Of a DNA stretch of 64,000 bases, positions 1 to 64,000 are shown piece after piece (position 1 is the stretch's first letter; each line of letters begins with the position of its first letter). Both the position numbers and the translations under genes were made by a program. The DNA comes from Herbinix sp. (GTDB taxonomy: Bacteria > Bacillota > Clostridia > Lachnospirales > Lachnospiraceae), in assembly GCA_029238935.1 (NCBI GenBank), contig JAQZBN010000017.1:1-64000 (forward strand). The letters are read 5' to 3'. The notes beneath the pieces were generated by a model that ran no database searches, was not told the DNA's origin, and saw only the letters and a list, made by a program, of their open reading frames with translations.

Positions 1-429
1 ACCACCTGGTCTACCACCGATTACCGTTTTTCCTTTGATATTATCCCATGAAAATGTTTCGTTCGTATCTCTGGATACTAAGAAATTACCCGCTCTTTGG
101 GTTAATTGAGCGAAGTTTACGACATAGTCCTCTGCACCTTCGTTGTAGACATAGATTGACGCCTCTGCACCCATAAAACCAATTTGGCAATCTCCTGCCA
201 GAACTGCAGTCATGGTCTTATCCGCACCAAGACCATTCACTAAGTTAACCTTTAAACCTTCGTCTTCAAAATAACCTTCTTCAAAAGCTACATACATAGG
301 TGCATAAAAGATTGAGTGAGCAACTTCATTGAGTGTAATTTCTTTCAGTCCCTCATCACTCTTACATCCAACTAACATGGTTGTAAATAAAGCGATTACG
401 GCAAGTACACAAATCAACTTTTTCTTCAT
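1..429 (-). CDS. ABC transporter substrate-binding lipoprotein (NMT1/SsuA-like), partial
   Basis: The 143 N-terminal residues are visible and the rest lies beyond the left edge. The start ATG follows GGAGGG with a 5-nt gap. A basic N-terminus and hydrophobic stretch end in a lipobox, LVGC at residues 19-22, so the mature protein should be lipid-anchored outside the membrane. The next part (FYAPMYVAFEEGYFEDEGL, then AVLAGDCQIGFMGAEASI) is the pattern of NitT/TauT/thiamine-precursor-type binding proteins, which load a small organic or oxyanion ligand for an ABC importer. The ligand cannot be told from this part. No permease or ATPase gene is visible; they would lie to the left. Confidence 0.85.
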   Translation of the reverse strand, partial: MKKKLICVLAVIALFTTMLVGCKSDEGLKEITLNEVAHSIFYAPMYVAFEEGYFEDEGLKVNLVNGLGADKTMTAVLAGDCQIGFMGAEASIYVYNEGAEDYVVNFAQLTQRAGNFLVSRDTNETFSWDNIKGKTVIGGRPGG

Positions 430-807
430 AAATGCCCTCCAGAAAATATATTACCACTATAATATATCCCCAATTGGGTTTTATTGTGCTTGTATATGAT
501 ACACTTGTAATTGAAGTTACTGCTATTTCATTTGATCTCCGGATTAGAACATATCAAAAACACCTCAATACTATCTGTTATCATCTGTATCTTCTCTTAT
601 GATTATAGTCTTTCCGGTAAAATATATAATCATAAAAGAGGATACAAAATTCAACTTCTAACTACGAGGTGTTTTGCTTATATCTACTTTCTTATATCTA
701 CTTTTCTTCTATCTATTTCTTGTATCTATTTTCTATATCTATTTCTTCTATCTTTTACTTCTATCTTACTTCTATTTTTTAACTTTTAATATATTATCTT
801 AATATTT
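430..807. other. Intergenic region with pyrimidine-rich degenerate repeat
   Basis: This holds the promoter side of the lipoprotein gene (AT-rich, 430-500) and, at about 660-785, a top-strand run of C and T with scattered A built from variations on TATCTATTTCT. The 92-residue reading frame across it (511-789) is only the translation of this low-complexity DNA into a Leu/Ser/Phe/Tyr string and has no ribosome binding site. I see no other gene or clear terminator hairpin here. Confidence 0.5.
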
Positions 808-2259
808 TTAATCCTGCGGTCTATTTGCTAAAGTAATTTTAAGATCCTTTTCTACATAACTTCCATTCTCAATCACATACACCTTAAGTGATATTTCCTT
901 GCCAGCCTGGGTGTAGGAAAGAATGTTTAACAGATCATCTACTGTTTCAATGGTTTTATCATCTAAGCCAGCGATGATATTCCCTTGAACTAAACCGGCT
1001 TTATCTGCAGGTGAGCCTGCTACCACTTCATTGATATAAATACCTTTCGGCATCTTAAAACGATCAGCATAGATATCATCTACAACTTGAGCAGTTTCAA
1101 TATTAATTCCTAAGAAACCTTGCTCCGTTTTATCCAAGGTCTTGCGGTTCATCAATTCGTTTATTAAAGGAATGGCATCCGAGATAGGGATTGAATAGCC
1201 CATACCTTCTACTTCTTCAGAGGCAAACTTGACAGAATTGATACCAATTACTTCTCCCTTAATATTAAGCAATGCTCCACCACTGTTACCTGGATTAATT
1301 GCTGCGTCGGTCTGAAGTAATGTTCTTGTAACATTATCAACAGTTACTTCTCTATCTAAAGCACTAATATATCCCACTGTAACGGATTGACCATAACCTA
1401 ATGCATTTCCGATTGCAATTGCCAGTTCACCAGCTTTTAAATCATTGGAATCCCCTAAGGTAGCAATCTTGATCGCTTTGGTAGTTTCTTCTGTTAAGGT
1501 AGTCATATCTACGGATAATATAGCAAGATCCGCATTCGCATCTGCTCCTTTTACCGTAGCTTTTGTAGTTTTTTCATCAATGAAAACAATCTCTACCTCA
1601 GATGCTCCAGCAATTACATGGTTATTGGTAACAATCAGCAACTCGGAACCATTCTGTCCGATTATAATACCGGAACCACTACCTTCCATAGGTTGACTAA
1701 AGCCATTTCCAAAGAAGTCATAATTAGTAACCGTTCCGGAGGAATTAATCGCAACAATGGAAGGCATTACCTGCTCTACTACACCGGATACATCGGTTAC
1801 TACACCGTCACTAACAGTGTCCACCGTAACTGCTTCTGTATCTTCTTCATCATTGCTTACCAATCCATTTGTAATATCCTTGATATCATTATCTACCGTT
1901 TCTTCTTTAACAGTTTTGTCCTTCTGGATATCGGAAATGTATGAATATCCTTGAAAAGCTGCACCTGCTACAATACCAAAGGCAACTGCACCTGCCGTTA
2001 ACATCATGATACCGGAAAAATTTCTTTTCTTTTTGTTTTTCTTTTTATCTCCTGACACATCCGGTGTTATATATGGATTACTGTATTGATCCTGTGTAGA
2101 AGAATATTGATAGGACATATTCTGAGTATTGGAGTATGGCTGATATCCTGCATATCCATTCTGGTCAGTCTGATTGCTCTCTGTGTTATGATTCTTATTT
2201 AAATCATTAGGGTTCTGTTGAAATTCGTTATTATTTTCGATATTATTTTCGTTATTCAT
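808..2259 (-). CDS. HtrA/DegP-family serine protease with PDZ domain
   Basis: Membrane-anchored trypsin-like protease for envelope quality control. The start is the ATG at 2259, six bases after AGGAGA; a longer frame adds 28 unsupported residues. Residues 1-80 are Asn/Gln/Tyr-rich and cytoplasmic, ending in a lysine cluster; 81-104 form one membrane segment; the protease domain follows outside. The triad is visible: His214 (TNNHVI), Asp244 (ANADLAIL) and Ser326 (NPGNSGG). A C-terminal PDZ domain (about 385-475, starting GFLGINIE) should bind unfolded C-termini. Its 483 residues and layout match the HtrA proteins of Gram-positive bacteria. It is probably monocistronic. Confidence 0.93.
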   Translation of the reverse strand: MNNENNIENNNEFQQNPNDLNKNHNTESNQTDQNGYAGYQPYSNTQNMSYQYSSTQDQYSNPYITPDVSGDKKKNKKKRNFSGIMMLTAGAVAFGIVAGAAFQGYSYISDIQKDKTVKEETVDNDIKDITNGLVSNDEEDTEAVTVDTVSDGVVTDVSGVVEQVMPSIVAINSSGTVTNYDFFGNGFSQPMEGSGSGIIIGQNGSELLIVTNNHVIAGASEVEIVFIDEKTTKATVKGADANADLAILSVDMTTLTEETTKAIKIATLGDSNDLKAGELAIAIGNALGYGQSVTVGYISALDREVTVDNVTRTLLQTDAAINPGNSGGALLNIKGEVIGINSVKFASEEVEGMGYSIPISDAIPLINELMNRKTLDKTEQGFLGINIETAQVVDDIYADRFKMPKGIYINEVVAGSPADKAGLVQGNIIAGLDDKTIETVDDLLNILSYTQAGKEISLKVYVIENGSYVEKDLKITLANRPQD

Positions 2260-2386
2260 ATGAATTCTCCTTTCAAAAATCTTAAGTCTTATCGTTAATT
2301 TGTTTTCTTTGATAAGACTAGTGTAACAATAAATTATGTTCACTCTGTGATTAGATTTTGAAAAAATTGTGAAGAAATCGCTTCTT

Positions 2387-3523
2387 TTATCTAACAGAAA
2401 TATAACTACCTAGAATTTTCATTTCCAACGCCTCTAATTTGATGCAGTTCAAAGCATTCTTAACCCTTGGATCATTCAGACCTCCTTCAATATCCACAAA
2501 GAAGCGATATTCAAAAGCTTTTCCTGAGATCGGTCTGGATTCTATCCGTGTCATATTTAAATTATTATATATAAAATGAGAAAGCATATGATACAAAGAA
2601 CCACTTTTATGTGGTAGAGCAAAGCATATACTGGTGCGTATTGAATTTCTAAAATATACTTTTTTATTGGTTATAATGATAAATCGAGTAGAATTATTCT
2701 GATCATTATGAATTCCCTCTTGTAGAATCTGTAAACCATAATACTCGCCCGCTCTTTTACTGGCAATGGCTGCTTTCGTCCTGTCCATTTCCTCTAGAAC
2801 TCTCTTCGCACTTCCGGCTGTACTTCCGCTTTCCATCTGTTTCATATACGGATGCTTTTTCAAATATTCAGAACATTGCAATAGTCCCTGACGATGAGAA
2901 TACACCGTAGTAATATCATCTGCTTTCGAACCCGGAAGACCTAATAAATTATGTTCTATTTTTATTACATGTTCTCCAATAATATAATTATCATACTCAG
3001 CCAACAAATCGAAGATATCGGTTAATGTACCGGTGGAAGAGTTTTCAATGGGCAAAACTCCATAATCTGCCTGACCTTCTTTGATTGCCTGCATAACATC
3101 CTGAAAGGTTCCCATAGGTTTACTATTAACGCTTCCAGAAAAAAATTCAAGCATGGCCTGTTCGGTATAGGATCCTATTTCTCCATAAAATACCACACTG
3201 GTATCCTGACTTATCTTCAATTCTTCCATTACATCAAAGCCGAGATGATCATATGAATCCAGCATTGTATATTGTAATCGTCGGCTCATTGACATAATTT
3301 GTGTAAATAAATCCGAAATTGCTCTCTTATTAAAATCATCCTTCGTCATTGCTTGAAGTGCTTCTAACTTCTCTTCTTCTCTTGCAGGATCATAGATTGC
3401 CTTTCCAACACTTATTTTGTATTCAGCTACATCCTTTGCAATCTGCATCCGATATTCAAAAAGTTCCAATAGCTTTTGATCCACTTCATCTATTTTTCTT
3501 CTACTCTCTTGTAAATCTATCAT
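2387..3523 (-). CDS. pheA: Bifunctional chorismate mutase / prephenate dehydratase
   Basis: Makes phenylpyruvate from chorismate by way of prephenate in phenylalanine synthesis. Three domains are seen: an AroQ-type chorismate mutase helix bundle (residues 1-80, beginning DLQESRRKIDEVDQKLLELF), a prephenate dehydratase (about 110-285, with ENSSTGTLTDIF and the catalytic-type STRF motif) and a C-terminal ACT domain (about 295-375, with SGSLYHML and ESRP), which in this family binds phenylalanine for feedback inhibition. The reading frame extends to a TTG three codons earlier, but the AAGGTGG ribosome binding site is nine bases before the ATG at 3523 and touches the TTG, so the ATG is chosen. 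378 residues is the usual length. Confidence 0.95.
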   Translation of the reverse strand: MIDLQESRRKIDEVDQKLLELFEYRMQIAKDVAEYKISVGKAIYDPAREEEKLEALQAMTKDDFNKRAISDLFTQIMSMSRRLQYTMLDSYDHLGFDVMEELKISQDTSVVFYGEIGSYTEQAMLEFFSGSVNSKPMGTFQDVMQAIKEGQADYGVLPIENSSTGTLTDIFDLLAEYDNYIIGEHVIKIEHNLLGLPGSKADDITTVYSHRQGLLQCSEYLKKHPYMKQMESGSTAGSAKRVLEEMDRTKAAIASKRAGEYYGLQILQEGIHNDQNNSTRFIIITNKKVYFRNSIRTSICFALPHKSGSLYHMLSHFIYNNLNMTRIESRPISGKAFEYRFFVDIEGGLNDPRVKNALNCIKLEALEMKILGSYISVR

Positions 3524-3652
3524 AACCTTCAACCACCTTATGCATTTAATATTATCAATTATCCCAGGTCATTTAATGATTACTTTTTAAGACCTAAAGA
3601 TAACCTATTTATAATTTTTATAACTTTAACACATTATTGTATTGATGTCCAG

Positions 3653-3693
3653 TGCATACGGTTATGATAATACCATAATATAACCGTATTGCA
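3653..3693. promoter_or_regulatory. Inverted repeat between divergent genes
   Basis: ATACGGTTAT and ATAACCGTAT (3656-3665 and 3680-3689) form a perfect 10-bp inverted repeat around a 14-base centre, extended outward by TGC/GCA with one bulge. It lies between divergent pheA (minus) and the DUF5050-like gene (plus). It could be an operator for either gene or a hairpin in the plus-strand leader. No U-run follows, so a terminator is unlikely. Confidence 0.4.
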
Positions 3694-3769
3694 TAATGAT
3701 AGCAGAAGAGCTATAATAATTGTATCTGATTTAACGAAATGTACTATATCCTATTTACCGGAGGTTCTT

Positions 3770-4804
3770 ATGTCAAAAATAATCAAAAGAATATTAATCT
3801 GCTTAGTATTGTTAACAGCAGGAGTTTTAATTGCTGTGTTATTATATACGAATAATCGTACTTACTATAACGATAAGGATACGCTTGGAAACCTCCCAGG
3901 AAATATAAATAATGGTGGTCTATTCTGTGAAAGAGATGGCAAGATTTATTTTAGTAATGATAATGATAATGGTAGTTTATATGTAATGTCTTCCTTATGT
4001 ACGAATATAAAGAAGTTGTATAAAGACAAAACAGCCTTTATCAATGTTGATGATAATTATATCTATTATCTTCGAGCGAATAATACGAAAGAAAATAGTT
4101 CCGGCAGCGTGCTGGTATTTAATAACACAGGTGTTTATCGTATTAACCAGAATGGAAGTGGTATCAAAGGCATTTGTAATGATCCCGGCAGTTATATCAC
4201 ATTAGCTGGTAATTATTTATATTTTCAACGTTATCAAGCAGATATTGGCTTAGATTTTATCCGGTATAAGATTGATGGTAAGGATGAGCGGCAATTGTTT
4301 GAAGAACCGGTAATCCCGGCAGGCGTTCTAGCAAATCAACTTTACTATACCAATGTTTCCAAAGATCATAACCTGCAATCTCTTGATTTGTCCAGTTTTA
4401 CTTCTAATACGGTAATAACTGCTAATATGGCAATGCCTTTCGTTACCAGCAATTATATTTATTATATCAATTTAGATGATAAATATTCGATCTATCGCAT
4501 TGGTATGGACGGAAGTGATAATACAAAGTTAGTAAAGGAACGTTGTTCTACCTATAATATTACCTTGGATCAAAAATACCTTATTTATCAGGTGGACAAC
4601 GGCAAAAATAATAGAATCTGCCGGTTAAACCTTGAAACCATGGAAGAAGAAATTATCATGGAAGGTAACTTTAAGCAGATTCATGTGACAGAAAACTATA
4701 TTTTCTTTAAACAATTTGAGGATAACACGAATTATATCCTTAATGCTGACGGCACAGGTAAGCCAGGTAAATTTAATCCTCCCAACTTAACAGTAGCACC
4801 TTAA
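3770..4804 (+). CDS. DUF5050-like beta-propeller protein, membrane-anchored
   Basis: Protein of 344 residues with one N-terminal membrane segment (ILICLVLLTAGVLIAVLLYT, about residues 8-27) and an outer part made of recurring Tyr/Asn-rich strands such as NYIYYINLDD and ENYIFFKQFE. This spacing is typical of the DUF5050 / TolB-like propeller proteins common in Lachnospiraceae, which are thought to bind rather than catalyse; the ligand is unknown. The ATG at 3770 follows GGAGG by five bases; an earlier in-frame ATG at 3689 has no ribosome binding site. Its stop codon overlaps by four bases the stop of the convergent folBK gene. Confidence 0.75.
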   Translation: MSKIIKRILICLVLLTAGVLIAVLLYTNNRTYYNDKDTLGNLPGNINNGGLFCERDGKIYFSNDNDNGSLYVMSSLCTNIKKLYKDKTAFINVDDNYIYYLRANNTKENSSGSVLVFNNTGVYRINQNGSGIKGICNDPGSYITLAGNYLYFQRYQADIGLDFIRYKIDGKDERQLFEEPVIPAGVLANQLYYTNVSKDHNLQSLDLSSFTSNTVITANMAMPFVTSNYIYYINLDDKYSIYRIGMDGSDNTKLVKERCSTYNITLDQKYLIYQVDNGKNNRICRLNLETMEEEIIMEGNFKQIHVTENYIFFKQFEDNTNYILNADGTGKPGKFNPPNLTVAP

Positions 4805-5619
4805 TTCTTCTTTAAATGGTTCCATAATTGAAGAATGGTCTCCCCATAGATTGGATGCTTCACCCAAGGTGCAATCTCTGAAAGAGGTTGAAGAACAAAT
4901 TCTCTATCGGTCATATAGAGGTGTGGTATTGTAAGTGTATCTGTTTGTATTACCACACTGTCATATAATAAAATATCAAGATCTATCGTTCTTGGTCCCC
5001 AATGAATGATACGTTCCCTCTTTAATGCTGTTTCAATTCTGTTAATCAGCGTAAGTAGTTCTGACGGAGATTTCAACGTCTTTAGCTTTAGTGCTGCATT
5101 TAAAAAGTCATCCTGTTCTACACCACCAAATGGTTTTGTTATAACAAAGGATGAAACATTCTCAACGGAGCAATCCTCATCTTCCTCAAGAAGACGGATT
5201 GCTTCTTTTAAGTTAGCCTCCTTATCCCCCATATTAGAGCCTATACTCAAGTAAACTTGATGCCATCCTCGCTCTATGATTACCGATACCGTATCCAAGG
5301 TCATTAAAATTGGTGCCCAGGGTTTTTTTAGCTCAAGAATGATTTTATCGATACGGGGATAAATTTTTAAAAGATGTATAGCTAAACGTTCTGCGGTTGT
5401 CTCAATTAACTGGTACGTATTCTTAGTTAAAAATAACTCTATATTCTTGCAGACATCTGCATAATTAATGGACTTTGTTATATCGTCTTCCTTCGCTGCC
5501 TCACTGATATCCGTATACAATTGTGCAGACACCATAAATTTTTGTCCCAAAACATTTTCCTCTTTTAAAACACCATGAAATGCGAATACTTCCAAATCTG
5601 ATATCGTAATACGATCCAT
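4801..5619 (-). CDS. folBK: Fused dihydroneopterin aldolase / HPPK (FolB-FolK)
   Basis: Two successive folate-pathway enzymes in one chain of 272 residues. The FolB part (1-118) has the domain start DLEVFAFHGVLKEE and the lysine-bearing ELKKPWAPI. The FolK part (about 121-272) begins YLSIGSNMGDKEANL and carries the pyrophosphokinase signature GPRTIDLDILLYD. FolB cleaves dihydroneopterin to 6-hydroxymethyl-dihydropterin and FolK pyrophosphorylates it. The start is the ATG at 5619 with AGGTG upstream; an upstream frame extension overlaps folP and is not supported. It is the last gene of the folC-folE-folP-folBK operon, 17 bases after folP. Such fusions are known in Clostridia. Confidence 0.93.
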   Translation of the reverse strand: MDRITISDLEVFAFHGVLKEENVLGQKFMVSAQLYTDISEAAKEDDITKSINYADVCKNIELFLTKNTYQLIETTAERLAIHLLKIYPRIDKIILELKKPWAPILMTLDTVSVIIERGWHQVYLSIGSNMGDKEANLKEAIRLLEEDEDCSVENVSSFVITKPFGGVEQDDFLNAALKLKTLKSPSELLTLINRIETALKRERIIHWGPRTIDLDILLYDSVVIQTDTLTIPHLYMTDREFVLQPLSEIAPWVKHPIYGETILQLWNHLKKN

Positions 5620-5636
5620 ATTAACACCTGCTTTCC

Positions 5637-6503
5637 TTAATCCGTCGGAAACTGCTGACACGGTTTACCTATTGGCAGTAAGCTTTCACTGCGAAGAATT
5701 GCTTCCGCCATCCGAACTGCTCGAAGATTTTCTTTTACATCGTGAACCCTTAAGAAATGACAACCCTTCATTACTGCGATTACCGAGGTAGCAATGGTTC
5801 CTTCCACTCTTTTATCCACTGGCAGGTCTAGAGTTAAACCAATCACTGATTTTCTTGAGGTTCCAAGAAGCACCGGTAATCCAAGTTCATTTAATACATT
5901 CAAGTGATGAATAATACTCAGATTCATCTCATAGGTTTTAGCAAAGCCTACACCGGGATCTAATATGATCTTATCCTTAGTAATTCCAGCTTTCAGAGCA
6001 ATATCTACACATTCCCTCATATCGGTCATGAATTCCTCTAAGAAATTCTGATAATAAACCTGCTGTCTATTATGCATTAGGCAAACTGCTGCATTGGCTC
6101 CTTTAACGATACCAGCCATTTCAGGATCATGTTTTAATCCCCAGATATCATTGACCAGATCAGCTCCGGCTTTGCAAGCAGCATTTGCTACTTTGCTTTT
6201 ATAAGTATCAATCGAAATCGGAATATCCCAGTTTTTTTTGATTGTTTCGATGATTGGAACGACTCTGGCAATCTCTTCTTCGTCGGATATCTTCGTATAA
6301 TTCGGTCTTGTGGATTCCCCGCCAATATCGATAATATCCGCACCTTCTTCGATCATTTGATGAGCATGTTCTAGAGCTTCTTCTAAATGATTATGCTTTC
6401 CTCCATCGGAAAAAGAATCCGGTGTGACATTGAGTATTCCCATGATGTAAGTTTTTTCTCCTAACGGGAAATCTTTCTTACCTATTCTCATCGTTTGAAT
6501 CAT
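5637..6503 (-). CDS. folP: Dihydropteroate synthase
   Basis: Joins 6-hydroxymethyl-dihydropterin pyrophosphate to p-aminobenzoate, the sulfonamide-target step. The 288-residue TIM barrel shows the family blocks in order: ILNVTPDSFSDGGKH, IDIGGESTRP, SIDTYKSKVA, NDIWG, DPGVGFAKT, GTSRKSVIG and the closing RVHDVKENLRAV. The ATG at 6503 follows GGAGAG by about six bases. It lies between folE and folBK in the folate operon, so substrate and product partners are encoded next door. No insertions are seen. Confidence 0.95.
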   Translation of the reverse strand: MIQTMRIGKKDFPLGEKTYIMGILNVTPDSFSDGGKHNHLEEALEHAHQMIEEGADIIDIGGESTRPNYTKISDEEEIARVVPIIETIKKNWDIPISIDTYKSKVANAACKAGADLVNDIWGLKHDPEMAGIVKGANAAVCLMHNRQQVYYQNFLEEFMTDMRECVDIALKAGITKDKIILDPGVGFAKTYEMNLSIIHHLNVLNELGLPVLLGTSRKSVIGLTLDLPVDKRVEGTIATSVIAVMKGCHFLRVHDVKENLRAVRMAEAILRSESLLPIGKPCQQFPTD

Positions 6504-6601
6504 GCTTCACTCTCCTAACCTGATACTGGACTTTGGTTTTCATTTTAATATAAATATAGGAATGACAAATAATTATATTTTAAGTATAGATATTAAGAAT
6601 T

Positions 6602-7156
6602 TTATTTTATCATCTGAAAAAATGCAGTTTGTAATGCAGGATTTTTCTCAAACTCTCCACGGCAGACATAGGTTACGGTCTTCGTTCCCGGTTTATTTAC
6701 TCCACGCATGGACATGCAGAGATGCTCCCCTTCCATTAAAACCATAACTCCCTTTGGTTTCAAACATTCCATGATGTCATCCGCTATTTGGGCTGTTAAC
6801 TGTTCTTGTATCTGCGGTCTTCTGGCATAGGTCTCCACTGTTCTGGCAAGTTTACTTAGTCCAACTACTTTTCCATTAGGAATATATGCTATATGAGCTT
6901 TCCCAAAGAAGGGTACCAGATGATGCTCACATAAGGAATAAAAGGTAATGTCCTTTTCGATTACCATTTCATTACCATCGGTATGAAAAGTAACACTGAG
7001 ATGTTCTTTGGCATCCTTACCAATTCCAGCAAATATTTCTTTGCACATTGCACTAATTCTCTGTGGTGTATCTATTAGTCCCTCTCGATGAATATCCTCA
7101 CCGATTCCCTCCAGGAATAGCCGGACGGCTTGCTCGATTTTCTCTTCATCTATCAT
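6602..7156 (-). CDS. folE: GTP cyclohydrolase I, FolE type
   Basis: Catalyses the first pterin step, GTP to 7,8-dihydroneopterin triphosphate. The protein has 184 residues, normal for the family. Zinc-binding residues are visible in [12 protein letters not shown] (Cys and His) and in [10 protein letters not shown] (the second Cys), with the helix [14 protein letters not shown] before the latter. Its ATG overlaps the folC stop in an ATGA arrangement, so it is probably translated by coupling to folC. It belongs to the zinc-dependent FolE group, not FolE2. Confidence 0.95.
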
Positions 7157-8562
7157 TTCATCAGTCTTCCTTTCGTTTTTAGGGTATTCACTACTTCACT
7201 CAGATAGGATAAGGAGCCAAAGGCCAAGATGATATCCTCTTCCTTTGCTTCCTCCAAGGCTAGATTGACTGCCTGTTCTATATGACCAGCATCCAAAACT
7301 TGATTGCAATAATGATTTGCTTCTTTTGCTAGTTCGGTCGAAGACAAGGCTCTGCTATTATTTGGTGTTATCGTTATGATGCAATCCGCTAAAGAAGCCG
7401 TATGGTCAAGTATTGCTTTATAATCCTTATCAGCCAACACCCCCATAATATAGATGATTCTTCGATTTGTAAAGTAGGTTTGAATGGATTTTTTAAGTGA
7501 GATGGCTGCTCCTTCATTATGAGCTCCATCAATAAAAACATATGGTTTTCTGGCGATCATCTGAAATCTACCACTCCACTTTGTATTCGCTAATCCTTTT
7601 TTCATAGCAGATACTCCAATGGATACTCCTAGGTTCTTAAGTACTTGAATTGTACGCAGTGCCAGCAAAGCATTGCCCGGTTGATAATCTCCAAGAAGAC
7701 TAAACTCATACTGTTCATTATCCATGCTATCGATAAATGAAATAGCTTCCAGCGAATGTCTTATTTGAGTAATCTGTTGCAAGTCTGCTATCGTAAGTAG
7801 TGCATCCTTTTCTTTTGCTTTTTGCTTGATTACTTGGATGACTTCCTTATCCTGATTGCATGTAATTATCGGTACTCCTTGCTTAATGATACCAGCTTTT
7901 TCTATAGCTATCTTAGTTAGGGTGTCACCAAGAAATTGGTTATGATCCATGCTTATGGATGTTATCACAGAACAAACCGGGTTTCTTATTACATTGGTGG
8001 AATCCAATCTTCCACCCATACCTACTTCCACAACAGCATAATCAACCTTTTCCCATAGAAGATATAGAAATGCCATAGCTGTTTCTATTTCAAAAGAAGT
8101 TGGATGAGATAGTCCTTCTGCAGTCATTGCCTCACAAACAGGGATGATCTTCGTTAAGGTCTCAACAACTCCGTCCCGTGATATATTTTCAGACTCAATT
8201 GACTCCTGGTTCTCAAACATACTATCCGTATGATGTTCCTTCAGAGAATTTTGTGAACTCACAATATCAGGAGCTTCCTGTTTTTGCTTCTCTTCCACAA
8301 TCTGTATTATCTCACGATAAGAAAATACAGCAGGAGAAAGATACCTGCCCACCCGAAAGCCAGCAGCAGCAAGTATGGTTGCTATAAAGGAAGAGGTAGA
8401 CCCTTTTCCATTGGTTCCTGCCACATGAATGATACGTAACGGTTCCTGGGGATCACCTAACCTTTTTAACAGCTCTGTGATAGTCCCTAGACCCGGAACA
8501 ATGCCATATTGATTTGCATTCTTAATAAACTCTCTCGCTTCTTCATAAGTCATCAGCTTCAC
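7153..8562 (-). CDS. folC: Bifunctional folylpolyglutamate synthase / dihydrofolate synthase
   Basis: Adds glutamate to dihydropteroate and then to folates. Motifs are the P-loop [14 protein letters not shown] (about residues 46-59), ESENISRDG region, the Mur-ligase central part [27 protein letters not shown] and [10 protein letters not shown] in the C-terminal domain. At 469 residues it is about 40 longer than usual; the extra part is a polar low-complexity insert of roughly residues 100-145, rich in Glu, Gln and Ser, where relatives have a short loop after YREIIQ. It is the first gene of the folate operon and overlaps folE by four bases. Confidence 0.92.
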
Positions 8563-8665
8563 TCCAATACTATCCTCTTATACTTATATCTTGTTAATTC
8601 ACATACGTCTTATTATAGTTGTTGAATTGATAACCATAATAAAAGTACTGGATTATTATACCATA

Positions 8666-9871
8666 TTATTTTTCGTTAATAACCTGAAAAATAAAAAACT
8701 TCAAATAATAGGATTCATCCGCTGCCCAAAGAATTGGATGGTCTGGTGATTGTGTTCGGTATTCCACTTGTCTGATTCTTTTGCGAACATTCTTTGCAGC
8801 TTGACCAATGGTTTCTGAAAATAAGTCCGGTGTCATGAAATGGGAGCATGAGCAGGTAGCCAGATATCCTCCATCTTTAATCAGCTTCATTGCTCTTAAA
8901 TTAATTTCCCGGTATCCTTTGATCGCATTCTTCACTGAATTACGAGACTTTGTAAATGCCGGAGGATCCAGAATAATTACATCAAATTTTTCTCCCTTTG
9001 CTTCTAGTTCCGGTAACAAATCGAATACATCTGCACATAAGAATTTGACCGTACCTTCTAATTGATTAAGTATAGCATTCTCTCTCGCTTGTTCCACCCC
9101 TAATTCTGAGGCATCTACTCCAAGAACTTCTTTTGCTCCACAGATTCCGGCATTTAATGCAAATGAACCGGTATGAGTAAAGCAATCCAGCACCTTCGCT
9201 CCCTTGCAAATTCTACCGATTGCTGCTCTATTGTATTTTTGATCGAGGAAAAAGCCGGTTTTTTGGCCTTCTGCAACATCTACCATATATTTTACGCCAT
9301 TTTCGATGATTTCCACTTTCGTATCAAACGGGTCTCCAAGGAAGCCTTTGATGCGTTCCATTCCTTCATTTTCTCGAACCTTGGCATCACTTCGCTCATA
9401 AACTCCGCGTATTGTAATTCCATCTTCCAATAAAGCTTCTCTTAATAAATCAATGATATCTTTCTTCATCCGATCAATTCCCAGTGCCAAGGATTGCACA
9501 ACCAATACGTCGGAAAATTTATCTACCACCAAACCAGGCAAAAAATCAGCTTCTCCAAAGATAACACGGCAACTGCTGGTATCTACCGTAGCTTTTCTAT
9601 AGTCCCAAGCGGCTTTCACTCTGTTTCGTAAAAATTCCAAGTCAACTGCTTGACCCTTAACTCTGGACATCATCCGAATCGTAATCTTCGAATTTGTATT
9701 GATAAATCCGCAACCGAGATAATATTCATCAAAATCATGAACATATACTAGATCTCCGTTTTTATACTCACCGTTAATTTTATCTATTTCATTATCGTAG
9801 ATCCATAGACCTCCGCTTTTTAAGGCTCTGCCCTCACCCTTTTTTATAGTAACAATAGTTTTACAATCCAT
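8666..9871 (-). CDS. Class I SAM-dependent rRNA methyltransferase, RlmI/RlmK-like
   Basis: Protein of 401 residues with an N-terminal PUA RNA-binding domain (about 1-75, from IVTIKKGEGRAL to TIRMMS) and a Rossmann methyltransferase domain. Visible motifs are TGFFLDQKYNR, the SAM-binding loop LDCFTHTGSFALNAG and the catalytic-region IILDPPAFTKS. This is the architecture of E. coli RlmI, which methylates C1962 of 23S rRNA; the exact target base here is inferred. The ATG at 9871 is used because GGAGGT precedes it by nine bases; the frame has seven more unsupported codons. Confidence 0.88.
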   Translation of the reverse strand: MDCKTIVTIKKGEGRALKSGGLWIYDNEIDKINGEYKNGDLVYVHDFDEYYLGCGFINTNSKITIRMMSRVKGQAVDLEFLRNRVKAAWDYRKATVDTSSCRVIFGEADFLPGLVVDKFSDVLVVQSLALGIDRMKKDIIDLLREALLEDGITIRGVYERSDAKVRENEGMERIKGFLGDPFDTKVEIIENGVKYMVDVAEGQKTGFFLDQKYNRAAIGRICKGAKVLDCFTHTGSFALNAGICGAKEVLGVDASELGVEQARENAILNQLEGTVKFLCADVFDLLPELEAKGEKFDVIILDPPAFTKSRNSVKNAIKGYREINLRAMKLIKDGGYLATCSCSHFMTPDLFSETIGQAAKNVRKRIRQVEYRTQSPDHPILWAADESYYLKFFIFQVINEK

Positions 9872-9958
9872 GAAAATAATACCTCCTATCATTTTAGGTA
9901 ACCCTACTATAAATCACTTTCCACCGATTGTCCACTAAAAATTTATTTTATAAAGAAA

Positions 9959-10001
9959 GTGTCCCAAATGCTTACTTTTTCATTCGCAGCATGCAGGACA
10001 C
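9959..10001 (-). terminator. Imperfect hairpin terminator after the gtrA-like gene
   Basis: GTGTCC pairs with GGACAC and, inside, ATGCT pairs with AGCAT around a 15-base loop, with a three-base internal loop between the two stems. On the minus strand it is followed by TTTCTTTATAAAAT. It begins six bases after the gtrA-like stop codon, where an intrinsic terminator is expected. Confidence 0.55.
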
Positions 10002-10007
10002 CCCAAG

Positions 10008-10445
10008 TTATTTATTAAAAATATAGAGTTTACTAAAGATATAATTTAATATTATAACAATTACTGCCAAACAAGCCTTTACCAAAAGATTATAGAAGCC
10101 CATAAAATCAACAAATATCAGTAATCCCAATTCCTCTACTCCAAGAGTAATCAAACGGGCACTAAAAAATTTAGTAATTTTTATAGCTTCCTTCTTTTTA
10201 TCATCCTCCATCGCCAAGAAAACCATCCTGTTATTGATTACATAGGCAAAGCTTACTGCAAAGACCCAGGCAATGATATTTGAGATTAAATTTGGTATCA
10301 GTAAGATATTGCATAAGAGATGATAACTAATGAAATTTACGATTGTCGTCAATACTCCGGCAATTCCATACATGATAAATTCTCTGCTGAAGATTTTCTC
10401 CATTAGCTTTATAATCAAACTCTTATCTTTCATCTCTTTCTCCAT
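10008..10445 (-). CDS. GtrA-family membrane protein
   Basis: 145-residue protein with four predicted membrane helices (about 20-40, 50-70, 85-105 and 112-132) and the family pattern FIMYGIAGVLTTIVNFISY, AWVFAVSFAYVINNRMVF and NYIFSKLYIF. GtrA proteins are thought to move or hold undecaprenyl-phosphate-linked sugars for surface glycosylation. No glycosyltransferase is next to it, so its partner is unknown. The start is uncertain: upstream in-frame ATG (10457) and TTG (10478) codons exist and the AAAGG ahead of 10445 is distant. Confidence 0.82.
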   Translation of the reverse strand: MEKEMKDKSLIIKLMEKIFSREFIMYGIAGVLTTIVNFISYHLLCNILLIPNLISNIIAWVFAVSFAYVINNRMVFLAMEDDKKKEAIKITKFFSARLITLGVEELGLLIFVDFMGFYNLLVKACLAVIVIILNYIFSKLYIFNK

Positions 10446-10597
10446 GATAATAACCATGCCTTTCTTCACAACCTGCAATCTTTAAGCTGCAAGCGCAATT
10501 TTAGAGTGAATGGATCTATCATTCACTTAACATCATAATCCGATGTCTATAATTCAATGGAAATAAACTTGTTCGTAATATAGTTACGTTTCATATA

Positions 10598-11665
10598 TTA
10601 TTGAAACAGCTTCCGTTCCATCGTAGCAATATCCTGAGAAAAAAGAATTGCTTGTTCAGCACTGACTCTTCTCTTTAGATATAATTCAAAGATTGCATCA
10701 TCCATCGTCTGCATTCCGAGTCTTTTATTGGTCTGTATAAAGGAAGCTATCTGAAACGATTTGCCTTCCCGAATTAGATTACGAATTGCAGGGGTTGTAT
10801 GCATTACTTCATACGCAGCCACTCTACCACTTCCATCTAGGGTAGGTATTAATTGCTGGGACACGACAGATTCCAATACAGACGCTAATTGAATACGAAT
10901 TTGCTGTTGCTGATGGGGTGGAAATACATCGATGATTCGATCAATCGTACTGGCAGCTCCGATCGTATGGAGTGTAGACAATACAAGATGACCAGTCTCC
11001 GCAGCTGTGATAGCAATTTCAATCGTTTCTAGATCTCTCATTTCACCGACTAATATAACATCCGGATCTTCCCGTAAAACTACCTTTAGGGCATTACTAA
11101 AAGACTGTGAGTCAATTCCAATTTCTCTTTGGTTAACGACGGATCTTTTATGTTTGTGTATATACTCAATAGGATCCTCCAAGGTAATAATATGTCGGTT
11201 TGAGGACGCATTTATAATATCAATAAACGATGCAAGGGTAGTAGATTTCCCGCTGCCGGTGGGTCCTGTGACTAAAATTAAACCTCTTTTCTTTTTGGTC
11301 AGTTCTATTAGTGAATCAGGGAGTCCCAGCTGCTCAGGTGTAGGAATAAGGGTATTTATAATACGAACCACCGCCGCATAAGATCCTCTTTGTTTAAATA
11401 CATTGGCACGATAACGGCCAAATCCTGAAATAGAATAAGAAAAATCCACTTCTCCACTGGACATAAACCTTTCTCGTAATCTAGAAGGTATCATGGGAAT
11501 TATTATTTTTTCAGTATCTTCCGGAGTTAATGCATCATAACCCATATCAGTGAGTTCTCCATTTACTCTGCATTTTGGAGAAATTCCTACTGTGATATGT
11601 AAATCTGATGCTTTCCGTTCTTTTGCATCTATTAACAAATCATTAATCGTCAAATTATATACCAT
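10598..11665 (-). CDS. pilT: PilT-type twitching-motility ATPase
   Basis: Hexameric ATPase that retracts type IV pili. The N-terminal PAS-like part (KASDLHITVG, residues 18-27) leads into the RecA-like core with Walker A GPTGSGKST at 134-142, the Asp box around ITLEDPIEYIH, Walker B DPDVILVGEMRD and the His box GHLVLSTLHT. 355 residues is normal. No other pil genes are present in the window, so this is an orphan gene in this region. The ATG at 11665 directly abuts AAAGG; GGATGG with an eight-base gap better fits the TTG at 11653, so translation may start there with four fewer residues. Confidence 0.9.
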   Translation of the reverse strand: MVYNLTINDLLIDAKERKASDLHITVGISPKCRVNGELTDMGYDALTPEDTEKIIIPMIPSRLRERFMSSGEVDFSYSISGFGRYRANVFKQRGSYAAVVRIINTLIPTPEQLGLPDSLIELTKKKRGLILVTGPTGSGKSTTLASFIDIINASSNRHIITLEDPIEYIHKHKRSVVNQREIGIDSQSFSNALKVVLREDPDVILVGEMRDLETIEIAITAAETGHLVLSTLHTIGAASTIDRIIDVFPPHQQQQIRIQLASVLESVVSQQLIPTLDGSGRVAAYEVMHTTPAIRNLIREGKSFQIASFIQTNKRLGMQTMDDAIFELYLKRRVSAEQAILFSQDIATMERKLFQ

Positions 11666-12046
11666 CCTTTATCGCAAAGTGTCTGAATATATTTTCTGTT
11701 ACAATATTATTTTATCATATTTTTTATACGTCTTCTATAGAAATTCTTAGGATTTCCAATATGGTTGCACGTTCACTTATCCACTCAGGAATAATAGGAG
11801 CTACCGGAAACATTCATCCGTTCTTATATAATACTTATATAATAACAAACAAAATATATTATAGTTCGCTACGCCCTAGAAGTCTACATCTTTTGTGTAA
11901 ATTATCGAGGATATAATACAAAATAATCCATTTTCATCTACCCTTGATGTAAAGGAAATAGAATTAAATTGAATTTTCGGTTGACATAGTGTAAAATGAT
12001 AACTCGTAATGCAATTATGTAAAACAAAAAGGATAAGGAGTTATGT
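11666..12046. promoter_or_regulatory. Divergent intergenic region with promoter for the ABC-F gene
   Basis: AT-rich spacer between divergent pilT and the ABC-F gene. TTGACA at 11981-11986 followed after 18 bases by CGTAAT (12005-12010) is a candidate sigma-A promoter for the plus-strand gene. An 11-bp unit CTTATATAATA is directly duplicated at 11823-11833 and 11834-11844. No open frame or RNA fold that I recognise lies between. Confidence 0.4.
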
Positions 12047-13600
12047 ATGAGTATTCTTAATGTATCTAATCTGAGCCATGGTTTTGGTGACCGTGCTATC
12101 TTTCATGATGTATCCTTCCGTTTGTTAAAGGGTGAGCATATCGGCTTAATCGGTGCCAACGGCGAGGGTAAATCTACTTTTATGAACATTGTGACCGGTA
12201 AACTTATGCCTGACGAAGGAAAGGTAGAATGGTCTAAACATGTCCATGCTGGTTATCTGGACCAGCACGCTGTTCTTGAGAAAGGAATGACCTTACGGGG
12301 CGTATTACAGTCTGCTTTTGCTTATTTATTTGAACTAGAGAATAAAATGAATCAGATCTGCGATACCATGGGTGAAGCTTCCGAAGATGAACTCCCAGAC
12401 ATGATCGAAGAGTTAGGAATCATTCAGGATTTATTGACCATACATGATTTCTATATTATAGATTCCAAAGTAGACGAAATCGCCCATGCCTTAGGTCTTG
12501 ACGAAATTGGACTCGACCGTGATGTAACAGATTTAAGTGGTGGTCAGAGAACGAAACTGTTGCTTGGGAAACTGTTATTAGAAAAACCCGATATTCTGCT
12601 TCTAGACGAGCCTACCAACTACTTAGATGTGCAGCATATTGAATGGTTGAAACGTTATTTAAATGATTATGAAAATGCATTTATTTTAATCTCCCATGAT
12701 ATTCCTTTCCTTAACAGTGTTGTGAATATCATCTATCATATGGAGAATCAGGAGCTGAATCGTTATGTTGGTGATTATGATAAATTCATGGAAGTATATG
12801 AGATGAAGAAATCCCAGTTAGAAGCAGCTTATAAGCGTCAACAGAAAGAAATTGAAGATCTGGAGGACTTTGTAGCCCGCAACAAGGCCAGAGTATCTAC
12901 CCGTAATATGGCAATGTCCAGACAGAAGAAATTAGATAAGATGGACGTGATCGAGTTGGCAAAGGAAAAGCCGAAGCCGGAGTTTTATTTTAAAGAAGCC
13001 CGAGCTGCCGGAAAATACATCTTCCAGACAGAAGATTTCATCATTGGTTATGAAGAACCTCTCTCTTCATCCCTTAATTTATCGATGGAACGAGGCGAAA
13101 AGATCGCTTTAGTCGGAGCCAATGGTATCGGTAAAACTACTCTGTTAAAAAGTATTTTAGGATTAATACCCGCTCTTAGTGGAAAGGTTACATTAGGCGA
13201 TTATCTAAGTATCGGATATTTTGAACAAGAGATGGCACCAGGTAATACAACAACCTGCATCGAAGAGATCTGGAAAGAATTCCCTGGTTATACACAGTAT
13301 GAAGTTCGATCAGCTCTTGCTAAATGCGGTCTTACTACAAAACATATCGAAAGTCAGGTTCGCGTCCTAAGCGGTGGTGAACAAGCTAAGGTAAGACTCT
13401 GTAAGTTAATTAACCGTGATACGAATATCCTTTTGCTTGATGAGCCTACCAACCATTTGGATGTAGATGCAAAAGATGAATTAAAGCGTGCTTTAAAGAC
13501 ATACAAAGGCAGCATTCTACTAATCTGCCATGAACCGGAATTTTATGAGGATGTTGTTACTAAGGTCTGGGATTGTTCCAAATGGACTACCAAGAAATAG
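12047..13600 (+). CDS. ABC-F family ATPase
   Basis: Soluble protein of 517 residues with two ABC domains joined by a charged linker and no membrane segments, the ABC-F form that acts on ribosomes. The first domain has Walker A GANGEGKST and signature DLSGGQRTK with LLLDEPTNYLD; the second has GANGIGKTT, LSGGEQAKV and LLLDEPTNHLD. The linker (about 250-310) is a Lys/Glu/Gln-rich hairpin typical of the P-site tRNA interaction motif. The linker is not obviously that of antibiotic-resistance types, so a housekeeping translation role is more likely (inference). AAGGAG lies seven bases before the ATG. Confidence 0.9.
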   Translation: MSILNVSNLSHGFGDRAIFHDVSFRLLKGEHIGLIGANGEGKSTFMNIVTGKLMPDEGKVEWSKHVHAGYLDQHAVLEKGMTLRGVLQSAFAYLFELENKMNQICDTMGEASEDELPDMIEELGIIQDLLTIHDFYIIDSKVDEIAHALGLDEIGLDRDVTDLSGGQRTKLLLGKLLLEKPDILLLDEPTNYLDVQHIEWLKRYLNDYENAFILISHDIPFLNSVVNIIYHMENQELNRYVGDYDKFMEVYEMKKSQLEAAYKRQQKEIEDLEDFVARNKARVSTRNMAMSRQKKLDKMDVIELAKEKPKPEFYFKEARAAGKYIFQTEDFIIGYEEPLSSSLNLSMERGEKIALVGANGIGKTTLLKSILGLIPALSGKVTLGDYLSIGYFEQEMAPGNTTTCIEEIWKEFPGYTQYEVRSALAKCGLTTKHIESQVRVLSGGEQAKVRLCKLINRDTNILLLDEPTNHLDVDAKDELKRALKTYKGSILLICHEPEFYEDVVTKVWDCSKWTTKK

Positions 13601-13618
13601 CATAACTTACGAAAAATA

Positions 13619-13665
13619 AAACCTCAAGAATCATCTCTATTTATAGCTGATTCTTGAGGTTTTTC
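13619..13665. terminator. Strong bidirectional terminator
   Basis: ACCTCAAGAATCA (13621-13633) pairs perfectly with TGATTCTTGAGGT (13648-13660) around a 14-base loop, with a U-run on the plus side and an A-run on the other side. It sits between the convergent ABC-F gene and the chemotaxis receptor gene and can serve both. Confidence 0.88.
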
Positions 13666-13706
13666 TGAATAAATAAATATTAGTATAATTTTTATGATAG
13701 TACCAA

Positions 13707-15443
13707 TTATGCTAATTTAAATTTATTAATTAAATCTTTTAATTCATTTACCATGATATCTACCTCTTCCCCTATTTCATTGATACTGGTCATAGCAGCC
13801 AGAACTTCCTCGGTGGTCGCAGAAGTTTCCTGTGTGCTAGCTGCATATTCTTCTGAGATTGCTGATATATTCGAACCGATATCCATGACATGAGAACGGC
13901 TTTGCTCCATATCATTAGTTACTAGGGTTAATGCAGAGATTGCTTTATTGATATTCTCTAAGTTTTCAACAATTACCATGTATTTTTCTTTGGTTTCATC
14001 CACACTGATACTTTGTCGTAGTACTGCCTCCTTTATGAACACACTTTGCTCACTTGCACTCATAATATTATTCTTTAATTCTTCTAACATCGTATCAATG
14101 ACCTTAGTTGAAGTGGCGGATTGCTCTGATAATTTTCTAATTTCTTCCGCAACAACAGCAAAGCCTCGCCCAGCTTCCCCTGCCCGTGCCGCTTCAATCG
14201 CTGCATTTAATGCCAGCATCTTAGTCTTTCCCGCTATTGCGGATATCATCGAACTAGCTTCACCGATTGTGCTTGCTTTTTGATTTGTGGTATCAATCGT
14301 ATCAAATATTGTATGAAAAGCATTTTTATTATTACGTGTGATTTCAGCCAAATGATTTACCGTATTAAGTCCTTCCTGACTTGCTGACCTTATTACTTGA
14401 CTTGCATATTCCAAATCCTTTGCATTATTGGTATTCTTATGAACAATATCCCCAAGAACAGATATTTCATCCACTAATCGTTCTGCATCCGCTGCTTGTC
14501 CAGATGCACCTTCTGCAATTTCTCCCACTGTTTTTGCAATTTCATTCATAGAACGTGTTACTTCATTGGAATTCTCCTTCATCGCATGGGAGGAACTTGA
14601 TAATTGTTCAGAGGAACTCGATAATCTTGATACAATATCCCGTAGTGAGTGAATTAATACAGATACCGAACTAGTTAACTCACCTAATTCATCCTTCGTT
14701 TTAAGTTCGTGAGGTTGAATGGATAAATCATTCCTTGCCAGTGCATTCATATCCGAAGTTAAACGTAATATGTTCTTCCGTAGATATTGAATAATAATTA
14801 AAGAAATCAGTGCAACTAACAGTATGATAAATGCAATAAGAACTGAGGATGTAATCACATTAGTTTGGACTGTCCTTTGAATTTCCTTTGCTATATAGAG
14901 TCCGTACTCATCAAGAAGTTCCGTCATCAGGTTCAGTTCTCCTCTAGCTTCTTCAAAGTATAGCTCCTGTGCTTCTTGATCTCCTTTTCCTGTTTTGAGA
15001 TCATATGCATTCTTCCATTCTTGATAATGCTCTTTGAAATTAGCAAATAGTTCAGATAAGGTGGCTTTGGTTCCAGAATGTTGAAATTCTTTCATCAGCA
15101 TCGTATCTGATTCCAGATTATTAACAGCACTATCTACACGTTCCATCACTTGCACTGCATTATCTTCATAATCTTTTAATAACGCTGTTTTTGTCTCTTC
15201 ATCCAGGGACATATTCAATAGAACTTTTTGTTCCGCCAATGACGCCTGGTAAAAATCGCGATCAGCATTTAATATCAAGCTAGAATTAACATACACATCC
15301 TGATAAAATGCGTCTTCCGACGTTTTACTAATCTTTGTCATTTGATACCCCAATTGGAATAGAAGAAAAATAAGAGTGATCCCTGCTGGTATACTCATTA
15401 ATAATAATTTCGTGGAAACTTTTCTGTTATGTATCAAATTCAT
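13707..15443 (-). CDS. Methyl-accepting chemotaxis protein
   Basis: Receptor of 578 residues. Two membrane segments (about 14-34 and 198-222) bracket an extracellular four-helix-type sensor rich in charged helices; then a HAMP domain (about 222-275) and a cytoplasmic signalling coil. The hairpin tip sequence [18 protein letters not shown] is the conserved CheA/CheW contact of this family. The ligand is unknown. GGAGG lies seven bases before the ATG at 15443; a longer frame adds 17 unsupported residues. No che genes are adjacent. Confidence 0.92.
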
Positions 15444-15616
15444 AGTCATTCCTCCACCGTATAAATATTTTGACTTCCAAACTATCTGTGACACATTTCT
15501 ACAATTAATTCTAATTTATGACTTTAATATACCATAACATAAAGTAAAATACAAATCAGTTTTCAATCGTTATAAAGGATATCAATTCATTAACCAGAAA
15601 AAGTTTACAATGGATA

Positions 15617-15644
15617 CTTAAAAACCCATAGATTACTCTATGGG
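15617..15644 (-). terminator. Hairpin terminator after the HD-domain gene
   Basis: CCCATAGA and TCTATGGG (15625-15644) form an 8-bp stem with a four-base loop. On the minus strand it is followed by TTTTTAAG. It lies about ten bases after the stop of the HD-domain gene. Confidence 0.8.
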
Positions 15645-15654
15645 CATTCTAGTT

Positions 15655-16137
15655 CTAATTATAACATTGTTTTAAAAACTGTGTTCCTGTCTTTGTTCGA
15701 AAAATCTTAGTTTCTATACTATTTATATTCTCTATCCCATCCTCGTAAATATTAACCAAAAAGTCAGCCTCCACTAAAATCTGATAATCGATTCCTTCTA
15801 TGTCATGATAGGTATGATGATGAGCAATGAGATAACATACTCGATCAATAAACGGTTTTTCATAACCAAGTCGTTGTAGCATAAGCTCTGCTTCCGGTGG
15901 CCCTTCAATTTGCTGATAGGTACCCGCACTGCTCTGATACTTCTCTTCACTTTTCTTGATACCAATATCATGAACAACAGCAGCCACCTCTAATATTTCC
16001 TGAACAGATTCCTCTAATTCCTCCAATTCACCTATAGCTTTTGCGTATGCATATACTTTCAAGAAATGATGAATTCGTTTGATATCGCCTGTATCGTATT
16101 CAATCATTGCATTAATTACATCACTGATTTTATTCAT
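15655..16137 (-). CDS. HD-domain phosphohydrolase-like protein
   Basis: 160-residue single-domain protein. The metal-binding pattern is visible as RIHHFLKVYAYA (His), AAVVHDIGI (the HD pair) and YLIAHHHTY (His), ending with ILVEADFLVN (Asp), so phosphohydrolase activity on a nucleotide or similar substrate is plausible. The substrate is unknown; small Lachnospiraceae HD proteins of this kind are uncharacterised. AAAGGAG lies six bases before the ATG at 16137; an adjacent ATG at 16140 is also possible. Confidence 0.8.
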   Translation of the reverse strand: MNKISDVINAMIEYDTGDIKRIHHFLKVYAYAKAIGELEELEESVQEILEVAAVVHDIGIKKSEEKYQSSAGTYQQIEGPPEAELMLQRLGYEKPFIDRVCYLIAHHHTYHDIEGIDYQILVEADFLVNIYEDGIENINSIETKIFRTKTGTQFLKQCYN

Positions 16138-16403
16138 CATGCACTCCTTTCTAATCAAATATTATCTGTTATCTCTATTCATCATAACATAGTTCAGAAG
16201 TACTGGTCAACTTACCATAAACTCCATGCAGAAGAGGGAGTGCCAACCTGACACTCCCTCACCTTTTAAGATAAATATGAATTTATGTTTTGCTAAATAA
16301 GGATTATAGTATTTTCTAAAGGTAATATCAAGTACTATTATAACAATACATGGTTCGTATTTCACCAATAGAGTATCCACTTCCTACGTACTTTTTGTTG
16401 ACT
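16138..16403. other. Intergenic spacer with strong inverted repeat
   Basis: GAGGGAGTG (16234-16242) and CACTCCCTC (16252-16260) form a perfect 9-bp GC-rich stem with a nine-base loop, followed on the plus strand by ACCTTTTAAG. It may end transcription arriving from the sigK side or shield the HD gene, but neither side has a full U-run. The rest (16261-16403) is AT-rich and contains nothing I recognise. Confidence 0.4.
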
Positions 16404-16517
16404 CTATACCTTGTCATCCATTGTTTTAACTACTCTGCCATTATTGAAACATTCATAAATAGATCCGCTTCTATTTTTGTTTCTTAATACATCGGCACTT
16501 GTTCCTTCACTGATCAA
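16404..16517 (-). CDS. Possible 37-residue protein overlapping the sigK 3' end
   Basis: A TTG-initiated frame overlaps the last codons of the recombinase-SigK gene in the +1 frame. AAGGGAG lies only four bases before the TTG. The product would be basic and polar (SADVLRNKNRSGSIYECFNN, then GRVVKTMDDKV) without membrane segments. I do not recognise it. Its codon use looks natural, but it is short and the start is weak, so it may be chance. Confidence 0.25.
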   Translation of the reverse strand: MISEGTSADVLRNKNRSGSIYECFNNGRVVKTMDDKV

Positions 16518-16866
16518 AACACTCCCTTAATTTCTTCAGGGCTTTTTTTTCGATCCGGCTGACATAGCTTCTGGAGATCCCAAGTTTATTAGCGATTTCC
16601 CGCTGTGTAACCTCTTTTCTGTTCTTCAAGCCATAACGGAGACATATGATTTCTTTTTCTCTATCCGTCAACACTTTTCCGATTATGCTATAGAGTTTCT
16701 TTATATCATCTTCCAGCACAATATTTTCTACAATATCTACTTCTGCTTCCTCAATGATATCTAACAAATTAATCTCGTTGCCTTCCCGATCGGATCCTAT
16801 CGGTTCATACAAATACACTTCTTTGGCCAGTCGTTTGCCACTTCTGAGCATCATTAAAAGCTCATT
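16507..16866 (-). other. sigK: sigK 3' fragment (sigma region 3/4 side)
   Basis: Codons for 119 residues that match the C-terminal half of sporulation sigma K: EVYLYEPIGSDREGNEINLL, then VLTDREKEIICLRYGL and the region 4.2 helix-turn-helix for -35 recognition. It begins at the Asn-Glu codons AAT GAG (16866-16861). In B. subtilis the skin crossover core is AATGA at the equivalent Glu-Asn-Glu codons, so the fragment starts where a skin element is expected to be inserted. It ends at the shared stop at 16507. Confidence 0.88.
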
Positions 16867-18501
16867 GTCGCTGTGAATCAAAAAAAGATGAATATCTTTA
16901 CCATCCCAAACCACCTTAGAAACAATCGATCGGATAGCATTTCGTTTTTGTTCAACCGTTGCTTTTGTTAAATGATAGCCAAAGTCTAATAATGATCGCT
17001 TTACTCTATCAAATTCCTCAATCGTAAGCGCTACCTCGGAAGCCAAGTCTTCTGTTTCTTTTAAGTGTTCTCTTAATCGCTCACCTATGTAATGACATTC
17101 GTCTATTTGCTTCATGATATATTGCTGCGCGGTTTGACCGGCTGCAAAAGCTAATGCATTCACCAGAGCATTCATCTCTCTCTCATTCTCTTTTAATAAC
17201 CTCTTTAATCGATCTTGATCAGATGCTTCATCCTTTTTGGATGCACTAATTGTTTTGTACAATAGCTCCATTCGTTTCAAAAAATATGAATCATCCATGG
17301 ATAGTTTTTTTATTTCATCGCATATAGTGTGATCAATCATATTACCGTTCAAGTTCTTCATATTGCAGCATTCAGATTTGCTCTTTTCTTTTCTATAACA
17401 CAAATATTCATAGATCCGTTCTCCTTGAACAGTCGATCTTCTGGTTAATTTCGGACGCATGAATTCCCCACAATTACCACAAATCATTATTCCAGATAAA
17501 AGGGCTACATTGCTTCTAGGTTTTTTATATGCTTTTGATTGATTTATGTTAAGGAGCTTCTGTACCTTTACCCAATCTCGTCCAGAGATTAAACCTTCAT
17601 GTTTTCCTACCGAAACGATCCATTCCTCCATAGCTCGTGCTTTGTGAGCAAGTCCATCCTTTTGCTGAGTCCTATTATATACCATCAAGCCGTGGTAACC
17701 GTCGAATTCTTTCTTATCAGAAAACAAATTCATCTTATGATCGATTATGTAGGTATAAGAATCCTCATCCGCTTTCGCATAAACAGGATTCTCTAGAATG
17801 CTTTTAATTGAAAACCGTGTAAAGTACTTATTATTTTTCGTTTTATAATTATTTTGAATTAAATACGCATCTGTTTGAGTCAGTGATCCGGTATCCAAGT
17901 ATTTCTCATAAATTGTCCTTATCACCTGGGCTTCTTCCGGAACAATCTTTAATTTACACGCTTTTTTTATCTTTCCATCCATGGATACTTTTTGAATGCT
18001 TTCACTGGTATAACCTGTAGGAGTGGTGCCGCCTAACCATCTCCCTGTTTTAGACAGTTCATACATGTTATCTCTTATTCGCTCTGCTATAGTTTCTCTT
18101 TCTAGCTGGGCAAATACGGATGAAATGTACATCATAGCTCGCCCGATGGGATTTGATGTGTCAAACTTCTCTTTGATTGATACAAAGTCAACACCCAATC
18201 GATGCAGCTCTTCAATCAGATTAGCAAAATCACTGACATTACGACTGATCCGATCCAGCCTATAACATATAAGAACTGTAAATATCTTTTTTTTTGCATC
18301 CTGTAGCATCTTCTTTAACTGTGGACGAGATGTGTTCTTACCGGAATAGCCTTCATCTTCATAAATAAAAATCTCAATAGGACCATCGTCCCCATAGTTA
18401 TTTTCAATATACTGTTTACAGAGCTCAATTTGGTTTTCTATACTCTCACCTTTACCGGTAAACTTTGATTTCCGTGAATAGATCGCTATATTTCTTGCCA
18501 T
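16507..18501 (-). CDS. Large serine recombinase (SpoIVCA-like) fused in frame to the C-terminal part of SigK
   Basis: 664 residues. Residues 1-545 are a large serine recombinase: nucleophile Ser9 in IAIYSRKS, the arginines of CYRLDRISRN (about 79-88), SSVFAQLERETIAERI, a recombinase domain (about 160-290), a zinc ribbon (Cys341, Cys344, Cys368, Cys378/379), a coiled coil (about 425-510) and the usual end VVWDGKDIHLFL. Without a stop, residues 546-664 continue as SigK from NELLMMLRSGKRLAKEVYLY through region 4 with the helix-turn-helix TQREIANKLGISRSYVSRIE. SpoIVCA of B. subtilis excises the skin element from sigK in the mother cell. GGAGG precedes the ATG by seven bases. Before excision the sigma part would be made only as a recombinase tail. 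Confidence 0.93.
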   Translation of the reverse strand: MARNIAIYSRKSKFTGKGESIENQIELCKQYIENNYGDDGPIEIFIYEDEGYSGKNTSRPQLKKMLQDAKKKIFTVLICYRLDRISRNVSDFANLIEELHRLGVDFVSIKEKFDTSNPIGRAMMYISSVFAQLERETIAERIRDNMYELSKTGRWLGGTTPTGYTSESIQKVSMDGKIKKACKLKIVPEEAQVIRTIYEKYLDTGSLTQTDAYLIQNNYKTKNNKYFTRFSIKSILENPVYAKADEDSYTYIIDHKMNLFSDKKEFDGYHGLMVYNRTQQKDGLAHKARAMEEWIVSVGKHEGLISGRDWVKVQKLLNINQSKAYKKPRSNVALLSGIMICGNCGEFMRPKLTRRSTVQGERIYEYLCYRKEKSKSECCNMKNLNGNMIDHTICDEIKKLSMDDSYFLKRMELLYKTISASKKDEASDQDRLKRLLKENEREMNALVNALAFAAGQTAQQYIMKQIDECHYIGERLREHLKETEDLASEVALTIEEFDRVKRSLLDFGYHLTKATVEQKRNAIRSIVSKVVWDGKDIHLFLIHSDNELLMMLRSGKRLAKEVYLYEPIGSDREGNEINLLDIIEEAEVDIVENIVLEDDIKKLYSIIGKVLTDREKEIICLRYGLKNRKEVTQREIANKLGISRSYVSRIEKKALKKLRECFDQ

Positions 18502-18550
18502 ATAAATACCTCCGCAGTCAATGAATGAATCCTATTACAGCTTATATCAT

Positions 18551-18560
18551 ATTTGTCGTT
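18551..18560 (-). promoter_or_regulatory. Possible SpoIIID-like site upstream of the recombinase
   Basis: On the minus strand AACGACAAAT matches 9 of 10 positions of the SpoIIID consensus WWRRACARNY and lies about 50 bases before the recombinase start. SpoIIID controls the mother-cell recombinase and sigK in B. subtilis. One degenerate match in AT-rich DNA is weak evidence. Confidence 0.25.
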
Positions 18561-18765
18561 CATCTCTTTTCCATATAAGGTATTCGCTTTCTTATCCATA
18601 TAGATTAAATTCCGCTTGTATTTCTAGATAGAATATAATGATCCCTATTATTCCAATCAAGGTTATATACGCAATTTAACCCGGTTTATTTACTATTATT
18701 TTACAAATATTTAACCATAACTGCCTTTTTAACAGTGAAGCTAAATGATAGGATATTATTGTAAA

Positions 18766-18805
18766 GTGAAATCATAATAGATTTGTTGATTGAATCTAAT
18801 TTCAC
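18766..18805. promoter_or_regulatory. Inverted repeat upstream of the small membrane protein gene
   Basis: Outer arms GTGAAAT (18766-18772) and ATTTCAC (18799-18805) enclose inner arms AGATT and AATCT around a nine-base loop. It ends 13 bases before the AAAGGAGG of the 43-residue gene, so it could be an operator or a leader hairpin controlling that gene. Confidence 0.45.
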
Positions 18806-18830
18806 CTAAAATAAAGGAGGAGTGAGACAA

Positions 18831-18962
18831 ATGTTAATAAAATATATCGTATTACTACTCTTATGGTTGGTTTTCCTTGGTTATGCTTATCGGCTTCAAC
18901 AAAAAAGAAAGGAAAAACACTTCATAAAATCCAATCTTTGGTTTACAAAAATCCTTAGATAG
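18831..18962 (+). CDS. Small membrane protein of 43 residues, unknown
   Basis: Too short for usual gene calling, but it has a very strong AAAGGAGG ribosome binding site ten bases before its ATG. The product has one N-terminal membrane helix (about residues 4-20, rich in Leu/Val/Trp) followed by a basic tail RLQQKRKEKH and a final NLWFTKILR, predicting a single-pass protein with the tail in the cytoplasm. I do not recognise the family. It lies inside the sigK element, divergent from the recombinase and convergent with the cyclic-di-GMP gene. Confidence 0.65.
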   Translation: MLIKYIVLLLLWLVFLGYAYRLQQKRKEKHFIKSNLWFTKILR

Positions 18963-18987
18963 AAAATACTTCTTAGAAATATTTAAA

Positions 18988-19025
18988 CCGGTATGCTTCT
19001 ATTGAATCATACCGGCTTCATTCTA
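18988..19025. terminator. Hairpin between convergent small gene and cyclic-di-GMP gene
   Basis: CCGGTATG (18988-18995) pairs with CATACCGG (19008-19015) around a 12-base loop, followed on the plus strand by CTTCATTCTA. It probably ends the small membrane protein transcript and may also act on the opposite strand. Confidence 0.55.
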
Positions 19026-19073
19026 TAGATTATTATAGCCCTACGTTTACTTCTTTACTATACCTACTCTAAC

Positions 19074-20828
19074 TCATGATGTTCCTAAAAACATCATGAG
19101 CTTTTTTTGTTTCGCTTCTCTTTTTTTGATAGCCAGAAGCTCTGTAAGCTCATAGATATCAAGAAAGCTTTGTAAACTATTATTGATAACAACAGATGTT
19201 ATGGAAAGCAGAGGGTATTGTTCCATTTCTCCTCTTCGATTCTTTGAGAAGATATAACCCCTTTCAATATCACATTGACTATAATATTTTTTTATCTTTT
19301 GCTCAAACTGATACTGGATTTCTACAAAATATTGTTCCGTTACGAGGTCATAAATGATAACTACAAAATCATCACCTCCGATATGTCCAATGAAGTGATC
19401 ATGAGGTATTGTATTTTTAAGGATATTAGCCAACAATTGAATTACCAGATCACCATGTTCAAACCCATATACATCATTATAAGCTTTAAAATTATCAATA
19501 TCTATATAGGCTACACTATAGTCTCTATTCCCATTCACACAGTATTTTAAATTATGATCTACCATAAGATTTCCGGGAAGACCGGACAAAGGATTTTGAT
19601 GCTTAGCATTATCCACTTCAATTTCAGCAGCTTTCTGTAGCAGATCTTTAATTGTTACGGTGCCGATATACTTTCCATTCTCTGTGACAATGATAAAATC
19701 ATATAGCTTATCATTTGGTCGGGACATAGCAAGATAGGAAACCATATTGATTGGTGTTTGGGAATCCACTGAGAGAAATGTTTGATCCATGAGTTCAGAT
19801 ATCGGCTTATTCTGGTACAGCGAATAACCATAATTTCCACTCATTTTTAATGCTAATTTCTCATATGTAACAATTCCTAGGGGAACTTCATTTTCAACAA
19901 TACACAATCCAAAGAAATTGGGGTTCTGTTTAAAAATATTAAAGACATATTTCGCAGTTACCTTAGAAGAAACGATTCCCGTATAAGTACAAAGATTTTT
20001 TATGTTGATATTTTTCACATTGTCTATGGGTATTTGTTTGCTTTTTTGATTCGTAGATAAGATTACCTGAATTACTTCCTCCTTGATTTCAATAACCTCG
20101 GTAAAAGGTTTTTGTATAAAATAACCTTGCCCATATTGTACTCCAAGGTGTATTAAGGTCTTTAATTCCTCGCAGGTTTCAATTCCCTCAGCGATCAAAT
20201 TAATATGGGAGGCATTTGATAGTTCAACCATTCCCTTAACCAGCGCATATTTTAGACTATCCGCATGAATACCACGTATTAATTTCATATCTAGCTTTAT
20301 GTAATTGGGATTGATCTCACTAATGAGATTTAATCCGGAATATCCTGCTCCAGCATCATCGATTGCTATTTTATAATCCTGACCTCGATAATGATCGATT
20401 GCAGATAAAAAGCCGCCCATATCCAGGATAACATTCCGTTCCGTAATTTCAAATATTACATTTTGTGGCTTAATTTGAAATTGCATCAGGAATTCTTTTG
20501 TGAAGCCTTTTTTAAAATTCTCATCATGCATGATATTAGGGTTAACATTGAGAAATAACATTTTATTATATGGTGGTATCATAAATTTATATGCAGCTTC
20601 CAAGGCGGTAGTTCTGCATAATAGCTCTAAATCCCAAATACGATTAAATTCCGCTGCTATAGTAAATAGCATCTCCGGATTTTTTATTACACTTTCGCCA
20701 GTAATTCTACTCAATGCCTCATGTCCTAATATGCTACCATCCTTTAATGATATAATGGGTTGAAAGACTGTCTTTATCTGTTTATTATGGATGATACTAT
20801 CTACTGCTTCTTTTAATCTATCTCTCAT
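19074..20828 (-). CDS. EAL-CBS-GGDEF cyclic-di-GMP turnover protein
   Basis: 584 residues. The EAL phosphodiesterase domain (about 15-245) keeps the expected catalytic set: Glu37 of GHEALSR, Asn94 in LNVNP, Glu127 in FEITER, Asp157-Asp158 in IDDAGAGYS, Lys178, Glu214 in AEGIET and Gln234. A pair of CBS domains (about 275-400) may sense adenine nucleotides. The GGDEF domain (about 410-545) reads GGDDF at 484-488, an allowed active form, and has no RxxD product-inhibition site. Lacking membrane segments, it should be cytosolic. It can plausibly break and make cyclic di-GMP. It follows the 46-residue acidic gene by 33 bases, likely one transcript. Its position inside a sigK element is unusual. 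Confidence 0.93.
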   Translation of the reverse strand: MRDRLKEAVDSIIHNKQIKTVFQPIISLKDGSILGHEALSRITGESVIKNPEMLFTIAAEFNRIWDLELLCRTTALEAAYKFMIPPYNKMLFLNVNPNIMHDENFKKGFTKEFLMQFQIKPQNVIFEITERNVILDMGGFLSAIDHYRGQDYKIAIDDAGAGYSGLNLISEINPNYIKLDMKLIRGIHADSLKYALVKGMVELSNASHINLIAEGIETCEELKTLIHLGVQYGQGYFIQKPFTEVIEIKEEVIQVILSTNQKSKQIPIDNVKNINIKNLCTYTGIVSSKVTAKYVFNIFKQNPNFFGLCIVENEVPLGIVTYEKLALKMSGNYGYSLYQNKPISELMDQTFLSVDSQTPINMVSYLAMSRPNDKLYDFIIVTENGKYIGTVTIKDLLQKAAEIEVDNAKHQNPLSGLPGNLMVDHNLKYCVNGNRDYSVAYIDIDNFKAYNDVYGFEHGDLVIQLLANILKNTIPHDHFIGHIGGDDFVVIIYDLVTEQYFVEIQYQFEQKIKKYYSQCDIERGYIFSKNRRGEMEQYPLLSITSVVINNSLQSFLDIYELTELLAIKKREAKQKKLMMFLGTS

Positions 20829-20861
20829 AGTCCGCCTCTTTTGTTTTATCAGTTGTTTTTC

Positions 20862-21002
20862 TCATTCTTTGTTATCAAACTCTTCCATTAAGATATAATC
20901 CTCATCATCTAAATCATCTATGTCATCCAAAAAATCATCAATGCCATCGAAAAAATCAAGTATAGTCTTATTATTCATAAAACCCTTTAATAATTTCTCC
21001 AC
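20862..21002 (-). CDS. Small acidic protein of 46 residues, unknown
   Basis: GTG start with AAGGAGG seven bases upstream. After a short basic start (EKLLKGFMNNK) the chain becomes a run of Asp-rich repeats (FFDGIDDFLDDIDDLDDEDY), giving about 18 acidic residues and no Cys or membrane segment. It lies directly upstream of the cyclic-di-GMP gene. The family is not recognised; acidic repeats of this kind can bind cations or a basic partner, but that is inference. Confidence 0.55.
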   Translation of the reverse strand: MEKLLKGFMNNKTILDFFDGIDDFLDDIDDLDDEDYILMEEFDNKE

Positions 21003-21043
21003 ACTATAACCTCCTTATTGAAATCATGAATGCCCAGTTTGCT

Positions 21044-21049
21044 ATTATA
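21044..21049 (-). promoter_or_regulatory. Candidate -10 box for the acidic protein / cyclic-di-GMP operon
   Basis: TATAAT on the minus strand lies about 42 bases before the GTG start at 21002. No good TTGACA is seen at the usual spacing (TTATAA or TATAAA only), which suggests a need for an activator; the tandem repeats at 21093-21190 sit just upstream. Confidence 0.4.
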
Positions 21050-21092
21050 CTGTTATCTATCATAACTTTATAATGTAAAATTGGTAATCCAT

Positions 21093-21197
21093 CTATTGTA
21101 AAGAATTTGTTAAATTCTATTGTAAAGCATTTGTTAATTTCTATTGTAAAGCATTTGTTAATTTCTATTGTAGAGCATTTTAAATTCTATTGTTAAT
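21093..21197. repeat. 24-bp direct tandem repeats, about 4.5 copies
   Basis: Unit CTATTGTAAAGCATTTGTTAATTT. Copies at 21093-21116 (two differences), 21117-21140 and 21141-21164 (identical), 21165-21186 (shortened by two bases) and a partial copy from 21187. There are no unique spacers, so it is not CRISPR. It lies between the divergent acidic-protein operon and the 61-residue gene, and resembles an array of protein-binding sites or iterons. Confidence 0.9.
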
Positions 21198-21274
21198 ACA
21201 TAAAAAACTAATAATGGACATTCACAAAAGCATAGGTTAATACTATAGGAATAGCATCTAAAAGGAGCATCTAT

Positions 21275-21460
21275 ATGGATATAATCGTTCACTATCCAAA
21301 CTCCAAGATAAATACAAATGATTTAGAAAGGATAGTTGCAATGGTACATGCCGACCTCATCGCCAGTTACATTCAAACTTTACCTTATTCGTTGGATATG
21401 AAATGTGCTCTCATTCAATCCGTTTGTGAAGAACTCCATAAAAAAAGAGAATACAAATAA
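21275..21460 (+). CDS. Small soluble protein of 61 residues, unknown
   Basis: AAAGGAGC lies seven bases before the ATG. The protein appears to be an alpha/beta start (MDIIVHYPNSKINTNDLERI) followed by two helices, with two Cys residues (CALIQSVCEE) and a basic end. No membrane segment. I cannot assign a family; it might be a regulator or excision factor of the element, which is inference from location only. It lies just inside the element's right end, convergent with the sigK 5' fragment. Confidence 0.6.
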   Translation: MDIIVHYPNSKINTNDLERIVAMVHADLIASYIQTLPYSLDMKCALIQSVCEELHKKREYK

Positions 21461-21462
21461 GC

Positions 21463-21494
21463 AAAAAAAATATCCTCATTTTCAGAGGATATTT
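21463..21494 (-). terminator. Terminator directly after the sigK 5' fragment
   Basis: AAATATCCTC (21468-21477) pairs with GAGGATATTT (21485-21494) around seven bases; on the minus strand it runs into eight U residues. It starts at the base after the 5' fragment's stop codon, so before excision the sigK transcript would end here. Read on the plus strand it can also end the 61-residue gene. Confidence 0.88.
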
Positions 21495-21737
21495 CTATAT
21501 CATTACACGATTCGTATCATGAACAGAATAAAGTATAATCAGATTACTTATCTGCGCCACTAAGATAGTATTGCATTCTGTTTCCTTGTCAATCATATTA
21601 TACTTTTTCACAATATGAGCAACCAGTCTGAGATTATGTTCTATCAGTTTATCTCTTGCTTCTTTGTCGCCTTCCTTACACCTTCGTAGGTACTCCGCTT
21701 CTTCCTTGGTGCTTAACGGTTTGGGAAAGGATTTCAC
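21495..21737 (-). pseudogene. sigK: sigK 5' fragment (SigK N-terminus, interrupted)
   Basis: Eighty codons. The first 46-54 residues are unmistakably SigK: FPKPLSTKEEAEYLRR, then LIEHNLRLVAHIVKKY, which is region 1.2 into 2.1. After about residue 54 (IDKETE) the sequence leaves the family and stops. The GTG at 21737 is the likely start since GAGGTG lies nine bases before it; thus no pro-sequence of the Bacillus kind is present, as in C. difficile. The position after the U32 gene is the conserved clostridial sigK location. The 3' fragment resumes at 16866, but about 35 residues (DLISIGTIGL-type region 2.2-2.4) are in neither fragment. Confidence 0.85.
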
Positions 21738-21773
21738 GATGATAAGCACCTCATTACTTTAATGTTTCGTTAT

Positions 21774-21801
21774 TAGTTTATGTGTATTATTGACATAAAG
21801 T
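21774..21801 (-). promoter_or_regulatory. Mother-cell (SigE/SigK-type) promoter of sigK
   Basis: On the minus strand CATAAACTA (21782-21774) fits the sigma-K -10 consensus CATANNNTA exactly, with AC (21801-21800) 17 bases upstream as the -35. It ends 36 bases before the GTG start. Mother-cell sigma-E and sigma-K share such -10 elements, so the type is inferred. Confidence 0.6.
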
Positions 21802-21835
21802 GCCTTTCCCACTGAAAAAAGGACAGAAGGACTTA

Positions 21836-23071
21836 CTAATTTTCTTTACGCCTTAAAATATCATATGGATTAAGCTCTACACCCAAGTCCACATAGATCA
21901 TTTGCTTGGGATGCGGGCAGCTTTCCATGGAATTTCCCTCTTGATCGGTGATTTTTTTGATTAACACTTCTAATGTATCACCGTTTGGTCTAATTACTTC
22001 GATATCTTCTCCGACAGAAAACTTATTTCGTTGTTCTAATTCATATAAACCATCCTCTCTTTTACCAGAGATGGTCCCCAGATAAGTATATTCCTTTTCG
22101 TAGGTATTGGTGTCATAAATCTGCTCTTCATGGGTCGGTTTTCCAAAGAAAAATCCGGTAGTAAACTGTCTATTTACTCCCTTTTTAATTTCTTCCATAT
22201 ACCACGAAATATTTGCTTCGTATTTCATTGGATCTTCAAAGAAATCATCGATCGCTTTACGATAGGTTCTAGCAACGGTAGCCACATAAAGCGCCGTCTT
22301 CATTCTTCCTTCGATCTTAAAACTATTAATTCCAGCCTTCACAAGCTCCGGAATATATTCAATCATACATAAATCCTTCGAGTTAAAGATATACGTTCCA
22401 CGTTCATTCTCTTCAATCGGAAGATATTCACCCGGTCTGCTTTCTTCTACAACATGATATCTCCAGCGGCAGGAATGAGTACATGCACCCATATTCGCAT
22501 CTCTACCGGTAAAATAATTGCTTAACAAGCATCTTCCGGAATATGCAATACACATAGCACCATGAACAAAGGTCTCGATCTCCATCTCTACCGGTATTTT
22601 ACCTCTTAACTCTATAATTTCTTCCAAGGACAACTCCCTTGCAGATACTACGCGGGTAGCACCCAATTTCTGCCAGAATCGGTAAGTCTCATAATTTGTA
22701 TTATTAGCCTGTGTACTGATATGAATCTCTATCTCTGGAACCTCTTCCATTGCTATGCTAAAGACTCCGGGATCTGATACAATCAGTGCATCAGGACAGT
22801 CTTGTCCAAATGCTTTTAACTCTTTAAAATATTCTCTAATTCCTTTTAAATCCTGATTATGGGCTGTTATATTGGCAGTCACATAAACCTTTTTTCCATA
22901 GGAATGAGCAAAGGAAATACCTTCTTTCATATCTTCCATGGAAAAATTCTTTGCTTTTGCACGAAGTCCGTATAAATCTCCACCGATGTATACCGCATCA
23001 GCACCGTAAATTACTGCGGTCTTTAATACTTCGAGACTCCCTGCTGGTATTAATAGTTCCGGTTTTTTCAT
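21836..23071 (-). CDS. U32-family protein, TrhP-like tRNA hydroxylase
   Basis: 411 residues with the U32 core: KPELLIPAGSLEVLKTAV at the start, VYIGGDLYGLRAKA, and the cysteine-bearing CIAYSGRCLLSNYFTGRDAN, followed by two more Cys in ACTHSCRW. Homologues in B. subtilis (YrrN/YrrO, now TrhP1/TrhP2) make 5-hydroxyuridine at tRNA position 34 and bind an iron-sulfur cluster through these cysteines. It follows a TrmR-like gene, the same order as in B. subtilis, which supports the role. A protease activity is less likely. It is upstream of sigK on the same strand. Confidence 0.85.
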   Translation of the reverse strand: MKKPELLIPAGSLEVLKTAVIYGADAVYIGGDLYGLRAKAKNFSMEDMKEGISFAHSYGKKVYVTANITAHNQDLKGIREYFKELKAFGQDCPDALIVSDPGVFSIAMEEVPEIEIHISTQANNTNYETYRFWQKLGATRVVSARELSLEEIIELRGKIPVEMEIETFVHGAMCIAYSGRCLLSNYFTGRDANMGACTHSCRWRYHVVEESRPGEYLPIEENERGTYIFNSKDLCMIEYIPELVKAGINSFKIEGRMKTALYVATVARTYRKAIDDFFEDPMKYEANISWYMEEIKKGVNRQFTTGFFFGKPTHEEQIYDTNTYEKEYTYLGTISGKREDGLYELEQRNKFSVGEDIEVIRPNGDTLEVLIKKITDQEGNSMESCPHPKQMIYVDLGVELNPYDILRRKEN

Positions 23072-23191
23072 ATCTTCTTATCTCTCTTTCTAACCATTAT
23101 CCTTAGAGTGTATCTCTTTCTGATAATAGAGTCAAACACAATAAATTCCTGCACTTGTCATATGCAGGAGTATCGATCTGTTCATTTATTG

Positions 23192-23851
23192 TTACTTTAT
23201 CCGAGTGCTTACAGAAATCCCGTCCCCAACCGGTAATATCATTGTATCCAGTTCCTCCATATGAGTGATAGTATAAAGATATTCTCTCATTCTGGAATGG
23301 ATGGTTCGATCCCTTCTGGTGATGCTATACCTAGAATTTGTAACCGTTCCGTCCTGAAGTACATTATCCGTAATTAGTACGCCCTCACAAGTTAGTAATT
23401 TCATAAGCTCCGGGAGAAAACTCATATATTGTGCCTTGGCTGCATCAAGAAAGATAAAATCATAGGTTTTTTCTCTCATTACCAAGGATTTAAGTACCTC
23501 CAGACCTTCCCCCTCCTCTAAGATTATCTTATCCTTATGGGGAAACCTAGAATCATTAAAATTCTTCCTAGCTTCTACGAGCCTCATCGGTACTTTTTCG
23601 ATGGTTGTTATCGTACTATCCTCACTGGTATATTCACTCATAAAGAGGGCGGAAAAGCCTATGGCTGTTCCGACCTCCAGAATGCGTTTTGGTTTTATAT
23701 AATTTAGTAAAAATCTTAAAACCCCTTGGGTATCCTTCTTTATAATGGGCACTTGATTAATCAATGCATCCTTCTCTAAGTCCAGTAACTCCTTCGGTAG
23801 CTCTCTCTCCAGTGAATTTATATAGGCTGAAATTCTTTCATTAACTATCAT
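23192..23851 (-). CDS. O-methyltransferase, TrmR-like
   Basis: 219-residue Rossmann methyltransferase of the catechol-O-methyltransferase-like group: RILEVGTAIGFSALFM is the SAM-binding loop, TIEKVPMRLVEA the acidic ribose-binding strand and DFIFLDAAKAQY the metal-binding strand, with TDNVLQDGTV following. B. subtilis TrmR (YrrM) methylates 5-hydroxyuridine in tRNA and lies next to the trhP genes, as here. AAAGG lies ten bases before the ATG at 23851; the frame extends to a TTG at 23860 that is too near the ribosome binding site. Confidence 0.83.
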   Translation of the reverse strand: MIVNERISAYINSLERELPKELLDLEKDALINQVPIIKKDTQGVLRFLLNYIKPKRILEVGTAIGFSALFMSEYTSEDSTITTIEKVPMRLVEARKNFNDSRFPHKDKIILEEGEGLEVLKSLVMREKTYDFIFLDAAKAQYMSFLPELMKLLTCEGVLITDNVLQDGTVTNSRYSITRRDRTIHSRMREYLYTITHMEELDTMILPVGDGISVSTRIK

Positions 23852-23872
23852 TGGAACCAAGCCTTTCTATAT

Positions 23873-24292
23873 TTAATCCGTTGCCTCTTCTTCTTCATGT
23901 TCTATGGATGCTGAATAATCGGTAATTATAGTGAATATTTCATTATAAGTCATGGAAGAATTCAGCACATACGTGCCTGGCATAATGACCTGTTTCTGCA
24001 GCTTCGCTTTTAGATAGAAGGAATATTGATTCACTATAAGCTTATTTAACTTTAATTTATTGGCTATATCCATCGTGGACTCACCCTTCTTTACCTGAAA
24101 CGGTAATTCTCTTCCCGGTTCTTCATCCACCGTAACAGGTCCATATAACTGGTAGGTGAATTCAAACGCTTTCTTGCTGACATTCACTATCAATATTACA
24201 ATCAAAATATAAAAGATAATGTTTAAAAGCAAACGTAAGGTAAAACTGGTTATTTTCAATATTAATTTCAGTGTAGTGGATTTTGCTGCCAT
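23873..24292 (-). CDS. MltG-like membrane protein lacking the catalytic domain
   Basis: 139 residues. A strongly hydrophobic segment (about 19-40) follows a basic start; outside lies a LysM-like part (VKKGESTMDIANKLKLNKLI, then YSFYLKAKLQ and MPGTYVLNSSMTYNEIF), the typical N-terminal part of MltG, the transglycosylase that ends glycan strands. The catalytic YceG domain (about 200 more residues with a key Glu) is absent. Short forms of this type occur at this position in Lachnospiraceae. It may bind glycan or regulate rather than cut. It sits where B. subtilis has mltG (yrrL). Confidence 0.75.
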   Translation of the reverse strand: MAAKSTTLKLILKITSFTLRLLLNIIFYILIVILIVNVSKKAFEFTYQLYGPVTVDEEPGRELPFQVKKGESTMDIANKLKLNKLIVNQYSFYLKAKLQKQVIMPGTYVLNSSMTYNEIFTIITDYSASIEHEEEEATD

Positions 24293-24324
24293 TCCTTCGC
24301 CTCTCTTTGAAGCTCAAATCAAAT

Positions 24325-26013
24325 TTAAACTTCCATAATAATCGGTAAAATCATTGGATTTCTCTTTGTTTTTTTCCAGATATAATCACTTAGTGAATCC
24401 TTAATTTCTGTTTTCATCTTGCCCCAGTCAGCATTGTTCTTACTTAAGCATTTGTCCAATGCTTTCTCTACTACATCTCTGGCTTCTTCAATCAGATTTT
24501 CAGACTCTCTGACATAGACAAAGCCTCTCGATACAATATCCGGACCCGCCATAATTTGGTTGCTGTATTTCTCTAAGGATACAACAACAATAATGAGACC
24601 ATTTTCTGATAGATGCTGTCTATCTCTTAATACGATATTTCCTACATCACCAACGCCAAGTCCATCAACTAAGATACCCTGAGCAGGTACCTTACCGGTT
24701 AAACCAGCCTTCTCATTGGATAGAGTAAGCACATCACCGGAGGATAATAAGAAAATATTTTCCTTTGGTACACCCATCACATTGGCCAGTTCAGCATGTC
24801 TAATCAGATGTCTGTATTCACCATGAACCGGAATAGCGTATTTCGGTTTTGTCAAAGAGTAGATTAACTTAATTTCTTCCTGGCAAGCATGACCCGATAC
24901 ATGGGTATCCTGATAGATTACTTTAGCACCTTTCATGGACAACTCATTGATCACCTTGGATACTGCCTTCTCATTACCAGGGATTGGAGTAGAACTTAAT
25001 ATTACAACGTCTCCCGGTTTGATTGAAACCTTTTTATGAATAGATGCAGCGATACGGGACAATGCTGCCATCGTCTCTCCCTGGCTACCAGTTGTGATAA
25101 GAACTAATTGATCATCCGTATAATTTTTCATCATTTCAATATCAATTAGGATATTCTCAGGCATTCTGATATACCCTGTTTCAGAAGCAGTGGTTATAAT
25201 ATTAACCATACTTCTTCCTTCAATCACTACCTTCCTGCCGTACTTTTCAGCGGAATTAATAATCTGCTGAACCCGGTCAACATTGGATGCAAAGGTAGCA
25301 ACAATAATTCTTTGTTTTGCATAATCTGTAAATATGCTGTCGAAGGTTTTACCAACCGTACGCTCAGACATTGTATATCCAGGGCGTTCTACATTCGTAC
25401 TATCGCACATCAATGCTAGTACACCCTTCTTTCCTATCTCACCAATTCTCTGTAAATCGATCGGGTCACCAAATACTGGTGTAAAATCTATCTTAAAGTC
25501 GCCTGTATGGAATAGGATACCAGCCGGAGTAAAGATCGCTAATGCTGCTGCATCTGCTATACTATGATTGGTTCTGATAAATTCAATACGAAAACAGCCT
25601 AAATTAATGGACTGGCCATATTTTATTACTTTTCTTTTGGTATTCTTTAAAAGATTATGCTCTTTTAATTTATTCTCAATAATCGCAATGGTAAGTTTTG
25701 TACCATACACAGGAACATTGATATCCTTCAAAATATATGGTAACGATCCAATATGGTCTTCATGACCATGGGTAATTACAAATCCTTTTACTTTATCTAT
25801 ATTATCCTTCAGATAAGTAACGTCAGGAATAACCAAATCGATACCTAACATTTCATCTTCCGGAAACGATAAACCACAATCAATTACAATAATACTATCC
25901 TCGTACTCAATTGCAGTAATATTCATACCAATCTGTTCTAATCCGCCCAGCGGTATTACTTTAACCCCTTTTATATCCAACATGTTATTCTTTTTTATAA
26001 CGCTTTCTTTCAA
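24325..26013 (-). CDS. rnj: Ribonuclease J family protein
   Basis: 562-residue beta-CASP metallo-beta-lactamase that degrades and processes RNA from the 5' end or internally. Zinc ligands are seen in HGHEDHIGSL and HTGDFKID, the beta-CASP part has SNVDRVQQII and VSGHACQEEI, and VHGEYRHLIRHAEL is the late motif. The C-terminal part is of RNase J type. The start is a TTG at 26013, supported by GGAGGTG seven bases upstream; the next ATG ten codons in has no ribosome binding site. Confidence 0.93.
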   Translation of the reverse strand: MKESVIKKNNMLDIKGVKVIPLGGLEQIGMNITAIEYEDSIIVIDCGLSFPEDEMLGIDLVIPDVTYLKDNIDKVKGFVITHGHEDHIGSLPYILKDINVPVYGTKLTIAIIENKLKEHNLLKNTKRKVIKYGQSINLGCFRIEFIRTNHSIADAAALAIFTPAGILFHTGDFKIDFTPVFGDPIDLQRIGEIGKKGVLALMCDSTNVERPGYTMSERTVGKTFDSIFTDYAKQRIIVATFASNVDRVQQIINSAEKYGRKVVIEGRSMVNIITTASETGYIRMPENILIDIEMMKNYTDDQLVLITTGSQGETMAALSRIAASIHKKVSIKPGDVVILSSTPIPGNEKAVSKVINELSMKGAKVIYQDTHVSGHACQEEIKLIYSLTKPKYAIPVHGEYRHLIRHAELANVMGVPKENIFLLSSGDVLTLSNEKAGLTGKVPAQGILVDGLGVGDVGNIVLRDRQHLSENGLIIVVVSLEKYSNQIMAGPDIVSRGFVYVRESENLIEEARDVVEKALDKCLSKNNADWGKMKTEIKDSLSDYIWKKTKRNPMILPIIMEV

Positions 26014-26086
26014 ATAATTGCACCTCCAATGGTTTTTATGTACTAAGAAATTTATCCATTAACTAAGTGCATGAAAGTATATTAGA

Positions 26087-26548
26087 TCAAATAGACTCAT
26101 TGCCTCTGCATTTGCTGCAATAACCATATAGCTTTACTTCATGATCTTTTACTGCAAAGCCCATGGTTTCTTTGATTCGTTCCTCCAAGGTTTCCAATAA
26201 ATCATCCTGAAATGCGTAGATACTACCACAATCAAGGCATATCAAATGATGATGATGATGCCCATTCGTTTCCTCAGCATTTTTTCTGCCAATCTCATAA
26301 CGGACGTATCCATCACCTAAATTCAGCTTATCAATAAGACCAAGCTCCGATAACAGCTGTATTGTTCTGTATACGGTAGCAAGCCCAATTTCAGGGTACT
26401 TTATTTTTACATAATCATATATTTCCTCTGCTGTCAAATGCTTGCCCGGTCTACAATTTAATACCTCAAGAATAGCAACCCTCTGGGTAGTAACCTTCAG
26501 CCCGTTCTGCTTTAATATTTTCTTAAACTGCTCCTGATTTTCAGGCAT
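26087..26548 (-). CDS. Fur/PerR-family metalloregulator
   Basis: 153 residues. The N-terminal winged helix includes GLKVTTQRVAILEVL and LATVYRTIQLLSELGL; the dimer domain has a five-histidine stretch HHHHHLICLDCG and a second Cys pair GYCSKC, which forms a structural zinc site. Family members repress genes for iron uptake, zinc uptake or peroxide defence; which metal is sensed cannot be decided here. The ATG at 26548 is used since AGGTG lies five bases upstream. The placement in the ruvX-rnj cluster is conserved in Clostridia. Confidence 0.88.
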   Translation of the reverse strand: MPENQEQFKKILKQNGLKVTTQRVAILEVLNCRPGKHLTAEEIYDYVKIKYPEIGLATVYRTIQLLSELGLIDKLNLGDGYVRYEIGRKNAEETNGHHHHHLICLDCGSIYAFQDDLLETLEERIKETMGFAVKDHEVKLYGYCSKCRGNESI

Positions 26549-26585
26549 ATAATCACCTATTTTCATCTAATCATTATTCATGCAA

Positions 26586-26858
26586 TTAATATAAATCTAT
26601 GTCTTCTACTAACTCTCTGAAAATACCTGCCAGTACTTCCAGCTCCTGTTCATCTTCCACGATATCATAGATCGCTTCTTCGTCTGTTTCTAACGAAACA
26701 TCTTTTAATATGAGGGCTTCCGCCTCGTCTTCATCATCACTGTCATCGGTAACAAGTAAATAAGAAAATCCGCTTAATTTTGTCTGCTCTAATACTCGGA
26801 ATGTAACTTCTTCGCCCTCTGCAGTAGTAAAAATAACTTCTTCTGGTTTCTGACTCAT
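26586..26858 (-). CDS. DUF1292 protein
   Basis: 90-residue, very acidic protein (VTDDSDDEDEAEALILKD), with the beta-strand start VIFTTAEGEEVTFRVLEQ typical of DUF1292 (B. subtilis YrzB family). Always found with ruvX and ireB in Firmicutes; function unknown. It lies 26 bases after ruvX. Confidence 0.85.
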   Translation of the reverse strand: MSQKPEEVIFTTAEGEEVTFRVLEQTKLSGFSYLLVTDDSDDEDEAEALILKDVSLETDEEAIYDIVEDEQELEVLAGIFRELVEDIDLY

Positions 26859-26884
26859 AAATTCTCCTTATCGATCATAATTCA

Positions 26885-27346
26885 TTATTCTAATTCATCC
26901 ATGATCTTAAGATCATCGTTTTTTTGATGTTGTAATCGATCCAAATACCCCTGTAATATCAATACAGCTGCTAATTTATCCACCACAAGTGCCTTCTTCT
27001 TATCATCAAGACCGCCTTGATTTAAGATTTGATGGGCAGCCACTGTGGTTAAGCGTTCGTCCCAAAGAATCACTTCAAGACCTGTTCTTCTTCGAAGGGT
27101 ATCTGCAAATTCTTCTGACTTTATTGCACGTTCACCGATCGTATTATTCAAATGTTTGGGATATCCTAGTACAATTCGATTTACTTCATATTCTTCAATT
27201 AATGCTTCTATCCTTGCCAGGGTTTGTCGTAATTTATTTTCTTGTTTTCTTCGAATGACTTCTACTCCCTGCGCTGTTATTAAAAGTGCATCGCTGATTG
27301 CAACACCCACCGTCACCGAACCGTAGTCTAATCCCATTATTCTCAT
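26885..27346 (-). CDS. ruvX: Holliday junction resolvase-like RuvX (YqgF)
   Basis: 153-residue RNase H-fold protein. Acidic residues of the active site are in [13 protein letters not shown] (Asp) and in [10 protein letters not shown] and [12 protein letters not shown] (Glu). In E. coli YqgF works in 16S rRNA 5' processing; a recombination role has also been proposed. AAGGAGAG lies six bases before the ATG. It is in the ireB-ruvX-DUF1292 block. Confidence 0.92.
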
Positions 27347-27376
27347 GTATTACTCTCCTTAGTAGCCCAAAAATGC

Positions 27377-27640
27377 TTACTGATTAATCTTCTTCTGAAT
27401 ATAAAAATGCAGCAGTTCTTCAATAATCTCATCCCGCTCCACTTTCATGATTAAACTGCGAGCACCCTTATGGCTCGTTATGTAAGTGGGATCACCCGAC
27501 ATAACATATCCGACGATCTGATTCACCGGATTATATCCTTTCTCTGTTAATGCATTATATACAGAGCGAATTACATCTCTAACAACAGATTCTGTATCCT
27601 TTTGTACTTTAAAAAATTGTGTATTATCTAAATCCTGCAT
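27377..27640 (-). CDS. ireB: IreB-family regulatory protein
   Basis: 87 residues of the UPF0297/IreB family: [40 protein letters not shown] and [20 protein letters not shown]. In Enterococcus IreB is a target of the serine/threonine kinase IreK and affects cephalosporin tolerance. The location between mtaB and ruvX matches Clostridia, where alaS often precedes it. Confidence 0.93.
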
Positions 27641-27741
27641 TGCATCACTTCCTTTTCCTGTAGAAGAATTCCATAAATCCCTTTTCCGACCAAGGATTAT
27701 TTTTACTATTAATTATATCTTAATATATTTAGTAAAAAAAT

Positions 27742-29079
27742 TCAATCAATTATTTCACAAAGCATGATTTCATCTGTTAACTTACAAATTACCTTAACTG
27801 TTACAATGTGATTCGTGCTTACCGTATCACTTTGAACAGCTAGTTTTATATATCTTTCATTATGTCCAATTTGATATAGGTTACTCTCAATCATTATTTC
27901 TTCTTCTATTAGAATTTTTTCTATTTTTCCCATAAATAAACTCTTATATTCCTCAGACATTCGGTCAGCGATTGAAATGAGCTCACTGCTTCTTTGATTC
28001 TTAATATCTTCCGGTATTTGATCCGTCATCTGAGCTGCTTTCGTACCAGCACGCTTTGAGTATTTGAATACATGGATGCCGCTAAAGCCTACTTTCTGAA
28101 CAAATTTTTTGGTTTCCTCAAATTCTTCTGCGGTCTCTCCCGGGAATCCCACAATAACATCGGTTGTAAACGCCGGATTTTCAAAATGCTCTTTTAGTAG
28201 TAATGTAATCTCATAGAACTCCTGCGCTGTATAATGACGGTTCATCTTCTTTAGCACTGTATCACAACCACTCTGCAAGGATAAATGAAAATGTGGGCAA
28301 AATTGCTTCACACTTGCGATCACTTCAACAAAATCTCTGGTTATGATGCCTGGTTCCAAGGAGCCCAAACGAATTCGTTCTACTCCCTCAATGAAACTTA
28401 CTTTGGTTATAAGATCAGCCAAGGGCATTTTACTTTGGTTCTTATCTTCCTCTGACATTAAGTCTAACCCATAGGAGGAGATATGAATACCGGTAAGAAC
28501 AAACTCTTGATATCCCTTTTGAACTAATTCTTTTATTTCACGAAGGATATCTTCCCCGCCTCTACTTCTTGCTCTTCCTCTTACATAGGGGATAATACAA
28601 TAGGAGCAGAATCGGTTACAGCCATCCTGGATCTTAATAAAAGCTCTGGTTTTATCAGAGGTCTCAGAAACATTTAACTCTTCATATTCTTGTTCACTCG
28701 CAATGTCGGCAATCAGTTCTTCTTTCTTTAGATCTCCTTGATAACGCTCTACCATTAGTACAATATCCGATTTTTTATTATTGCCTACTACAATATCGAC
28801 TGCACTATCCTCAAGCAAAGCTTCTTCCGATGCTTGAACATAACAGCCAACAGCAGCTATGATTGCTTCCGGATTTCGTTTCTTTGCTTGATGCAGCATT
28901 TGTCTGGATTTACGATCCGCAATATTCGTGACAGTGCAAGTATTAACCACATACACATCAGCTATCTCTTTAAAATCTACGGTTTCATATCCGGCTTTTT
29001 CAAACATCTCACGCATTGCCTCTGTTTCATAAGAATTTACTTTACATCCAAGGCTTAAAAATGCCGCTGTTTTTTTCAT
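27742..29079 (-). CDS. mtaB: tRNA t6A37 methylthiotransferase
   Basis: 445 residues. N-terminal UPF0004 domain with cysteines in SLGCKVNSYE, VVNTCTVTN and AVGCYVQ; radical SAM domain with CNRFCSYCIIP; C-terminal TRAM domain. SLGCKVN is the MtaB (YqeV) signature, which separates it from MiaB (SFGCQMN-type) and RimO. It makes ms2t6A on tRNAs reading ANN codons, using two iron-sulfur clusters. The ATG has a weak AAAGGA 12 bases upstream. Confidence 0.93.
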   Translation of the reverse strand: MKKTAAFLSLGCKVNSYETEAMREMFEKAGYETVDFKEIADVYVVNTCTVTNIADRKSRQMLHQAKKRNPEAIIAAVGCYVQASEEALLEDSAVDIVVGNNKKSDIVLMVERYQGDLKKEELIADIASEQEYEELNVSETSDKTRAFIKIQDGCNRFCSYCIIPYVRGRARSRGGEDILREIKELVQKGYQEFVLTGIHISSYGLDLMSEEDKNQSKMPLADLITKVSFIEGVERIRLGSLEPGIITRDFVEVIASVKQFCPHFHLSLQSGCDTVLKKMNRHYTAQEFYEITLLLKEHFENPAFTTDVIVGFPGETAEEFEETKKFVQKVGFSGIHVFKYSKRAGTKAAQMTDQIPEDIKNQRSSELISIADRMSEEYKSLFMGKIEKILIEEEIMIESNLYQIGHNERYIKLAVQSDTVSTNHIVTVKVICKLTDEIMLCEIID

Positions 29080-29170
29080 TGATTTTACATATCCTTTCTC
29101 ACAAAATTTATTCAGGTATTAATTATCTCACCTATACAACTTTTCCACTTTTTTTTATGAACTTTGTATA

Positions 29171-29199
29171 TTGACTTTTAATATGTTAAAATATAGTAT
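29171..29199 (+). promoter_or_regulatory. Candidate sigma-A promoter of the HPr-like gene
   Basis: TTGACT at 29171-29176 with TAGTAT 17 bases later (29194-29199) or TATAGT after 15 bases. It lies about 30 bases before the gene's ribosome binding site. Confidence 0.45.
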
Positions 29200-29229
29200 A
29201 TACATATATTCAATAAAGGAGGAGTTACT

Positions 29230-29463
29230 ATGAAAACAGTTCAAATATCTCTAAATTCAATCGATAAGGTAAAAGCTTTCGTTAATGATGTTACAAAATT
29301 TGATACAGATTTTGATCTTGTATCCGGCAGATACGTTATTGATGCAAAATCCATCATGGGTATCTTTAGCTTAGATTTATCAAAAAATATCGATTTGAAC
29401 GTTCACAGCGAAGAAAATATGGAACAAATCCTTGAAACATTAAAGCCTTATATTGTTGGTTAA
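29230..29463 (+). CDS. HPr-like protein without the phosphorylatable histidine
   Basis: 77 residues, length of a PTS HPr. The latter part keeps the HPr core: SIMGIFSLDLSK, where the Ser46 kinase-site region lies, and the end EENMEQILETLKPYI. The loop with the active His15 (usually NGxHARPA) is replaced by SIDKVKAFVNDVTKFDTDFD, so phosphotransfer is not expected. Such proteins are frequent in Lachnospiraceae; a regulatory or structural role is possible but unknown. AAAGGAGG lies seven bases before the ATG. Confidence 0.82.
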   Translation: MKTVQISLNSIDKVKAFVNDVTKFDTDFDLVSGRYVIDAKSIMGIFSLDLSKNIDLNVHSEENMEQILETLKPYIVG

Positions 29464-29504
29464 TACAGGTTTATAGTTTTTATAGGTATTATAGCGTTAC
29501 TTAC

Positions 29505-29550
29505 AAGAGGTTGTCACAAACTGAAAAGAGTCTGTGATGACTTCTTTTTT
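29505..29550 (+). terminator. Terminator of the HPr-like gene
   Basis: An 18-bp stem with several G-U pairs joins AAGAGGTTGTCACAAACT and AGTCTGTGATGACTTCTT around GAAAAG, and six or more U residues follow. Confidence 0.85.
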
Positions 29551-29679
29551 ATTATCTTATTATTTATCATTTTATTTTTTCACCTTATCTATGATCCTGT
29601 ATTATTTTAAGCTTACTATTGTAAGTTGTCCCAGATAATAGTATAACCTTGCGATAATAGTTAACTCTTTCAAGGCGTT

Positions 29680-29959
29680 CCATGCAGATCTCCCCGGGTA
29701 TTCGCAATTTCCTTCTCTCCATCCATCTGCCATATTTACCATAAACGGTTCCGTGTAGTTATTGGGCTTCAGCTTGAAAAGCAGCCTTACCCCCCATTTA
29801 TAGCCTGATATGATTTCTGTGCGTCAGACCAGAGATTTGCCATCCGGCTTCCTTCAGATTCGTAGTCGCCTACGACACCCTTGCCATTGGCTAGGTCCTT
29901 CCTACTACCAGGCGGACTCGGGACTCACACCCGTTGAAACGTGCGCCTGCCGGGCGCAC
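29680..29959 (-). mobile_element. Group II intron 5' remnant (bacterial class C type)
   Basis: On the minus strand the DNA begins GTGCGCCCGGCAGGCGCAC at 29959, matching the GUGYG start of group II introns. It continues with domain I hallmarks: GGGTGTGAGTCCCGAGTC, CCTGGTAGTAGGAAGGACC, ATCTGAAGGAAGCCGGATGG and GACGCACAGAAATCATAT. Sequence resembling the start of domain IV (TGGATGGAGAGAAGG to CCCGGGGAGATCTG) ends near 29690. No reverse transcriptase frame and no domain V are seen, so it is a 3'-truncated remnant; the left border is uncertain. It lies directly behind the thiI terminator hairpin, the known target type of class C introns. The remaining DNA to 29551 is AT-rich with nothing recognised. 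Confidence 0.78.
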
Positions 29960-29966
29960 GTTCTCA

Positions 29967-29995
29967 ATAAGCCTGCTTATTAAAAGCAGGCTTAT
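29967..29995 (-). terminator. Terminator of thiI, target of the intron
   Basis: ATAAGCCTGCTT (29967-29978) pairs with AAGCAGGCTTAT (29984-29995) around a five-base loop. On the minus strand it is followed by TTGAGAAC, then the intron's first bases at 29959. It begins 18 bases after the thiI stop. Confidence 0.8.
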
Positions 29996-30012
29996 ATTAC
30001 TTACTTTCCAAA

Positions 30013-31188
30013 TTAACCTACTACAACAACTTCTACTGTATTCAAAGCTGTTTCTACCATTTCCTCAATCTTTTCTTCCAGGTTGCGTTCTGAATTCTTA
30101 ATCACTTTGAGGTTCGGCTTGGTAACTGGATGTTTCGCTACGAATATAGTGCAACAATCCTCAAAGGGAAGAATGGAGGTCTCATAGGTATCAATACGAT
30201 TTGCGATTTCCACAATATCCTGCTTATCAAAAGCTATTAACGGACGGTATACAGGCATTGTGCAGACTTCATTGGTAGCTGCAAGACTATGCATCGTTTG
30301 ACTCGCTACCTGTCCTATACTCTCACCTGTGATTAACCCTAAGCAGCCTTCTTTTTCTGCAAGATTTTCTGCAATTTTCATCATATATCTTCTCATGATA
30401 ATAGTTAGCTCTTCATGAGGGCATTTATCGTAAATATAAAGCTGAATATCAGTAAAGTTAACAATATGAAGCTTAATCTTTCCTGTGTATTTTGCTACCT
30501 TGGCAGCCAAATCAACAACCTTTTGCTTTGCTCTGTCACTGGTATATGGCGGTGCATGAAAATACGTTGCACTTAAAGAAACTCCTCGTTTTGCAATCAT
30601 ATAGCCTGCTACGGGACTGTCAATACCACCGGATAACAATAGCATTGCTTTTCCACTGGTTCCAATCGGCATACCACCTAAACCGGGGATTACAATGGAA
30701 TATACATAAGCCTTCGTACGTATTTCAACTGTAATTCGAACGGATGGCTCATGCACATCTACCTTTAATTCCGGGAAACGTCTTAATAAATATGCACCCA
30801 TCTCGATACAAATCTCCGGTGATGTATACGGATATTTTTTGTCTGCCCTTTTTGCTTCTACCTTAAAGGTAAAATGACGGTCAGGATAATTTGTTTCTAC
30901 GAAATCACCCACACCCTTGGTCAAGGACTCCCAGTCATTATTCTCTATCACTGCAACAGGACAGATCGAAGATACACCAAAAACCCTCTTTAATGCTGCC
31001 ACTGCTTCTTCATAGTCATACACTTCAGGGCATTCAATAAAAATTCTCCCCTGCTCCCTGCTTACATTAAAATCACCAACGCTATCAAGGGATTCCTTTA
31101 CCCGATCACGTAGCGCGTTCTCAAATACGTATCTGTTCTTTCCTTTTAATCCTATTTCTGCATATTTAATTAAAAATGCTTTAAACAT
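30013..31188 (-). CDS. thiI: tRNA 4-thiouridine synthase
   Basis: 391 residues: ferredoxin-like N-terminus, THUMP domain (about 60-165) and PP-loop ATPase with MLLLSGGIDSPVAGYM. No C-terminal rhodanese domain, as in most Gram-positive ThiI proteins; the conserved Cys in EDCCTIFVAKHP may carry the sulfur. It makes s4U8 in tRNA, which guards against near-UV light, and may provide sulfur for thiazole. AGGAGGAGG precedes the ATG. It follows a cysteine desulfurase gene by 30 bases, its likely sulfur donor. Confidence 0.93.
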   Translation of the reverse strand: MFKAFLIKYAEIGLKGKNRYVFENALRDRVKESLDSVGDFNVSREQGRIFIECPEVYDYEEAVAALKRVFGVSSICPVAVIENNDWESLTKGVGDFVETNYPDRHFTFKVEAKRADKKYPYTSPEICIEMGAYLLRRFPELKVDVHEPSVRITVEIRTKAYVYSIVIPGLGGMPIGTSGKAMLLLSGGIDSPVAGYMIAKRGVSLSATYFHAPPYTSDRAKQKVVDLAAKVAKYTGKIKLHIVNFTDIQLYIYDKCPHEELTIIMRRYMMKIAENLAEKEGCLGLITGESIGQVASQTMHSLAATNEVCTMPVYRPLIAFDKQDIVEIANRIDTYETSILPFEDCCTIFVAKHPVTKPNLKVIKNSERNLEEKIEEMVETALNTVEVVVVG

Positions 31189-31218
31189 GTTTCCTCCTCC
31201 TGTTGCTGCAAGTACGTA

Positions 31219-32406
31219 TTATTTTCTGGAATAACGTCTTAACATAGGCAGCAATTCCTTCATTTGTTGCAATGCATAATCTATTTCTTCTTCTGTGGTA
31301 TGAAATGACATTGATATTCGTAACGTTGAATCCATTAATTCTGCCGGTAAATGAATCGCTGTCAATGTTACGCTGGGCTGCGGATGGTGGGAACTGCAAG
31401 CCGAACCGGATGAAACATAGACACCTTTATCCTCAAGAGCATGGAGAAAAACTTCAGCACGAACACCTTGAAAGCTGACACTAATGATATGAGGGGAGGT
31501 TTTTTTTATCTGTTCCATCTCAAATTCACTGGTACATTCTTTTGGAAGTCCATTGATACTTGCACCTTCTAATGCACTTACTTCTTTTATGAATTTTTGC
31601 TTTAAATGATATAATTTTTCTACTTTACTGTCATAGTCTGTATACATCTCCAGTACTGCTTGTCCAAGGCCTGCAATAGCAGGTACATTCTCGGTACCGG
31701 AACGAATCCCTCTTTGGTGTCCACCACCGAATACAATAGGATTGATCTTAATCTTATCATTGACATAAAGTGCACCGCTGCCTTTTGGACCATGGATCTT
31801 ATGTCCACTGATCGTAAGTAAATCGATATTCTCTCTCTTTGGATATATGCGATATTTTCCAAAAGCTTGCACTGCATCAACATGTGTGATCAAATCTTTC
31901 TTTTTCTGTTTTAATTCAGTACAAAGACTTGTAATTTCCTGAACAGATCCAATTTCGTTATTCACATACATCATCGAAACCAGAATAGTATCCTCTTTGA
32001 TTAGATCAAAGAGCTTGTCTTTTATAATTCTTCCGGTTTCATCCACCGGAATAAAATCGATCTCAAAACCGTTATCTTCTAAATATAAGAGGGGTTGATG
32101 AACGGATGGATGCTCAATTCTTGTGGTTATAATGTGTTTTCCTCTTCTGCGGTGAGCAAGTGCTGTTCCCATTAATGCCAAATTATTGGCTTCTGTACCT
32201 CCAGAGGTAAATATTATCTCTTTTGGTTCCACCTTTAAACTATTGGCTAGGATATTTGCAGCTTCTTTCATATACTGTTCCGCTTTTATGCCAATACGGT
32301 GCAGAGAAGAAGGATTTCCATAATCCTCACTTAAGACCTTTAACATCTTTTGAACAACTTGATCCGATGTTTTGGTTGTCGCTGCGTTATCTAAATAAAC
32401 TTCCAT
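31219..32406 (-). CDS. Cysteine desulfurase, NifS/IscS-like
   Basis: 395-residue PLP enzyme. It begins MEVYLDNAATTKT; HVDAVQAFGK carries the PLP-contacting Asp, SGHKIHGPKGSGAL the Schiff-base lysine and SGSACSSHHPQPS the persulfide cysteine. It takes sulfur from cysteine and hands it, very likely, to ThiI encoded next (30-base gap), the same pairing as nifZ-thiI in B. subtilis. The ATG at 32406 is supported by GGAGAT six bases upstream; a frame of 27 extra residues is not. Confidence 0.92.
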   Translation of the reverse strand: MEVYLDNAATTKTSDQVVQKMLKVLSEDYGNPSSLHRIGIKAEQYMKEAANILANSLKVEPKEIIFTSGGTEANNLALMGTALAHRRRGKHIITTRIEHPSVHQPLLYLEDNGFEIDFIPVDETGRIIKDKLFDLIKEDTILVSMMYVNNEIGSVQEITSLCTELKQKKKDLITHVDAVQAFGKYRIYPKRENIDLLTISGHKIHGPKGSGALYVNDKIKINPIVFGGGHQRGIRSGTENVPAIAGLGQAVLEMYTDYDSKVEKLYHLKQKFIKEVSALEGASINGLPKECTSEFEMEQIKKTSPHIISVSFQGVRAEVFLHALEDKGVYVSSGSACSSHHPQPSVTLTAIHLPAELMDSTLRISMSFHTTEEEIDYALQQMKELLPMLRRYSRK

Positions 32407-32600
32407 ATGATGATCTCCTACAATTATCCAAGGTATTTTTATAGAATTGCATATCATACTAACGATTACAATCTTATGATGTGGCATTTTGGGTTAAAAT
32501 AATACCAGATCATTGATAGAAATAAAATTTTCTATTCAATATTACGTTAGTAGGAGCTCTTCTATATTCTCACTCATTTTGCTTATATTTCGGATTATTT

Positions 32601-33533
32601 TTATTCATAATTATATTGTAATCTTCTTTTTTCTAACAAAGTTAAAATAGGATAAGGATTTATACTCATCTCCCCAGTTATTGTCTGAACATAGATTCCC
32701 AGATGAAGATGAACATCAAATTTACCTACCGTTCCCTCCGGTCCATAACCACTATCGCCCATGAGCCCTAATAGTTGACCTGCAATCACTGTATCTCCTT
32801 GTTGTAAATCCGGTGCATAAGTATCCAGATGAGCATAATAAAAATATCCACCTGAAGTGGATCGAATTCCTACTCGATAACCACCTTTTTCTAACCAGCC
32901 TATTTTCTCGACAACACCATCTGTAATACTGATGACAGGAAAATATCCGGCAGTATCATTCGAAGCCATAAGATCTGTGCCTTCATGCCTCCGATCTCCT
33001 CCATAGCTTCGTTTTACATACCAGGAATCTTCGTAGGAAATATCGGCATCTGTTTTTAAAAGCTTGGGAACCGGAAAATACATTAAATCAGAAAAAATAC
33101 CGTCATAATAACGATACAATTCCTGAAAGTTTTCGGATTCTGCCATCGTACTAATTCCTCTTAGGAATGTATTTTCATCGATCAACTGCTGATCTAATAA
33201 ATCATAGTCCCGTGCCAGCATACTAAATGTTATGTAACCAACCGGGTCCATATATATGAGGTTTTGTAATTCCTTATGTTTCTTGCATAAATGTATTATC
33301 CTGTTACTTGCTTCCTCGATCAACTCGTCTGTAATTCTCATTTCCCGAAAAGCATCATAGTTAATACCGGCTTTTACTATCTCGCGAATTTTAAGTTCTG
33401 ATCGAATACGTTCTGTCTCATATTCTGTGATCAATAGTACAATCACATATGTCATGATATAAAATATATTTTTAACTGAAACCTTTTTTATCGTATGGGA
33501 ATAAATCCTTCCCTTATATTTTACCTTATTCAT
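32601..33533 (-). CDS. M23-family metallopeptidase, membrane-anchored
   Basis: 310 residues. One membrane helix near residues 22-38 (NIFYIMTYVIVLLITEY), a helical middle part and a LytM/M23 domain (about 175-310) with the zinc ligands His and Asp in RRHEGTDLM and His in DVHLHLGIY. The family cuts peptidoglycan cross-bridges, or acts as a non-cutting scaffold; the residues here look active. The exact start is uncertain (ATG 33533, or GTG codons just upstream). It is monocistronic and may be sporulation-linked, though nothing in the sequence proves that. Confidence 0.85.
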   Translation of the reverse strand: MNKVKYKGRIYSHTIKKVSVKNIFYIMTYVIVLLITEYETERIRSELKIREIVKAGINYDAFREMRITDELIEEASNRIIHLCKKHKELQNLIYMDPVGYITFSMLARDYDLLDQQLIDENTFLRGISTMAESENFQELYRYYDGIFSDLMYFPVPKLLKTDADISYEDSWYVKRSYGGDRRHEGTDLMASNDTAGYFPVISITDGVVEKIGWLEKGGYRVGIRSTSGGYFYYAHLDTYAPDLQQGDTVIAGQLLGLMGDSGYGPEGTVGKFDVHLHLGIYVQTITGEMSINPYPILTLLEKRRLQYNYE

Positions 33534-33762
33534 TCTCACCACTCACATATACCTTATTATTCCGAAAGGATTCTTGTCTTACAGGAACAACTAATTATAT
33601 GAAACTTCGTGATTGATTATAACGATACAGGTGCTAAATATATATTATAATACAAAACTAATCAGAATGTCTACTTTTTTTCAAATTCGAACATTACTCT
33701 TCGAAAAGACTACCTCCTAATGTTATTATGAAGCAAGCCCCACCAAGGTGATATCCATACAA

Positions 33763-33790
33763 AAGGTACCGAAATATATTCCGGTACCTT
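33763..33790 (-). terminator. Terminator of the LCP gene
   Basis: AAGGTACCG and CGGTACCTT form a 9-bp stem around a ten-base loop, followed on the minus strand by TTGTATGG. It begins about 30 bases after the LCP stop codon. Confidence 0.75.
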
Positions 33791-33817
33791 GCTGTTTGTT
33801 CGTTTCTTATGATTAGT

Positions 33818-35239
33818 CTAATTTGTATCTCCAAAGATAAAACTATGTAGAGCATCTACATTTTTTTCTAAATCGGGAATTAAGACGTCCATTCCCCGTA
33901 CGCGTACATTATCTGTAAAGGTATCATTTGCTGGTATTCTTAACTGCTCTATTTCAGTTGTTCCTATCTCCATAAAAGAAGATAGTAAGAATTCAAACTG
34001 CTCGCTGCTGATATCTGATGTAATCATAGGTAAAACACTGATCATAATGGAAGCTAACTCTACTTTGCTCTTTGTCTTGTATTTTTCAAAAATTGCGTTC
34101 AAGACAATTCTATGGCGGTCTGTTCTTCCGTAATCATTGTTGTTACCAGTAATTGTAGCTCTTTTACGAATACGGCTGTATCCAAGTACTTGATTTCCGT
34201 TCATATGTTGAGTTCCTTCAACGACATGACGGTTTTCTGGATTAGAAATGTAATTTGTGGTATTTAAATACTTCGCTTCATTTGCTGTCAATGTAATATC
34301 AAGTCCACCAAGCTTATCTATAATTTTTTCGAATTTCTCAAAGTTAACCATGACACAACCATCTAATTTGATATCAAAGTTTTTAGCAATCGTTTTATAA
34401 AGTAACTCAACTCCACCCTTTTCATAAGCAGAGTTAAGCTTATTATCTTGATAACCCGGAATTTGAACTAAGGTATCTCTCATTAAAGAGGTCAATCCTA
34501 ATTTCTTTGTCTTTGTATTTAAGGTTGCTATGACGATTACATCAGTACGTCCTCTGGCGCCACCGGAGGCAATCGCTTCTTCACCCAATAACAAGATATT
34601 ATAAACACCGTCTTCATGTCTACCTTCGCCGCTATGTTCTGCCCAGACAATTTCTTCCGGTTTCACTTCTGTTAGGTCTTCTACATCTTCATCTGGGACG
34701 TCGACATCCGGTGTTTTTACCGTATCCGTTTCAAAATCCTTAGTTGACATAGCCCATATCTTACCTCCCATAGCCTTTAATATCTTATGACCCGGAGATG
34801 TTAATCCTAAGAACATACCAAAGCTAACCAGTAATACTAAAACTACTAATATGGAGCTCTGTATTTTCACCCATCTTGGAATTTTCTTTTGCTTTTCTAA
34901 ACCTGCTGCTTCCATGGCTTCCAATTCGTTACTGATTTGCTTTGCTAAGGCAGCGTTAATATCATTTAATTGATCATCTGCTTCTTCCAGATTATCATCA
35001 AAAGAAGCATTTTGGGGTAATGCAATTGTTTCCTCAGTGTTTTTTTTGAGTTCATCTGACTTAATATTATCTTGACTTTCTTCATCTTTTTCTTGTTTCT
35101 TTGTGTTTTCCTCAGTAGTAGAATTATCTGCATTAGTATCGATATTACTTAATACCCGTTCAATATTCTTATAAAACTCTTCACTGAAATCAGTATCAAA
35201 TTCCATCTCAGATGAAGAGTTTTTCTCATCCTTACCCAT
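33818..35239 (-). CDS. LytR-CpsA-Psr (LCP) family cell-wall polymer transferase
   Basis: 473 residues. Residues 1-120 are a cytoplasmic Glu/Asp/Asn-rich low-complexity region, much longer than usual; then a membrane helix (about 127-146) and the LCP domain (about 210-450), with SGGARGRTDVIVIATL, GLTSLMRDTLVQIPG and YSRIRKRATI ... NDYGRTDRHRIVL carrying the conserved Asp and Arg residues. LCP enzymes join wall teichoic acids or other polymers to peptidoglycan from lipid carriers. GGAG lies eight bases before the ATG at 35239; the frame reaches a GTG three codons earlier. Confidence 0.9.
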   Translation of the reverse strand: MGKDEKNSSSEMEFDTDFSEEFYKNIERVLSNIDTNADNSTTEENTKKQEKDEESQDNIKSDELKKNTEETIALPQNASFDDNLEEADDQLNDINAALAKQISNELEAMEAAGLEKQKKIPRWVKIQSSILVVLVLLVSFGMFLGLTSPGHKILKAMGGKIWAMSTKDFETDTVKTPDVDVPDEDVEDLTEVKPEEIVWAEHSGEGRHEDGVYNILLLGEEAIASGGARGRTDVIVIATLNTKTKKLGLTSLMRDTLVQIPGYQDNKLNSAYEKGGVELLYKTIAKNFDIKLDGCVMVNFEKFEKIIDKLGGLDITLTANEAKYLNTTNYISNPENRHVVEGTQHMNGNQVLGYSRIRKRATITGNNNDYGRTDRHRIVLNAIFEKYKTKSKVELASIMISVLPMITSDISSEQFEFLLSSFMEIGTTEIEQLRIPANDTFTDNVRVRGMDVLIPDLEKNVDALHSFIFGDTN

Positions 35240-35318
35240 TTTTTTCACTCCTATTAAAAAGTTTTAAACATCTGAATGCTATCTAACCATGTCGCATCCT
35301 AAGTTAGAGTAAATATCG

Positions 35319-36806
35319 CTATCTAATTTTTTCGGTAATTACCTTTTCTAGGAATTGATACACACGAAGGGTAGATGAAATACTGAGTCTTTCCTCAATC
35401 GTATGAACATCAAACATATCAGGACCAATGGAAACAATATCAATATCGTTCATTTTTTCAAAAATCAAACCACATTCTAAGCCGGCATGAATTGCTTGAA
35501 CAATCATATCTTTTCCATAATTGCTTCGATATAATTTCTGAAAATGCTCTCTTAAGGGTGATTCTTTCTTAAACTCCCAAGCTGGATATTCTGCTCGAAC
35601 AATATAATCACCACCCACAAAGCTTGCCAAATATTCTAATCGGTTACTTAGGTAATGCTTGTAGCTGCTCTTAGAACTACGTACAGAATTGCAGAACACT
35701 GCCTGATCCTCTTCTGTTCTAAAAATACCAAGATTTAATGAGCTTTCTACGAGTCCCTCAATATCAGAGCTCATCACTTGTACTCCGTACGGAGCATTCA
35801 CTAATAAAAACAACACCTTCTCAAAGGATACCGGATGAATTGCTTCAAAGGTTCCTTCTCCAAGGTCTTCGACTCCATAATTTAAGTCAGGTTCACTACT
35901 GGATAGTTCCTGCTGATAAACCTTAACAATACGATCAATCGCTTCTTTTACTTCTATATACTCTTGATTTAAATCAATACTTTCTTCAGTTTTATTGTCA
36001 TTAGTAATCAATAGTTCAGCGGATGCTTCTCTAGGAATAACATTATCTTTAAAACCACCCATCATATCGATTAATTCAAAAGAATGGCTTTCTCTTAAGT
36101 CAAATAGTAGACGGCCCAGAAGCTTTGTTGCATTACTTCTGTTTTTTACAATGTCAATACCGGAGTGGCCACCTTTTAAACCTCCGATGTTAACTTTTAT
36201 TTTCTTACCGGATTCAGTTATTCTTTTCAAAGGTACTGTTCCTGTTCCGGTTAATCCTCCGGCACAGCTACACAGCAAATAACCCTCCTCTTCGGAGTCC
36301 AAATTAATCATATACTTGCCTCTCAAAGATGAAGTATCCAGCGCTTTTGCTCCATGCATTCCTACCTCTTCGTCAGAAGTAAAGATTGCTTCTAATCTTG
36401 GATGTTCCAAGGTTTCATCTGCCAATAAAGACATCATATAAGCAACTGCAATGCCGTTATCAGCTCCCAAAGTAGTATCCACTGCATGTAAGAAGTCACC
36501 TTCTACGACTAGTTTAATCTCGTCTTTTAGAAAGTCATGAGAATAATCTTTCTTTTTCTCACAAACCATGTCAATATGCCCCTGTAAAATGATTGCAGGT
36601 TCATTTTCATACCCAGGGGTAGCTTCCTTTATTATAATTACATTTTTCGCTTCATCTTGAGTATACTCCAAATTCTGCGCTATTGCAAATGCCACCAGAT
36701 AATTACTAATTTCCTGCTCATTGCCGGATCCCCTCGGTATCTTTGATATTTCACTAAAATATCTAAAAATTCCCTTATAATCAATTTGTTCCAGGTTCTT
36801 ATTCAT
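35319..36806 (-). CDS. pepD: Aminoacyl-histidine dipeptidase (PepD-like, M20)
   Basis: 495-residue metal-dependent dipeptidase that splits Xaa-His dipeptides such as carnosine, and others. Metal ligands are in LQGHIDMV, DTTLGADNGIAVAY and FTSDEEVGMHGA; AIHAGLECGLI provides the last His/Glu part near the C-terminus. The central lid domain follows at about 200-390. Length and motif order match E. coli PepD. It is probably a single gene. Confidence 0.92.
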   Translation of the reverse strand: MNKNLEQIDYKGIFRYFSEISKIPRGSGNEQEISNYLVAFAIAQNLEYTQDEAKNVIIIKEATPGYENEPAIILQGHIDMVCEKKKDYSHDFLKDEIKLVVEGDFLHAVDTTLGADNGIAVAYMMSLLADETLEHPRLEAIFTSDEEVGMHGAKALDTSSLRGKYMINLDSEEEGYLLCSCAGGLTGTGTVPLKRITESGKKIKVNIGGLKGGHSGIDIVKNRSNATKLLGRLLFDLRESHSFELIDMMGGFKDNVIPREASAELLITNDNKTEESIDLNQEYIEVKEAIDRIVKVYQQELSSSEPDLNYGVEDLGEGTFEAIHPVSFEKVLFLLVNAPYGVQVMSSDIEGLVESSLNLGIFRTEEDQAVFCNSVRSSKSSYKHYLSNRLEYLASFVGGDYIVRAEYPAWEFKKESPLREHFQKLYRSNYGKDMIVQAIHAGLECGLIFEKMNDIDIVSIGPDMFDVHTIEERLSISSTLRVYQFLEKVITEKIR

Positions 36807-36880
36807 ATTAACACAAGCCTTTCTGAATTAGATTTTATTTTTTATCTAAAGACAACTATTTGCTTTCAAATAGAATAAAT

Positions 36881-36909
36881 ATATTCTAGAATATGCTTAT
36901 TCTCGAATA
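36881..36909. promoter_or_regulatory. Two adjacent palindromes upstream of pepD
   Basis: ATATTCTAGAATAT (36881-36894) is a perfect 14-bp palindrome and TATTCTCGAATA (36898-36909) is a second imperfect one; their centres are 16 bp apart. They lie 75-100 bp before the pepD start and after the PFL gene's stop, and look like operator sites for an unknown regulator. Confidence 0.4.
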
Positions 36910-36943
36910 TTACTCATTTGTATCATTTTTAAATATAAAAATA

Positions 36944-38308
36944 TTAATTCTTAAAACTGTGGATCGGCGCAGGAATACGTCCACCTCGATTGATAAAATT
37001 ATCACAGGCAAAGCTGTTCACCGGCATTACCGGAGCATACCCTAATAACCCACCAAAATTTACGGTATCTCCTACCGTTTTTCCGCTGACTGGGATTAAT
37101 CTTACTGCTGTCGTCTTCTGGTTAATCATACCAATTGCCATCTCATCTGCAATGATACCGGAGATGGTCGTGGCTTTCGTATCTCCAGGAATGGCAATCA
37201 TATCAAGTCCTACCGAACATACACAAGTCATAGCTTCTAATTTTTCCAAGGTTAAAGCGCCGGCAAGAACTGCATTTATCATACCCTGATCTTCACTCAC
37301 CGGTATAAATGCTCCACTTAATCCGCCTACGTAGGAAGACGCCATAACTCCACCTTTTTTTACAGAATCATTTAATAATGCCAGAGCTGCGGTAGTACCC
37401 GGGGCACCGGCATATTCTAGTCCAATTTCTTCTAATATCTCTGCTACACTATCCCCAACTGCAGGAGTCGGAGCAAGAGATAAATCAACGATACCAAATG
37501 GAATATTTAACATTTTGGATGCTTCCTGTGCTACCAATTGACCAACACGGGTAATCTTAAATGCTGTCTTCTTAATAGTCTCACAAAGAGTTTCAAAATC
37601 TGCTCCTCTTACTGTCTCAAGAGCCTTCTTAACAACACCAGGTCCGCTAACACCAACATTGATCACTGCATCCCCTTCGGTTACACCGTGGAAGGCACCG
37701 GCCATAAATGGATTATCATCCGGAGCATTGCAGAATACCACTAGTTTCGCACATCCAATGGAGTCCTTTTCCTCGGTTAGCCGCGCTGTCTCCAGTATGA
37801 TTTCGCCGAGTAATTTCACGGCACTCATATCGATACCGGTCTTAGTAGACCCAACGTTAATGGAGCTGCATACTCTCTCTGTCTGGCTCAAAGCCTGTGG
37901 GATGGATTTAATTAAGAGTTCATCGCTCTCAGTCATCCCCTTAGATACAAGGGCAGAAAATCCGCCTATAAAATTAACCCCTACCGTATTTGCTGCACGA
38001 TCAAGAGTTTTTGCAATGGTAACATAATCTTCCGTAGTCTTACAGGCTGCCGCTCCTACAAGAGCAATCGGAGTTACGGAGATTCTCTTATTTACAATGG
38101 GTATACCGAATTCTCTTTGAATTTTATTTCCCGTTGCAACCAGATTTTTCGCCACTGTTGTAATCTTATCATAAATTCTACGATTCACTTCGGACAGGTC
38201 AGGTCCTGCACAATCCAAGAGACTGATACCCAGTGTTATGGTTCTTACATCAAGATTTTCTTGTTCGATCATCTTGTTGGTTTCAATGACCTCATGTATA
38301 TTAATCAT
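36944..38308 (-). CDS. PFL-family protein (UPF0210/DUF711)
   Basis: 454 residues with family blocks [60 protein letters not shown] and [20 protein letters not shown]. The structure of a homologue resembles glycyl radical enzymes, but no activity is known. It is always paired with a small ACT-domain protein in Firmicutes, here encoded 17 bases upstream, which suggests regulation by an amino acid (inference). Confidence 0.9.
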
Positions 38309-38325
38309 ACTTACCCGTCTCCTAT

Positions 38326-38598
38326 CTATAATCTGTGCATTTTATCAAATATGTCCTCATGCTGTGCTTTTATAATTACGCCGATTTCTGTTCCTATTTG
38401 TTCCAGTTCGACAGCCAGTTCATCGAAGCTCTTCGGTGCATCATTGGCATCTACTACCATCATCATATTAAAGTATCCTTGCACTATGGTTTGAGTGATA
38501 TCAAGGATATTCACTCTGTTATTTGCCAGATAGGTACATACCTTAGCAATAATTCCAACTCTGTCTTTACCTACTACGGTTATAATTGTCTTCTTCAT
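38326..38598 (-). CDS. ACT-domain protein (UPF0237)
   Basis: 90-residue single ACT domain, [19 protein letters not shown] followed by [20 protein letters not shown], of the GcvR-like type. It should bind an amino acid at a dimer interface and act with the PFL protein encoded next. Confidence 0.92.
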
Positions 38599-38608
38599 AT
38601 GACCCTCC

Positions 38609-39400
38609 CTATACCATCACCATCTGTGAAGGATTCTCTCTGCTTGCCACTGTAACACACAATCTTGAGAAATTACAGCCCCGTTTATCCAGTTCACTGC
38701 ACACGGTTTCATAGGCCAGCTCTTCGTAATTATTTTCCTTACTTAAGTGTGCTAAAAATATATGTTTTAAATTACTATTAATCAACTTACTAATAAGATC
38801 TGCTGAGGTATCATTGGAGAGATGCCCTCGGTCTCCTAAAATTCTCTGCTTTAAATAATATGGATACTTTCCTACCATCAGCATATTAACATCATGATTA
38901 GCTTCAATGTACAGTAGCTCAGAACCTTCCAGTTTTGATAATATATAGTTATCATACTTACCTAAGTCCGTAGCTACCCCTATCTTATGCCCACCCGACT
39001 GCATTGTATAGCAAACCGGGTTTGAAGCGTCATGGGAGGTAGAAAAAGGCTGTACCTGAATATCCTGAATCATAAAATCTTCGTTTGGCTTTATCGAATG
39101 GAACAAGCTCTCAGGAACCTGACCAATACTTTTCACTGCTCTGACAGCTCTAAGTGTCTCTGCTGTTCCATACACCGGGATTTGATATTTTCTTGCTAAA
39201 ATCCCCAGTCCTGCAATATGGTCTGAATGCTCATGGGTGATAAGAATAGCCTGGACTTTGTCCGGTGAAATATCAATACTGCTAAGGCCACTTTCAATCC
39301 GTTTAGCACTGATCCCTACATCGACTAGAAGATTGGTATTCTCATTCCCGACATAGACACAATTTCCGCTGCTTCCGCTTGCAATACTACATAATTTCAT
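38609..39400 (-). CDS. MBL-fold hydrolase, YycJ/WalJ-like
   Basis: 263-residue metallo-beta-lactamase-fold protein. It starts MKLCSIASGSSGNCVYVG; zinc ligands are in LITHEHSDHIAGL, FSTSHDASNPV, ATDLGKYD and LAHLSKENN. B. subtilis WalJ is thought to couple cell wall and DNA replication and to be a 5'-exonuclease-type enzyme. Here it is not near a walRK operon. AAGGAAGA lies five bases before the ATG at 39400. Confidence 0.88.
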   Translation of the reverse strand: MKLCSIASGSSGNCVYVGNENTNLLVDVGISAKRIESGLSSIDISPDKVQAILITHEHSDHIAGLGILARKYQIPVYGTAETLRAVRAVKSIGQVPESLFHSIKPNEDFMIQDIQVQPFSTSHDASNPVCYTMQSGGHKIGVATDLGKYDNYILSKLEGSELLYIEANHDVNMLMVGKYPYYLKQRILGDRGHLSNDTSADLISKLINSNLKHIFLAHLSKENNYEELAYETVCSELDKRGCNFSRLCVTVASRENPSQMVMV

Positions 39401-39501
39401 ATAAATCTTCCTTATCCTCACTTAATATACTAACTGAGTATCCCTCATTCATCGAACTTTGTCAAGAATAATATAATTTCAATACTACAAAATTATTCCA
39501 T

Positions 39502-40095
39502 TCATAAAAGCACCAATAACCGTTTTACTTGCTCTTCTACGTACGCCTTATTTCCTGTATTTTCTATTATTTTTGAAAATTTCTTACGAAATTCCTGATC
39601 ACTTCTTTGACTGAAGAAGATTGCATCAATTTTCTCATCAGAGTAATTACGGTTAACCTTTAAGCGTTCCCTACGATCTTCTTCCGATGCATAGACATAC
39701 CAAACTTCATCACAGACAATATCATAGCCAGATTCAATCATAAGAGCCGTTTCTATTACCAAATAAGAAACTAGAGTCGAATTTCTGAACCGTTCTATTT
39801 CATCCTTTACTACCTCGAGTACATTGGGGTGGGTCAATTCATTGAGAATTTTAAGTTTTTTCTTATCCTCAAACACTATCTTTGCTAAACTCGGTCGATT
39901 GATGCTACCATCTTCGTTTAGAATTATCTTCCCAAAATAGGAAACAACTCCTTCATAACTGCTGCCTCCAATCTCCATTTGGTCTCTTGCTATTTGATCA
40001 GTATTTAGAATATAAGCACCATGCTGGTCTTCTAAAATATTTGTTACCATGGACTTACCGCTTCCTATTCCCCCTGTAATTCCAATTACCTTCAT
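39502..40095 (-). CDS. coaE: Dephospho-CoA kinase
   Basis: 197 residues; last step of coenzyme A synthesis. P-loop GITGGIGSGKSMV at residues 5-17, then LNTDQIARDQME with the Asp that binds substrate, and ERLKVNRNYSDEKIDAIFFSQ in the lid region. It follows polA by 20 bases, a common clostridial order, so they are likely co-transcribed. Confidence 0.94.
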   Translation of the reverse strand: MKVIGITGGIGSGKSMVTNILEDQHGAYILNTDQIARDQMEIGGSSYEGVVSYFGKIILNEDGSINRPSLAKIVFEDKKKLKILNELTHPNVLEVVKDEIERFRNSTLVSYLVIETALMIESGYDIVCDEVWYVYASEEDRRERLKVNRNYSDEKIDAIFFSQRSDQEFRKKFSKIIENTGNKAYVEEQVKRLLVLL

Positions 40096-40115
40096 GACAA
40101 ATCCCCTGTCTTATC

Positions 40116-42761
40116 CTATTTTGCTTCGTACCAGTTCTTTCCTTCCTTTACCTCAACCTCCAAAGGAACGGATAACTGCGCTGCTTCCTGCATCTCTTTC
40201 ATCATAATCTCTGAAACAAGTGCAATTTCATCCTGATGTGCTTCAATCAAAAGCTCATCGTGGATCTGCAGAATCATTCTTGATTTAAGCTTTCTACTCT
40301 TTAATTCCTGGTTCACACGAATCATTGCAATTTTTATAATATCAGCAGCTGTTCCCTGAATAGGTGCATTCATCGCAACTCTCTCACCAAAAGAACGTTG
40401 CATAAAATTACTGGAGGATAATTCCGGTATCGGTCTCCTACGGCCAAATATCGTCGCAGAAAATCCATCTCGTTTCGCATCTGCTACCAATTCATCCAGG
40501 AAGGATTTTACTTTTGGATAGGTTTCAAAATATTTTGCAATATACTTTTCGGCTTCTTTTCTGGTGATATTTAAATCCTGGCCTAATCCAAAGGAACTAA
40601 TTCCATATACAATACCAAAGTTTACAGCCTTTGCACTGCTTCTCTGGGCTGCAGTTACTTCTTCAAACGGAGTATGGAATACTTCCGAAGCAGTAATGCG
40701 ATGGATATCCTTTGCTTCCTTATAGGCATTGATCAATCGCTCATCGCCGGACATATGGGCTAATACCCTTAGTTCAATCTGCGAGTAATCCGCATCCAGG
40801 AATACAAAACCTTCTTCCGGAATAAATACTTTACGAATTTTACGACCTAGTTCCATACGGATTGGGATATTCTGAAGATTAGGATCTGTACTGCTTATTC
40901 TTCCTGTAGCAGCTATCGTTTGATGGAACTTACCATGAATTCGTCCGTCCTCACTAATATAAACAGCAAGGCCGTCGGCATAGGTGGATTTTAACTTTGT
41001 CAAGGTACGATATTCTAAAATCTTAGCAACCACAGGTGCTTCGCCGACTAATTTCTCCAACACCTCAGCAGATGTAGAATATCCTGTCTTCGTTTTCTTC
41101 CCAAAGGGGAGCCGAAGCTTCTCGAATAAGATGACACCTAATTGTTTTGGTGAATTAATATTAAAGGTTTCACCAGCTAATTCGTAAATCTCCTTTTCCA
41201 GCGCTGTAATGCTAATCTCTAAGTGGTTGCCATATTCTTTTAACTCCTCTTTGTTGACTTTAATACCACGGACTTCCATATCATAAAGAGTAAAGATTAA
41301 TGGCATCTCAATTTCATTAAATAATTGCTCCATTCCAGCATCTTTCAGAAGTTTCGTAAGCTTGTCAACCGAGCGATAAGCTATATATGCACCATAACAA
41401 GCACAAGCCTCCAGAGCTTTCCTGTTTTGTTCTATTGCTTCCTTATAAGAAGATTTTCCAAGCAAATCTTCTCTCGATGGAAGTGTTAAATTTAAATAAT
41501 CTCTGGCAATATCATCATAATGATACGTATCAGTCAATGGATTTAGTAGATAACCTGCAATGGCTGCATCAAATACAGCTAACTCCTCCATCACAGGAAG
41601 ATAGGGCAATTGTTCCTTCAACCCAATTAAGGATATCTTACATCCAGCTTTTAGAAGTTGTCCGATCTTATCCTTGATATAATCACTTGTAATAAATCCG
41701 GTACAGGGTAGGAAAATCACTTTCTGCTCCTGATTACAGATGGATAAACCGATTGTCTCCCGGTTTTCAATGATTAATTGAAGTCCAATACTTCTATCTT
41801 TTTCTAATGTATGAAATAATTTTTCAGCATCGTTAAAGTCTTCAACGGTCTCAAAACCATCTTCGATCCCTGCAGTATGGTTTTGATTTACATCAGACTT
41901 AAATCTCGATAACAGGTTTTTAAATTCCAGTCTTTTAAACAGCAGATAAACCTCTTCATTGTATAAGTTGTTAAGTTGCGCATCATCAAAGGAAAACTCT
42001 AATTCACAATCCACTTTAATGGTAGCTAATTGCTTCGATAGAAATGCTAGTTCTTTATTCTCTAATAATGCAGTAGTGGCTTTACCCGGTTTCATCTCAT
42101 CCAAATGCTCATACATATTTTCGATGGAAGCATACGTCTCTATTAGCTTTCCTGCCGTCTTCTCACCAATTCCCGGTACGCCGGGTATATTATCGGAGGT
42201 ATCTCCCATGAGACCTTTTAGATCGATAAACTGGGTTGGTGTTACATGGTATTTTTCTACTACATCCTTTGCATTATAGTCTTCAATTTCGGTACCTGTT
42301 CGTTTGGTCTTAGGAATACGAACTTTAATCTTCTCGCTGGCCAGCTGTAATAAATCCCGGTCACCGGATACTAAAGATACCTGGTACCCTTCTTTTTCTG
42401 CTTTTGTAGCAAGGGTTCCAAGAATATCATCCGCTTCAAATCCAGGTCGCTCTAATATCGTAATATTCATTGCTTTTAGAACTTCCTTCATTACGGGTAC
42501 CTGTTCCCTCAGTTCTTCCGGCATGCCCTTTCTGGTTCCTTTATATTCTGTAAACATCTCATGACGGAAGGTTGGATGGCTTGTATCAAAAGCTACCGTT
42601 AAATAGTCTGGCTTTTCTTCCTCTAAAATCTTGAACATAATATTAATAAAACCAAGTACCGCATTGGTATGCTCTCCCTTTGCAGTTGTTAAATCCGGAA
42701 GACCATAAAATGCTCGGTTTAAGATACTATGTCCATCAATTAAAACTAATTTTTTCTCCAT
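40116..42761 (-). CDS. polA: DNA polymerase I
   Basis: 881 residues. N-terminal 5'-3' flap nuclease (about 1-290) with DGHSILNRAFYG, SGDRDLLQL and GLMGDTSDNIPGVPGIGEKTA; a central 3'-5' exonuclease-like domain (about 310-480) in which the DxE motif is replaced (GLQLIIE), so proofreading is probably lost as in Bacillus Pol I; and a family A polymerase domain with DADYSQIELRVLAHMSGD, the O-helix KAVNFGIVYG and QIHDELLIE. The ATG at 42761 is six codons inside the longest frame; the ribosome binding site is weak. Confidence 0.95.
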   Translation of the reverse strand: MEKKLVLIDGHSILNRAFYGLPDLTTAKGEHTNAVLGFINIMFKILEEEKPDYLTVAFDTSHPTFRHEMFTEYKGTRKGMPEELREQVPVMKEVLKAMNITILERPGFEADDILGTLATKAEKEGYQVSLVSGDRDLLQLASEKIKVRIPKTKRTGTEIEDYNAKDVVEKYHVTPTQFIDLKGLMGDTSDNIPGVPGIGEKTAGKLIETYASIENMYEHLDEMKPGKATTALLENKELAFLSKQLATIKVDCELEFSFDDAQLNNLYNEEVYLLFKRLEFKNLLSRFKSDVNQNHTAGIEDGFETVEDFNDAEKLFHTLEKDRSIGLQLIIENRETIGLSICNQEQKVIFLPCTGFITSDYIKDKIGQLLKAGCKISLIGLKEQLPYLPVMEELAVFDAAIAGYLLNPLTDTYHYDDIARDYLNLTLPSREDLLGKSSYKEAIEQNRKALEACACYGAYIAYRSVDKLTKLLKDAGMEQLFNEIEMPLIFTLYDMEVRGIKVNKEELKEYGNHLEISITALEKEIYELAGETFNINSPKQLGVILFEKLRLPFGKKTKTGYSTSAEVLEKLVGEAPVVAKILEYRTLTKLKSTYADGLAVYISEDGRIHGKFHQTIAATGRISSTDPNLQNIPIRMELGRKIRKVFIPEEGFVFLDADYSQIELRVLAHMSGDERLINAYKEAKDIHRITASEVFHTPFEEVTAAQRSSAKAVNFGIVYGISSFGLGQDLNITRKEAEKYIAKYFETYPKVKSFLDELVADAKRDGFSATIFGRRRPIPELSSSNFMQRSFGERVAMNAPIQGTAADIIKIAMIRVNQELKSRKLKSRMILQIHDELLIEAHQDEIALVSEIMMKEMQEAAQLSVPLEVEVKEGKNWYEAK

Positions 42762-42769
42762 ATTCCATT

Positions 42770-42800
42770 CGTAGAACAAGTCTGATCAAGATGTTCTACG
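42770..42800. promoter_or_regulatory. Inverted repeat over the polA leader
   Basis: CGTAGAACA (42770-42778) and TGTTCTACG (42792-42800) form a perfect 9-bp inverted repeat that ends nine bases before the polA ATG. A third copy, TGTTCTACG, occurs at 42934-42942 upstream of the promoter. The hairpin could hide the ribosome binding site, or the repeats could be operator half-sites. Confidence 0.5.
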
Positions 42801-42871
42801 ATACCCTCCTTTTCTATCTGACGATTTAATTGCGATCATTGTTTCATTTTCCACTTTGACAGAGGTATTAA

Positions 42872-42901
42872 ATATTATCCACGATTAGTAAATCTTGTCA
42901 A
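42872..42901 (-). promoter_or_regulatory. Sigma-A promoter of polA
   Basis: On the minus strand TTGACA (42901-42896) is followed after 16 bases by GATAAT (42879-42874), with an overlapping TAATAT after 18. It lies about 110 bases before the polA start. The 42800-43080 spacer holds only this promoter and the repeats noted at 42934-42942. Confidence 0.7.
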
Positions 42902-43080
42902 GCAGTAACCATGGTACATAAGGTATATTACAATGTTCTACGCTACAATATACACTTAAATAGGATGTTATTTGTCATTTTAATAATATCAGATATTATA
43001 CCGTTTCTCATAAAACTGTTTATTAAGAAATTATTAATTTAGTGGATACTTTAATCATTTCCATCAATAAATCTGAATAT

Positions 43081-43593
43081 CTACGGTATCTGCGGATCAT
43101 TTACCTCATCACTCTTGTCCTTATCCCGAATTTCTTCCATCAGCTCTTGTTCTAATAGGTATTGAAGAAGTGCTGCTTCTGCTTGATCAAATCGCTGTTC
43201 CATAAATTCTATTCTTAGCTTATGTTTACTTTTAGTTACAACTACCGGATCCTCTTCTACTTGCAACATGTAGCCTATATTGATAAATAAAGCTAAAAGT
43301 ATAATCATAAGTAATAGAATACCCTTTTTACGGTAATATGAAAACCTTTCATGGATTATTTGTTCTTCAGCATTTTCTAATTTTGCAGTCAGCTCCATGC
43401 TAAAGTCATCCGACATATCTTTGTCTTCATCTAGTTGTTTCATGGCGGTAAGCAGAGCATAATAAACCTCTAGCTCCTCCTTGCAATCAGGACAGGAATT
43501 TACATGATGAAGAAATTCCTCCAGCTCTTTGCTATTCGTAATCTGATCCTTAATAAACGGAGTAATCAAACTCTGTGCCTTTGTACATGTCAT
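43081..43593 (-). CDS. Zinc-finger (zf-HC2-like) membrane protein, anti-sigma-like
   Basis: 170 residues. The N-terminus has HHVNSCPDCKEEL, the His-x3-Cys-x2-Cys pattern of anti-sigma zinc fingers, then a helical acidic region, one membrane helix (about 97-116, ILLLMIILLALFINIGYML) and an outer acidic coiled region. This is the shape of anti-sigma factors, but no ECF sigma gene is next to it. AAGGA lies eight bases before the ATG at 43593. A structural or sensing role not involving a sigma factor is possible. Confidence 0.72.
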   Translation of the reverse strand: MTCTKAQSLITPFIKDQITNSKELEEFLHHVNSCPDCKEELEVYYALLTAMKQLDEDKDMSDDFSMELTAKLENAEEQIIHERFSYYRKKGILLLMIILLALFINIGYMLQVEEDPVVVTKSKHKLRIEFMEQRFDQAEAALLQYLLEQELMEEIRDKDKSDEVNDPQIP

Positions 43594-43686
43594 ATGAACA
43601 GTCCTTCCGAAAAAATGTTTCAAATGTTTATAATATTATACTTGAAATCTATAAATATTTGTGTTAAAATAATCCTCGTCACTAAC

Positions 43687-43769
43687 GCGGATGTGGCGGA
43701 ATGGCAGACGCAGCAGACTCAAAATCTGCCGGGCTAACACTCGTGGGGGTTCGAGTCCCTTCATCCGCA
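43687..43769 (+). tRNA. tRNA-Leu (anticodon CAA)
   Basis: 83 bases without encoded CCA. Acceptor GCGGATG pairs with CATCCGC; anticodon stem GCAGA/TCTGC encloses the loop CTCAAAA with CAA at the anticodon; a long variable arm (GGGCTAACACTCGTG) marks a class II tRNA; the T arm is GGGGTTCGAGTCCC. It reads UUG codons. Confidence 0.96.
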
Positions 43770-43780
43770 GTAGATAATCA

Positions 43781-43821
43781 GTTCTTGAAAGTCTTGATCA
43801 CAGGATTTCAAGAACTTTTTT
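43781..43821 (+). terminator. Terminator of tRNA-Leu
   Basis: GTTCTTGAAA (43781-43790) pairs with TTTCAAGAAC (43806-43815) around a 15-base loop and is followed by six U residues. Confidence 0.88.
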
Positions 43822-44062
43822 ATTTGCTGTAAAGAGTGATAAAATTTAAAGATTATTATAACATACTTAAAAATCCTAATTCCCTGACAATAATAAAATT
43901 TTTCCTCTTTTAAAAATCGTATATAGATTATAACATATATTTCTTATTTTGTATTTTATAAATAAATTTAATTTTAAGAAATGAATAAAATATATAAAAA
44001 GCTCTTTCCACAACGATGTACTATAACTAATCTATTTCATGTTTTATTTTTTAACAAAAAAA
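43822..44062. other. AT-rich spacer
   Basis: About 240 bases, strongly AT-rich, with several short A- and T-runs. I find no frame with a ribosome binding site, no RNA gene and no repeat. Confidence 0.4.
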
Positions 44063-44084
44063 TAAGTCTCCCAATGGAGACTTA
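44063..44084 (-). terminator. Terminator of the Asn-rich small gene
   Basis: TAAGTCTCC pairs with GGAGACTTA around a four-base loop, followed on the minus strand by TTTTTTTG. Confidence 0.85.
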
Positions 44085-44100
44085 CTTTTTGTAAAATCAA

Positions 44101-44244
44101 TTAATTCTTTTCGTTGTTTCTGCTAGAATTTTTTTCGTTGTTTTTGCTAGTGTTTTTTTCGCTGTTTCTGTTAGCATTTTGTTCATTGTTTCTGTTGGTG
44201 TTTTGAACATTGTTTTTGCTAGAGTTGTTATTTGAATTGTTCAT
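44101..44244 (-). CDS. Asn-rich octapeptide-repeat protein, 47 residues, unknown
   Basis: GGAGG lies eight bases before the ATG and a clean terminator follows, so it is a real transcription unit. After MNNSNNNSSKNNVQ come four tandem octapeptides of pattern N-[TAS]-[NS]-[RK]-N-[NS]-E-[QK] (NTNRNNEQ, NANRNSEK, NTSKNNEK, NSSRNNEK), then a final Asn. It contains no hydrophobic core, so it must be disordered. Such Asn-rich small proteins are reminiscent of spore-protein or coat-related peptides, but I do not recognise it. CATAATATA upstream (minus strand, about 40 bases before the ATG) fits the mother-cell -10 pattern CATANNNTA; no matching -35 is seen. Confidence 0.65.
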   Translation of the reverse strand: MNNSNNNSSKNNVQNTNRNNEQNANRNSEKNTSKNNEKNSSRNNEKN

Positions 44245-44543
44245 ATTCAGTACCTCCATAATAATATTAATTTTAACACCTATATTATGATCAAATAAAT
44301 TTACTACTATACAGATAGCAAAACATAAAATATATATTTTTCATAGTCATTCATAAAGGCTGATGTAAAAAACTACCTTAGGAAACTCAAAACATTTTAT
44401 GCAAGATAGAGCGATAACAGCAATTGATATCCTAATCAATAGTGAGACGTCATATCCATATGATCCAACTTGTATAATGCTTGATAAAAGATCAAAGAAA
44501 CATCGTTTCATCAAAAACATGAGATCTATAACCTTACGACATA
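44245..44543. other. AT-rich spacer upstream of the Asn-rich gene
   Basis: Contains the likely promoter region of the Asn-rich gene at its left side. A 58-codon plus-strand frame (44399-44575) crosses it without a ribosome binding site and runs through a terminator hairpin; it is not counted as a gene. Nothing else is recognised. Confidence 0.4.
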
Positions 44544-44584
44544 AAATTAGGACTATTCCAAAAGCTATGGAATAGTCCTAATTT
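44544..44584. terminator. Long hairpin terminator of the NUDIX gene
   Basis: AAATTAGGACTATTCC (44544-44559) pairs perfectly with GGAATAGTCCTAATTT (44569-44584) around nine bases. It begins 11 bases after the NUDIX stop on the minus strand; the T-rich stem base provides the U-run. Confidence 0.8.
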
Positions 44585-44595
44585 ATTTACCTTTG

Positions 44596-45048
44596 TTAAA
44601 AATATTTCTTACTTCCCCATAAATTACTCTTCTTCAAGTCAACATACTCATTGTAAGCCCGCTCCAAAATCTGCTTCTCGTTAGCAAACTTTAACATGTG
44701 ATATGCTTCATGAAATTTGTAATACCCGGAATCCATAAAAAATTCTTCCCTTTGTGGTTTACTGTAATAGCTATCAGACATCATTAGATACCAATGAACA
44801 TCCTTTAATACTGTATTCTGCGGTGTGCTGAAGGTATATTGGCTTTTGCCGATATATTTAATAATGGAGGCAATCACGCCTGCTTCTTCCTTGACCTCGC
44901 GAATAGCTGTCTCCTTATACTCTTCTCCGTCTTCCACAGTTCCTTTCGGTAGCACCCACCCCTCGTACTTGTTCTTATAATTCTTATACAGTAATAAAAT
45001 CTTCCCTCTGAATATAACTACACCACCACAGCTCGTTGCTTCAACCAT
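44596..45048 (-). CDS. NUDIX hydrolase
   Basis: 150 residues. The NUDIX box is complete: GTVEDGEEYKETAIREVKEEAGV, G-x5-E-x7-REV-x-EEAG, preceded by WVLPKG. Start SCGGVVIF and the layout resemble bacterial diadenosine polyphosphate or ADP-ribose type hydrolases; the substrate cannot be decided. The ATG at 45048 follows AGGAGG by seven bases; the longer frame is not supported. Confidence 0.88.
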   Translation of the reverse strand: MVEATSCGGVVIFRGKILLLYKNYKNKYEGWVLPKGTVEDGEEYKETAIREVKEEAGVIASIIKYIGKSQYTFSTPQNTVLKDVHWYLMMSDSYYSKPQREEFFMDSGYYKFHEAYHMLKFANEKQILERAYNEYVDLKKSNLWGSKKYF

Positions 45049-45185
45049 CGCAATTCCTCCTGTTTTTTGGTGTGCCATTTAACTAAAGACAAGTATACAA
45101 CAATATGCATAATATATCAACTTATTTTTATGAAATAATGACAATATGCATAGATGGTAACCAAAAAGCAGCTGAAACTTTTCAT

Positions 45186-46661
45186 CTACTTACCATTAAA
45201 ATATGCTTCAAATATGTCTCTTGCGATAGGTACCGCATAATCACTAGAAGTTCCTGCATTTTCTACAATTATACTAACTACAAGCTGAGGATCTTCTACC
45301 GGAGCAAATCCTATAAACCAAGCATGAGCCTTTTCCCCCGCATTTTCAGCGGTACCTGTTTTTCCTGCTGCCGAAACTTCCAAATCCTTTAATTCCGTAG
45401 CGGTTCCATCCAGGACAACTTCTTCCATCATGGTTGTCAGAGTATTCGCTTCTACCGTAGTCATTAACCTCTTATATTCTACCGGATGATAGTTACGCAC
45501 TACATGATCGTCTGCACTAACGATGCGATCAACAACATAGGGCTTCATCATAATACCTTTATTAGCAACCGTAGCAGCAATCATCGCATTATGAAGCGGT
45601 GTAATTAATGTTTTCCCCTGTCCGATGGCGGTTTGCATTGCGTCCTTCACACTGGAGCCTACTTTTTGAAGAGTATAACTACTCTGGCTTGCTCCTATGG
45701 ATGACGGAAGACTTTTATTAAACACAAATTCCTCACAAAGTTGAAAAAAGGTGTTTAAATTCAATTCTGTACCGATAAAAGCAAAGGAAGAATTGCAGGA
45801 TTTAGCAAAGGAGGTCTTTAAATCAATATCACCATGGGCTTTATTCTTATAACAATGAATCGTCATCTTATCGTAAGTGATTCTCCCGTCACAATCATAC
45901 TCATAATCCAGATAATCATTATGTTCTCTCATATATTCCAGTGCAGTCATCACTTTAAAGGTAGAACCCGGTGGATAAAGTCCACTGGTTGCACGGTTTA
46001 GCAACGGGGATTCACCCTCCTCATTTTTGACTAATTCATTCCACTGCTCATTAATCTTATTCGGATTATAATCCGGCTTAGAAACCAAAGCAAGAATTTT
46101 TCCAGTAGAGGGCTCCATGACAACAACAGCACCACGTTGATCACCTAGGGCATCGTAGGCTACCTGCTGGAGCTTTACATTCAATGTGGTATAAATATTA
46201 TTACCAGGGTTTTTGATCCCCTGTAATTCATTCATCATATTATCGATTGAATTAATATCGGAAGTCAGTAGTCGGATATTTTCAGTTTCTTCCAACCCCG
46301 TCCTACCTCTATCATATCTGCCGATTACATGAACAAACATATCATCGTAAGGATAATCCCTGGTTTCCTTCCCATCTTCATCAACCAAGGTCTGAGCTAA
46401 CACTTCGCCTGCCGCTCCATAGATATTTCCACGTATTACTCGCTCTGTGAGTACATCATGACGTTTATTATACGTACTATTAATCACCTCACTGCTTCGT
46501 ACCACCAGAAAATAAGAAAAGTATCCTATGATCAGAACAAATAATCCCAAAAATATATAAGTTACATTCATAATTGGATTTTGACTATTCGTCCGTTTTA
46601 TATTTGATGCTTTTTGGCTCATTCCAGTATCTTTATTTAACTTTTTCAATTTATTCTTCAT
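45186..46661 (-). CDS. Penicillin-binding protein 2 type transpeptidase
   Basis: 491 residues. Membrane helix at about 31-52, a short pedestal and a transpeptidase domain with SxxK in PPGSTFKVMTAL, SxN in AKSCNSSFAF and KTG in AAGKTGTAENAG. It cross-links peptidoglycan as the partner of a SEDS glycosyltransferase. The start overlaps the stop of the SEDS gene by four bases, so the two are translated together. It is near the PBPs that pair with FtsW/RodA-like proteins outside the division cluster; a role in growth or sporulation cannot be decided. Confidence 0.92.
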   Translation of the reverse strand: MKNKLKKLNKDTGMSQKASNIKRTNSQNPIMNVTYIFLGLFVLIIGYFSYFLVVRSSEVINSTYNKRHDVLTERVIRGNIYGAAGEVLAQTLVDEDGKETRDYPYDDMFVHVIGRYDRGRTGLEETENIRLLTSDINSIDNMMNELQGIKNPGNNIYTTLNVKLQQVAYDALGDQRGAVVVMEPSTGKILALVSKPDYNPNKINEQWNELVKNEEGESPLLNRATSGLYPPGSTFKVMTALEYMREHNDYLDYEYDCDGRITYDKMTIHCYKNKAHGDIDLKTSFAKSCNSSFAFIGTELNLNTFFQLCEEFVFNKSLPSSIGASQSSYTLQKVGSSVKDAMQTAIGQGKTLITPLHNAMIAATVANKGIMMKPYVVDRIVSADDHVVRNYHPVEYKRLMTTVEANTLTTMMEEVVLDGTATELKDLEVSAAGKTGTAENAGEKAHAWFIGFAPVEDPQLVVSIIVENAGTSSDYAVPIARDIFEAYFNGK

Positions 46662-47995
46662 GATACCACCGTGTTGGAAGCTTCCTTTCTGGAATCCAAC
46701 TTTCCTTTCCGATAAACACCCTGAAGTATCATAAACATAAGTATTGTTGCTAATACGGAACTTCCTCCGGAACTTAAGAACGGCAGTGTTACTCCTGTTG
46801 AGGGAATGAACTTTGTCACACCTCCAATGGATAAGAACACTTGAAAAGCAAACATAGTAGAATATCCGATGACTACCAGTCGGTAGAAATTGTCCTTTAA
46901 TTCCAATGCACTGCTAATAAATAATACAAAACAGTTTATATAGATCAAAATGATACATAATGCAAAAAATCCACCAAACTCTTCTGAGATAGCCGAGAAA
47001 ACAAAATCGCTGTCTACAACCGGAATACTAGTAGGCAATCCTTGATTAATGCCCATCCCAAGCCATCCACCGGTGCCAATGGCAAATAAGGATTGTGAAA
47101 TCTGATAGCCTTCATTATCAATGAGGCGAAAAGGATCCTGCCAAGCCATTACTCTTACTCTTACATGATAAAAAAGATGGTATGCCACGTAAGCTGCTAT
47201 ACTACCAGCAGATAAGCCAGCAAATAAATACAAAGATTTTGATGTTGCAACATACAACATGATAAAATAAGTGACAAAGAAGATCAAAGCACCACCAAGA
47301 TCCCGTTCAACTACCAAGATGAGTACATTGGCTGCAGCCATAACCGAAACAGCACAGATACGTGTAAAATTAGTCTCTATATAATACATAGCTGCAACAC
47401 TAAGTACGAATAAAATCTTAACAAATTCCGATGGCTGTACACTGATTCCAAAGATATTCAACCAGTTCGTAGCTCCATTACTCGTTCTACCTGCAAATAA
47501 AACTAAAAGCAATACTATAATACCGATCACACCATAGATCCATCCATAATTTCTTACCCAAGTTACCTTTTCAATCGCGTACGGTACGATCAGGCACAGA
47601 AGGCTGGCAAATCCCACGATTAATACTTGCTTTAATGCTTTATCAAAGGATAATCTGGTTTGTATGATAAAGCTAATTGTAAGCAGCATCATCATATTTC
47701 GTAAAATCAATTTTGATAACTTTTTATATAATCCTTGATAGATAAGATGAATACTGAATAGAATTATTACTTCTCCTCCATATAGAATTAATAATTTCTT
47801 ATTTTCTACTTGCAAATAAAGAGCATAATGTCCAATAAAATGTATAATAAAGATAATGAAAGTCATCTGAAGATATAATCTATTTTGTTTTTTCTTATTT
47901 TTAAACCTGAAAATGCAAAAGCTAAAATAGGTGTACATCGCCATTAAAATAATCATGCTGTATTTTATTATTTCAATAATTAAATGCTCCATCAT
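46658..47995 (-). CDS. SEDS-family peptidoglycan polymerase (FtsW/RodA/SpoVE)
   Basis: 445 residues with about 12 membrane helices. Family signatures include GRTSNGATNWLNIFGISVQPSE, VERDLGGALIFFVTY (catalytic Asp) and the end GVTLPFLSSGGSS. It polymerises lipid II into glycan strands. The N-terminus has three extra helices (about residues 1-110) compared with core FtsW, a form seen in Actinobacteria and Clostridia. Its stop overlaps the downstream PBP gene. Confidence 0.92.
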   Translation of the reverse strand: MMEHLIIEIIKYSMIILMAMYTYFSFCIFRFKNKKKQNRLYLQMTFIIFIIHFIGHYALYLQVENKKLLILYGGEVIILFSIHLIYQGLYKKLSKLILRNMMMLLTISFIIQTRLSFDKALKQVLIVGFASLLCLIVPYAIEKVTWVRNYGWIYGVIGIIVLLLVLFAGRTSNGATNWLNIFGISVQPSEFVKILFVLSVAAMYYIETNFTRICAVSVMAAANVLILVVERDLGGALIFFVTYFIMLYVATSKSLYLFAGLSAGSIAAYVAYHLFYHVRVRVMAWQDPFRLIDNEGYQISQSLFAIGTGGWLGMGINQGLPTSIPVVDSDFVFSAISEEFGGFFALCIILIYINCFVLFISSALELKDNFYRLVVIGYSTMFAFQVFLSIGGVTKFIPSTGVTLPFLSSGGSSVLATILMFMILQGVYRKGKLDSRKEASNTVVS

Positions 47996-48008
47996 CTCAC
48001 CTGCCTGT

Positions 48009-50534
48009 TTACTCTACTCCACGTTTAAAATGCCCTGTGGTATACTCTTCCATCTCAAACTTTGTTGTTCTTCCATATAGAAATCTCTCTATATAAGCTT
48101 CTAGCACCCCATGCATTTCCTCTTGCTGTTCTACTGTAAAATCGAGTCTGATCTGATATGGATGCATGGATAAAATCTCATCCGCTTGCTTTAATAAAGA
48201 CAGTCGATCACTGTTATAGATGGTATTATAACAGCTTGTGCAATTCGTTTTTATTAAGAATTTCTTACGAAATCGGTCTGTAAGATAACTATTTCGGTTA
48301 TCTCTACCTTCACACCGGTTGCAACCACCGGTACTCTCGAACAGGCACTGCGCTGAGACCATCACCGGAAGATATCCATATACTATCATGTCACAATCGG
48401 TAATTTGCAAACGTTTTAGTTCTTTATAGTTTAATTCAACCGGTGCAGTAAAGTGATTTATTCCAAGCCCGCGGTAGAAATCTTTTGCTTCCCGGTTAAA
48501 GAGATACAGGTTGTGATTAAGAATAATTTCCTTTTGGATCCCCTTCTCTTCTAATAACGAGGTAAGAAACGATATTTCTTCAAAGTTTTTTATTACATAT
48601 CCATTTATATTATCGTCCAGCAGTGGTAATTTATGCTTCTGTAACAGATTCGTACCTGTTTCTCTTAGAATATGTGGTAGCACAACATAAAATCCCTTAT
48701 CCGCTTGTTTTGCCTGTTTTGCCATCGTTAGAAGAACTTCTGGAGCAGGAATGAACTCATCCGCATAAATGGCAGTAACCTCCGGAAACTTAAGAGCTAC
48801 TTGAAATTGTTCTTGTGTTTGGACACAGACACAGATACCGGGGAGTTCTCTTGGCTTCATATCTTGATATACTCTATGAGTTTTCTTATCCATATCCATC
48901 AGGGAATCTTTATCGGATATGGTTCTATTATCTTGTAGGGTATTCGTAAATGTATCTTTTTCATTCATAGATTTTACCGGATTTTCTACTGATCTGTGAT
49001 ATTTTCCTGCAACAGCATCACTTAGCTGCAAAAGTGCCTCTCTGCGAACTTCATTTAACCATGCGACGGGAACAAAGATGTTTTGATCCGCTTCTATCGT
49101 AAGGTTCTTCATATAATACATGGTATCACCGGTTTTGCTAATTTGACTCGATAGTTTTTCTTCGGTCATCGGTTGTTTCATTGCCATCTGTACAATCTCA
49201 TGAGTAGCAGTCACTTCACAACCCTGGTATCTAAGGGTCAATGTAAGTGGAGCATCTACTTTAGCGATTAGCACTGCTTCAACGGGTAGTTTTTTATCTG
49301 TCTTTCCATACTGTTCCTCTAAGTGATCAAGAAGAAGGTTATTCTTGGTTCTATATACCTTAAGACCAACTGTTATTTTAGCATGACCAACATTAGTTCT
49401 AAGTTTGTTCCCTGCCTTGATGGCATCCTTAACCGTAAATTCATAACCTGATTCTTCCGAATTTCTTATCTCAAGAATATCCTGAGCATTGATTCCTTCC
49501 CGAAGAGTTATTACAACCTGGGACCCTTTCACCTCCGACACATCACCAATATAAACACCACTATGGTTAGGACGATAGAGTGACATCATATTCTTGCTAT
49601 TATGGGTTTTTAGGTATCCTCCGGAAAATCCTCCCCTATTATAGATATCCTGCAACATTGTAATGTCCTGAATATATTCGTTCTTCTCATCTTTTATAAA
49701 CTTCTTAAATCCTTCTTTCCCAACCTCCGTGTAGAGATCAAGATACTTTCGATATACGGAAGATACCGCTGCTGCATATTCCGGCCTCTTCATCCGACCT
49801 TCAATTTTAAAGGAATTAATTCCTGCTTCCACCATCTCAGGTATCATTTCAACCGTACAGATATCTTTCGGACTAAGCAGATATTTCTGTTCCGGTGCGG
49901 AGATTTTTTTATCTCCGGAATAAAATTCATATGCCATACGGCATGGCTGAGCACATCGGCCACGATTTCCACTACGGCCACCAATGAGACTGCTCATCAG
50001 GCATTGACCGGAATAACAATAGCATAACGCTCCGTGAACAAAGGTCTCTATTTCAAGATCTGTTTGCTCACTGATAAGCTTTATCTCAGTTAAGGATAAT
50101 TCTCTGGCAGTGACAAGTCTGGTTACTCCAAGTTCTGTTAACAGATTCGCTCCCTGGGCCATGGTGATCGTAGTCTGCGTGCTGGCGTGGATCGGTAAAA
50201 GCGGAAAATGTCTATGGATAAAGTGCATAACTCCAACATCTTGTACGATAACAGCGTCCAATCCCTGTAGATAAAACTTATCTAAGAATTGATGAAGTTG
50301 ATCGATCATCTCCTGTTCCTTTACCAAGGTATTTACTGTTAAATATAAATTTTTTCCCCTTATATGGGTCTCATCGATCGCACGAAGTAATATCTCTTCG
50401 TCTAAATTATTTGCATAGGCTCTGGCACCAAAACTGCTACCGCCGATATATACCGCATCACACCCTGCGTTGATTGCTGCTTTCATTCCTTCATAGGAAC
50501 CAGCAGGTGCGAGAATTTCAATTTTTTGCTTCAT
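48009..50534 (-). CDS. U32-family protein with C-terminal DUF3656-like region
   Basis: 841 residues. The N-terminal half is a U32 domain: ILAPAGSYEGMKAAINAG, the Cys-bearing SGQCLMSSLIGGRSGN and CAQPCRMAYEF. The C-terminal half adds a DUF3656-type part and cysteines in CLFESTGGCNRCEG and TNCTSCYN, probably for a metal cluster. E. coli RlhA, of similar layout, hydroxylates 23S rRNA C2501, so an rRNA or tRNA hydroxylation role is likely. It is the second U32 gene in the window. Confidence 0.87.
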   Translation of the reverse strand: MKQKIEILAPAGSYEGMKAAINAGCDAVYIGGSSFGARAYANNLDEEILLRAIDETHIRGKNLYLTVNTLVKEQEMIDQLHQFLDKFYLQGLDAVIVQDVGVMHFIHRHFPLLPIHASTQTTITMAQGANLLTELGVTRLVTARELSLTEIKLISEQTDLEIETFVHGALCYCYSGQCLMSSLIGGRSGNRGRCAQPCRMAYEFYSGDKKISAPEQKYLLSPKDICTVEMIPEMVEAGINSFKIEGRMKRPEYAAAVSSVYRKYLDLYTEVGKEGFKKFIKDEKNEYIQDITMLQDIYNRGGFSGGYLKTHNSKNMMSLYRPNHSGVYIGDVSEVKGSQVVITLREGINAQDILEIRNSEESGYEFTVKDAIKAGNKLRTNVGHAKITVGLKVYRTKNNLLLDHLEEQYGKTDKKLPVEAVLIAKVDAPLTLTLRYQGCEVTATHEIVQMAMKQPMTEEKLSSQISKTGDTMYYMKNLTIEADQNIFVPVAWLNEVRREALLQLSDAVAGKYHRSVENPVKSMNEKDTFTNTLQDNRTISDKDSLMDMDKKTHRVYQDMKPRELPGICVCVQTQEQFQVALKFPEVTAIYADEFIPAPEVLLTMAKQAKQADKGFYVVLPHILRETGTNLLQKHKLPLLDDNINGYVIKNFEEISFLTSLLEEKGIQKEIILNHNLYLFNREAKDFYRGLGINHFTAPVELNYKELKRLQITDCDMIVYGYLPVMVSAQCLFESTGGCNRCEGRDNRNSYLTDRFRKKFLIKTNCTSCYNTIYNSDRLSLLKQADEILSMHPYQIRLDFTVEQQEEMHGVLEAYIERFLYGRTTKFEMEEYTTGHFKRGVE

Positions 50535-50693
50535 CTAAACCTTACCTTTCCGGTAATACATGTTACCGATCAACTGTATCTAATTAGTTTACCCAATTGG
50601 CATTACACCATAAATTTATCTGAAATATTTATGAAAAAGCTGCTGCAAAATAAATTTGCAACAGCTAATATTACAAAGTAATTGATTATACAT

Positions 50694-51116
50694 TTATTTT
50701 GTATCTTTTTGTATCTTAGAATCATTTAGTTCTGTTTCAAGACGTATAATCTTCTTCTGAGCTTCATTAATTTCCTTTTTTAAGTCCTCAATCTCTAATT
50801 GATCCTTGTTTAATTTTGTCTGGGCCGAGATCACTTCATGCTTTAAGTCAAAGATTTCATTGCCTCTAAGTTCATTCTCTGCTTCCATTTCCTTGATTTT
50901 ATCTCTTAACTTAAATAAGTCGTCTGCAATATTGATCTGAATTAAAATATTCTTCAAATCAGAATCAAGAAATTTATACGCATCACGGTTACGAAACTCA
51001 TTATGTTTACCGTTAATATAAGAAGCAATCTTCTGTAAATATTCTTCACTTTCATATCCGCTTAACGTATATCTTTTGTTATTAATGATAACCTCAATAT
51101 CATTAAATTTATGCAT
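50694..51116 (-). CDS. zapA: Cell-division protein ZapA
   Basis: 140 residues. The N-terminal globular part (DIEVIINNKRYTLSGYESEE, YINGKHNEF) is ZapA; the C-terminal 80 residues form a long charged coiled coil. ZapA bundles FtsZ filaments at the division site. A GGGG-type ribosome binding site lies eight bases before the ATG. It is adjacent to a U32 gene as in many Clostridia. Confidence 0.88.
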   Translation of the reverse strand: MHKFNDIEVIINNKRYTLSGYESEEYLQKIASYINGKHNEFRNRDAYKFLDSDLKNILIQINIADDLFKLRDKIKEMEAENELRGNEIFDLKHEVISAQTKLNKDQLEIEDLKKEINEAQKKIIRLETELNDSKIQKDTK

Positions 51117-51202
51117 CCTGTTCGCCCCTTAATTTTCTTTGGAATCAATGGTATCCAAGCTCTAATATCCATATTATAACTGATGTTTTCCTGTTATACA
51201 AG

Positions 51203-52204
51203 TTATCCTTGTAAATAATTTAGGCCAATATGCTGATATGCCAGCTCCGAGGCTACTCTACCTCGAGGTGTTCGAAGGATAAGACCATTTTGTACTAGAT
51301 AAGGCTCATATACCTCCTCCACAGTACCGGGATCCTCTCCGATGGTGGTAGCTACTGCTTCAATCCCAACTGGACCACCTCCGAATTTTTCAATCATGGT
51401 GGTAAGAATTTCACGATCAATGTGATCCAGGCCTAGCTTGTCCACTTCAAGAAGGTCTAAAGCAAAGCATGCTACTTCCCTCGTAATCTTACCGTCATAT
51501 CTTACCTGGGCAAAATCTCTCACCCTACGTAAAAGTCGATTTGCCAGTCTTGGTGTTCCACGGGATCTTCTTGCCAGTTCAATCGCTCCCTCTTCATCGA
51601 TCTCTACCTGAAACACTTGTGCCGACCTTAATATAATTACCTTTAACTCTTCAATCGTATAAAACTCCAAACGGCTTACCACACCAAATCGGTCTCTTAA
51701 AGGTGGCGTTAACATTCCAGCTCTGGTAGTAGCCCCTACTAAGGTGAATTTCGGTAATTCTAAACGGATGGATTTTGCTGAGGAGCCTTTACCAATGACA
51801 ATATCGATCGCAAAATCCTCCATTGCAGGATACATTAATTCCTCTACTTGACGGTTAAGGCGATGAATCTCATCCACAAACAAGATATCCCCCTCGGATA
51901 GATTATTGAGTATTGCAGCCATTTCTCCGGGCTTCTCAATAGCAGGACCGGAAGTTATTTTTATATTTCCGCCCATCTCGTTGGCTATAATACCTGCCAA
52001 AGTTGTCTTCCCAAGGCCCGGAGGCCCGAAGAATAATACATGATCCAAGGGTTCTTTCCTTTGCTTTGCAGCTTCTATGTAAACTTTCAGATTATCCTTT
52101 ACCTTCGACTGTCCTATATAATCCGTCAGCATCTGCGGACGAAGACTACTTTCTAACTTTTTGTCCTCTTCCATCAGCTCTGTCGTTATAATTCGCTTTG
52201 CCAT
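51203..52204 (-). CDS. ruvB: Holliday junction DNA helicase RuvB
   Basis: 333-residue AAA+ motor. Walker [13 protein letters not shown], Walker [11 protein letters not shown], sensor 1 [11 protein letters not shown] with arginine finger LRDRFGV, and C-terminal winged helix [18 protein letters not shown]. With RuvA it drives branch migration. It is 78 bases downstream of ruvA. Confidence 0.96.
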
Positions 52205-52282
52205 CTTAATTCCCGTGCCTTTCTATTTCAAGCATTTCTGTTTTATGCGGATGCATTGAAACAGGCTGCTATGTAACTTAGA

Positions 52283-52891
52283 TTAAAACATTTTCTTTAA
52301 GCATAACTTCAATATTTCTTCTGAGGACATTTCCTCAGTGATTTCTACCTGATTGACTGCCTTTAACGCTTCAGAGCTGGAGTAACCCAAAACGGTTAAT
52401 GCTTGTATCGCTTCTTCCTTTCTTCCGAAGATTCCACTTGCCTCTCGCTTTTCTGCCTGGTTAATCAGTCTTTGTTCAAATGCGGATTCTAATTTAAATT
52501 TATCCTTAAGCTCAAGAATTAATTTACTGGCGGTCTTATTACCGATACCTGGTGCTTTCGCAATTGCTTTGGCATCCTCAGCTAGAACTGCAAAACGAAT
52601 TTCATCTGCTGAGATTGCTGATAAAATCCCCAAAGCACCTTTCGGACCAATACCATTTACCGTAATCAATAGTTTAAACATTTCAAGATCATCCTTCGTC
52701 ACGAAGCCAAAGAGTGCCATGGCATCCTCTCTGACGTGAAGATAGGTATATATTTTAACTAAACTTCCCATCGGTGGAAGCTCAAGCAAGGAAGAGGCTG
52801 GCAATGCAACCTCATAACCGATATTACCAACCTCGATAACAATATAACTTTCTTTTATTTCCGCTAGTTCCCCTTTTAAATAACTTATCAT
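52283..52891 (-). CDS. ruvA: Holliday junction DNA-binding protein RuvA
   Basis: 202 residues: OB-fold ([20 protein letters not shown]), helix-hairpin-helix motifs ([33 protein letters not shown]) and the small RuvB-binding domain ([16 protein letters not shown]). AGGTG lies about five bases before the ATG at 52891; four extra codons of the longer frame are unsupported. Confidence 0.95.
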
Positions 52892-52946
52892 TCTACACCT
52901 CAATTTTTCTTCGGTTTGTAAATATACTTATATTAGAAAGCATCCA

Positions 52947-53204
52947 TTACCAAGAATCAGGAAGTCGTTCAAATTGTCCCTTGGAAATGTGGAGCCTCCC
53001 TTCTTTTAAGTAGTTCAGTACTTCAAATGCAGTAATTCCTAAAGCTTCCGAAATCTGCAAAGCATTGGAGTTTGGATATTCCTTCAGGTACGATTCAATT
53101 TCATCGAAATGGTCACTATCCAGTTTTCTGCAATCATTACAGGAATACGCTTTCAATCTGGATTGAAATACTTTTTGGCAATGCTTACATATGTTGGTAT
53201 ACAA
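52947..53204 (-). CDS. Zinc-ribbon / helix-turn-helix protein, YvyF-like
   Basis: 85 residues. Four cysteines in two pairs (NICKHCQKVF and YSCNDCRKL) form a zinc ribbon; EYPNSNALQISEALGITAFE reads as a helix-turn-helix. The layout matches small flagellar-operon proteins of the YvyF/TIGR03826 type, but no flagellar gene is near. The start is a TTG, six bases after GGAGGAG. Confidence 0.75.
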   Translation of the reverse strand: MYTNICKHCQKVFQSRLKAYSCNDCRKLDSDHFDEIESYLKEYPNSNALQISEALGITAFEVLNYLKEGRLHISKGQFERLPDSW

Positions 53205-53225
53205 GAATATCTCCTCCCTTCTTTA

Positions 53226-55700
53226 CTACATCAATGTTGAAAATAGATTTAATACCATTTGATATGCTTTTATATGGAGAGGTCTTGCCTTCCATTCCTC
53301 ATAGGTAACTTCATGACATTGATCTATCGTTTTCATTAGATCCTCTTTGATGGTATCAATGACATCTTTGTTACAAATCCATACACCACATTCATAGTGT
53401 AAGTAGAAACTGCGGTAATCCATATTAATCGTACCTACAATACCACAATCTTCACTAATGATGGTTTTCGCATGGATGAAGCCAGGTGTATATTCAAAAA
53501 TCCGAACACCCGCTTCCAGAAGTCTACCGTAATTATAATTTGTCAATATCTTCACATTTTTCTTATCCGGAACAAAGGGTGTAATAATACGAACATCAAT
53601 CCCACTTTTTGCCGCTGTAATTAAAGCATCCCGCATATCATCTTCAATAACCAGATAAGGGGTTGTAATGTAGACCGATTTTTTTGCATAGTTTATGACT
53701 TGCTTATAGATGCTTTCAATCGGATTCCTTGGATTATTTGCAGGACCATCTGAGATCACCTGGCAATAAACATCATTTTCGTCAAAGTTCATCGTCGGAC
53801 GGAAAATCGAATAATCCATTAATTCTTCCACAGAGGAAGCTTCCCACATCTGAAGGAAGACAACGGTGAGTCCCCATACGGCATCTCCAACCACTCTGAT
53901 CGCATTATCCTTCCAGACACCGAATCGATGCACTAAATTCACATACTCGTCAGCCAGATTCATACCACCGGTAAAACCTATGTTTCCATCGATTACTATA
54001 ATCTTCTGATGAGTTCTGTAATTCATATAGAGTTTATCGGTATATTTATGAATAGGATTAAATACACGAACTTCAAAGCCTTCTGCTTCTAGTGTTCTCC
54101 TAAAATGATTTGGAGTACGAAGCATAGCACCAAAATCATCATACAGGAACATTACCTTTACCCCTAGTTTGATTTTTTCTACAAGAGCGGAATGCATTCT
54201 ATCCCATAGAACACCTTCACCGACAATAAAGAAATTCATCAGAATGAATGACTTTGCCTGATCAATCTCTTCAAAAATTGCTTCAAATGCATCTTCTCCC
54301 ATCGGGTAGTAGCTGATCTGGTTATTTTTGAATAACGGGAAACGGTTCGATTCCAGATACTTTGTCATTCTGCTTTTGGTCGGATATCTCCGTGCAAATC
54401 CTTCCATAACAGCTTCATCGTATTCTAAGAAGCCTGATCCATGACTTAATTTCGTCAATAACCTGTTGTCTATTCTCTTAGTATTACGTTTTCCCCAGAG
54501 CATGAACATAATGTGTCCCGTAATCGGAAAAGCAGCAATAATACAAATCCATCCTATTTTATAGGATGCATTACGATTATCATTCACTAAACCGATTATG
54601 ATAACAATACTAAGCACCTGTATAAACGAATAAATATATACGGTATATCCTCTAAGACGGAACGATAGATATAGAATTAAGCCAAACTGCAACAATACTA
54701 AAAGTCCGACAATGGCTGCACGAAGGAAGCCGCTCATATATCCCTTAATTCTTCCTGTCACTTCTTCTTTCAGATCCTTGCCCAACTTTTGTACTCCCTT
54801 CTTAAAGAATTTATCTTTCAAATCACTAAAAGCAATCTCTTTTTTATGAAAACTCATGCTTGGAAAGGCTTTCAACAATCTGATATGTACCTTTCTCATT
54901 TTGAGTGATTGATAGCGATAGAAGAAATCCTTCATATGAAGTTCTAAATCATGCTTCATCTCCTTGATCTCGACTACTGCTTCATGTTTGTGTACTATTT
55001 TCTTTAACTTAAAATCAAGTGTGTCCCGAAGTTCTGAATAAATCCCGGATAATCGTACTACTGCTAATCTATCTCTTAATTCTTCACCTGTTTCGTATAT
55101 TTTAGTCGCAGCTATGTATTCGTATACGTCCTGGCGTAGCTTTTGAATTTTGCTGACTAAACGATCCAGTTTTATTGTATAAATTGCTGTAATTGTAATA
55201 TCTGCAATAAATACACTTAATATAACGTAGCCTATGTATTCCCCTGGTCTTCTTGGAATATTCATCACAAGTGATTGCATTCCGGGTTGAAAAACATGAA
55301 TCATGAGAACAGAAAGAATTCCCCAAAAAACAGAAACACCCAAACAAATCCTGCCCTGAAGATGAAAATGAAAATTACTGTAGTCCCATAATTTCGCATG
55401 AAATATTAACTCCAATAAAAAAGAAGTCAAATATTCAAGCGAGGTAGCAATGATAATTCCACCTAAAAAAACAAAGAGCAAATTGTTCCTGTATTGCCAG
55501 AAGATTAGATAGATGACCATGGCACCGCATCCATAGATCGGTATCACCGGACCATTTAAAAACCCCCGATTAACCAAGCTTTTTTTCTGAAAGGAAACTA
55601 AACAACTCTCATAAATCCATCCAAAAAAACTATATAGAAAAAACTCATAGAATATCAGAAAGAATTCATTTCCAAATAACTGTAATTCCCACATAAGCAT
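53226..55700 (-). CDS. CmpB-like membrane domain fused to cardiolipin synthase
   Basis: 824 residues. Residues 15-180 match the putative ABC-transporter CmpB-type domain: YSFFGWIYESCLVS, LVNRGFLNGPVIPIYGCGA, with about five helices. A helical linker (180-320) follows. Residues 325-824 are a complete cardiolipin synthase: two helices, FMLWGK, and PLD motifs THQKIIVIDG (His564, Lys566, Asp571) and IHAKTIISED (His743, Lys745), where Glu750 stands in the usual Asp place. The enzyme joins two phosphatidylglycerols to cardiolipin. Free-standing forms of both parts are common; the fusion is unusual. The frame is continuous. Confidence 0.87.
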   Translation of the reverse strand: MLMWELQLFGNEFFLIFYEFFLYSFFGWIYESCLVSFQKKSLVNRGFLNGPVIPIYGCGAMVIYLIFWQYRNNLLFVFLGGIIIATSLEYLTSFLLELIFHAKLWDYSNFHFHLQGRICLGVSVFWGILSVLMIHVFQPGMQSLVMNIPRRPGEYIGYVILSVFIADITITAIYTIKLDRLVSKIQKLRQDVYEYIAATKIYETGEELRDRLAVVRLSGIYSELRDTLDFKLKKIVHKHEAVVEIKEMKHDLELHMKDFFYRYQSLKMRKVHIRLLKAFPSMSFHKKEIAFSDLKDKFFKKGVQKLGKDLKEEVTGRIKGYMSGFLRAAIVGLLVLLQFGLILYLSFRLRGYTVYIYSFIQVLSIVIIIGLVNDNRNASYKIGWICIIAAFPITGHIMFMLWGKRNTKRIDNRLLTKLSHGSGFLEYDEAVMEGFARRYPTKSRMTKYLESNRFPLFKNNQISYYPMGEDAFEAIFEEIDQAKSFILMNFFIVGEGVLWDRMHSALVEKIKLGVKVMFLYDDFGAMLRTPNHFRRTLEAEGFEVRVFNPIHKYTDKLYMNYRTHQKIIVIDGNIGFTGGMNLADEYVNLVHRFGVWKDNAIRVVGDAVWGLTVVFLQMWEASSVEELMDYSIFRPTMNFDENDVYCQVISDGPANNPRNPIESIYKQVINYAKKSVYITTPYLVIEDDMRDALITAAKSGIDVRIITPFVPDKKNVKILTNYNYGRLLEAGVRIFEYTPGFIHAKTIISEDCGIVGTINMDYRSFYLHYECGVWICNKDVIDTIKEDLMKTIDQCHEVTYEEWKARPLHIKAYQMVLNLFSTLM

Positions 55701-55868
55701 AATCCCATTCTTTTCTTTTTCCTTGTACTATATTTTATCATATAACATTTGGAAATACACCAATTATTTTTTTCATCGGAAAGGCTATTGTCTGTAGAAG
55801 AAATGTGATAAAATGTATCACAGGATCCATAAACCCTTTAATTGTACTAGTCCGAAAGGAGAACTATT

Positions 55869-56993
55869 TTGATTATAAAACAATATGCTATAGATACTCC
55901 CCTATATTACCCTTACGAATACGACCTTGAACGTATGATCTTTTTTGATATAGAAACTACAGGCTTTTCACCCGATTCCACTTATCTTTACCTGATCGGC
56001 TGTATCTATTATAAAGATGAAAGTTTTCATATTATTCAATGGTTTTCCGAAGATATCCGAGAGGAAGTTCTCATTTTAAAGAACTTCTTTGAATTCATAA
56101 CTAATTATGATGTTTTGATCCACTACAACGGAACAGGCTTTGATATCCCCTATCTTGAACGAAAGTGTACCATTTTTCATCTGGATTACTCCTTTGACCA
56201 TATTCTAAGCCTTGATATTTATAAGAAGATTACGCCTTATAAAAAGATACTCAAGCTGGATAATTATAAGCAAAAGACCTTGGAGATTTTTCTTAAGACT
56301 GCTCGAACTGATATCTTTGACGGAGGCGACTTAATACAGGTATATGCTGGTTATCTCGGTAAGAAGCGTTATGAAACCCTGGCTCAGGGTAAAGTCCCAT
56401 CGTATCCCGGACAGGCTCCGACTGCCAAGGATCTACTGCAGCAACTACTACTCCACAATGAAGACGATATCAAAGGTCTTCTTAAAATATCACCTATATT
56501 ATACTATTGCGATTTGTTTGAAAAGCCTTTTCATAAGTTCTCTTATACCGTAGAAGATAACCAGCTGACACTTCAACTAATCACTGAACATAATCTTCCG
56601 ATAGAGATTACTTACTCCAATGAATATATTTGCTTTAAAGCATTTCAAAACACTGCTGTGTTTCAGATTACTCTCATTCATGGAGTTTTAAAATTCTTTT
56701 TTGACAATTATAAAGATTACTATTATCTTCCAAAGGAAGATACCGCTGTTCATAAAAGTCTAGCTGCTTTCGTTGAAAAGGAATACCGTCAAAAGGCAAA
56801 AGCAGCTACCTGTTACACAAAAAAAGAAGGAGTTTTTCTCCCTCAGTTTGAATCACTATTTTCACCTATTTTTAAACAAAACCATAATGATAAGATTACT
56901 TATTTTGAATGTACGGAGGATTTTCTTTCTAACCAGGAATTAATGATTTCCTATATCAATCATCTGTTTCGTGCTCTTCAATCCGGAAAATAA
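55869..56993 (+). CDS. RNase H-like DnaQ-fold exonuclease, YprB-like
   Basis: 374 residues. An exonuclease-like domain shows MIFFDIETTGFS (Asp, Glu), IHYNGTGFDIPYLERK (Asp) and HNEDDIKGLL (Asp), the DEDD pattern; the rest resembles B. subtilis YprB, with no assigned role. It starts at a TTG (55869) with AAAGGAG eight bases upstream; no in-frame ATG is near. It is the single plus-strand gene between large minus-strand blocks. Confidence 0.82.
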   Translation: MIIKQYAIDTPLYYPYEYDLERMIFFDIETTGFSPDSTYLYLIGCIYYKDESFHIIQWFSEDIREEVLILKNFFEFITNYDVLIHYNGTGFDIPYLERKCTIFHLDYSFDHILSLDIYKKITPYKKILKLDNYKQKTLEIFLKTARTDIFDGGDLIQVYAGYLGKKRYETLAQGKVPSYPGQAPTAKDLLQQLLLHNEDDIKGLLKISPILYYCDLFEKPFHKFSYTVEDNQLTLQLITEHNLPIEITYSNEYICFKAFQNTAVFQITLIHGVLKFFFDNYKDYYYLPKEDTAVHKSLAAFVEKEYRQKAKAATCYTKKEGVFLPQFESLFSPIFKQNHNDKITYFECTEDFLSNQELMISYINHLFRALQSGK

Positions 56994-57034
56994 CAATATA
57001 ATATGTAATTAAAACTTTGCTCTAAGTATAAAAG

Positions 57035-57067
57035 AAGCCTATAATCACTTCACGTGTTTATAGGCTT
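57035..57067. terminator. Bidirectional terminator
   Basis: AAGCCTATAA (57035-57044) pairs with TTATAGGCTT (57058-57067) around 13 bases, followed by UUU on the plus strand and GAA/UUCUUUU-type bases on the minus side. It lies between the convergent YprB-like and rpmF genes. Confidence 0.85.
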
Positions 57068-57075
57068 TTTCATCA

Positions 57076-57261
57076 TTATTCAGCAGGAATGATTTCCTTC
57101 TTGTTATAAGAACCGCAAGCTTTGCATACTCTATGAGGCATCATAAGTTCGCCACATTTGCTGCACTTTACTAAGTTTGGAGCAGTCATTTTCCAATTAG
57201 CTCTGCGACTATCTCTTCTTGCTTTGGAATGTTTGTTCTTTGGACAGATAGACATTGTCAC
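57076..57261 (-). CDS. rpmF: 50S ribosomal protein L32
   Basis: 61 residues with the zinc-ribbon cysteines KCSKCGELMMPHRVCKACG, so the C+ zinc-binding form. Its start overlaps the stop of the yceD-like gene by four bases, the standard yceD-rpmF pair. Confidence 0.96.
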   Translation of the reverse strand: MTMSICPKNKHSKARRDSRRANWKMTAPNLVKCSKCGELMMPHRVCKACGSYNKKEIIPAE

Positions 57262-57785
57262 ACCTCCTTAAAATTGTTAAAGATATCTCGGATTACTGAC
57301 ATTCTGGGATCATATTCCGCTTTATCGCAGTCACAGGTTGTCTCGTTTAAGTTCGCACCACAATTTTTGCAAAACCCTTTGCAATCATCCTGGCATAGAA
57401 CTTGTAGAGGAAAACCTATTAAGATCTCATCATAGACTAATATATCTACATCCAGATTGTATCCAATAATATAATTCGTTTCATCCAAATCTTCGGCACG
57501 TTCTTCTTCCGTTTTATTAAAATCAATTTCCTTAACGACATGAATATCGATTGGATAATCGATCTCTTTTAAACATCTGCTACAGAATAACACAAGAGAA
57601 ACGCTGGTAGTAGCCTCAATTAACACGGATTTGTTGCCTAGATTGGTTATTGTAAGATTTACAGGATCCTTCTTAGAAAATCCGTAATGATTTCCTTGAT
57701 ACTGACATGTCTCCATCTCAATGGGAACCTGAAAGTTTCCTACTTTATCCTTAGTGGTCATAATCTCTGATAATGATATTAGCAT
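57258..57785 (-). CDS. YceD/DUF177 protein
   Basis: 175 residues; C-terminal Cys cluster QDDCKGFCKNCGANLNETTC probably binds zinc. YceD-family proteins precede rpmF in nearly all bacteria and, in plants and E. coli, take part in 23S rRNA processing. Likely co-translated with rpmF. Confidence 0.9.
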   Translation of the reverse strand: MLISLSEIMTTKDKVGNFQVPIEMETCQYQGNHYGFSKKDPVNLTITNLGNKSVLIEATTSVSLVLFCSRCLKEIDYPIDIHVVKEIDFNKTEEERAEDLDETNYIIGYNLDVDILVYDEILIGFPLQVLCQDDCKGFCKNCGANLNETTCDCDKAEYDPRMSVIRDIFNNFKEV

Positions 57786-57941
57786 ATTACTTCTCTCCGG
57801 TATTCATCGCGTGAAATTTAGAAGATTAATAATTCAAAGTATAGAAATTCGAAGAATAGCTATCCTTTTATTATGATTCTTTACGCACTTCTTGTATTAT
57901 ACCTACTGTGTTATTATTTGTCAATGAAAAAATATTATATT

Positions 57942-59132
57942 TTACAGTAATGCTACGGTCTCTCTTGCAATGGCAAGCTCTTCATTGGTTGGCATTACAC
58001 ACACCTTTACTTTAGAATCCGGAGTAGAGAGCATCATTTCCTGACCTCTAACAAGATTCTTTTCTTTGTCAATGGTGATTCCAAGGTAACCTAAGTATTC
58101 GCATACTTCATCACGAACCTTGCTGTCATTCTCTCCAACACCAGCCGTAAATGCAATGGTATCAACACCGTTCATTGCTGCTACATAACCACCAATGTAT
58201 TTTGCTACACGATATACGAATACATCGAATGCGATTAAAGCCTTTTGATTTCCTTCAATGATTGCTGCATTAATATCTCTGAAGTCACTGGATACTTCGG
58301 ACATACCCTGCACACCGGACTCTTTATTTAATAAATTCATAATCTGATCAATGGATTTATTCTCCTTCTTAGCAATGAAGTCGATGATGGAAGGATCGAT
58401 ATCACCACTTCTGGTACCCATGACAAGACCTGCCAGAGGAGTAAAGCCCATGCTGGTATCAATGGATTTACCATTTAATACAGCAGAGATGCTGGCACCA
58501 TTACCAAGGTGGCATACAATGATTTTTGAATTTTCAATATCAAGTCCTGTGAATGTTGCTGCCTGCTTTGATACATAGCTATGACTGGTTCCGTGGAAAC
58601 CATACTTTCTGATCTTATAATGATCGTAGTATTCATGAGGCAAGCCGTACAGATAAGCCTTTGGAGGCATAGTTTGATGGAATGCAGTATCAAATACAGC
58701 AACCATCGGTACACCCTTCATCAGGTTTGCGCAAGCACGGATACCGATTAAATTAGCCGGATTGTGAAGCGGTGCTAGATCATTACATTCCTCAATAGCA
58801 TTTACCACTTCTTCCGTGATGATCGTAGAGGATGCGAATTTTTCCCCGCCGTGTACGACTCTGTGGCCAACTGCGCTGATTTCATCTAATGATTTAATAA
58901 CGCCATGATTTGCATCGGTTAAAGCATCCAGTACCATCTGAATTGCTACCTCATGATTTTTCATTGAAGTCTCAATTACGATTTTTTCTCCGCCAGCCGG
59001 AGTGTGCTTTAAATGGCTCACTTCCTGGCCAATTCTTTCGCATATACCCACTGCCAATGCTTTTTCTGTCTCTGAGTCGATTAATTGGTATTTCAAGGAT
59101 GAACTACCACAATTAATAACTAATACTTTCAT
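57942..59132 (-). CDS. ackA: Acetate kinase
   Basis: 396 residues. Motifs: [47 protein letters not shown] and [10 protein letters not shown]. It makes ATP and acetate from acetyl phosphate in fermentation. AAAGGGG lies six bases before the ATG at 59132. It follows pta, 175 bases downstream, as in most Clostridia. Confidence 0.96.
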
Positions 59133-59307
59133 ATTATGCCCCTTTTCTACATAATTGATATGGATGATCAATTATTCTGTATTGAATGTGATCTATTGTA
59201 ATAAAGCTTACTAAATAGTTTCAGTTTTCAAAGTCATCATTTTATCATAGTCTAATTTCCTACTTAGATCATAATCAGTGATCCAAGCTATATACTTTTG
59301 CAGTCTA

Positions 59308-60306
59308 TTATTTATTTGCAGATGCTTGAACAGCTGTAATAGCGATAACGCCAACGATATCTTCTGCTGTACAGCCTCTGGATAGATCATTGACAGGTTT
59401 AGCAATACCCTGGGTGATCGGTCCATAAGCTTCTGCTTTCGCAAGTCTTTGTACTAATTTATATCCTATATTACCGGCATCAAGATCAGGGAATATTAAT
59501 ACATTGGCTTTTCCTGCAATCTCACTGCCAGGAGCCTTAGAAGCTCCTACACTAGGGACAATCGCTGCATCTAACTGGAACTCACCATCAATCTTAACGT
59601 CCGGATATAATTCCTTAGCAATCTTGGTAGCTTCTACTACCTTATCAACATCTGCATGTGCAGCACTTCCTTTGGTAGAATGAGAAAGCATAGCAACGAT
59701 CGGTTCCTCTCCTACTAATACGTCAAAGCTCTTAGCACTGCTTCCTGCAATTGCTGCAAGTTCTTCGGAATTCGGGTTTTGTACGAGACCGGAATCTGAG
59801 AAAATAAATGTTCCATTGGCACCAAATTCACAATTAGGTACTACCATCACAAAGAAAGAAGATACTAACTTTGTATTAGGAGCGGTTTTTAATATCTGGA
59901 GGGATGGACGAAGAACATTTGCAGTAGAGTTTATTGCTCCTGCAACCATACCGTCTGCATCTCCTGCTTTTACCATGATAACACCATAATACAAATAGTC
60001 TGTTGTTAAAATCTTTTTCGCTTCTTCCGGTGTCATACCCTTGCTTTTTCTAAGATCAACTAAAAGATCAATATATGACTGAAGCTTATCATTGTTATTA
60101 GGATCAACAATCTTAGCCTTTGAGATATCTAAGCCCTCTGCTCCTTTTTCAACTGCTTCCTTATTACCAACTAAAATGATATTTGCGATACCTTCTGCTA
60201 ATATCTTAGAAGCTGCCTCCAACGTTCTTCTGTCACTTGTTTCAGGCAATACGATAGTCTTCATATTCTGTTTTGCCCTTTGTTTGATTTGATCAATGAA
60301 TCCCAT
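59308..60306 (-). CDS. pta: Phosphate acetyltransferase
   Basis: 332 residues, the short single-domain Pta form. Motifs: IVLPETSDRRTLEAASKI, DADGMVAGAINSTANVLRPS and the end IVGVIAITAVQA. It makes acetyl phosphate from acetyl-CoA. AAGGAG lies seven bases before the ATG at 60306. Confidence 0.95.
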   Translation of the reverse strand: MGFIDQIKQRAKQNMKTIVLPETSDRRTLEAASKILAEGIANIILVGNKEAVEKGAEGLDISKAKIVDPNNNDKLQSYIDLLVDLRKSKGMTPEEAKKILTTDYLYYGVIMVKAGDADGMVAGAINSTANVLRPSLQILKTAPNTKLVSSFFVMVVPNCEFGANGTFIFSDSGLVQNPNSEELAAIAGSSAKSFDVLVGEEPIVAMLSHSTKGSAAHADVDKVVEATKIAKELYPDVKIDGEFQLDAAIVPSVGASKAPGSEIAGKANVLIFPDLDAGNIGYKLVQRLAKAEAYGPITQGIAKPVNDLSRGCTAEDIVGVIAITAVQASANK

Positions 60307-60552
60307 GATGTTTCTCCTTCCTACACATCTCATTTTTCTGTAGTTTTTCTATTGAAATATAACAAAAACCATAACTTTTATTATAAAACAAATAACAATC
60401 TGATACAAGATATTTTTTCACATTTTCTTGTATAAACTTGCAGATTTAAGTCGTAGCTCATAATACGATATTCTGTTTTACCCTTGTCTTTATTTTCCGC
60501 TTTCGATATAATAAAGATATAGAATCCCCGCTATGAAAGGAAAGAAGCTATC

Positions 60553-61890
60553 ATGAAGGTCGTAGGTCTTATAACAGAATATAATCCATTTCATAATGGA
60601 CACCTTTACCACATAAGAGAAGCAAAGAGAATTACTGAGGCAGATTATGTGATTGTAGTTATGAGCGGAAATTTTGTACAACGAGGTGCACCGGCCATGA
60701 TCGATAAATACAGTCGGACCGAGATGGCTCTACATAATGGTGCGGATCTCGTATTGGAACTACCGGTGTGTTATGCTACCGGAAGTGCAGAATATTTTGC
60801 TCATGGTGCAGTTGCATTGCTTCATCAGCTTAGAGTGGTTGATTACCTTGTTTTTGGTAGCGAAATTGGTGATATTAATTTGCTGACAAAAACGGCTGAA
60901 TTACTAGTGTCCCAGTCAGAAGCGATAGATGCTTTCATATCCGATGCTATGAAGGAGGGATATACCTATCCTGCTGCCCGGTCACAAGCTGTGATGAGAT
61001 ATCTATCCGTCGATCAGCCGATCAGTCAAAAAGCAATGATAGAAGTTTTATCCTCCCCCAATAATATTCTTGGAATTGAATATATCAAGGCACTTAAGCG
61101 TCTTTCTTCCAATATTATTCCCATAACGATACAAAGGCAATCAGCCTCTTACCACGATTCTTCACTTGGGAGTGAAATTAATAGCAACGTACCTCAACAT
61201 TCTGGCGCATATCACCTTATGGCGGAGGAAACCACCAGTCACGAAAGTTATGTTATCAGTTCAGCCACTGCCATTCGAAATGCGATCTCAAATGTAAACG
61301 ATTATGAACAGCTGGCACTGATACAAAGTAGTGTACCAAAGGATGTCTATGATATCCTCTTAAATAAATATAATCAGACTTTTCCCATTACGGAAGAGGA
61401 TTTTTCTAGTATTATCAAATATAAACTTTTGTCAGAAAACAGTAAAACTCTCACCAACTACCTAGATATCACAAGTGATCTGGCAGATCGCTTGAAGAAT
61501 CTAAAAAACTGGAATGTTACCATCGCACAACTAAACAAAGAAATTAAAACTAAAAATATTACATTAACTCGTATTAGCAGAGCTTTAACCCATTTGCTAC
61601 TTAATCTTCATAACGATTCTATGAAGGACTATATCGAGCATGGCTACGTTTTTTATGCAAGAGTTCTTGGGATAAGAAACAAATCATCAAAACTGCTTCG
61701 TTTGATATCTAATATAAATAACATCCCTGTGATCACTAAAGTCACGAAAGCTGAGACGCAACTGTGTGCATTGGGATTGCAGATGCTTTCTGAAGATCTC
61801 TTTGCAGCTCACATTTATAATCAAGCTGTTTATGAGAGATATTCCACGACCATTTTGAACGAATACCGACATGGTATTTGCATTTTATAG
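60553..61890 (+). CDS. tmcAL: tRNA(Met) cytidine acetate ligase
   Basis: 445 residues. The nucleotidyltransferase start GLITEYNPFHNGHLYHI has the HxGH-type motif, with MSGNFVQRGAPAMIDKYSR and ADLVLELPVCYATGSAEYF next. B. subtilis TmcAL (YlbM) activates acetate with ATP and makes N4-acetylcytidine at position 34 of elongator tRNA-Met. It is divergent from pta-ackA, which produce its substrate. The ATG follows GAAAGGAAAG. Confidence 0.92.
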   Translation: MKVVGLITEYNPFHNGHLYHIREAKRITEADYVIVVMSGNFVQRGAPAMIDKYSRTEMALHNGADLVLELPVCYATGSAEYFAHGAVALLHQLRVVDYLVFGSEIGDINLLTKTAELLVSQSEAIDAFISDAMKEGYTYPAARSQAVMRYLSVDQPISQKAMIEVLSSPNNILGIEYIKALKRLSSNIIPITIQRQSASYHDSSLGSEINSNVPQHSGAYHLMAEETTSHESYVISSATAIRNAISNVNDYEQLALIQSSVPKDVYDILLNKYNQTFPITEEDFSSIIKYKLLSENSKTLTNYLDITSDLADRLKNLKNWNVTIAQLNKEIKTKNITLTRISRALTHLLLNLHNDSMKDYIEHGYVFYARVLGIRNKSSKLLRLISNINNIPVITKVTKAETQLCALGLQMLSEDLFAAHIYNQAVYERYSTTILNEYRHGICIL

Positions 61891-61984
61891 TACTTCTAAT
61901 AACGAATTATTTATCATTTCGTAAATTTGGTACGATAAACAGAGTTCATCCTACAGATACTAAGAATGAAATGGAGGAAATCTG

Positions 61985-62173
61985 ATGGGAAGAAAAACAT
62001 TATTAAACATATTATTAATTCTTCTGGTTTTATTAATTACATTCTTTGGATTAGGTCCGGTCCTTTTTGCAGATGGAGTATGGTCTGAAAGGTTGAATAC
62101 ACTTCTAGTCGTTGTAGCACTTTATATCATTCTTATCTTTGGTTTTTATTATGTAAATAAAAGAATAAAGTAA
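61985..62173 (+). CDS. Small membrane protein of 62 residues, unknown
   Basis: Two membrane helices (about 5-27 and 37-57) with a short outer loop ADGVWSERLN and basic ends RK and NKRIK. GGAGG lies nine bases before the ATG. Likely a conserved small protein of Clostridia; I cannot name it. It is 94 bases after tmcAL and is followed by a terminator. Confidence 0.7.
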   Translation: MGRKTLLNILLILLVLLITFFGLGPVLFADGVWSERLNTLLVVVALYIILIFGFYYVNKRIK

Positions 62174-62193
62174 CATCTATTGAGTAAGCAAAA

Positions 62194-62230
62194 AGGGAAA
62201 CGAAAGCAAATCACCTTCGTTTCCCTCTTT
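62194..62230. terminator. Bidirectional terminator
   Basis: AGGGAAACGAA (62194-62204) and TTCGTTTCCCT (62216-62226) form a perfect 11-bp stem, with U-runs on both strands, between the convergent small membrane protein and pepF genes. Confidence 0.88.
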
Positions 62231-62290
62231 TATGATTTATTAATATAATTGATCGTTATGTTTGTCCATATGGTCAATTATTAAACCAAA

Positions 62291-64000
62291 TTACTTTAAT
62301 AATTCTTCCATCTGATCTAGTAATTCTCCAAACAGCTTCAATGCTTCATTCACAGGCTGTTTCGTACTCATATCCACACCTGCAGCTTTCAAAAGATCGA
62401 TCGGATAATTGGATCCACCACTACTTAAGAAACGGATATAATCATCCACAGCCGGCTTACCTTCCTTTAAGATCCTACGTGATAATGCAATAGCTGCTGA
62501 ATAACCGGTGGAATACTGATATACATAAAAAGCATTATAAAAATGCGGTATTCTTGCCCACTCCATATCAATCTCGGAATCAATTACAATATCATCCCCA
62601 AAGTAAGCAACATTTAAATCATGATATATCTTGCATAAGGCATCCGCTGTAAGACTCTGACCTTCTTCCACCATTTTATGGGTAATCATCTCAAATTCAG
62701 CAAACATAGTCTGGCGATATAAGGTTCCTTTAAACTTCTCGAGGAAATGATTGATTAAGTATGCCTTTTCTTTCTTATCCTCCGTATGATTAATCATATA
62801 ATCAATTAATAAGGATTCATTGCAGGTTGAGGCTACCTCAGCCACAAAAATTTTATATCCGGCATATACAAAAGGCTGTTCTTTATCAGAATGATAACTG
62901 TGGATTGCATGACCCATCTCATGAGCTAAGGTAAATACATTATTTAAGGTATCATTATAATTTAACAATACATAGGGGTGTGTACCAAAGGCACCCCAGG
63001 AATACGCACCGCTTCTCTTATTCTCATTCTCATAAACATCGATCCAACGATTTTCAAAACCTTCCTTCAGGATTGCCTGATAAGCATCACCTAGGGGCTT
63101 GAGTCCTTCCGCTACTAGTTTCTTTCCTTCCTCAAAAGGAATATTCATATCCACATCTGATATAAGAGGTGCATATAAATCATACATATGAAGTTCATCT
63201 AATCCCAGAAGTTTTTTGCGAAGAGATACATAACGATGCATAAGAGACATATTTTCATGCACTGCAGCAATCAGGTTTTTATAAACATCAACGGGAATAT
63301 TTCCTCCGTCCAATGCTTTTTCAAGACTGGAGTTATATTTTCTTGCTTTTGCAAAGAATGCTTCCTGCTTTACGTTAGAGCTAAATGCTGCTGCCAAGGT
63401 ATTCTTGTAGGAACGATAAGTATGATAGACTCCCTCAAACGCTTCTTTTCTGACTCTACGATCCCTGCTTTCGAGCAATGACCCATATCTTCCATGGGTA
63501 ATTCGTACTTTTTCTCCATTTTCATCTTGGATTTCCGGGAACTTTAGGTCTGCATTATCAAACATTGAAAAAATATTCCCAGGGGCATCGGCGATTTCAC
63601 CGGCATCGGCCAATAATTCTTCCATTTCTGCAGAGAGGATGTGTGGTTTTAATCTTAAGATATCCTTTAAATAAAAATTATATAACCTAAGTTCTTCATT
63701 TTCAATTAAGAACTCCTTTAGTGTATCCTCGGACATGGTAAGAATCTCAGGGGTAGCAAAGGACATTGCACTATTTACTTGAACCGAAAGTGCATTCGAC
63801 TTGTTTGATAAGTCTTGATAGGTTGCATTGGAGGTATCCTCATGATACTTCTGATTGGCATATACATATACCCTCTCCAATAACATTCCGATCTCATCGG
63901 ATAATTGCAGAAAACTTAAAAGTAAATCACTGGATTTTGTCAGTCTTCCTTGATACTCTGCAACCTTCTTTAATAATTCTTTGATCTTGTCATACTCAAC
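62291..64000 (-). CDS. pepF: Oligoendopeptidase F, partial
   Basis: 569 residues are visible; the frame stays open to the right edge, so about 30 N-terminal residues lie outside (a Met at 63886 is internal). The M3-family zinc site is in FTLAHEMGHAIHSYH, with the third ligand region FVAEVASTCNES. It degrades peptides of about 7-17 residues in the cytoplasm. Upstream residues LKKVAEYQGRLTKSSDLLLS continue the helical N-terminal domain. Confidence 0.94.
   Translation of the reverse strand, partial: VEYDKIKELLKKVAEYQGRLTKSSDLLLSFLQLSDEIGMLLERVYVYANQKYHEDTSNATYQDLSNKSNALSVQVNSAMSFATPEILTMSEDTLKEFLIENEELRLYNFYLKDILRLKPHILSAEMEELLADAGEIADAPGNIFSMFDNADLKFPEIQDENGEKVRITHGRYGSLLESRDRRVRKEAFEGVYHTYRSYKNTLAAAFSSNVKQEAFFAKARKYNSSLEKALDGGNIPVDVYKNLIAAVHENMSLMHRYVSLRKKLLGLDELHMYDLYAPLISDVDMNIPFEEGKKLVAEGLKPLGDAYQAILKEGFENRWIDVYENENKRSGAYSWGAFGTHPYVLLNYNDTLNNVFTLAHEMGHAIHSYHSDKEQPFVYAGYKIFVAEVASTCNESLLIDYMINHTEDKKEKAYLINHFLEKFKGTLYRQTMFAEFEMITHKMVEEGQSLTADALCKIYHDLNVAYFGDDIVIDSEIDMEWARIPHFYNAFYVYQYSTGYSAAIALSRRILKEGKPAVDDYIRFLSSGGSNYPIDLLKAAGVDMSTKQPVNEALKLFGELLDQMEELLK

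Follow-up and report, generated by a model that had tools for sequence, protein, structure and literature searches.

The sigK locus in the 64,000-nucleotide stretch of Herbinix sp. DNA analysed here (the window) probably carries a compact sigK-intervening element in damaged form: both junctions have lost DNA, and the open reading frame that fuses the recombinase to the 3′ part of sigK would be a scar. We put the probability of this reading at about 0.58. The element is genuine and derives from a sigK-intervening (skin-type) element. Its relatives point to something broader: compact sigK elements that are not prophages are likely a developmental switch that is widespread among Clostridia and their kin. 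Such elements would share a single recombinase clade and inverted attP arms, would carry exchangeable cargo and an unnamed family of directionality factors with sigmaE/SpoIIID-type control, and would have a recombinase frame that in most cases runs into the att site and stops at the core; the window would hold a broken copy.

The split gene and its two junctions

An earlier note on this DNA had proposed that sigK lies in two same-strand parts with a large serine recombinase between them, and profile TIGR02846 and domain matches bear this out (Table 1). The N-terminal part matches TIGR02846 positions 24–76 (at 21576–21734(-), E 1.5e-19) and seems to have no pro-sequence, and the C-terminal part matches positions 110–226 (at 16516–16869(-), E 1.1e-42). 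Profile positions 77–109 are absent between them. What is missing is 104 bp up to the recombination core, or ∼34 codons, of sigma region 2; the gap was measured against four intact relatives and is 104 bp in each. Six-frame searches of the assembly found neither this segment as sigK nor any other complete sigK, whose presence the earlier note had listed among the grounds against its proposal. Good matches to the segment were rejected as belonging to other sigma-factor frames: the best, at 78%, falls in a 256-codon frame adjoining one of 263 codons, a pair that we read as SigE and SigG. The remaining matches in the assembly were weak (E 0.04 to 2).

Table 1. Features of the sigK locus, in window coordinates
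Feature	Position	Strand	Remark
sigK 5′ part	21576..21749	(-)	runs to ...MIDKETE; then 26 element-encoded codons (ORF 21495-21749)
Left junction	21577..21578	(-)	104 bp sigK gap, ends at core AATG
Left attP arm, AATGCAATACTATCTTAGTGGCGC	21554..21577	(-)	intact
Conserved 61-residue protein, candidate recombination directionality factor	21275..21460	(+)	
GGACA-N10-CATA motif	21216..21239	(+)	59 nt before small gene
24-bp repeat, 4.3 copies	21092..21193	(.)	between two divergent genes
Small acidic ORF, 46 aa	20862..21002	(-)	no Pfam match
Cargo gene, EAL-CBS-GGDEF protein (c-di-GMP turnover type)	19074..20828	(-)	
Large serine recombinase	16867..18501	(-)	545 codons up to joint
Right attP arm place, consensus AAGAGCCGTTAGGTGAGGATAGCA	16867..16890	(-)	arm absent
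sigK 3′ part	16507..16866	(-)	begins at core AATGAG; in-frame fusion behind recombinase

The left attP arm scores 24.9 against 21 other distinct arms and is unmatched at any other of 127,952 window positions. The right side scores −31.8, below every one of 24 distinct right arms (leave-one-out scores −9.6 to 29.6), and the window's best right-arm match is the reverse complement of its own left arm, which fits a dyad attP. The window attL is thus without its sigK half and attR without its element half, so that neither site is complete. Joining the window flanks at the core yields ...DKETE followed by an immediate stop codon, whereas the identical core join in L041 and L044, relatives from the same genus, yields an in-frame sigK, LATYASRCIDNELLMMLR; rejoining in frame by core excision therefore fails in the window and succeeds in both relatives. 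In 23 of 24 two-sided elements the sigK 5′ part reaches the core; the exception is that of the window. With incomplete att sites and an out-of-frame joint, the window sigK as assembled cannot be rebuilt, contrary to what had been proposed, and the fusion is most plausibly a scar.

The fusion itself was correctly described. A 664-codon ORF (16507-18501(-)) encodes a large serine recombinase, with Resolvase, Recombinase and Zn-ribbon domains, and then a Sigma70_r4 match spanning profile positions 4–50 of 50, with no stop between. The recombinase is 66% identical to the sigK-element recombinase of G031 and 53–54% to those of G027. Across 84 pairs of recombinase and sigK 3′ part, however, only the window has the two in one frame, so the search for such fusions in other genomes that the earlier note suggested has no in-frame case among the other 83; a search with the fusion found no relatives among viral contigs. 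In L111 the recombinase is out of the sigK frame, and L111 sigK has a frameshift. The recombinase stop codon is supplied by the att core (AATGA) in 57 of the 84 pairs, its ORF already running into attR. That the recombinase had lost its own stop is hence only half right: there is indeed no stop before sigK, but the stop in relatives usually comes from the core, and it was the deletion that gave the sigK frame.

Three subsidiary ideas about the joint were set aside. CGAC before the window core was dropped as a remnant of an uninterrupted sigK, since related recombinases, those of L044 and L062, have GSD-like ends. The idea of another crossover, at a pseudo-site within the KETD codons, was rejected, as the extra A at the joint is not given by a shared dinucleotide. 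Lengthening of the recombinase through removal of its stop on excision is not general, the stop being kept at the same place in 5 of 17 circles (two of the 17 were unreadable for the stop, their boundary being misplaced).

A family of compact elements

Of the 80 GTDB recombinases fetched as nearest to that of the window, 72 lie before a sigK 3′ part. Where both sides are available, the elements are compact (2.7–11.5 kb, the smallest 2,654 bp) and have inverted attP arms in common. Records of the family are labelled Lachnospiraceae, Oscillospiraceae/Ruminococcaceae, Defluviitaleaceae, Sporomusa and Holdemania, and undamaged relatives of the window element occur in many spore-forming Clostridia. 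The window element measures ∼4.7 kb, as had been estimated. Its description as a small skin-type element holds as to type, since it interrupts sigK and carries a serine recombinase, and it is far smaller than the B. subtilis skin; within this family, though, its size is unexceptional. The 2.7-kb elements, such as the intact L115 and L116 (2.65 kb), hold the recombinase, the candidate factor, the arms and one more sizeable ORF, a parts list so small that the switch should be easy to test and is perhaps usable as a tool.

The conserved small-protein family (55–74 residues), a candidate directionality factor, is encoded in 23 of the 24 two-sided elements and, within the genus, in only 3 of 34 genomes, those with an element in sigK. 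It has no convincing match in Pfam, PHROGs or PDB. The motif GGACA-N10-CATA, which by consensus reads as a SpoIIID-like box with a sigmaE-like −10, precedes 16 of 22 family members against 0.13 expected; the sequences in which it was counted are those from which it had been chosen by eye. Scored with a sigmaE matrix alone, the stretches before the small genes have a mean z of 2.2, and several lie close to zero (L041 −0.1, L051 0.5).

Working relatives most likely act as the C. difficile skin does. The recombinase would wait until the mother cell, under sigmaE and SpoIIID control, supplies a small directionality factor that lets it join attL and attR at the core, AATG; excision as a circle would then rejoin sigK. 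In the window copy, DNA 5′ of the core is gone at both junctions: attL lacks 104 bp of sigK, and attR lacks the right attP arm. The lesion presumably lies in the genome itself and followed recombinase cutting at the core. Loss of the right arm would have removed the end of the recombinase frame, so that the recombinase came by chance to share a frame with the sigK 3′ part.

Damage is seen elsewhere. In another element, L054, the recombinase is truncated and the small protein missing, and the genus relative G026 has a frameshifting deletion in sigK that could also be an artefact; its reading as a second insertion site was rejected in favour of the deletion. At the cut-offs used, 5 of the 34 genus genomes have no sigK-level 5′ or 3′ match, two of these five reaching only 61% and 78% completeness. 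We counted L054, G026 and these five genomes for a damaged copy, and purifying selection and the single assembly against it.

Scar, artefact or working fusion

The window comes from one assembly of 157 contigs, 95.06% complete with 8.08% contamination. Both sigK parts are still marked by strong purifying selection, the median pN/pS to the window being 0.061 for the N-terminal part (0.078 among relatives) and 0.085 for the C-terminal part (0.099), so that either the decay is recent or the assembly is wrong. The latter is a serious but less probable alternative: the organism would have an ordinary compact element, and the joining of contigs at a site present in the sample in both excised and unexcised form would have removed 104 bp and the right arm. 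The true sequence would then read ...LATYASRCID-AATGC... without a break at its left junction and have a GAGGATAGC-type arm on the right. Both losses do stop at the crossover core, a point at which an assembly graph would branch, and the absence of relaxed selection, the level of contamination and the sigK 5′ parts of the other 23 two-sided elements, which reach the core, all agree with it. Yet the losses are unequal (104 bp against, by estimate, a few tens of bases), no other contig was found to hold the lost 104 bp, and broken elements or sigK genes are met elsewhere. Breakpoints at the core are also expected had the assembler broken at a site partly excised in the sample.

Other readings fare much worse. 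The earlier note saw a working small skin whose recombinase is purposely fused to SigK, tying recombinase supply to the unexcised state; the open frame and near-complete Sigma70_r4 match suit this, but with sigma region 2 missing, the joint out of frame, half of each att site gone, a right arm scoring below all 24 others and none of 83 other pairs in the sigK frame, we judge it very improbable. The same open frame and conserved sigma part could mean a recruited protein, its region-4 tail binding RNA polymerase or promoter DNA. This has a slimmer chance still: no second in-frame example exists among the 84 pairs, and a recent sigK role accounts equally well for the selection seen on its sigma part. 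Nor is it at all probable that a complete sigK lies on sequence missing from the assembly, the window locus being a spare. The incompleteness of the assembly allows for it, but in none of the 34 genus genomes are there two sigK 3′ matches at E 1e-25, and the window locus adjoins a U32 peptidase gene, as sigK does in G031, G027 and G003. The damaged-copy reading thus stands as preferred; if it is right, the fusion itself adds little.

Comparison with known systems

The skin element of C. difficile (19 genes) resembles the window element in interrupting sigK, in having its large serine recombinase (CD1231) immediately upstream of the sigK 3′ part, in a SigK without pro-sequence and in carrying a small-protein gene (PMC5025042). 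That gene encodes the directionality factor CD1234 (72 aa, pI 5.5) and is under sigmaE and SpoIIID (PMC5025042); the motif before the window's small gene has that look. The window element has fewer genes, the elements measured here spanning 2.7–11.5 kb, and, unlike skinCd, its copy is without half of each att site.

The B. subtilis skin (48 kb; PMC3416734) likewise splits sigK and brings its own recombinase, SpoIVCA, and a small directionality factor, Skr (64 aa), a role for which the window protein is a candidate; it differs in that skr overlaps the spoIVCA 5′ end (PMC6957869, PMC3416734) and in that SigK has a pro-sequence (PMC5025042). By description, sigK is interrupted by larger elements in Alicyclobacillus (a prophage; PMC13141910) and Bacillus cereus biovar anthracis (a 22 kb insertion; PMC10745906), and the gin element of B. 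cereus ATCC10987, described as non-prophage(-like), interrupts another late sporulation gene, gerE (PMC5595907). Two C. difficile papers describe skin elements in other clostridia as absent or exceptional; the compact family would change this picture of sigK control, and so matters more than the fusion.

sigK in the window and across the genus

The window covers positions 1-64000 of contig C107, from an assembly of 5.37 Mb in 157 contigs (95.06% complete, 8.08% contamination). The earlier note had read sigK there as two parts with a recombinase between them and an open fused frame, and this layout stands; overlooked was that the window sigK, compared with four intact relatives, is short of the 104 bp ending at the core AATG. 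TIGR02846 positions 77-109 are unmatched in the two parts, and six-frame searches of the assembly recovered no further copy of the missing segment as sigK. The TIGR02846 match opens at position 24, and from the sequence the window sigK apparently has no pro-sequence. The 24-bp repeat copies listed below are possibly operator sites.

Features of the interrupted sigK locus in the window
Feature	Coordinates	Strand	Remarks
sigK 5' part	start about 21749 or 21737, to ...NMIDKETE at 21576	minus	TIGR02846 positions 24-76
Small gene, candidate recombination directionality factor (RDF)	21275-21460	plus	between sigK parts
24-bp repeat, 4.3 copies	21092-21193		separates small-protein gene from cargo genes
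EAL-CBS-GGDEF gene	19074-20828		cargo, between sigK parts
Small acidic ORF			between sigK parts
Large serine recombinase	from 18501	minus	frame open into sigK, ends with SigK
sigK 3' part	16866 to 16507	minus	TIGR02846 positions 110-226

In the genus set (34 genomes, the window's included) the 3' part was searched at E 1e-25, translations were read and the 5' part was also searched. The 3' part was found in 28 genomes. sigK is intact in 24. In one more (G033) the gene sits at a contig end and is undamaged up to and including the core, and in another (G026, locus L042, about 3300-3450) it carries an internal frameshifting deletion, either real or an assembly fault. Five genomes gave no sigK-level 5' or 3' match at the cut-offs used, among them G014, G029 and G032, though these are 93-98% complete; sigK may have been lost in parts of the genus.

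The gene is interrupted in three genomes: the window's own (G000), G027 and G031. In the latter two the 5' part ends ...LATYASRCIDN, the 3' part opens ...IANELLMM, and joining the flanks at the core puts sigK in frame again; the elements measure 5.5 kb (G027) and 7.2 kb (G031), with recombinases 53-54% and 66% identical, respectively, to that of the window. A second recombinase in G031 (L053, contig C46) is 41% identical to the window's; a sigK part was looked for near it and not found.

A family of sigK elements

GTDB contigs were scanned with an alignment of four sigK-element recombinases, and the best 80 of at least 509 stretches encoding relatives were taken. With sigK as query, 77 of these best 80 loci gave some sigK-like match, and in 72 the recombinase is followed on its own strand by the sigK 3' part, a fraction that describes the clade picked by similarity to sigK-element recombinases, not Clostridia overall. 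Twenty-four elements (L041 and L057 being one locus) could be seen from flank to flank; their lengths lie between 2,654 and 11,508 bp, and at 4.7 kb that of the window is seventh smallest. Seven additional elements measure about 3.5 to 10.2 kb, two of them duplicating known loci (L160 = L098, L157 = L055). The value of the analysis lies in this underlying family of elements. Judging from ORF lists, cargo of other elements seems to include transporters, a chemotaxis-type receptor and an RNase J-like protein, and L115 has a cytochrome b5 domain (Pfam match). At L114, in a record labelled Faecalibacterium prausnitzii, the recombinase precedes a sigK-like 3' part, 34% identical.

Recombinase frame and attachment sites

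Among 92 loci (the 80 and 12 others) we found 84 pairs of recombinase and sigK 3' part; as L092/L093 and L098/L160 coincide about the core, 82 are distinct there. In 57 pairs the stop codon of the recombinase falls within an AATGA core, and in nine it comes before the core. In another 17 the recombinase frame passes the core without a stop and is not that of sigK; 16 of these have AACGA cores (L153, L154, L059, L063, L071 and 11 others), owing to which the recombinase continues into sigK in the wrong frame. The window alone (1/84) has its recombinase in the sigK frame, continuing to the SigK end. Recombinase frames entering attR are usual; in-frame fusion is not. The L111 sigK 3' part lies in two frames, an apparent frameshift, with the recombinase out of the sigK frame.

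The left-arm consensus, from 21 distinct arms, is AATGCTATCCTATCATAACGGCTC, and the right-arm consensus, from 24 distinct arms (29 loci caught by a strict pattern among 91 given), is AAGAGCCGTTAGGTGAGGATAGCA; to a good part they are inverted copies of one another. The window's left arm scored 24.9, against -26.5 to 36.6 on leave-one-out, where the lowest value probably reflects a misplaced boundary; no position elsewhere in the window was equally good. Its right side scored -31.8 (leave-one-out -9.6 to 29.6), a value equalled or bettered by 72% of background positions, and when the whole window is scanned for a right arm, the top match is its left arm read in reverse complement.

Each att site of the window has lost its 5' half, and a recombinase needing both arms should not act on the copy as assembled. 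Joined at the core, the window flanks read ...IDKETE-stop, a joint that would not restore sigK. With the att sites halved and a stop at the joint, the suggestion that the fusion is a functional switch, linking recombinase supply to the unexcised state, is unsupported. The breakpoints lie at the crossover point, which fits both a lesion in the genome left by failed recombination there and a lesion in the assembly, from branching of its graph at a partly excised site. Both sigK parts show purifying selection, so that decay, if real, is recent.

The candidate directionality factor and published elements

The small-protein family (55-74 residues, 122 in one ORF call) is present in 23 of the 24 two-sided elements; it is missing solely from L054. 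There (2121-3095) a truncated recombinase of 324 residues is directly joined to an intact-looking right arm. Within the genus the family occurs in 3/34 genomes, exactly those with an element in sigK, and across the taxonomic family in 14/397. One of the 13 carriers besides the window, G057, has an interrupted sigK; the remaining 12 were read together with their flanks, and a recombinase and both parts of sigK are present in seven (G235, G227, G100, G205, G353, G066, G250), only the 5' part within the stretch in two (G255, G065) and no sigK part within it in three (G312, G157, G196). The protein gave no convincing match in Pfam, PHROGs or PDB.

The motif GGACA-N8-13-CATA, found by eye in the same sequences tested, some from closely related elements, lies upstream of 16 of 22 small genes (0.13 expected from shuffles) and in 25 of 2,058 tiles of elements. 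In 15 of the 16 it stands 50-68 nt ahead of the start used, and in one at 149. This eye-chosen motif agrees with the consensus sequences for SpoIIID and the sigmaE -10.

Judged by titles and abstract starts, no paper listed deals with compact elements in sigK from across Clostridia, with preprints and most subscription journals outside the scope. PMC3789829 describes skin as absent in other clostridia apart from a C. tetani strain; PMC5025042 describes it as an exception and names C. botulinum and C. perfringens strains too. A C. botulinum yabG element has a putative RDF (PMC10747680), and CD1234, the gene for the RDF of the C. difficile element, depends on sigmaE and SpoIIID (PMC5025042).
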